DNA from: a virus
Virus record (IMG/VR): IMGVR_UViG_3300009537_001688
Coordinates: 1 to 24,092 of that record
Reading direction: 5' to 3' (one strand)
DNA length: 24,092 bases
Below the pieces are notes generated by a model. The model had not been told where the DNA came from. It made no database searches and saw nothing but the letters and a program-made list of their open reading frames with translations. The translations under genes and the position numbers were made by a program. How positions within the stretch are numbered: the first letter of the stretch is position 1; each line of letters opens with the position of its first letter. Below, in pieces: positions 1 to 24,092 of this stretch.

Positions 1-443
1 TTGGTCCAACTCGCGTTGTCGGTTTCCTCGGTGCGGAGAATCAACTGCGTGTACCCACGATTGACCCGAATCCCACGCCCGTCCGTGTACGGGGAAATGC
101 ACACCTGTCCAGAGGAGCAAAGCTCGACGGTGGAGCAGTCAGCAGAGGTGCAGCAGGACGACGACGTGGTGCGGGTGAAAGTCAACACCTCGCCCTTGGT
201 GCCAGTGACGGTTGCCGGGTCCTTGCAGCCGTCCGTCGCGGGGAGGCCAGCGTAGGGCCCGGACGTGCCCCGGTAGCTGTTGGGACTGGCGAAGCTGAAG
301 AGTGGGGCAATCTCACGAGTGTCGCCGCTGGACCTTACGGTCTTGCTGCGGACGCGCCACCCAGCTTCAGTGGAAGTGTCAGTGCGGACCCCGCGCGAGG
401 CGGGGCCACCTGCCAACACTGCGATGAGAATGGAGGTCAGCAT
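1..443 (-). CDS. Cys-rich, probably exported virion-module protein (3' end outside window)
   Basis: The frame opens with ATG at 443 and stays open to the window edge, giving at least 147 residues, so the C-terminus is missing. The start lies three bases after the stop of the upstream gene. The N-terminus (MLTSILIAVLAGGPAS) is short and hydrophobic, like a weak signal peptide, though it lacks the basic residues usual before the hydrophobic core. The visible part has six cysteines, five of them clustered in a short stretch (SCCTSADC...LC...VC), and is rich in Ser, Thr and Gly. An even number of clustered cysteines suggests disulfides and exposure outside the cytoplasm. I do not recognise the family. 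It is the last gene seen of the leftward late operon, after the ejection genes. The overlapping plus-strand frame over 1-255 is judged a shadow. Confidence 0.6.
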   Translation of the reverse strand, partial: MLTSILIAVLAGGPASRGVRTDTSTEAGWRVRSKTVRSSGDTREIAPLFSFASPNSYRGTSGPYAGLPATDGCKDPATVTGTKGEVLTFTRTTSSSCCTSADCSTVELCSSGQVCISPYTDGRGIRVNRGYTQLILRTEETDNASWT

Positions 444-446
444 GGC

Positions 447-884
447 TCACTTCAGCTCAAAGACCGCGCACTGCACAGAGCCGGCGTCGGTAGCTGCGAA
501 CGACACCCCAGGGTTGCCGGGCTGGAGCATCCCCACCGGGAACTTCTCGAACTGGTCCAGCCTGAGCGAGCGGCCCACGGTGGTCCCGGCGTCGGTGGTG
601 AGCTTGTTCGCTTGCAAGAACGCAGCGTCATTGCACTGGGCGTACACGAACGCAGTGTCGCTGATGCTGAAGGACGTGAAGCCCGCCCCCCCGTTGGTGC
701 TGGCATTGTCAGCGAACCCGCCGTCGTAGACGGACACCGACCCGAGGTACACGGGCGAGCCGTTCATCAGGTACGTGAGGGCGGCCCCCGTCTTGGTTCT
801 GGCGGCATCGGCGTAGGCGTTTGCCGCAAAGGCCAGAAGCATCACGGCGGCGGTGGCAGCGGCAAGTCTCAGTTCGCGTTTCAT
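447..884 (-). CDS. Small exported protein with Sec signal peptide
   Basis: This 145-residue protein starts at ATG 884, preceded by a good Shine-Dalgarno (AGGAG in GTAGGAGAGGGACC). The N-terminus is a textbook signal peptide: MKREL basic stretch, hydrophobic core LAAATAAVMLLAFA, and AxA-type cleavage options (ANA, residues 21-23, or AYA, 23-25). The mature part is about 120 residues, rich in Gly, Ala, Ser and Thr with alternating hydrophobic residues that suggest beta strands, and has two cysteines that could pair. It lies between the giant ejection-type gene and a Cys-rich gene, so it is made with virion proteins. The family is not recognised. It may be a minor surface-exposed virion component or a protein acting in the host envelope. 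Confidence 0.75.
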   Translation of the reverse strand: MKRELRLAAATAAVMLLAFAANAYADAARTKTGAALTYLMNGSPVYLGSVSVYDGGFADNASTNGGAGFTSFSISDTAFVYAQCNDAAFLQANKLTTDAGTTVGRSLRLDQFEKFPVGMLQPGNPGVSFAATDAGSVQCAVFELK

Positions 885-906
885 GGTCCCTCTCCTACTA
901 CAGGTT

Positions 907-3900
907 TTACTTCTGACGCATCCGCACGTCGAAAATGCTCTGAAAGTCCTCGCCCACAGAGTCCTGCGATGGGATGGGGCCGGTCTGGAACCCCTCGGGC
1001 TCCATCAACCTACCCTGGATGTCCCGACGCACCTGACCCATCTGCATCTTGGGCTGGAGCGCGTGAGAAAGAGGGGCCTGCTGGTCCAGAATCGGGAGCC
1101 CCGCCGCCTGCATCGCGGGAATCTCCCACGGCTGCTGTTGCTTGGGGCTGTACGGGTTGAACGGGACGGGGTTGGTCTTGTTCCACGACCTCCAGACCTT
1201 GCCGGGGTACTTGGGCAGCACACCCGAGTCCATCAACAGCCTGTTGGCGGCCTCTTCCCACCCAGCCTGCCAAATCTTCTTCCGCTTCTCATACTTCTCC
1301 CACCGAGGGTCGATGGTGGCGAGCCCGTCCTCCACCAGCGGCCCCAAAATGCCACGGTCGGTGAAGCCCAGAATGGCATTCCCCACCACCCGCTCTGCCA
1401 CGCTCATGGTCCGGTCGCCTGCGAGGTAGCGGGTGATGTCGAAGAACGGAGTGGCGTTCGCAAGGATGGGGCGACCGTTGGAAGCGGTGAACATCATCGG
1501 CACGACGGTCGGCTCGTACGTCCCGGAGTACTCCCGGCGGGTCTTCCGCTCCTCTTCAATCAGCTTTGAATCGACCGGGTTGGCGTTCTTGTAGATGGCG
1601 TACATCCCGGCGGTGGTCATGCCCCACGCACCGATGCTCAGCATCACCCGTGGGTCTTCGATGATGGTGCTGGGAGCCTGCGCCGAGGTCCGAATCACCT
1701 CACCGATGTACGTGATGTACGGGTTCACCACACCAGCAGTGTCCGCAGCGTACCGGGGGTAGAGCCCTGTGCGGTCGGGCATCGGGAAGGCTTTGTTGAC
1801 GCGGCGGGCTGCCCACCGGAGGGCGTCTTGGCGAGTCCTGATGACTCCGACAAAGCCCTTCTCGCCGTTCTTGGCCCGCTTCAACGCCTGCTCAGCGAGG
1901 GTGAAGCCCGCCGCCATCTTGTGCAGGCGGTCGGTCAGGTCGAGCACCGCGCCGGCCTTGGAGGTGAAGCTGCCGGGCAGCCCGATGACTGCCTTGAACC
2001 CCCGAATGAGCCCGGCCCACTGGTCAATGCCGCCATCCTTGGCCACAGCCCGCAGAAAGGTTTCTTGAATGTTGCTGATTTCCCGACGTGAGACTTCGGT
2101 GGTGCCGAACCCTTCGGCGTCGAAGCCGTAGTGGCGTGCCTCACGCACCATGAAGCTGAGGTTGCCAACTCCCTCTTGCGGCTTTGCGTACTGGGCCTCA
2201 GCGATGGGGTTCTTGCGGAAGTCCAACAGGGCACGGGCGGCCCACTCCATGTTCTGCCCGTACCGGGGGAACTCGGTTGGCGCTATGCCGGACAACACCA
2301 TGTGATACCAGTTGCCGATGAAGCTGTTGAAGATGGTCGCCGGGTTGGCAATCTCGTTGCCTTTGATGAGACGGGCGACGCTCCTCAATCCAGAGTACAG
2401 AGCGTTGGGCTGGTTGGCGATGCTCCGGTGGGCGGCCGCCAACGTCCCGCTCTGTGGTTCGAGGACCGTCACATCGTAGATGTGGGGGTGGACGTACTTC
2501 CCGGCGAGGTCACCGTAGAGCCACCGGCTCTCGGGCATCTTCTTGGGGTTCATCCCGATGGAAGCGGCCAGTACGCCAGCGTCAGTGCCAACCCAGTCCG
2601 GGCGCGAGGCAATCTTTCGGAACACTTCGCCCCGAACCAGCGCGGCCTCCTGTACGCCAAGCGTGTGGGCGATGGCCAGCTCGCCAGAGAGGCCCTGCCC
2701 CATCACTTTGCGGAGCCAGTCCGGCATGTCCTTCTTGGCCTTGGCGTTGCCGCTGCCCTGTACCGAGTAGTTGCCCACCGGGTCATCCCCGCCGATGAGC
2801 CCTTCGAGGTACACCTCGGCGGTCACCTCATCAATGATGTGCCCCGCCTTCTGTTGCTCGTCGATGTAGCCCTTGATGGCGTCCTGCCAGACCTTGCCCC
2901 TCTCCAGACTCTTGGAGAACTTCAGGGCGTCCTTGCCCTTCATCATGTGGGCCAGCGTCAGCGTGGCGAGGTACTCCGGGGACTCCATCAGAGTCTCGGG
3001 CTTGGGATTAATCATCCCGTACTCTTCGATGAGTCTGGCCTCGGCCACCTTCTTGCGGCGGGCCGCATCATCGAACAGTTGCTTGGCAGCTCTGGCCTCC
3101 GGGTAGAGCGCGATGAACTGGTCGGTGGTCATCTTGCCCTGACCGAGCTTCACAGCGTCGGCGTGGTACGCCAGCGAGGACCGGGGGGCCCTGGGGCTGG
3201 CCCGGTGCAGCGACGCGAGCCAGTTGTCCTTGAAAGCTGCGGCAGCCTGTTCGCTCTGGCGAAGAATGAGCGCATCTTGGAGGTCGATGGGCCCACGGAG
3301 GTGGGCGCCGATCAGCTTGCGACCAGCCCGCTGCCAGAGGTTCATCTGGTCTGGGGCGACCAGCCCGATGGCTCCCCGCAGGACAGCCGAGGACCCTTCG
3401 GACACCGCGTCGTGGCGCACCGGACCGCGCAGTGGCTCAGGCGGCGGCTCCGGTGGGCCGGTCGGGGGCTTCCGAGGGGGGCCGCCACCGCCACCATCGC
3501 CACCACCGAACGAGCGCTCCACCAGACCAGCCGCGTGCGGCGACAGGGACGGGCTCAGCGCCAAGTCGCCGGGCAGCGGGTTGTTGGGAGTGGGCTTCAC
3601 GTCACCGGCCCGCTTCCCGAAACCCATGCTGTGAACGGACGGAACCCCAGTCACCAACTTCCCGAAAGCCCCTGCCAGCTCGTGTCGAGCAAACGCCTCC
3701 CTGACCGAGAGGTTTTGCGTGACCCTCGTGGTTGGAAGCTCGGGCGAGGCCGCCTGTAGCCGAAGAAGCAGGGGACCAGCAGGGCCAACCTCATCCATTT
3801 CAGACAGTCGGGTGGGGATTCGGCCCTCCGTGAAGAGGAACTCCCATTCCGGGCCGGTGAGCGGCTGGGCTTTCCTGTCACGGGACGACTCGCCCACATG

Positions 3901-6486
3901 CACAACCCCCACGTCGGTCGCCGCCAGTGGCAGGACACCATCGGGCAGCGTGGGCAGCCCGTGTCCCTCGTCCAGCGGGAGAAGGGCGAACCCCTCCCTG
4001 GTAGGAACAGCCTGCGCGAACCGAACACCATCAGCCGTGTTCACCCCGACAATCCCGAGGTTTCTGGCCGCCACTGCACGAACAACCGGGTCCTTTACGC
4101 TGGTGAGGAATGGAATCCCGTCATCAATGTTCATCATCAGCACGGATGCGCGGTTGCTGACCGACCCACCAGTGGTCTTGCCCTCCATACGCTCTTTGGG
4201 ACTCAAGACCAAAGCGTCGTGCAGGAGCTGGTCAGGCTCACGGGCAAGGAGAGCTTCCGCCTTGGTGCTCAGGCCCACGTCCGGGCGGCCTCGTGACTTG
4301 GATAATGCAGTGCGGAACTTGTGGGCATCCGCCACGTTGTCGATGTTCTGGACTTCGACCGTTCCGTCCGACCACTCGATGACGCCAGCGACGCCCTTTT
4401 TGGCGTCGGGCGCTTCAACCACAGCGGCCTGCTGGGCGACCCTTCGCTTCCTCAGGCCCTTCTTCACGGCTTTGTGCCACTGGGGGTCTGCCCTAGAGAC
4501 ATCCAGAACGTCCTTCCGAGTCTCCGGGTGCAGTTTCTTAAACGGAGAGAACGGACTGTTCTTGTGCTTGGCGGCAGTGTTCGCCAAGTTTCCGAGCGGA
4601 ATCGCAAGGGGGTCGGAGGGTCCATTCTCCGCTGCCTCCACCGGGTGGTCACGACGCCACTGTACTTCGTCCCGGTCCCACAGAGCGATGTCGCGCGCGA
4701 GCTGGTGAGGGTCGGCTCCGCGTGCAAGCTCAGCAGTCGCGTACGCCTCCTGCGCGCGACGCCGCGCATCACCGGCCAGCTCATCCGGGGCTCGCGGGCG
4801 TGCGCCGTACTCGAACGGGTTCTCGGGTAGGTCGTACTCGCGGGGCAAGTTGCGGTGACGAGCGATGGCTTTGGCCACAGCGTTGTTGGCAGCGTCCCCT
4901 GTCGGGCCTTTGTACTTGAGGCCGGACGTGACCCTGTGCTTTGTCGCCCCCTTCACGGCGGCATCCACCCGAACGTCCCGCTTGGTCAGCGGGAGCAGTT
5001 GGCCCTCAGCCCGTACGCCTTCCTTGCCTGGGAACGGCAGGCTGATGTTCGGGTCGTCGCGGACGCCCACGCCCGAAGACTCGGCGGTGAAATCCAGCTC
5101 GTCAGGAACAACCTTGTCGAACTGGTAGTGGGCTCCACCCTTCTCGCCACCAATCAGCGGAGCCTCAACCAAGTCCTTCTTGTACTGGTGGGCTAGCCAC
5201 GAGAACGGAGCCTCGGCCTCTTCGTGTACTCGCGGTCGCGCGGTGGCGTCAGGGTCCCTGAGCAACAGCTCACCCTTGGCCATGGCGGTGTTGTACTCCA
5301 TGTCGTCTGCGAGGGCCCGAATGTGGTCCGCGTTCACGACGGCCACGAACTTGGCACGCCGCTCAGCGATACCCTGCTGGGTCTGCTGGGACAGCTCAAC
5401 GGCTTTGGAGGCCATGCGCTGGACCAACTGACCACCAGTGAGCGTCCCGGAAGGCCCACTTGGGTCGAACTGAGCGGACAGTTTTTCGGTTTTGGGAATG
5501 GAGTCGAACTGGCGGCCCGAAAACTTGGCTTCAGGCACAGAGCCCTTGGCGTGCATGAATTCCACGAACTCACGCTCAGTCTGGCCGCCAACGTATTCGT
5601 CGCCCAGAGACTTCACGGACTTCTCTCTGGCAAGCCCCCTCACGGCAGCGGCGGCACCTACGCCACCGACCAACGGGAGCGCCACCTTCCCAAGGTATTC
5701 CTCAAACGTGTTGGGTGGGGACATCAACGCCTTCAGCGTGGCCAGCCGCTCCCCCTTTTCGGCACCGAGAACGCCCATGGCAATGTTTTGTGAGCTGGTC
5801 TCAACGGCCCCGAGCACCAAAGCGGCAAGCCGTGGCGACATGCCCCCAATCTTGGCGGCGAGCTGGGCCGACACGTTGATACCGCCGACGACTGGGATGG
5901 CGCTGGGGATGGCCGAGGCGCCGGTCTGGAGTACCGCAGCAACCGTGTCAGCGGCCCGCTCCCGGCCCTGGGGGCTGAAGAACGCCTGCATGCCTGGGTC
6001 AGCTTCGGTGATGTCGCGCAGGTTCTGCTGGAGCCCACGGGCGGCCTTGTGAGCTTCGGGAGTCTCGAACGCCCGGTCGCCCACGGACCCCGCGATGAGC
6101 GGGTTGATCTGCATCGCACGACCGGCCAGCACTTTGCCGGTGTCGGTGGGGATGGCCGGGGTGAGGCCGTGACCGATGATGCTGAGGGTGTTCGCCTCTG
6201 GCGGCGCACCCATCGCGCCCCGGAGCATTCCTCCTGAAAACTGCTGGCCCCTGCCCCAAAGCTCCTCGCCCAAGCCGATGGCCCCACCCTTGATGGAGTC
6301 CCACACGCCGGGGTTGGCCTGCGCGTACTCCTTCGGTCCGTACGGTGACTGGTACGGTGTTTTGATGGTGGCCGGGCTGCCAATGCTCGCGTTTTGGCCG
6401 GGGGCGTCCGGCGCTGCATCGAACTCGGCATCCAACGCGGCGGCGTCTGGAGCTGCGTCGAACTCTGCGTCGAACTCGCCGGGCAT
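907..6486 (-). CDS. Giant ejection-type internal virion protein (1859 aa)
   Basis: This is the largest gene in the window and the last of three genes occupying the place of the ejection (internal core) proteins of podoviruses, after the tail nozzle. Its ATG overlaps the stop of the preceding gene by one base (TGATG), so translation is probably coupled. The N-terminus has two copies of a 13-residue acidic repeat containing DAEFDAAPDA. Ala/Gly-rich hydrophobic segments near residues 185-215 and 268-286 could enter membranes. A Gly- then Pro-rich linker near residues 985-1020 splits the protein into two halves. The second half is mostly helical-looking, with a further hydrophobic stretch near residue 1610 (IGAWGMTTAGMYAIY). 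I see no polymerase, protease or lysozyme motif. By position and architecture it probably leaves the virion with the DNA and helps it cross the envelope; this is inferred from order and composition, not from a recognised domain. Confidence 0.8.
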   Translation of the reverse strand: MPGEFDAEFDAAPDAAALDAEFDAAPDAPGQNASIGSPATIKTPYQSPYGPKEYAQANPGVWDSIKGGAIGLGEELWGRGQQFSGGMLRGAMGAPPEANTLSIIGHGLTPAIPTDTGKVLAGRAMQINPLIAGSVGDRAFETPEAHKAARGLQQNLRDITEADPGMQAFFSPQGRERAADTVAAVLQTGASAIPSAIPVVGGINVSAQLAAKIGGMSPRLAALVLGAVETSSQNIAMGVLGAEKGERLATLKALMSPPNTFEEYLGKVALPLVGGVGAAAAVRGLAREKSVKSLGDEYVGGQTEREFVEFMHAKGSVPEAKFSGRQFDSIPKTEKLSAQFDPSGPSGTLTGGQLVQRMASKAVELSQQTQQGIAERRAKFVAVVNADHIRALADDMEYNTAMAKGELLLRDPDATARPRVHEEAEAPFSWLAHQYKKDLVEAPLIGGEKGGAHYQFDKVVPDELDFTAESSGVGVRDDPNISLPFPGKEGVRAEGQLLPLTKRDVRVDAAVKGATKHRVTSGLKYKGPTGDAANNAVAKAIARHRNLPREYDLPENPFEYGARPRAPDELAGDARRRAQEAYATAELARGADPHQLARDIALWDRDEVQWRRDHPVEAAENGPSDPLAIPLGNLANTAAKHKNSPFSPFKKLHPETRKDVLDVSRADPQWHKAVKKGLRKRRVAQQAAVVEAPDAKKGVAGVIEWSDGTVEVQNIDNVADAHKFRTALSKSRGRPDVGLSTKAEALLAREPDQLLHDALVLSPKERMEGKTTGGSVSNRASVLMMNIDDGIPFLTSVKDPVVRAVAARNLGIVGVNTADGVRFAQAVPTREGFALLPLDEGHGLPTLPDGVLPLAATDVGVVHVGESSRDRKAQPLTGPEWEFLFTEGRIPTRLSEMDEVGPAGPLLLRLQAASPELPTTRVTQNLSVREAFARHELAGAFGKLVTGVPSVHSMGFGKRAGDVKPTPNNPLPGDLALSPSLSPHAAGLVERSFGGGDGGGGGPPRKPPTGPPEPPPEPLRGPVRHDAVSEGSSAVLRGAIGLVAPDQMNLWQRAGRKLIGAHLRGPIDLQDALILRQSEQAAAAFKDNWLASLHRASPRAPRSSLAYHADAVKLGQGKMTTDQFIALYPEARAAKQLFDDAARRKKVAEARLIEEYGMINPKPETLMESPEYLATLTLAHMMKGKDALKFSKSLERGKVWQDAIKGYIDEQQKAGHIIDEVTAEVYLEGLIGGDDPVGNYSVQGSGNAKAKKDMPDWLRKVMGQGLSGELAIAHTLGVQEAALVRGEVFRKIASRPDWVGTDAGVLAASIGMNPKKMPESRWLYGDLAGKYVHPHIYDVTVLEPQSGTLAAAHRSIANQPNALYSGLRSVARLIKGNEIANPATIFNSFIGNWYHMVLSGIAPTEFPRYGQNMEWAARALLDFRKNPIAEAQYAKPQEGVGNLSFMVREARHYGFDAEGFGTTEVSRREISNIQETFLRAVAKDGGIDQWAGLIRGFKAVIGLPGSFTSKAGAVLDLTDRLHKMAAGFTLAEQALKRAKNGEKGFVGVIRTRQDALRWAARRVNKAFPMPDRTGLYPRYAADTAGVVNPYITYIGEVIRTSAQAPSTIIEDPRVMLSIGAWGMTTAGMYAIYKNANPVDSKLIEEERKTRREYSGTYEPTVVPMMFTASNGRPILANATPFFDITRYLAGDRTMSVAERVVGNAILGFTDRGILGPLVEDGLATIDPRWEKYEKRKKIWQAGWEEAANRLLMDSGVLPKYPGKVWRSWNKTNPVPFNPYSPKQQQPWEIPAMQAAGLPILDQQAPLSHALQPKMQMGQVRRDIQGRLMEPEGFQTGPIPSQDSVGEDFQSIFDVRMRQK
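6403..6480 (-). repeat. Two-copy 39-bp tandem repeat at the 5' end of the giant ejection gene
   Basis: Positions 6403-6441 and 6442-6480 are related 39-bp units, each starting GGCGTC on the plus strand and including a shared TCGAACTC. They encode two 13-residue units that both contain DAEFDAAPDA. The period is a multiple of three, so copy number could change without breaking the frame. Confidence 0.7.
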
Positions 6487-7889
6487 CAGCGCACCAACTC
6501 GAACTCACCCGTCTGAACCATTTGGATGGCACGGGCGATGGGGATGGTCTTCACCACACCGTCACGCTTGCGGCGAACGGTGGTGGTGCCGAGCTGTTGG
6601 GGGACTCCAGGGGCAGGAGCGCCCGGGATGCGGACAGGACCTCCAGCGCCGGGCGGAATGGTCATGGCTGGCCCATTCACGACGTTCCCCTGCCGGGTGG
6701 TTCCGCTGCTGGGCTGCCCCAACGGCGGGAAGCTGGTCCCACTGGGAGCGAGGAGCCGCTCCGGTCCCGGCTCGACCACATCCACGGCCCCCAAATCGCG
6801 GCCGACCGTCAGTCTGGGGTCCAACGGCTGGCCCGGAGTCTGCCGAACCTCGAACGGGGGCTGGCCATCTGAGGTGGGCTGGGCCCGCTCGCTTCGGCTG
6901 CCGCGCTCGATGGTGGTGGAGCTGCCGTGCTGCTCTGGCTGGCCACCCTTCCGACCTTCCTCCAACAGCTCGTCCACCATCTTCTGGGTGGAGTTGTACT
7001 CCCTCACCGCGTCATCGTACTCCGCTTGGCGCTTCCTCAGGCTTTCCTTGTTGACGCCGCCCTGGTCAGCGTTCCGCATGATGTCGAGCTGGGCCCCGGC
7101 CTTGCCCATGGCGTCGGCCTTGACCTTCAGGGTCTTGATGAGGTCGTTGACGTAGGCGTTCCTGGTCCCGAACCGCTGGGTGGCAATGCGCTCCGACGCA
7201 GCGGCGCGCTCGCGTGCGGCCTCCACGGTCGCCCGCGCTCGGGCCTCGGCCCCAGCGCGAGATTGGTCAGCTCCATACCTCGCGCCTTCGAGGCGGCGAC
7301 CCGACTCCAAGTCCCTGGCCTCGTACGAAGCGTCGGCGCTGTACTTGCGACCCTCGTACCCACGGTCAGCCCCGTAGTTGCGGGCGTCCGCTGCGATTCG
7401 AGCACGACGTTCGCGGGACTCGGGAGTGTCCGTTCCCTCACTGCGCGCGGAGTACCACTCGTTCCGAGCCTGTTGCTCACGGGCTTCCATCGCCAGCTTG
7501 ATGGCGGGCATGTCCCGGTTGGTGAACGCACGGGCCTGCTTGGCGGCGACCAAGGGGTTCATTCCTTCCTCAACCAGCTTGGCGAGCCGTTTGATTTCCG
7601 GGTGCTCCATTCCGACCTGAGCACCCTGAGCGGGTGCTTGACCCTCAGACGCCAACCCACCAAAGCCGGACAGGGCACTGTCAAGTGCCGAGTCGAACGC
7701 GGACGACACCTCCGGGTCGTACTTGGTCGCCCCCACCTGCGGTCGAGGAGCCGGCATGAACGCGCTCTGGAGGTCTGGATGCAGCTCCGTGTTGAGGAAC
7801 TCTTCCTGTTTCTTGTTGGCTTGCCACTGAGAGATGCCCTGTTGCAGTTGGGCGGCGGCGCTGTTGATGTAGTCGCGTGGGTCAGCCAT
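6486..7889 (-). CDS. Coiled-coil ejection/internal virion protein (467 aa)
   Basis: The start at ATG 7889 follows the upstream stop by eight bases and has a GAGGAA Shine-Dalgarno. Residues about 130-310 are strongly charged and helical. Residues about 169-217 show a degenerate 11-residue repeat (RNYGADRGYEG, RKYSADASYEA, and a later RYGADQSRAGA), a pattern seen in phage internal or pilot-type proteins that form long alpha-helical tubes. The last 150 residues are Pro/Gly-rich and look disordered, ending in a short basic and hydrophobic tail. There are no catalytic motifs. It sits between a glycine-zipper protein and the giant protein, so the three probably form the ejected complex. The assignment rests on position and composition. 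Confidence 0.75.
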   Translation of the reverse strand: MADPRDYINSAAAQLQQGISQWQANKKQEEFLNTELHPDLQSAFMPAPRPQVGATKYDPEVSSAFDSALDSALSGFGGLASEGQAPAQGAQVGMEHPEIKRLAKLVEEGMNPLVAAKQARAFTNRDMPAIKLAMEAREQQARNEWYSARSEGTDTPESRERRARIAADARNYGADRGYEGRKYSADASYEARDLESGRRLEGARYGADQSRAGAEARARATVEAARERAAASERIATQRFGTRNAYVNDLIKTLKVKADAMGKAGAQLDIMRNADQGGVNKESLRKRQAEYDDAVREYNSTQKMVDELLEEGRKGGQPEQHGSSTTIERGSRSERAQPTSDGQPPFEVRQTPGQPLDPRLTVGRDLGAVDVVEPGPERLLAPSGTSFPPLGQPSSGTTRQGNVVNGPAMTIPPGAGGPVRIPGAPAPGVPQQLGTTTVRRKRDGVVKTIPIARAIQMVQTGEFELVR

Positions 7890-7897
7890 GTCGTTCC

Positions 7898-9004
7898 TCA
7901 GTAGATGCTGTTGTCATTCTTCTTGCCACCAGTGGCGGCGTTCCTGAGGCTGGTGGAGCTGCGTACGGTGTACGAGCCGGGGGCGTTTCCCCCACCGTAC
8001 GCCGACCCGATAGCCGTACCAGCCGCAGCGCCAGCACCTGCCACGGGAGCCCCGGTCGCAACTTGGATGATACCACCACCAATCAGGCCGGCGACCCCCC
8101 CGATGGTGCCCCCCAACTGCTGACGCTGGTTGTACGCGGCAAGCGCAGCGGCCTGTCGCTGTTGAGCGTTGAATTGCAGCGCCTGTTGCTGGAGCTGGGC
8201 AATCCCAAGCTGGTGGCCTTGGTCCTGCCCCATGAACTGAAGGGCCTGAGCGTTGGTGTTCTGGCGGTAGCCGAGTGCGGCATTGGCCGTTTGGTGCGCC
8301 GCCGAGGCGTCGGACAGTCCCCCGCGCACGCCAGCACCCCGCGACGCGCGGCGTGCTTGGTTGCCCGCCATGCGCGAAATGGACAGCTCGTCGCCGGGGC
8401 TGTACAGGGCGTCGTAGTACGCTTTCAGCCGAGTCGCGGGGTCCTTTTCATCCTCCTCACCGCCAGTCAGCGGGGTGGCGTCATTGATGCCCTGGATGTC
8501 CAGACCCAACTCTGAACTCTGGGTGTCCACCCCGCCGAACGAGCCGCTCCACCCGTCGAGGCCACCCGCGTCGCCCCACGTCGTCTGCATCTCTTCATCC
8601 AGGGCCTTACTGGCGGCCTCGTATTCAGCCGGGTCCACCCCGTCAGCGATGGTGTAGCCGCCACCCTCGGGCCCCGTGGTCCACTTGGCCAGCCCTTGGG
8701 CAACCAACCGGTCCTGCTTCTCCTTGTCGTAGAGCTGCCTGAACTTGGCTCCGAACGACTTTCTCACCCAACCCTTCAGCTCATCCGGGTTGGTCGGTGG
8801 GTCGCCCAGGACCGCCATGTACTCGGCAACCTTGGCCCGAGCCCTATCCCGGTTCATGTTGGGGAACATCCTCTCCAAGCTGGAGGTGAGGGCGTCAACC
8901 AACTTCGGGTACTTCGACTTGACCCCAGCAAGGCGGGCGGCGTAGCCCTCCTTCGTGAAAGGCATCCCCGTCGAGGGGTCGATTTCGGATGACCAGAAAG
9001 CCAT
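7898..9004 (-). CDS. Ejection/internal virion protein with Gly-rich membrane segment (368 aa)
   Basis: I chose ATG 9004 (MAFWSSEIDPSTG) because it has a Shine-Dalgarno (TAAGAGG) that includes the upstream stop codon. The frame is open back to 9127, but that extension would overlap the upstream gene by about 110 bases and reads as low-quality protein. Residues 1-150 are mixed helical and acidic. Residues 235-295 are Gln/Ala-rich helix (QALQFMGQDQGHQLGIAQLQ and similar). Residues 298-338 are a glycine-zipper hydrophobic segment (GGTIGGVAGLIGGGI ... AGAGAAAGTAIG) that could insert into a membrane. A Gln/Ala helix followed by a glycine zipper is typical of small podoviral internal core proteins that open the way for DNA. 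It is the first of the three-gene ejection set. Confidence 0.8.
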   Translation of the reverse strand: MAFWSSEIDPSTGMPFTKEGYAARLAGVKSKYPKLVDALTSSLERMFPNMNRDRARAKVAEYMAVLGDPPTNPDELKGWVRKSFGAKFRQLYDKEKQDRLVAQGLAKWTTGPEGGGYTIADGVDPAEYEAASKALDEEMQTTWGDAGGLDGWSGSFGGVDTQSSELGLDIQGINDATPLTGGEEDEKDPATRLKAYYDALYSPGDELSISRMAGNQARRASRGAGVRGGLSDASAAHQTANAALGYRQNTNAQALQFMGQDQGHQLGIAQLQQQALQFNAQQRQAAALAAYNQRQQLGGTIGGVAGLIGGGIIQVATGAPVAGAGAAAGTAIGSAYGGGNAPGSYTVRSSTSLRNAATGGKKNDNSIY

Positions 9005-9015
9005 TTGAGAACCTC

Positions 9016-9567
9016 TTAGGTGTCGAAGACGATGAAGCTGAAAACCGAATCCTGATTCCCTGGTGAGGAAGCAACGGTCCGACACACCACCTGAGCTGAA
9101 GTGGCCGAGGCGGCGAGGCCCGTACACACGCGGTCGGCGGTCGTAGCGGACACGATGATGGAGTACGTCGAGTCAGACTGAGCCGGAAGCGTGACGGTGT
9201 ACGTGCCCGTGGAGCTGTGAACCACCGAGGTAACCCCGGACGAATCGTCCAGCGTGCAGGTCCCGGAGGTGCAAGCCGAGGAGCCGGCGCCGACCTTCGC
9301 CCACGCAGTCGGGATGAGGTAGCGGGCTGCCAGCTTCGACGACGAGATGGCGGCCGTTGCAGACACGTCGGAGTCAACCAGCCGCGCGCCGTGACCCCCG
9401 ACCATCGAGTTGTGGATGTGGGCGAAGTTGGCGTTCAGCCTGGAGCTGGTCAGCACCTCCCCACTGGACCACGAGTAGATGCTGGTCGCGTTCGCGTAGG
9501 TGGCGGCGAACACCACCACCAGCGCAGCGGCCCAAAACTCCCGCGTCTTCTTCATCCAAGTCGTCAT
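9016..9567 (-). CDS. Signal-peptide virion-module protein with LNANF-type motif (183 aa)
   Basis: ATG 9567 overlaps the stop of the nozzle gene (ATGA) and has an AGAGGA Shine-Dalgarno at good spacing. The later in-frame ATG at 9555 has no such site. Residues 6-27 look like a signal peptide (KKTRE, then FWAAALVVVFAATY, then ANA). Next comes GEVLTSSRLNANFAHIHNS, close to a motif (L-T-x-x-x-L-N-x-N-F) common near the N-termini of phage fibre or decoration-type proteins. The rest is beta-rich with four cysteines (ACTSGTC, then two near the C-terminus). It is probably a small exposed virion component linked to the tail. A signal peptide on a protein encoded between nozzle and ejection genes is unusual. 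Confidence 0.75.
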   Translation of the reverse strand: MTTWMKKTREFWAAALVVVFAATYANATSIYSWSSGEVLTSSRLNANFAHIHNSMVGGHGARLVDSDVSATAAISSSKLAARYLIPTAWAKVGAGSSACTSGTCTLDDSSGVTSVVHSSTGTYTVTLPAQSDSTYSIIVSATTADRVCTGLAASATSAQVVCRTVASSPGNQDSVFSFIVFDT

Positions 9568-12281
9568 GTTGGTCCTCTCTTGAAAAGTCGTACCTTTGCT
9601 TCTAGCGCAGCCAACCGCAGGTTGCCCACCGTGCGCGCGACAGGCGAGTACGAAGCGGTTATCTCGGTGTAGTTCGTCCCGCTGGTCGCCCCCCAGTACT
9701 GTTCAAAGCCGAGCTGCCGCCACACCGACCCGAGTGCTTGAAGGTCTGGGTCCCCAGACCCGATGAGCGGAGCCCACTTCCGCTCCATCCCCGCCCCGAT
9801 GTTGTTAATGCGCGGCAGTCTCGCCTTGGCGTACCCCACCACGGTGGACTGATTCGCAGTGAAGGTCCCGCCCGTGGAGACGCCCTGAGCGGTAGCCGCC
9901 GTGTCCATGGCGGTACACATCGCGACGAGTAGGGCACCCCAGTCTGCGTAGTAGTTCTCCGTCAACGTCGCCGTGACCTGGACCTCTGGAACGCCGTCTC
10001 CGTTTACGTCCACCTGAAAAGCGAACGACAAGTCAGCGTCAGCCAAAACGAACCCAGGCACCTCTGACAGCTCGAACGAAACCGTGCGCCCGGTGGTGAA
10101 CCTTGCCGCCGTGTCCAGCACCAGCTTGAATGCGGTGTCGCTGTCGTTCAGCCCGATGTCAGATTGAGTTGAGCTGTCGAGGGCGGTCAGGTCCAGCGAG
10201 TGGCCGCCCTCCCGGTTGATGTTCCGCTGGGTGTCGCTCTGCTCCAGAGCGTTCGACCTTCCGCGAAGGTCCCAGCGGGTGGACACGTTGACAGAGCCAA
10301 CCAAGTCAATCAGGTTCAGGCGCTTGAACAGCGCCGGGACACCGCCGTGTAGCTCCAAGGTCTTCAGGAAAGCGAGAATGGCGTTCCCTCGGGTGCCCGC
10401 CGCAGCACCATCGGAGCCGTCGTGTGCAGCAAGGTTGCAGTCACTGGAAGGGACCGCAATGACTCCAGCGTCAGCCCAAGTGGCCGCTCCGTCGTCGGTG
10501 TTGCTGGTGTCGTCGGTCCATTTCGGGTCACCCCCAGTACCGGCCCCCAGAGTCATTTCACTGAACGGGACTTTGATGCGTCCGTGGGTCCAGATGGTGT
10601 CGCCCACGCCGTCCTGCCCGAACGCACCGCCCACCACAGCCCGGCGAAGCGACATGGATGAGGCTGTAGTGTCCAACGTCTCGGACGCCCGAACCCACTC
10701 GTTGGGGCTGTGCTCGCAGGTCCAGTCCCGAACGCCCAGCCCGTCGAGCCCGGCAAGTACGAAAGCGTACCGGCCCCCATTGGTGAGCTTGGCCGTGTAG
10801 AACCCAATCTGGAGCGCGAACAGCTCCGACTCAAACTCGGGGCGCTTCTCCACCGCCATCACGTACGTGCCCCGCTGGATGTCGGTCTCGTCGCAGTGCG
10901 GGGCAATGATGGGCTGGTACATTTGAGGGCCGAACCACCGAGCCTTGGTCCAGTCCTGCGGTGGCCCATACCGCAGGTCGAGCCACCACTGGTTCTCCAT
11001 CGCCACCGGGTCACTCTGGTTCTGCCCGGCGGCCATGATGGCGAGCCGGTAGAAGCCCTCGTGAAACGAGGCGTGCCACAAGTGCTTCAGGTCGAACGGG
11101 GTGTGCTTGAACTCACTGGCAATGTACCGTCCAATCGGAACCGGAGCACCGCCCCCGTTGGGGGCAAAGTACACGTCGTCGTGCCCCGCCCAGATGACAC
11201 CCCACGGGGTCTCGCACACCGTCTCGAACGACGCACACCCATCGGCCAGCGGCTGTCGGATGACGTTGAGCGTCCCGATGGGGTCGCCCACGTCCGTCGA
11301 AACGAGGGGCTCTCCCGTCGCAATCCAGATGCTGCGGTCTTTCAGAATGAGTAGGGCCGACTGGTTCATCGCCCCGGACTGTTGGAGCGACAGCTCCTTC
11401 ACGCCAACGATGTCCTCGGTCACGTCCCCGACGAAGATGCTCCGGTCGTCCAGCGGGTCACTTTCGTTCCCTCCCACGAGCGCGTTGAAGTTGGGAACGT
11501 CCAACCCCTTGCCCACAACGTCCTCGGTGGGGAGGGCCACGGAAGTGGGGAACCCGTCACCGGGTCCGTCGCTGAACAACATGACCGCACGACGCGGCTG
11601 GCCGTACTGGTCATCCGGGAAGTTGGCCAGAATCACCCGGTCTGCGTACGTCCCGATGACCTTGGCCTGCTGAAACTTCTCCAGAGCTGGTGTGTGGCCG
11701 GCGGTGGCCTGCCCGAGCCCCAGAGGCATCCCGGCTGCGATGGCAATCTTCCAGGCATTGTTGGCGTCGAGGTACTGGCCGATTCGGATGATGCCCGAAT
11801 CGCCAGTGCCGGCGAAGTAGGAGTGGGCGTTGGCAATGACGCCGCCAGTGGCCACCCACAGGGCGCCCTGCCACTCCACCGCTTGCGGACGCCGCCGCGA
11901 GCTGGGCATAAGAACGGCCCGAGTCACGTCGTCCACCATCAACAGATTCGTCCCGTCCGCACACCTGTAGACGGACACGACCGGACGGCCAAGATTGCCG
12001 CCCGAGCGGAAGGGCGGGAACCACAGGCAGCGCGGCTGCACGGGAGCGCTGGAACCACTCGGCAGTCCGGCGTTGGGGTACACGGCCATTCCACCAGCCG
12101 TCCCCGCCGAGTCAGAGACCATCAACACCTCTCTGAGGTTCATCGCCTTGCGGCGAACGAGGTCGTTCTGGTCACTGAGAATCAGGTTCCTCAGAGACTC
12201 GTAGAACGGCCCCTCAGGCTGAGCGACGCGGTTGTGCCTATCTACGCCGAGCTGGAAGGGGAGGGCGAGAGTCTCATTCAC
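9564..12281 (-). CDS. Tail nozzle / tail tubular protein B-like protein (905 aa)
   Basis: The start is GTG 12281, overlapping the stop of the adaptor gene as GTGA and preceded by GAGGGAG. The nearest ATG (12277) is out of frame. Length, position after the adaptor and before the ejection genes, and sequence style (repeated beta-strand segments such as RCLWFPPF, ALWVATGGV, RSIWIATGEPLV, GVIWAGHDDVYF) match the beta-propeller tail nozzle proteins of podoviruses. They form the tube below the portal-adaptor ring and contact receptor or envelope. Residues about 755-764 (DVNGDGVPEV) look like a calcium-binding loop of the DxNxDG type, inside a C-terminal extra region. The function call is from context and general resemblance. 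Confidence 0.8.
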   Translation of the reverse strand: MNETLALPFQLGVDRHNRVAQPEGPFYESLRNLILSDQNDLVRRKAMNLREVLMVSDSAGTAGGMAVYPNAGLPSGSSAPVQPRCLWFPPFRSGGNLGRPVVSVYRCADGTNLLMVDDVTRAVLMPSSRRRPQAVEWQGALWVATGGVIANAHSYFAGTGDSGIIRIGQYLDANNAWKIAIAAGMPLGLGQATAGHTPALEKFQQAKVIGTYADRVILANFPDDQYGQPRRAVMLFSDGPGDGFPTSVALPTEDVVGKGLDVPNFNALVGGNESDPLDDRSIFVGDVTEDIVGVKELSLQQSGAMNQSALLILKDRSIWIATGEPLVSTDVGDPIGTLNVIRQPLADGCASFETVCETPWGVIWAGHDDVYFAPNGGGAPVPIGRYIASEFKHTPFDLKHLWHASFHEGFYRLAIMAAGQNQSDPVAMENQWWLDLRYGPPQDWTKARWFGPQMYQPIIAPHCDETDIQRGTYVMAVEKRPEFESELFALQIGFYTAKLTNGGRYAFVLAGLDGLGVRDWTCEHSPNEWVRASETLDTTASSMSLRRAVVGGAFGQDGVGDTIWTHGRIKVPFSEMTLGAGTGGDPKWTDDTSNTDDGAATWADAGVIAVPSSDCNLAAHDGSDGAAAGTRGNAILAFLKTLELHGGVPALFKRLNLIDLVGSVNVSTRWDLRGRSNALEQSDTQRNINREGGHSLDLTALDSSTQSDIGLNDSDTAFKLVLDTAARFTTGRTVSFELSEVPGFVLADADLSFAFQVDVNGDGVPEVQVTATLTENYYADWGALLVAMCTAMDTAATAQGVSTGGTFTANQSTVVGYAKARLPRINNIGAGMERKWAPLIGSGDPDLQALGSVWRQLGFEQYWGATSGTNYTEITASYSPVARTVGNLRLAALEAKVRLFKRGPT

Positions 12282-12976
12282 GAGTACACTCCCTCATCCA
12301 ACTCCACGGTGTCGTTGATGCCGAGCGAGTTGCCGAAGCCGGTGCGGTCCTGCGACACCCGCTTGGCCAAGACTTGGATGGCGTCTTGGTAGTCCGGCGA
12401 GTCGTGCCCGTTGACGTGCAGTAGGGTGGCCACCAAGGCCGCCTGAACCACTGTCAGGTCATTGGGGTAGATGGGCGTGTCAGATGCGGTCAAGTTGGCC
12501 GGCAGCTCGATGTAGTCGAACGCCAGCAGGTACGCCCGGTCGGGGAAGGGGATGGGGATGAGGCTCCACACTCCGAAGGAGCTGCCGGGGCGCACGCGGA
12601 ACTCACGGGGTATCCCGGTGAAGTTGGCCGCCACTTGGATGCGTTCCTCGCTACCCGCGTAGCTGCCCCCGGTGAGCTTGCGTACGCGGGCGACTGCCTT
12701 GTTCCCCGTGGCGTCGTAGACCCAGATGGGGTCGATGACGCGCTGGATGGGGTTGGTGATGCCGCCGTTGCCACCGCCCACCGACAGGGACTCGGTGGCG
12801 GCCGCGAGGGACAGCGCAGCCCGACTCTTGTAGAGCCAAGGCCATGGCCATTGAAGGTACGTCTGTCGCAACCAGTTGTTCACCCACGCCGTAACGGGTG
12901 TGGCGAGCGCACTGTCGGTGCGCCCGCCGAGGGACATGCCCTCCGAGACGATGGCTCCCAGCGTCTTGACACCCAT
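12278..12976 (-). CDS. Head-tail adaptor / tail tubular protein A-like protein (232 aa)
   Basis: The start at ATG 12976 has AAGGAG upstream at a slightly long spacing, overlapping the end of the previous gene. The protein resembles podoviral adaptor proteins that sit below the portal. It has an N-terminal helical part with W-rich PWPWLYKSR, then a beta-rich middle (PREFRVRPGSSFGVWSLIP, PDRAYLLAFDYIELPANL, SDTPIYPND), followed by a helix (LTVVQAALVATLLHVNG). The pattern of P-D-x-x-Y, aromatic Y, P-x-x-L and x-P-I-x-P is characteristic of this group. The short length and position just before the nozzle gene support the call. Confidence 0.78.
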   Translation of the reverse strand: MGVKTLGAIVSEGMSLGGRTDSALATPVTAWVNNWLRQTYLQWPWPWLYKSRAALSLAAATESLSVGGGNGGITNPIQRVIDPIWVYDATGNKAVARVRKLTGGSYAGSEERIQVAANFTGIPREFRVRPGSSFGVWSLIPIPFPDRAYLLAFDYIELPANLTASDTPIYPNDLTVVQAALVATLLHVNGHDSPDYQDAIQVLAKRVSQDRTGFGNSLGINDTVELDEGVYS

Positions 12977-12991
12977 TGGCCCGCTTACTCC

Positions 12992-13495
12992 TTACCGGAA
13001 GTACGGCACGTTGGTGTTGGGGCGTTCAGCGTCACCAGAGTTGTGCTTGCGCTTCTTGCCCAGCTTGGTGGTGCGCTCGTTCTCCTCCCACACCTGAATG
13101 TGGGAAAGAATGCCGGACTCCGCGTCCTTGGGAACGGTGACCATGTGGCCCGGACGGTCGCTGAGGTAGCGGACCCCGTTGATGTACACGCCCATGAACC
13201 ACTCCGCGAACTCGGGATACCGGGACGGGTACACGCACAGGCTCACATGGCCGCTCTTGCAGGCCCGCTTGTCCTGGCCGCACTCGTTGCACCGAATCAC
13301 CGGAATGCGGGGGAAGCCGCCCTGCTGCTGCACAGCCACCGCCGGGGCCTGGGAGCGGCCCTGCGCGTTGACCGCAGCGATGGCCGGCATCAGGGCGTCC
13401 ACAGCGGCCTTCGCCGCTGCGGTCGCACCGTCAGCCACCATCTTCTGGACCTCCTCCTTCGTGTACGTCTCTTTGCCCTCTTCGTTGCGCGCCAT
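12992..13495 (-). CDS. Zinc-ribbon-like virion-module protein, function unknown (167 aa)
   Basis: ATG 13495 is preceded by AAGGAG. Residues 1-45 are acidic/Ala-rich helix (KEEVQKMVADGATAAAKAAVDAL), followed by a Gln/Ala linker. Residues 69-87 hold the cluster C69-x2-C72-x6-C79-x3-H83-x3-C87, a likely zinc site. Residues 90-135 (YPEFAEWFMGVYINGVRYL) look folded, and the tail is basic. It lies between the capsid region and the tail adaptor, so a minor capsid, decoration or head-completion role is possible. I do not recognise the family and assign no function beyond probable metal binding. Confidence 0.72.
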   Translation of the reverse strand: MARNEEGKETYTKEEVQKMVADGATAAAKAAVDALMPAIAAVNAQGRSQAPAVAVQQQGGFPRIPVIRCNECGQDKRACKSGHVSLCVYPSRYPEFAEWFMGVYINGVRYLSDRPGHMVTVPKDAESGILSHIQVWEENERTTKLGKKRKHNSGDAERPNTNVPYFR

Positions 13496-13538
13496 CTTTT
13501 TGGCTCCTTCTGGGGTGGTACTACGGTGGTGCTGTGAC

Positions 13539-14003
13539 TTAGTTGAAGGTACGGGTCACGTACCCGGCGTCCTCAAGGGCTGCCATTCCTCGGGGACCGC
13601 AGCGCCGGACCTTGGTGGTGTTGGCGGCCGAAACGAAACAGTTGAACTTGCTGTCGTCCCCTCCGACTGGCACGCCGGACGCGCCGAACCCGATGCCGAC
13701 CATGCACGGGTCACCGACCGTCGCGCCCTCGATGGTTCCGCTGAAGGTGGAGATGATACAAGCGTCTCCCGTGCCGCCGTCATTCGGGATGGCCCCGAAC
13801 ACTTGGTCGATGCGGGCCTCCCCGGAGTGGGTCAGCTTGTTGTCGGTGTCGGTGACGGCGAGCGAGCTGTCCGTGCCGATGTAGATGCCCCTGATGAAAT
13901 GCTGGGGCTTGACGCTGGACACCCGGTCCACGGATTCGCGCGCTGCCCACGCCAGACCTCCGAGGCAGATGAGGAAGAGAACAACTTTGTTGATGGTCTT
14001 CAT
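13539..14003 (-). CDS. Small signal-peptide protein after the capsid gene (154 aa)
   Basis: I chose ATG 14003 because AAGGA lies six bases upstream. The frame opens further back at GTG 14030, but no ribosome site precedes that codon. The N-terminus MKTINKVVLFLICLGGLAWA is a clear signal peptide with an AWA cleavage site after residue 20. The mature part has four cysteines and a beta-rich pattern (GDACIISTF, GDPCMVGIGF, NCFVSAANTTKVRRC). The final segment resembles the small beta domains of phage surface proteins, in which a strand of type V-x-V-R closes the fold. Coming straight after the major capsid gene, it could be a decoration or surface protein, but the export signal is not expected for a capsid decoration protein. 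Family not recognised. Confidence 0.75.
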   Translation of the reverse strand: MKTINKVVLFLICLGGLAWAARESVDRVSSVKPQHFIRGIYIGTDSSLAVTDTDNKLTHSGEARIDQVFGAIPNDGGTGDACIISTFSGTIEGATVGDPCMVGIGFGASGVPVGGDDSKFNCFVSAANTTKVRRCGPRGMAALEDAGYVTRTFN

Positions 14004-14040
14004 GGTGGTCCTTGGAAGGTTTGGGTTCACGTAAACGGAA

Positions 14041-14075
14041 GCCCGCTGACGCCCGGGGGAAGGGCATCAGCGGGC
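14041..14075 (-). terminator. Strong hairpin downstream of the major capsid gene
   Basis: The arms 14041-14054 and 14062-14075 pair over 14 positions with one C/A mismatch (position 14050 against 14066) around a 7-nt loop. On the minus strand it follows the capsid stop by about 12 bases and is followed by TTCCGTTTACG, only a partial T-tract. A hairpin directly after the major capsid gene is common in phages and may reduce transcription of later genes or protect the capsid mRNA 3' end. Confidence 0.65.
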
Positions 14076-14087
14076 CCCACAGTGGCC

Positions 14088-15473
14088 TTAGAACGTCGAG
14101 GCCAGTTCCAACCGCAGCAGGCGAGTCTGGTCCTGCAAGCACGCCTTGCCCATGAAGTCGTAGCCGATGGCCCGCTTCCGGCGCAGCACGTTGCCGATGA
14201 TGGACTCGTCCTTGGTGATGTAGAACTTGGTCTGCCAGAAGCCGAGCCACTTGCAGCTCTCGTCCCCGTGGATGTAGACGACATGCACGGTCGAGGGCGA
14301 CACGTCGGCGGTCACGTTGATGTTCGCCGGGGCGGTGGCACCAGTGCTCGGAACGGCGGTCACTGAGTAGACCTCCGAGGCCGCCAAGTTCTCCTTCACC
14401 AGCTTCATCGTCGCGTCGGTCCCGGTGCCTCCGGTGGCCACGGTGTCGAAGTAGATGTTGTACACGTACCCGGCGGTGGCGGGGGCGGTGAACTTGATGC
14501 TCTCGGTGTCACCGGTCGCGGCGGTGGTCGAGCTGTGCGCGATGCTGATGGCCTCCTCGAAGCCGCGCAGCAGGTCCTTGCGAGTCACCTTGTAGAAGAA
14601 CACGGTGCTCGACTTGAGGGACCCGATGTTGTCGGTCGGGAGGTTCACGGTCACGCCCGCCCCAGTTCCTCCGTCGAGGACAGTTGCGGTCGAGTTCCCC
14701 AGCAGGGTGAACTTCGGGATGAAGTTCGTCTCCACCCACCGGATGTTCATCCAGATGCCAATCTCGAAGTTCGAGAACCGCTTGGCGTCGCCGTAGGTGC
14801 CGACCGCAGCCCACGTCCCGAACGAGGTCGAGGGACGAGAGATGTCGGCCAGAACCTGCGGACCGGCAACCGCCACGTACAGCGACGGGCCGGTGAAGGT
14901 GCCGCTGGCTCCGGTCGCAAAGGCGTCCTTCGACTTCGTGCCCTTGGGCGGAACTCCAGAGTCAACCATCTGAACACGAGCGGCCAGGATGGTCGCCTCG
15001 TTCAACACCATGGTGTTGGTGATGGTCGCCCGGCTGGACACCGAACCGTCGCCGTACCGCACGTTGGTTCCGGCCAGCCAGACAATCTGAATCTCGCGGT
15101 CCATCACGCGAGCCGCGTTGTCAGCCAGCAGGTCCATCGCCTTCTGCATCAGCGGGTGGCTGGTCGCACGCACCACGCGAGCGGTGATGCTGACCACATC
15201 GCCCCACTCGTCGGGGGTCGCGGTGTACTCTTCGAGGGCGAACGAAGAGTTGGCCGGGTCGGCTCCGTCATCCGCGAGGACGGCCATCGGGAGGTTCATC
15301 CGCTTGTAGCGGATGAAGTAGGCAGTCTCGCCGGTTCCCTCGGGCTGGTTTACCTTGTCACAGAGCGAGGCCGCCACCATGCGAATCATGGAGCGGGAGA
15401 CGAGCTGCGACGCGAGGAACTTCTCTCTGTCGTAGCTCAGGGTGCTGGTGTTGGTGGTGATTTCGCCTGCCAT
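14088..15473 (-). CDS. Major capsid protein, N4-gp56-type (HK97 fold), with inserted beta domain
   Basis: The 461-residue protein starts at ATG 15473 with GAGGT upstream. Residues about 15-140 match the pattern of N4-gp56-family capsid proteins: a helix with SRSMIRMVAASL, then ETAYFIRYKRMNLP, EEYTATPDEWGDVVSITARV, a helix with HPLMQKAMDLLADNAARVMDREI, and the typical WLAGTNVRYGDG. Residues about 195-260 (LYVAVAGPQV, IGIWMNIRWVETNFIPKF) continue the family. Residues about 260-395 look like an insertion with a fibronectin- or Ig-like pattern (FFYKVTRK, ESIKFTAPATAGYVYNIYFDT), before family-like sequence returns at VHVVYIHGDESC. It forms the icosahedral shell, assembled on the scaffold encoded just upstream. 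The insertion boundaries are my estimate. Confidence 0.9.
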   Translation of the reverse strand: MAGEITTNTSTLSYDREKFLASQLVSRSMIRMVAASLCDKVNQPEGTGETAYFIRYKRMNLPMAVLADDGADPANSSFALEEYTATPDEWGDVVSITARVVRATSHPLMQKAMDLLADNAARVMDREIQIVWLAGTNVRYGDGSVSSRATITNTMVLNEATILAARVQMVDSGVPPKGTKSKDAFATGASGTFTGPSLYVAVAGPQVLADISRPSTSFGTWAAVGTYGDAKRFSNFEIGIWMNIRWVETNFIPKFTLLGNSTATVLDGGTGAGVTVNLPTDNIGSLKSSTVFFYKVTRKDLLRGFEEAISIAHSSTTAATGDTESIKFTAPATAGYVYNIYFDTVATGGTGTDATMKLVKENLAASEVYSVTAVPSTGATAPANINVTADVSPSTVHVVYIHGDESCKWLGFWQTKFYITKDESIIGNVLRRKRAIGYDFMGKACLQDQTRLLRLELASTF

Positions 15474-15506
15474 TGTTGTTTACCTCGTGAGGTTGTTGGT
15501 TGACGC

Positions 15507-16226
15507 TCAGTCCAAGGGCATGTCGAGCATGCCGTTCCTGGCGAGCCATTCGTGCTGCTGGTCTGGGTGGAGGTTCTCGAAGTTCGCAGGCATCGCGACC
15601 GAACGCTGGGCGGCAGGGGCGTGGGGGACAGGAGCGGCCCCGATGAGAACGTTCCCGTTGGGACCCGGCTTGCGCTGCTGGACCTGCTGCTGAGTAACCT
15701 TGCCGGTCATCAGCGCCTCGCCCAGAGCCCACTTCACCGCGTCCTCAGGAACCATCGGGATGCCACGCTGAGTCGCACCAGCCATCACCGACTGAGCGTG
15801 AGCTACCACGTCAGCGGGCAACCCGTACTGGGTCGCGATGGTGGCAACCTGCGACTGCACCTGAACAGACTGGAGCTGCCTGAACTGCGCCTGAAACTGG
15901 GCAGACATGGTGGCTTCAGTCCGCTTGACGGCATCGTTGATGGCCTTCTTCACGATGTCGCCAGCGTCACCCAACTGGCTGTAGTCCACGCCGGGGTCTT
16001 GTTCCTTCGGCGCAGCCAGGAGGTTCTGTAACCGCTGAACCTCCGACTGCTGCGCCGCCAACAGCTCCCGAGTGGCAACAGCGTCCCTCTGTGCTTCCCT
16101 CATGCCGTGGGTCAGCTCGTCGATACGAGCTTGCACCCCAGCGTTCGATTGCGATGACTGCGTACCTTCAATGGAGGCGTCGGGGGTCTGAGCGGTGACC
16201 CCTCCTGCCTGATTCGTCTCGTCCAT
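15507..16226 (-). CDS. Capsid scaffolding protein (239 aa)
   Basis: It lies immediately upstream of the major capsid gene, the usual scaffold position, and starts at ATG 16226 with GGAG eight bases before. Composition fits a scaffold: low-complexity polar N-terminus, a coiled coil at residues about 30-72 (RIDELTHGMREAQRDAVATR and onward), Gln-rich helix at 90-135, then a Pro/Ala linker and a short C-terminal helical segment (NLHPDQQHEWLARNGMLD) that may contact the capsid protein. Scaffolds diverge quickly, so the call rests mainly on position and composition. No protease domain is visible. Confidence 0.8.
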   Translation of the reverse strand: MDETNQAGGVTAQTPDASIEGTQSSQSNAGVQARIDELTHGMREAQRDAVATRELLAAQQSEVQRLQNLLAAPKEQDPGVDYSQLGDAGDIVKKAINDAVKRTEATMSAQFQAQFRQLQSVQVQSQVATIATQYGLPADVVAHAQSVMAGATQRGIPMVPEDAVKWALGEALMTGKVTQQQVQQRKPGPNGNVLIGAAPVPHAPAAQRSVAMPANFENLHPDQQHEWLARNGMLDMPLD

Positions 16227-16262
16227 GGTTTGCGCTCCAGCGCCCGGTGGAGGGTCGGCGAC

Positions 16263-16284
16263 ACCCTTTCAACGAGGAAAGGGT
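16263..16284 (-). promoter_or_regulatory. Hairpin in the leader between the 94-aa gene and the scaffold gene
   Basis: ACCCTTT (16263-16269) pairs perfectly with AAAGGGT (16278-16284) around an 8-nt loop, within the only gene-free gap (about 98 bases) between portal and capsid genes. No T-tract follows on the minus strand, so it is more likely an mRNA processing or stability element than a classical terminator. I found no convincing promoter hexamers in this gap. Confidence 0.4.
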
Positions 16285-16324
16285 ACGCAGGGCCGATGCT
16301 GGAGTGTAAACCCTACCTATGCAG

Positions 16325-16609
16325 TCAGGGCTTAACTGTATGGAGAAATTTCACCCCGGACTCGTACTGCTCACGGGGCAAGTCCACCAACCGCATCAAC
16401 ACAGTGTAGGCCGTCCCGGCCTTCAGAGCCTCGTCGCCCGACCGCGCGTCGCGTAGAGAGCGGAGTGCGGCGGCGGCCTCCCCACGCACATACGCCTCGT
16501 ACTCCCTCCACCCCTCGGTCTGCATCATCCGACCCAGGCGCTCCGTGCGAGCGGCCACTTCCTTGGCGAAGTCCTTGTCCGACTGCCCTTCCGATTGTAC
16601 AGAGAACAT
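16325..16609 (-). CDS. Small helical protein between portal and scaffold (94 aa)
   Basis: Its ATG (16609) immediately follows the TAA of the portal gene with no spacing, and a purine-rich GGAGGGGGACAG at the end of the portal gene serves as ribosome site. The protein is entirely helical-looking and charged (AKEVAARTERLGRMM, EAYVRGEAAAALRSLRDARS, YTVLMRLVDLPREQY). Small genes between portal and scaffold are common in podoviruses and are often unnamed virion-assembly proteins. I do not recognise the family. Translation is probably coupled to the portal. Confidence 0.7.
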   Translation of the reverse strand: MFSVQSEGQSDKDFAKEVAARTERLGRMMQTEGWREYEAYVRGEAAAALRSLRDARSGDEALKAGTAYTVLMRLVDLPREQYESGVKFLHTVKP

Positions 16610-18634
16610 TTACTGTCCCCCTCCGTTGTTCATACCGCCCATCAGAGCGGCCATGTCGTCAGCCTCGCTGCGTACCGACATGAACTCGTCGGCCTCGCCC
16701 TGCGCTGCGTCCATGCCCACCTCGCCGCCACCTTGCTCCACCGCCGAGCGGGGCCGCTGCCCGTCCATGCCCGGTAGGGCCATTTGCTGGGGCCCGCCCA
16801 TTCCCGGCATTGGCATGCCGGGCACCGGGCCGCCCTGCATTGGCATCTTCGACACGAAGTCGTCGAAGTTCCGAAACCCGAACCCGTCGCTGTAGAGCTT
16901 CTTCAACAGCGGAACCGGGTCAACCTTGTAGCCCATCTGCATCAGGACGGGCTGAAGAGGCATGATGACTTGGATGAGCTGCATCACTTGGGCGGCCCGC
17001 TGCTGCTGGTTCACGGCCTGAGACGAGGCCAGCCAGCGGAAGGCGTACCTGCCAGCCAGCGCTTCCTTGGGCACCTTGATTTCGGTGCCCGCGATGGCAT
17101 TCATCGAGTCCTCGTCCCGGTACTGTTGGTTGAGGCTGTAGCACATCGGCATCAACTTCATGAAGACATCCTTCTCGATGTCCTTCACTTGGTCCATGAG
17201 CGGGTTCATGGCGTTCTTCTGGAGAATCTGGGAGCCGGTCGCCGTCTTGGCCGCCTTGCCGGCCCCCACCCCCTGGATGATGGGAGGGGCGCCGATGTCG
17301 TCCATCAGCATCCCGGCATACAGGTTCAAGAACTGGAACCCGTACTGAAGCTGTTCGATGGGGGGCAGGACCGGCTTGGCCATCGCGTTGATGTCGGTGC
17401 CCTGCCAGATGCCGCCCGGCTTGATGCTGGTCAGCGGCCCGGACAGGAGAGACGGGTTCACCAACCACATCGGGTTGAGGCTGTAGATTCCGTTGTCGTT
17501 GGTCTGGTTCGCGAAGTCGTTCAGGATGTGCTGAGTCCCCTTGACCCGGTGACCCTTCCCACGGGGGTAGAAGCTGCCCACCTCCCACTCGTCCCGAGCG
17601 CACAGGTACGGGGGCTTCTGGTGCCAGAACGGGTTCCGCACCACCTCCAACACCTCATGCCCGGCGACTGAAATCTTCACGGGCACTGGGAAGTCGCTGT
17701 CCTCATCGAGGGCGTAGGCCGGCTTGGGCAGCACCATCGAACCCCAGATTTCCGTGACCACGCGAACGCCGAGGGCCTTGGCGTCCCCGTCAGGACCCCC
17801 ACCCAGAGGGTGGGCCATGTCGGCCTGAGCCCACAACAGAGTCTGCTGGTTCGCCGTCATCTCAGGCGGGGCCACGGCGAACGCTTCATCAGCGGTCGGC
17901 CAGATGCCGCGCTTCTTCTTCTCGTCGAAGATGGACTTGGGGACGATGATGTCCTCGAACACGAGCTGGGCCTCTTCGAGGCTGTTGGCTGTGACGGGAA
18001 AGATGTGCCACCCGTACATGCTGTTGGTGCGAAACCGGCAGCCCTCCTTGTTGAGGCTGGTCTTGTACTCGGGCCGCATCATCGCGCGGGACAGGTCAAA
18101 CTTGCCCCGCTTGGTCTCGTCCTTCACGTACCAGAACTTGGCCACCGACACGCCGAGGTCCACGTACTGGCGAAGGAACGGCTTCATGTTCGACTGAAGC
18201 TCAGCGTTGTCCTCGAACTCGCACTGAAAGAGGGCCTTCACCCCCTTGGCCTCTTCGTCGGTGGTTTCGTCCGACGCCGGTGTCACGTCCATGTACTCGT
18301 CGGACGGGAACAACCCATGCGTGAGCTGGCTCACCAGGGTGGTCCGGGCCTTGGAGTACGCGGGTAGGTAGATTTGCGACCTCCCCATGTAGCGGCGGTT
18401 GTTGTCGTGCTGCTGGAGCGCCATGTTCCGCACGGCGTCCCACTCACTCTCCAGCCCAGTCCGCTGGGTCCGCGTCCAGTCCACCACGGGCAGCACACTC
18501 TGCTGGATGTACGCCAGCACGTCCGCGTCCTTGAACCAGTTCTTGCTCAGGTCCGGCTGAAGCGGTGCGAGGTAGGAGCTGCCGGCGGCAGCCTCAGCAA
18601 TGTTCGGGATGACGGAGGTGTCGGGAGTGTTCAT
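16610..18634 (-). CDS. Portal (head-tail connector) protein (674 aa)
   Basis: ATG 18634 follows the TerL stop by seven bases, with AAGGCGG upstream. The length, the place between TerL and scaffold, and sequence features fit podoviral portals that form the dodecameric DNA gate. Visible segments include an N-terminal WTRTQRTGLESEWDAVRNMAL, SQIYLPAYSKARTTLVSQLTHGLFPSDEY, a central KFWYVKDETKRGKF, YLCARDEWEVGSFYPRGKGH followed by NDFANQTNDNGIYSLNPMWL, and helical IQGVGAGKAAKTATGSQILQ. Residues 597-674 form a Met/Gly/Pro-rich, then acidic, probably flexible tail of the kind often seen at portal C-termini. Confidence 0.88.
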   Translation of the reverse strand: MNTPDTSVIPNIAEAAAGSSYLAPLQPDLSKNWFKDADVLAYIQQSVLPVVDWTRTQRTGLESEWDAVRNMALQQHDNNRRYMGRSQIYLPAYSKARTTLVSQLTHGLFPSDEYMDVTPASDETTDEEAKGVKALFQCEFEDNAELQSNMKPFLRQYVDLGVSVAKFWYVKDETKRGKFDLSRAMMRPEYKTSLNKEGCRFRTNSMYGWHIFPVTANSLEEAQLVFEDIIVPKSIFDEKKKRGIWPTADEAFAVAPPEMTANQQTLLWAQADMAHPLGGGPDGDAKALGVRVVTEIWGSMVLPKPAYALDEDSDFPVPVKISVAGHEVLEVVRNPFWHQKPPYLCARDEWEVGSFYPRGKGHRVKGTQHILNDFANQTNDNGIYSLNPMWLVNPSLLSGPLTSIKPGGIWQGTDINAMAKPVLPPIEQLQYGFQFLNLYAGMLMDDIGAPPIIQGVGAGKAAKTATGSQILQKNAMNPLMDQVKDIEKDVFMKLMPMCYSLNQQYRDEDSMNAIAGTEIKVPKEALAGRYAFRWLASSQAVNQQQRAAQVMQLIQVIMPLQPVLMQMGYKVDPVPLLKKLYSDGFGFRNFDDFVSKMPMQGGPVPGMPMPGMGGPQQMALPGMDGQRPRSAVEQGGGEVGMDAAQGEADEFMSVRSEADDMAALMGGMNNGGGQ

Positions 18635-18641
18635 GGCCGCC

Positions 18642-20126
18642 TTATACGTCTTGGTTCGGGTCGTACGCTACAGACTGGGGGAGGTTCGCGTTGCCGGCAC
18701 TGCCTGAGTCGGGGCCGAGCACGTTCCAGACGCCGTACCGGAAGGCGTCCGCGAAGTGGTCGTAGTAGCCGTCCTTCGCCGGGGTCACCCCATCGTCCTT
18801 CAGGTGGTAACCGCCGCTCAGACCACCAATGAAAATCTGGCAGTCCTTGGAAACTTGAACTGCGGGCTTCCCGCCGATGAGCATCTCCAGCATCTTCTTG
18901 ACTTGGTTGACTGACAGCTCGAAGGGAACGTGCTTGTAGTGCATGGTGATGCCCTCCTGATGCAGCATCCCCAACGCCTGTCCGGTGTCCTTCTTGTGAG
19001 AAACGGCAGGGTCACCATAGTCCCGGATGGGGGCGAACTGTCCTGCCTCTGGGAACCACTGGGCGGTCAGTGCCTTGACCCGTCTGGCGAAGGCCCGGAT
19101 CTCCTCGTGGCGGCCCAACAGCTCCTTCATGACAAACACGTCCCCCAAGTGGCCGACCATGGCCCAGAGGCACGCCGGGTAGTTGAAGCCAAAGTCCCAC
19201 CACCGGTAGAGGGTGGCCCCTCTCTCATATTTAATCGAGTCCACCACATGGAGCTTGCGACGGAAGAACCGGTAGACGGGTTCGCCGGGGAAGACCGAGC
19301 CCCACTGGCCCTCGATGAGCCGCTGCCGCATGTCCTCGGGCAGCGACTCGGCCATCTTGTCGTAGTAGCCGTCCGGCAGGTTCCGCAGGTTCTCTTTGGG
19401 GTTGGGCACGTACAGCCTCAACCAAGGGTCCTTGACGTGTTTGCCGGTGTGGTCCAGCCCGGTACACGCGGTGTAGAGCCAGTGGCTGGTGTCGGGCGGG
19501 TTGAAGGCCAGTGCGATGGAGTAGACCCCGCCCGGCGTCTCGGCCCTCCACTTCACCGGGGCACGCAGCCGAGTCTGGACTTCGAGTACGCGCTTCTCCT
19601 CAAACTCGTCAGCCTCGTCCCCAAAGGCGCTGTTGAACTCGTAGGAACCGAAGCCGTCCTTGCCGCCCATGAAGGTAATCTGTGACGGCTCCTCGATAAT
19701 GGTGCCGTCCGGGCCCTGCCGAGGAACAGCCTTAATCCACCACTTGGCTGGTGGTGACTTGTCACGGTCCAACAACGTACCGGGGGGCAAGCGGGCGATC
19801 ATCTCTTCGGCCCGCTTCATCGTGGTGTCCAACAGGTCGTTGTAGTCGTAGCGGAAGATGAGGTGCTTGCTCCCCGGCTGAAGCAGAGCACGGGCCATGA
19901 TTTTGGCCACACCGCTGGAAGTCTTCGCCACGCCAGCCGCGCCCATGTACGCACTGGCGTAGTCGGGCGACAGAATGAAGGATTCCTGGGTGGGGTTCAG
20001 GGAGCGGTCGGCTACCGCGCGACCACCATCAACCATCAGCTTTAGGAGTCCGGGGAGGTCCGTCTCCAACGGCTGCATTCGCACCCGCTTCGATTCGCGT
20101 AGCTGTTCCAGCCGTGACTTTCGCAC
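18642..20126 (-). CDS. terL: Terminase large subunit (packaging ATPase and nuclease)
   Basis: The start is GTG 20126, chosen for its strong ribosome site (GGGAGAAGG). The first in-frame ATG (20078) has none. This start makes a 98-base overlap with the upstream TerS gene. The ATPase half shows a divergent Walker A at residues 62-70 (GAAGVAKTS, with A in place of the last glycine), Walker B around 168-172 (FGDEA), and a coupling-type motif FNPPD at 208-212. The nuclease half has acidic residues in RNase H-like positions: D311 in YRWWDFGF, D369/D372 in RDYGDPA, and D456/D460 in DHFADAFRYG. It moves DNA into the procapsid through the portal and cuts the concatemer. Confidence 0.92.
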   Translation of the reverse strand: MRKSRLEQLRESKRVRMQPLETDLPGLLKLMVDGGRAVADRSLNPTQESFILSPDYASAYMGAAGVAKTSSGVAKIMARALLQPGSKHLIFRYDYNDLLDTTMKRAEEMIARLPPGTLLDRDKSPPAKWWIKAVPRQGPDGTIIEEPSQITFMGGKDGFGSYEFNSAFGDEADEFEEKRVLEVQTRLRAPVKWRAETPGGVYSIALAFNPPDTSHWLYTACTGLDHTGKHVKDPWLRLYVPNPKENLRNLPDGYYDKMAESLPEDMRQRLIEGQWGSVFPGEPVYRFFRRKLHVVDSIKYERGATLYRWWDFGFNYPACLWAMVGHLGDVFVMKELLGRHEEIRAFARRVKALTAQWFPEAGQFAPIRDYGDPAVSHKKDTGQALGMLHQEGITMHYKHVPFELSVNQVKKMLEMLIGGKPAVQVSKDCQIFIGGLSGGYHLKDDGVTPAKDGYYDHFADAFRYGVWNVLGPDSGSAGNANLPQSVAYDPNQDV

Positions 20127-20721
20127 TTGCCTTCTCCCACGGGAGCATGTTCCCGCCCCCCAGATTCAAGATGATGGTGGGGGTGACGCTTCCTCCACCG
20201 TCGCGACGCCTTCGACCTGTCATGTCCAGCACGTCCCGGGCGGCTTCCCGCCGCTGGCTGTCGTCCCCGTAGAGCAGGTCGTACTCGATTTGAGCCATGG
20301 CGCTGGGCAACAGCTCCACGGCTTTCTTGTCGGCCCACTCCTCCGCGTCCGCTCCTTCGAGCCCTTGGGGCATTTTGAGCAGGGCCATCCGAACGGCCCG
20401 CTCAGCGAGACGCTTGCCGACCCGCTCAGCGGTCTTGGCTTGGTGCTCCTTGTCGAGGGCGATGATGTCCAGCTCGTTCTGACCACCGGGAGCCTTCCGC
20501 AACTCTTCAACCGCCCGCATGGTCATGCCGTCGATGTTCTTGGACATCACCCGCTTGGCCTTGGAGGACGACCGGCCCTGCTTGGCGGCAGCCTTGCTCA
20601 GAGCCGTCACCTTCGGCAGCAGCGACTGTGGGGCGGAAGTCCCGCCGCAGTAGATGGGGGTGCATCCCTCACGGGGTAGAGCGTGGCCCTTGGGGCACTC
20701 CGTGAAGCTGAGCTTGGTCAT
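20029..20721 (-). CDS. Probable terminase small subunit with N-terminal Cys/His cluster (230 aa)
   Basis: ATG 20721 overlaps the stop of the HTH gene (ATGA) and has GGAAGGA upstream, so I prefer it to the GTG at 20736. Residues 9-25 contain C9-x3-H13-x6-C20-x4-C25 (ECPKGHALPREGCTPIYC), a likely small zinc site. The middle is helical. The segment LLPSAMAQIEYDLLYGDDSQRREAARDVLDMTGR resembles the helical repeat region seen in several phage small terminase proteins, where an A-A-x-x-[VL]-L-D-x-x-G motif follows a short helix. Position directly before TerL supports a DNA-recognition role in packaging. The family match is by pattern, so the function is moderately confident only. Confidence 0.62.
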   Translation of the reverse strand: MTKLSFTECPKGHALPREGCTPIYCGGTSAPQSLLPKVTALSKAAAKQGRSSSKAKRVMSKNIDGMTMRAVEELRKAPGGQNELDIIALDKEHQAKTAERVGKRLAERAVRMALLKMPQGLEGADAEEWADKKAVELLPSAMAQIEYDLLYGDDSQRREAARDVLDMTGRRRRDGGGSVTPTIILNLGGGNMLPWEKASAKVTAGTATRIEAGANAAVGDGPPRTPKADG

Positions 20722-21020
20722 ACCGGGTCCTTCCACGCAGCTTGACCCAGTTCAGTGGCCAGCCACGAGGAAGCCGGGACCTTGCCCCCGGTGGTGCGCT
20801 CCAGCTTGAACGCCCAGATGAGGGTGGGGAGTGCCTGCCCGTTGCGCCAGTACTCCACCCGCTTGCGCTCCAGCCCAAGGGTGGCGGCGAACGCCTTGTT
20901 GCTCCAGCCCGCCTCAGTCATCCAGATGTCTAGGGGCGTCTCGCAGCGAGGGCGGGCACCAACGCGCAGCCCGGCTCCCCATGTGGTGCGTTTCTTCCCC
21001 ATGGGGTGGAGAACTTTCAC
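20718..21020 (-). CDS. XRE/Cro-type helix-turn-helix protein (up to 100 aa)
   Basis: Residues about 29-80 fit an XRE-type DNA-binding fold: TPLDIWMTEAGWSNKAFAATLG, then LERKRVEYWRNGQALPTL and an ERTTGGKVPASSW tail. The alanine-rich second helix and the W-R-N-G-x-x-x-P turn are characteristic. It is the first gene of the leftward late operon and overlaps the TerS gene by four bases. The outer start is GTG 21020 and an ATG lies at 21002; neither has a clear ribosome site. TTGACA at 21040-21035 (minus strand) would place a transcript start near 21005, making the ATG nearly leaderless. It could be the regulator of the divergent promoter, or a DNA-binding packaging factor. Which start is used is undecided. 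Confidence 0.72.
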   Translation of the reverse strand: MKVLHPMGKKRTTWGAGLRVGARPRCETPLDIWMTEAGWSNKAFAATLGLERKRVEYWRNGQALPTLIWAFKLERTTGGKVPASSWLATELGQAAWKDPV

Positions 21021-21091
21021 CTGTTTGGCTACACTGTCAAGTTACCGAGAGTCGTACGGCTTCAACTCACTACCGCAGCACCAACTAACTC
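21021..21091. promoter_or_regulatory. Divergent control region between late and rightward genes
   Basis: This 71-bp gap separates the leftward HTH/packaging operon from the rightward 96-aa gene, so both promoters should lie here or nearby. On the minus strand TTGACA (21040-21035) is a perfect -35 hexamer, but the -10 at 16-17 bp spacing (GAAAGT or AAAGTT) is poor. On the plus strand TACACT (21030-21035) is a possible -10 overlapping the same site, with only a weak -35 (TGGAGA). The two candidate sites share bases, so one bound protein could switch direction. Assignments are tentative. Confidence 0.4.
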
Positions 21092-21382
21092 ATGGAAAAA
21101 CTCAAAACGGCTGAGACGGCCAAGCACGAGCACCACACCGTGGACGACGCCAGCACCATCGACTGGCACCGCATGACGTTCCCCCTTGGCGTCCGCACGA
21201 ACTTGACCGAGCTGGACCCCCCGTACCTAGCCCTCGGGCCTGACGAACTGGAGATTCTGCACAAGCTGCTGACCAAGGTGCTGCCGGGCTGCGACCACGC
21301 AGCAGCGGACGAGTACCTCACTCTCTTGACGCTCGCCACCTGGGCCAAGCGAGCCCGCGAGTGGGCGCTGAGGTCCAAGTAG
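21092..21382 (+). CDS. Small protein of unknown function, first rightward gene (96 aa)
   Basis: ATG 21092 is the first start after the divergent region. Its ribosome site is weak (only ACTAACTC before it). The product has a polar, His-containing N-terminus and then an ordered-looking helical part (PPYLALGPDELEILHKLLTKVLPGCDHAAADEYLTLLTLATWAKRAREWALRSK split across residues 43-96). This amphipathic helix-rich pattern argues that it is real rather than a shadow of the minus-strand frame over the same bases. No family is recognised. As the first gene diverging from the HTH gene it could be an early or regulatory protein, but the sequence does not show which. Confidence 0.6.
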   Translation: MEKLKTAETAKHEHHTVDDASTIDWHRMTFPLGVRTNLTELDPPYLALGPDELEILHKLLTKVLPGCDHAAADEYLTLLTLATWAKRAREWALRSK

Positions 21383-21404
21383 CGGTTCTGGCCTTCTAAG
21401 CAAT

Positions 21405-21445
21405 GAGGGGCGACCGGAGCCGCGCAGCGGCGGAGGTCGCCCCTC
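21405..21445. repeat. Nested perfect hairpin, 11-bp outer and 5-bp inner stem
   Basis: GAGGGGCGACC (21405-21415) pairs with GGTCGCCCCTC (21435-21445). Inside, GCCGC (21419-21423) pairs with GCGGC (21427-21431) around a GCA loop. The two internal three-base gaps are both GGA, giving a symmetric internal loop. No T-tract follows on either strand, so a standard terminator is unlikely; it lies 23 bases after the stop of the 96-aa gene. Confidence 0.75.
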
Positions 21446-21480
21446 CGACGCATCAGTGAAAACCGACGCACCAGTGAAAC
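21445..21480 (+). repeat. 18-bp tandem direct repeat, two copies
   Basis: CCGACGCATCAGTGAAAA (21445-21462) is followed directly by CCGACGCACCAGTGAAAC (21463-21480), identical at 16 of 18 positions. It starts at the last base of the nested hairpin. The unit is not self-complementary, so it would suit direct binding of a protein in tandem. Confidence 0.75.
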
Positions 21481-21530
21481 CGCTCCCCCGGTTCTGAAAC
21501 CACGGCACTTCGACCAACGAAACAGCTCCG

Positions 21531-21556
21531 TCATCCAAGTGGAGATAATTGGATGA
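21531..21556. repeat. 8-bp inverted repeat with 10-bp spacer containing GATAAT
   Basis: TCATCCAA (21531-21538) and TTGGATGA (21549-21556) are perfect inverted arms, with GTGGAGATAA between. GATAAT at 21544-21549 resembles a -10 hexamer (five of six), but I find no good -35 at 16-18 bp. It could be an operator over a weak promoter. Confidence 0.55.
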
Positions 21557-21630
21557 GGGGGGTGTTAGTGGGAATAGGAGTCCTACGTTCATACGTGCGT
21601 GCGGGGGGTGGGGTCGGTAGGGTACGCGCG

Positions 21631-21655
21631 TACTACGTACTACGTACTACGTACT
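21631..21655. repeat. TACTACG tandem repeat, about 3.6 copies
   Basis: Three exact 7-bp copies (21631-21637, 21638-21644, 21645-21651) are followed by TACT. Each junction forms the self-complementary hexamer TACGTA. It directly precedes the 17-bp iteron array by one base. Confidence 0.85.
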
Positions 21656-21656
21656 G

Positions 21657-21725
21657 ACATTGTTGATGTAGATACATTGTTGATGTAGATACATTGTTGA
21701 TGTAGGTAACATTGTTGACGTAGAT
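21657..21725 (+). repeat. Four 17-bp AT-rich iterons
   Basis: The unit ACATTGTTGATGTAGAT occurs exactly at 21657-21673 and 21674-21690. It recurs with small changes at 21691-21707 (last two bases GT) and 21709-21725 (one T-to-C change), with one extra base before the last copy. A partial fifth copy (GTATTGTT) follows at 21726. In the overlap between units, TACAT and ATGTA form inverted 5-bp arms around TGTTG. The block is far more AT-rich than its surroundings. Iterons of this kind bind replication initiators or repressors. Confidence 0.85.
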
Positions 21726-21760
21726 GTATTGTTACCTGCGGCGCCCAAGCGCCTCCGAGT

Positions 21761-21775
21761 GTCCGAAAATCGGAC
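21761..21775. repeat. Short perfect hairpin GTCCGA/TCGGAC
   Basis: Six base pairs around an AAA loop. CTCC at 21753-21756 and GGAG at 21776-21779 could extend it with a bulge. No T-tract follows, so it does not look like a terminator. Confidence 0.55.
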
Positions 21776-21843
21776 GGAGCCCCGATGCGCCAGCCGAATC
21801 GGGCAAACCAGCGTCAACCAACTTTGCACGCCCCCAGCGGCGC

Positions 21844-21860
21844 TGCAAAGCGGCTTTGCA
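21844..21860. promoter_or_regulatory. Perfect 17-nt palindrome, probable operator
   Basis: TGCAAAGCGGCTTTGCA is perfectly self-complementary around one central G. A matching half-site CTTTGCACG lies at 21822-21830 and is repeated at the right arm of the palindrome (CTTTGCACG, 21854-21862). It lies 67 bases before the start of the 129-aa gene, a suitable place for dimeric repressor binding. The protein is unknown; the HTH protein encoded at 20718-21020 is one candidate. Confidence 0.55.
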
Positions 21861-21927
21861 CGGCACGTCGGCTGCACAGTGGCCGACCACCCAGCAATCA
21901 CGCTGGCCACTACGACGGAGCGACCCC

Positions 21928-22317
21928 ATGAAGACCTTGACCCTCACCATCAAGATTGCCGAAGGCGACGAACGCGGTAACAAGTTCAGCGAGTCCAGCG
22001 AAGAGAAGTACGCTGGTTTCACCTTCGTCAACGGGACCGGCAAGTACATCACCGCTACCGACGAAGACGGCAACACTTGGCTGGTGAAGACCCTCTTCAA
22101 CCCCCCCAAGAAGGAAGAGAAGAAGGACAAGGTGGCCAAGGCCAAGGCGGAGAGCGAAGACCGCACCCTCATGCAGACCATGCTCGACGAAATGCGCGCC
22201 ATCCGCGCCGAAAATAAGCAGCTCCGGGAAAGCCTCCCGCTCAAGTCGGGGCGCAAGGACTTGGCCCAGCCCGCCGTTCAGGCCGTCACCAAGGGTAACG
22301 GCGTCGTCCACGGCTAG
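21928..22317 (+). CDS. Small protein of unknown function with C-terminal coiled coil (129 aa)
   Basis: I chose ATG 21928 because GGAG lies eight bases upstream. The frame is open back to 21724, but that part crosses repeats and reads as non-protein. Residues 1-58 look like a small beta domain (MKTLTLTIKIAEGDE, KYAGFTFVNGTGKYITATDEDGNTWLVKTLF). Residues 60-78 are a Lys/Glu-rich linker. Residues 80-102 (LMQTMLDEMRAIRAENKQLR) form a short coiled coil that may give oligomers. It is the first gene after the repeat-rich region and is followed by a strong terminator, so it may be one short, highly expressed transcript. Family not recognised. Confidence 0.75.
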   Translation: MKTLTLTIKIAEGDERGNKFSESSEEKYAGFTFVNGTGKYITATDEDGNTWLVKTLFNPPKKEEKKDKVAKAKAESEDRTLMQTMLDEMRAIRAENKQLRESLPLKSGRKDLAQPAVQAVTKGNGVVHG

Positions 22318-22340
22318 GATTCGCTCCAATCCCGCTGGGA

Positions 22341-22378
22341 AAACCCCCAGTGACCACTCGGTCACTGGGGGTTTTTTT
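22341..22378 (+). terminator. Strong intrinsic terminator after the 129-aa gene
   Basis: Positions 22341-22355 and 22360-22374 pair perfectly over 15 bp around the loop ACTC, and the run TTTTTTT lies at 22372-22378. It starts 24 bases after the stop codon. The other strand ends in a TTTT run as well, so it may act in both directions. This is the clearest terminator in the window. Confidence 0.92.
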
Positions 22379-22415
22379 GTTTCTGCAACCACAACCCCAA
22401 CCCCGGAGTTTGCCC

Positions 22416-22601
22416 ATGAAGCTCAAGGTCTTCACTGTTCAGCCCTTCACGCACGTTCCCACGTCGGTGGTCGGTCACATCGAGGGCCTCAAGGCCAAGA
22501 TGTACGCCTACCAAGAGCTGGAGGCCATCGTGCGTTCCATGGCTCGCGTGGAGCGCGGGAACCATCTGGAGTTCGTTCCCGTGGAAGTCTCTGTCAAGTA
22601 G
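22416..22601 (+). CDS. Small protein of unknown function (61 aa)
   Basis: ATG 22416 has GGAG eight bases upstream. The open frame extends to 22350, but that part is inside the terminator stem. The product (MKLKVFTVQPFTHVPT start, then GLKAKMYAYQELEAIVRSMARVE helix and LEFVPVEVSV strand) looks like a compact alpha/beta protein. It is separated from the preceding gene only by the terminator and about 37 bases with no visible promoter, so expression depends on read-through or an unrecognised promoter. No family recognised. Confidence 0.65.
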   Translation: MKLKVFTVQPFTHVPTSVVGHIEGLKAKMYAYQELEAIVRSMARVERGNHLEFVPVEVSVK

Positions 22602-22774
22602 AGGCCCACAGAAGTAGCCATTCGTAAGGGTGTGGTCCTCGCACCCGGAGCCCCCAGATAAGGGTTCAGCTCCTTCCAAGTAGAGGAACGCTCTGGAGCG
22701 ACAGGCGTCACGCTCAATGGCCGTAAAGCTCGGCCACCACAACCCTACGAAGTCCACCACTCACAGGAGTCCTG
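22602..22774 (+). ncRNA. Structured untranslated stretch before the 103-aa gene, possible regulatory leader or small RNA
   Basis: Several short stems fit one after another on the plus strand: GGGTGT/GCACCC (22628-22633 with 22641-22646, 7-nt loop), GGAGC/GCTCC (22647-22651 with 22669-22673, enclosing CCC/GGG), CGCT/AGCG (22689-22692 with 22697-22700) and TGGCCG/CGGCCA (22718-22723 with 22731-22736, 7-nt loop). No tRNA fits: the loops lack the T-arm consensus and no acceptor stem closes. It holds no convincing gene and precedes a good ribosome site (AGGAG). The RNA role is inference. Confidence 0.35.
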
Positions 22775-23086
22775 ATGAACACGCCCATCCCATCTCTCAC
22801 GTCAACTGAGTTTCTTGCCCTGTTCCCGTCTACCGACATTCACATGGCAATGAAGCGGGCTCTGGAGCGCTACCCCGACGCTCTGGGGATGGTCTGCTAC
22901 GAAAACCTCGCGTTCGATTCGTCCCAGTTCGGTGAGCGGGCCATGCTGGTCATTGGGCCCTCGAATACGATTCGCACTCTGGAGGACGTGAAGAACACTC
23001 CCATTGGGGACGTACCGTCGCGCTTCAAGTACCCCGTGAGCTTCTGCCCGCGCCCGGCGCTACTGGCCGCTCTGTCTTCGGTCTGA
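22775..23086 (+). CDS. Small protein of unknown function (103 aa)
   Basis: ATG 22775 is preceded by CACAGGAGTCCTG, a clear ribosome site. Visible order: Ser/Thr-rich N-terminus with TSTEFLALFPS, a helix MAMKRALERYPDALGMVCYENLAF, then SSQFGERAMLVIGPSNTIRTLEDVKN and a final helix ALLAALSSV. The mix of helix and strand suggests a folded cytoplasmic protein. It has no signal peptide or membrane segment and no known motif. It is preceded by the structured stretch and followed by the CCAGAACC repeat region, so it may be regulated as its own unit. Confidence 0.72.
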   Translation: MNTPIPSLTSTEFLALFPSTDIHMAMKRALERYPDALGMVCYENLAFDSSQFGERAMLVIGPSNTIRTLEDVKNTPIGDVPSRFKYPVSFCPRPALLAALSSV

Positions 23087-23103
23087 AAATCGACCGACCA
23101 GGG

Positions 23104-23132
23104 TTGACATTTACTGGTTCTGGCGCAATGGT
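23104..23132 (+). promoter_or_regulatory. Possible promoter with repeat motif in its spacer
   Basis: TTGACA at 23104-23109 is a perfect -35. At 17 bp spacing the -10 would be AATGGT (23127-23132), only three of six. The spacer contains GGTTCTGG (23116-23123), the same motif as in the downstream repeat cluster, so a protein bound there would overlap the promoter. The promoter itself is uncertain. Confidence 0.35.
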
Positions 23133-23253
23133 TAGCGCGCCTCTTGAGGGTCGCGCAAGAGACACCCCCAGAACCCAGAACCGCCCTCGATTCTCATAGG
23201 GGAAACGCCAGAACACCCCGGTTCTGGCGTTCCAGAACCCAGAACCCAGAACC
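23116..23253. repeat. CCAGAACC / GGTTCTGG repeat cluster ending at a start codon
   Basis: The 7-base core CCAGAAC occurs six times on the plus strand and twice in inverted form: inverted at 23116-23123, two tandem copies (7-bp period) at 23168-23182, one pair forming an 11-bp perfect inverted repeat (23204-23214 with 23221-23231, 6-nt loop), and three tandem copies at 23232-23253. A separate inverted repeat CTTCTG-like arm pair, CTCTTG (23141-23146) and CAAGAG (23156-23161), lies between. The last copy ends one base before ATG 23254. Such clusters are operator arrays or iterons. Confidence 0.85.
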
Positions 23254-23505
23254 ATGAAAAAGACCCACGTTCGCACCCCCTTCCCCAAAGGGGACCAGCC
23301 CGTCAAATCAGCCCCCCTCAGCGACATCGAAGTCGAAGTGATGCTCTACGGGGCCGCTTGTGCCAAGGCCGCCGACCTTGCCGGGATGGCCAAAGTCGAG
23401 AAACACGACGGACGTAAGGCGCAGTTTTGGAAAGGCTACTTCAACGCTGTCGGTGAGAAGGAGAGGGTCTGGACGGCGTTGCGCTTGAAGCTGCAAAAGA
23501 GGTAG
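23254..23505 (+). CDS. Small basic protein of unknown function (83 aa), start abuts repeats
   Basis: ATG 23254 directly follows the third tandem CCAGAAC copy, so there is no Shine-Dalgarno sequence; only the repeat lies before the start. The protein is Lys/Arg-rich (MKKTHVRTPFPKGDQPVK at the N-terminus) and then helical (LSDIEVEVMLYGAACAKAADLAGMAKVEKHDG, split here by its own Gly/Met turn, then FWKGYFNAVGEKERVWTALRLKLQK). A basic, helical protein encoded beside its own repeat cluster could bind those repeats, but no known DNA-binding motif is visible. A later start (M30 or M45) cannot be excluded. Confidence 0.6.
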   Translation: MKKTHVRTPFPKGDQPVKSAPLSDIEVEVMLYGAACAKAADLAGMAKVEKHDGRKAQFWKGYFNAVGEKERVWTALRLKLQKR

Positions 23506-23542
23506 CATCAACCCAGTTGTCCCACTACGAAGGAGGCGCACC

Positions 23543-23752
23543 ATGCAAGTGAAGTTCCACATCCTGTCCCAAGCGATTCGCAAGGCTGAGGAAGCCGCCG
23601 CCGAGTCCAGAGCAAAGAAGGTCAACACCCTGGTCGAGAAATTGACCGCGTTCTGGGGCGGCGATTCCGAGGCCCGCTTGCTTGCTTGGAACGTTGCTAC
23701 TTGGCGGATGCGGCGCGGGCTGTCGCTCGAAGTCAAGAAGGTGCTGCCATGA
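23543..23752 (+). CDS. Small helical protein of unknown function (69 aa)
   Basis: ATG 23543 has one of the best ribosome sites in the window (AAGGAGG at correct spacing). The product begins with MQVKFHILSQAIRKAEEAAAES, a charged helix, and continues with NTLVEKLTAFWGGDSEARLLAWNVATWRMRRG, so it is helical and slightly basic. It has no membrane segment or known motif. Its TGA overlaps the ATG of the next gene (ATGA), so it is the first of three translationally coupled genes. Confidence 0.7.
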   Translation: MQVKFHILSQAIRKAEEAAAESRAKKVNTLVEKLTAFWGGDSEARLLAWNVATWRMRRGLSLEVKKVLP

Positions 23753-23925
23753 TTTGGCCGACCTTCAGAGCTGTTCAAGCCTCCGTTTTGGAGTTTTCCA
23801 AGGACTCTGGGTTGCGTGAAGCTCACTGCTTCATCCGGCTGGCTTCTGGAAGCTGGACGCGGGTGTTGGGAGTCCCCCCGAAAGAAGCTGTCTGGATGGG
23901 CGGGCGCAAGTGGAGGATGCCATGA
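23749..23925 (+). CDS. Small protein of unknown function (58 aa), coupled
   Basis: ATG 23749 overlaps the preceding stop (ATGA) and has GAAGGTG upstream. A frame open from 23686 would overlap the previous gene by 67 bases and is less likely. The product (MIWPTFRAVQASVLEF, then CFIRLASGSWTRVLGVPP, then WMGGRKWRMP) has a helix followed by strand-like segments rich in Trp and Arg, ending in a short basic tail. No family recognised. Confidence 0.6.
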   Translation: MIWPTFRAVQASVLEFSKDSGLREAHCFIRLASGSWTRVLGVPPKEAVWMGGRKWRMP

Positions 23926-24092
23926 ACCACCGGAACTTCGAGTTCGCCCGTCTCTTCAGCAAGGAGTGGCACTGCCTTGCAGATGGCGGCAGTGGCACTT
24001 GGCTGTACGCCCGGAACACGGACGTGCCCGCTGAGAACCGCATCGGCCTCTACCAGTTCATCGAAGTGACGGACATGGACGATGCGTGCGGT
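23922..24092 (+). CDS. Small protein of unknown function, 3' end outside window
   Basis: ATG 23922 overlaps the stop of the preceding gene (ATGA), and GGAGG lies just before it. At least 57 residues are visible and the frame stays open to the window edge. The sequence (MNHRNFEFARLFSKEWHCLADG, then GTWLYARNTDVPAENRIGLYQFIEVTDMDDACG) looks like a folded alpha/beta protein. The plus- and minus-strand frames over the same bases are weaker. The C-terminus is missing, so no function is proposed. Confidence 0.6.
   Translation, partial: MNHRNFEFARLFSKEWHCLADGGSGTWLYARNTDVPAENRIGLYQFIEVTDMDDACG

Follow-up and report, generated by a model that had tools for sequence, protein, structure and literature searches.

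A heptamer cluster adjoining a start codon in an uncultivated tailed phage and its possible role in translation

What might a cluster of direct, inverted, and tandem copies of one heptamer do when it ends exactly at a start codon? The question is raised by a 24-kb record of an uncultivated tailed phage, all 24,092 nucleotides of which were analyzed here (the window). Terminase, portal, and other late genes lie on its minus strand, and small plus-strand genes start from position 21092. For the cluster, the original prediction had offered three roles, an operator array, a second replication origin, or an RNA-level control in which the repeats replace the Shine-Dalgarno sequence.

The CCAGAAC cluster and its promoter candidate

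The count against chance that the original prediction called for, made here for the core CCAGAAC within the window, gave 18 copies, compared with 4.1 expected from shuffles. Eight non-overlapping copies are packed within 138 bp (23117-23252), and the positions of the six direct and two inverted copies were all confirmed. The heptamer cluster is far above chance: the densest 7-mer per 138 bp reached 8 copies in the real window and only 3 (85 runs) or 4 (15 runs) in 100 Markov-3 simulations. All CCAGAAC tandems of the 24-kb fragment were found at the 23116-23253 locus, rather than in several sets of the same unit. Seven of the eight copies extend to the complete 8-mer CCAGAACC (five direct, two inverted), and that at 23208 reads CCAGAACA. 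The elements of the locus are as follows.

23168, 23175, 23208, 23232, 23239, 23246: direct copies of CCAGAAC
23117, 23221: inverted copies of CCAGAAC
23167..23182, plus strand: tandem pair CCCAGAACCCAGAACC
23204-23214 / 23221-23231, plus strand: perfect 11-bp inverted repeat AACGCCAGAAC/GTTCTGGCGTT with a 6-nt loop, present as claimed
23232..23253, plus strand: triple tandem (CCAGAAC)3C adjoining the ATG, without a Shine-Dalgarno sequence
23104..23132, plus strand: promoter candidate TTGACA-N17-AATGGT with a weak -10 (3/6, A2 + T6)
22775..23086, plus strand: upstream 103-aa ORF, possible source of a read-through transcript
23254..23505, plus strand: 83-aa ORF, ATG at 23254-23256

The first inverted copy does lie, as had been proposed, in the spacer of a possible promoter (TTGACA at 23104-23109, spacer of 17 nt), from which transcripts would be expected to start at ca. 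23139. A stricter promoter scan did not list this candidate. Only two sites of the whole 24 kb, counting both strands, score 9/12 with A2/T6, one being the candidate at 23104 and the other preceding a gene for a weak helix-turn-helix (HTH) protein (20718-21020). The latter gene is preceded by the promoter candidate TTGACA-N16-GAAAGT (21040-21002, minus strand), and its internal ATG at 21002 would give a nearly leaderless mRNA from there.

A palindrome and half-sites, as in a putative operator array, are present in the sequence, and a phage repressor or the 83-aa protein could bind the palindrome at 23204-23231 together with the spacer half-site and repress the promoter. The 9-mer CGCCAGAAC appears three times at the locus, at 23117 (minus), 23206 (plus), and 23221 (minus), compared with an expectation of 0.39 over the whole window; one half-site falls between -35 and -10, the 28-bp palindrome has the size of an operator, and the HTH protein would be a candidate repressor. 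We nevertheless consider this reading unlikely. The CG extension is missing from the tandem copies, which reach as far as the start codon, where an operator would be unexpected, and the 83-aa protein, without a match to any family, DNA-binding ones included, is modeled as two long helices (single-sequence prediction, low confidence). Moreover, the HTH gene has nearer candidate sites in another array.

21657-21733: 4.5 tandem copies of the 17-bp unit ACATTGTTGATGTAGAT, each copy containing the palindrome TACAT-N5-ATGTA; operator or iteron array

Directly before these 17-bp repeats stands a further heptamer array, (CGTACTA)3.9, at 21629-21655.

The same 17-bp array is the better candidate for an origin. 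The claim that the CCAGAAC cluster is a second replication origin, for which clustered direct and inverted copies could serve as iterons, found no support: the cluster has no adjoining AT-rich stretch, its 7-bp unit is short for iterons, and no replication protein was recognized in its vicinity. We regard this role as extremely improbable.

The start of the 83-aa gene and the predicted fold of its leader

The start of the 83-aa gene can be placed at ATG 23254 because its frame contains a TAG at 23197-23199 and then no ATG, GTG, or TTG before that codon. Therefore, the triple tandem, at 0 nt from the ATG, occupies the place where a Shine-Dalgarno sequence is expected, which bears out the original prediction on this point. 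No Shine-Dalgarno sequence was found in the 83-aa leader, while AGGAG-like sites precede several other genes of the window (e.g., at 22775 and 23543). The GC3 of the ORF (0.77) is similar to that of the neighbor genes. A 23-codon ORF (23128-23199), also devoid of a Shine-Dalgarno sequence, ends at the TAG in the 83-aa frame.

Folding predictions pointed to an interaction between this start and the inverted copy in the promoter spacer.

23110..23123, plus strand: predicted anti-start arm containing the inverted heptamer copy, RNA UUUACUGGUUCUGG

This arm and 23246-23259, i.e., the last heptamer plus the AUG, show 86% complementarity over 14 nt. For RNAs with a 5' end at 23110 or farther upstream, the arm/start helix had a predicted probability of 0.83 to 0.98. 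The predicted probability of an unpaired AUG was 0.13 to 0.38 for RNAs from 23110 or earlier and ca. 0.7 for those from 23134-23150. Among 19 starts of the window, compared in equal RNAs, that of the 83-aa gene was the least accessible (positions -8 to +6 unpaired, 0.16; others, 0.33 to 0.82). When 23060-23123 was shuffled preserving dinucleotides, none of 300 sequences gave an equally inaccessible start region, although 6% did so for the AUG alone. Any inverted copy may be expected to pair to some extent with a direct one, and what is specific here is limited to the pairs in the flanks and to the choice of the last copy over the others. The hairpin at 23204-23231 (local fold of ca. -21 kcal/mol) was predicted to form with a probability of 0.67 to 1.0 in all the transcripts folded.

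Searches of phage records by blastn and tblastn retrieved no relatives of the site. The 83-, 137-, and 103-aa proteins had no relatives in IMG/VR, and the relatives by terminase and capsid, L004 (85%) and L309 (81%), are 5.6-kb contigs that end short of the site.

On this basis, we propose, with somewhat less than even confidence, that the leader controls translation of the 83-aa gene, which would be silent on read-through RNA and expressed when transcribed from its own promoter. The gene lacks a Shine-Dalgarno sequence and has three tandem heptamers in its place before the AUG; the steps beyond this are predictions made from sequence and folding. The C/A-rich, mostly single-stranded tract would admit the ribosome without a Shine-Dalgarno sequence, perhaps via S1. 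In transcripts reading through from the upstream gene, 23110-23123 would bind the last heptamer together with the AUG, hiding the start, and the 11-bp hairpin would sit inside the loop closed by this helix. The spacer of the candidate promoter would itself encode the anti-start arm, and transcripts initiated at the TTGACA promoter would lack the arm and hence be translated. As for the read-through RNA, no terminator-like site was detected from the 103-aa ORF to 23254 (the scan's sole plus-strand listing was at 22357-22369). Counting against the model, no promoter candidate able to yield such RNA was found, and a strong intrinsic terminator is located farther upstream, at ca. 22344-22378, between the 129-aa and 61-aa ORFs (12-bp stem CCCCCAGTGACC/GGTCACTGGGGG followed by T7).

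The heptamer before bacterial and viral genes

When 84,980 species genomes were searched for (CCAGAAC)3C, the matches listed included Desulfobacterota, Verrucomicrobia, Chloroflexota, Acidobacteria, Bacteroidetes, Planctomycetota, Vibrio, Photobacterium, and others, some of them in complete genomes. With crude ORF calling and in samples chosen for having arrays, 123 distinct bacterial arrays had the ATG of an ORF (≥100 aa) within 10 nt downstream in 13 forward and 2 reverse cases (P = 0.007), and the following 10-nt bins held 2 to 3 each. Likewise, among the loci fetched from 37 array-bearing genomes, dimers with an ATG at ≤12 nt opened an ORF of ≥100 aa in 18/26 forward and 4/19 reverse cases. 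Judging from N-termini read by eye, the starts led by forward dimers presumably belong to proteins resembling TrpG/PabA, FolP, GalU, and PdhB. Within one phylum, a forward dimer ≤12 nt from an ATG was found in only 3 of 297 genomes, the center genome counted in.

The arrangement of the phage start itself recurs. One bacterial genome (L315) carries an identical (CCAGAAC)3C-ATG before a 104-codon ORF, and in a virus contig (L034) eight copies adjoin the ATG of an SNF2-type helicase gene. These two cases, and the forward, start-proximal recurrence across phyla, are what could be expected if specialized ribosomes or a trans-acting RNA-binding protein recognized the heptamer, the phage exploiting a host system. 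By analogy with other repeats, such recognition can be conceived, but we find it quite improbable, given that arrays are gained and lost freely, that the start-proximal dimer is so rare within a phylum, and that several unrelated heptamers are found in such places.

Gain and loss were apparent in both of the bacterial gene families that were compared. For a FliG-like gene of one bacterial family, orthologous leaders contain either six copies, or two, or degenerate heptads, or no repeat at all, and a clear Shine-Dalgarno sequence is absent from every one. In the pdhB family the array is present in one of nine leaders, all of which lack a Shine-Dalgarno sequence. Because arrays turn over while Shine-Dalgarno-free leaders persist without them, the array is, as far as these sequences indicate, at home in leaders of this kind, where it is tolerated or used, and not essential. 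For the same reason, the claim that the repeats replace the Shine-Dalgarno sequence was too strong, since orthologous leaders free of the array lack this sequence too. The wider claim of an RNA-level control fared better, and was the best supported of the three originally offered, considering the fixed start, the lack of a Shine-Dalgarno sequence, the same placement elsewhere, and the predicted folding.

The variation of the FliG-like and pdhB leaders could also mean that heptamers born by slippage or inversion are simply tolerated where initiation is independent of the Shine-Dalgarno sequence, with no regulatory role. A second, unrelated heptamer array in the window, the (CGTACTA)3.9 mentioned above, fits such simple-sequence turnover. 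This explanation is possible, though doubtful to us: against it stand the sharp peak of forward orientation at ≤10 nt from starts, the 9-mer common to three copies at the locus, and the predicted AUG-specific pairing, extended into the flanks, with the arm placed in a promoter spacer. Overall, the RNA-level reading is the one we favor, tentatively, with inert repeat turnover and the operator array next.

Inverted copies were found near only 3 of the 123 bacterial arrays, and they were rejected as a general feature of the arrays. Near the array of L034 there were none. The proposed switch is for this reason not general to the heptamer, and the inverted copies are, by this comparison of sequences, what is specific in this phage.

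Most single matches to CCAGAACCCAGAACC in viral contigs look like coding sequence of other phages. Two virus contigs with 93% identity (L092, 3336-3475; L105, 5825-5950) have in common an intergenic cluster in which CCAGAAC is both direct and inverted, well away from any start codon. In L067 (7407-7500), two heptamer arrays of ca. 25 bp each form an inverted pair ca. 50 bp apart. Other heptads (TACGNAA-like, AGCTNAT-like) precede bacterial gene starts in three leaders (L303, L278, and L287), and start-proximal heptads may therefore form a wider class.

Comparison with known repeats and meaning of the leader

The nearest parallel in position is the TAACTGA heptamer of Beggiatoaceae, whose direct repeats lie forward, a few nucleotides from start codons, over the Shine-Dalgarno position; they are also scattered across distant phyla, and a trans-acting RNA-binding protein or specialized ribosomes have been proposed to act on them (MacGregor 2015, PMC4679880). 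The phage array likewise consists of tandem direct heptamers, forward, at 0 nt from the ATG and without a Shine-Dalgarno sequence. However, its unit is CCAGAAC, it is viral, it has inverted copies able to fold onto the start, and only one start-adjoining array is present in the 24-kb fragment.

The nearest parallel in mechanism comes from phage T4, where early, long transcripts of e, soc, 49, and I-TevI form an inhibitory helix over the ribosome site, and local transcripts from late promoters, which start within this structure, escape it as they lack its 5' strand (PMC3014915, PMC2988022). In our phage, a start-covering helix is predicted in long transcripts, and repression by it would follow under the proposed model; the arm at 23110-23123 is also located in the spacer of a promoter candidate (TTGACA-17-AATGGT), though its -10 is weak. 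Unlike those of T4, the leader has no Shine-Dalgarno sequence, the predicted pairing is between copies of a dispersed heptamer, and the promoter candidate is of the sigma-70 type, with that weak -10.

Two other groups of heptameric repeats differ further. Those of Xanthomonas (GGGAATC) and Nostoc, C/G rich, are intergenic and located preferentially ≤50 bp from an ORF, the sense strand being the C-rich one (PMC4692102). The unit is different, the study covers no phage, and the template strand of our array lacks four G3 runs; a template-strand quadruplex was accordingly rejected, having too few such runs (GG-GGG-GGG-GG; reverse of 23232-23253, GGTTCTGGGTTCTGGGTTCTGG). In Haemophilus influenzae, a tract of ATCTTTC repeats between promoter and gene tunes expression of hmw1A, with 13 to 24 phase-variable copies away from the start codon (PMC8262952). 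The phage tract also lies between a (candidate) promoter and its gene, but in three tandem copies that adjoin the start codon. In the literature searched, tandem CCAGAAC retrieved no paper on bacterial repeats, the matches being immunology papers. The combination of start-proximal heptamers with a T4-type sequestration looks new.

A broader proposal, which we consider improbable, is that CCAGAAC arrays are a Shine-Dalgarno-independent initiation element across bacterial phyla, of which the phage would have made a switch by means of an inverted copy in the promoter spacer, the choice of promoter opening the start codon. The position of heptamers at start codons was described for TAACTGA in 2015 without a test, and CCAGAAC arrays show the same forward placement in many phyla. 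With its three tandem and its inverted copies, the phage leader is a compact, testable case for a role of heptamers in translation, and also for the way in which the choice of promoter can open or close a start codon that has no Shine-Dalgarno sequence.
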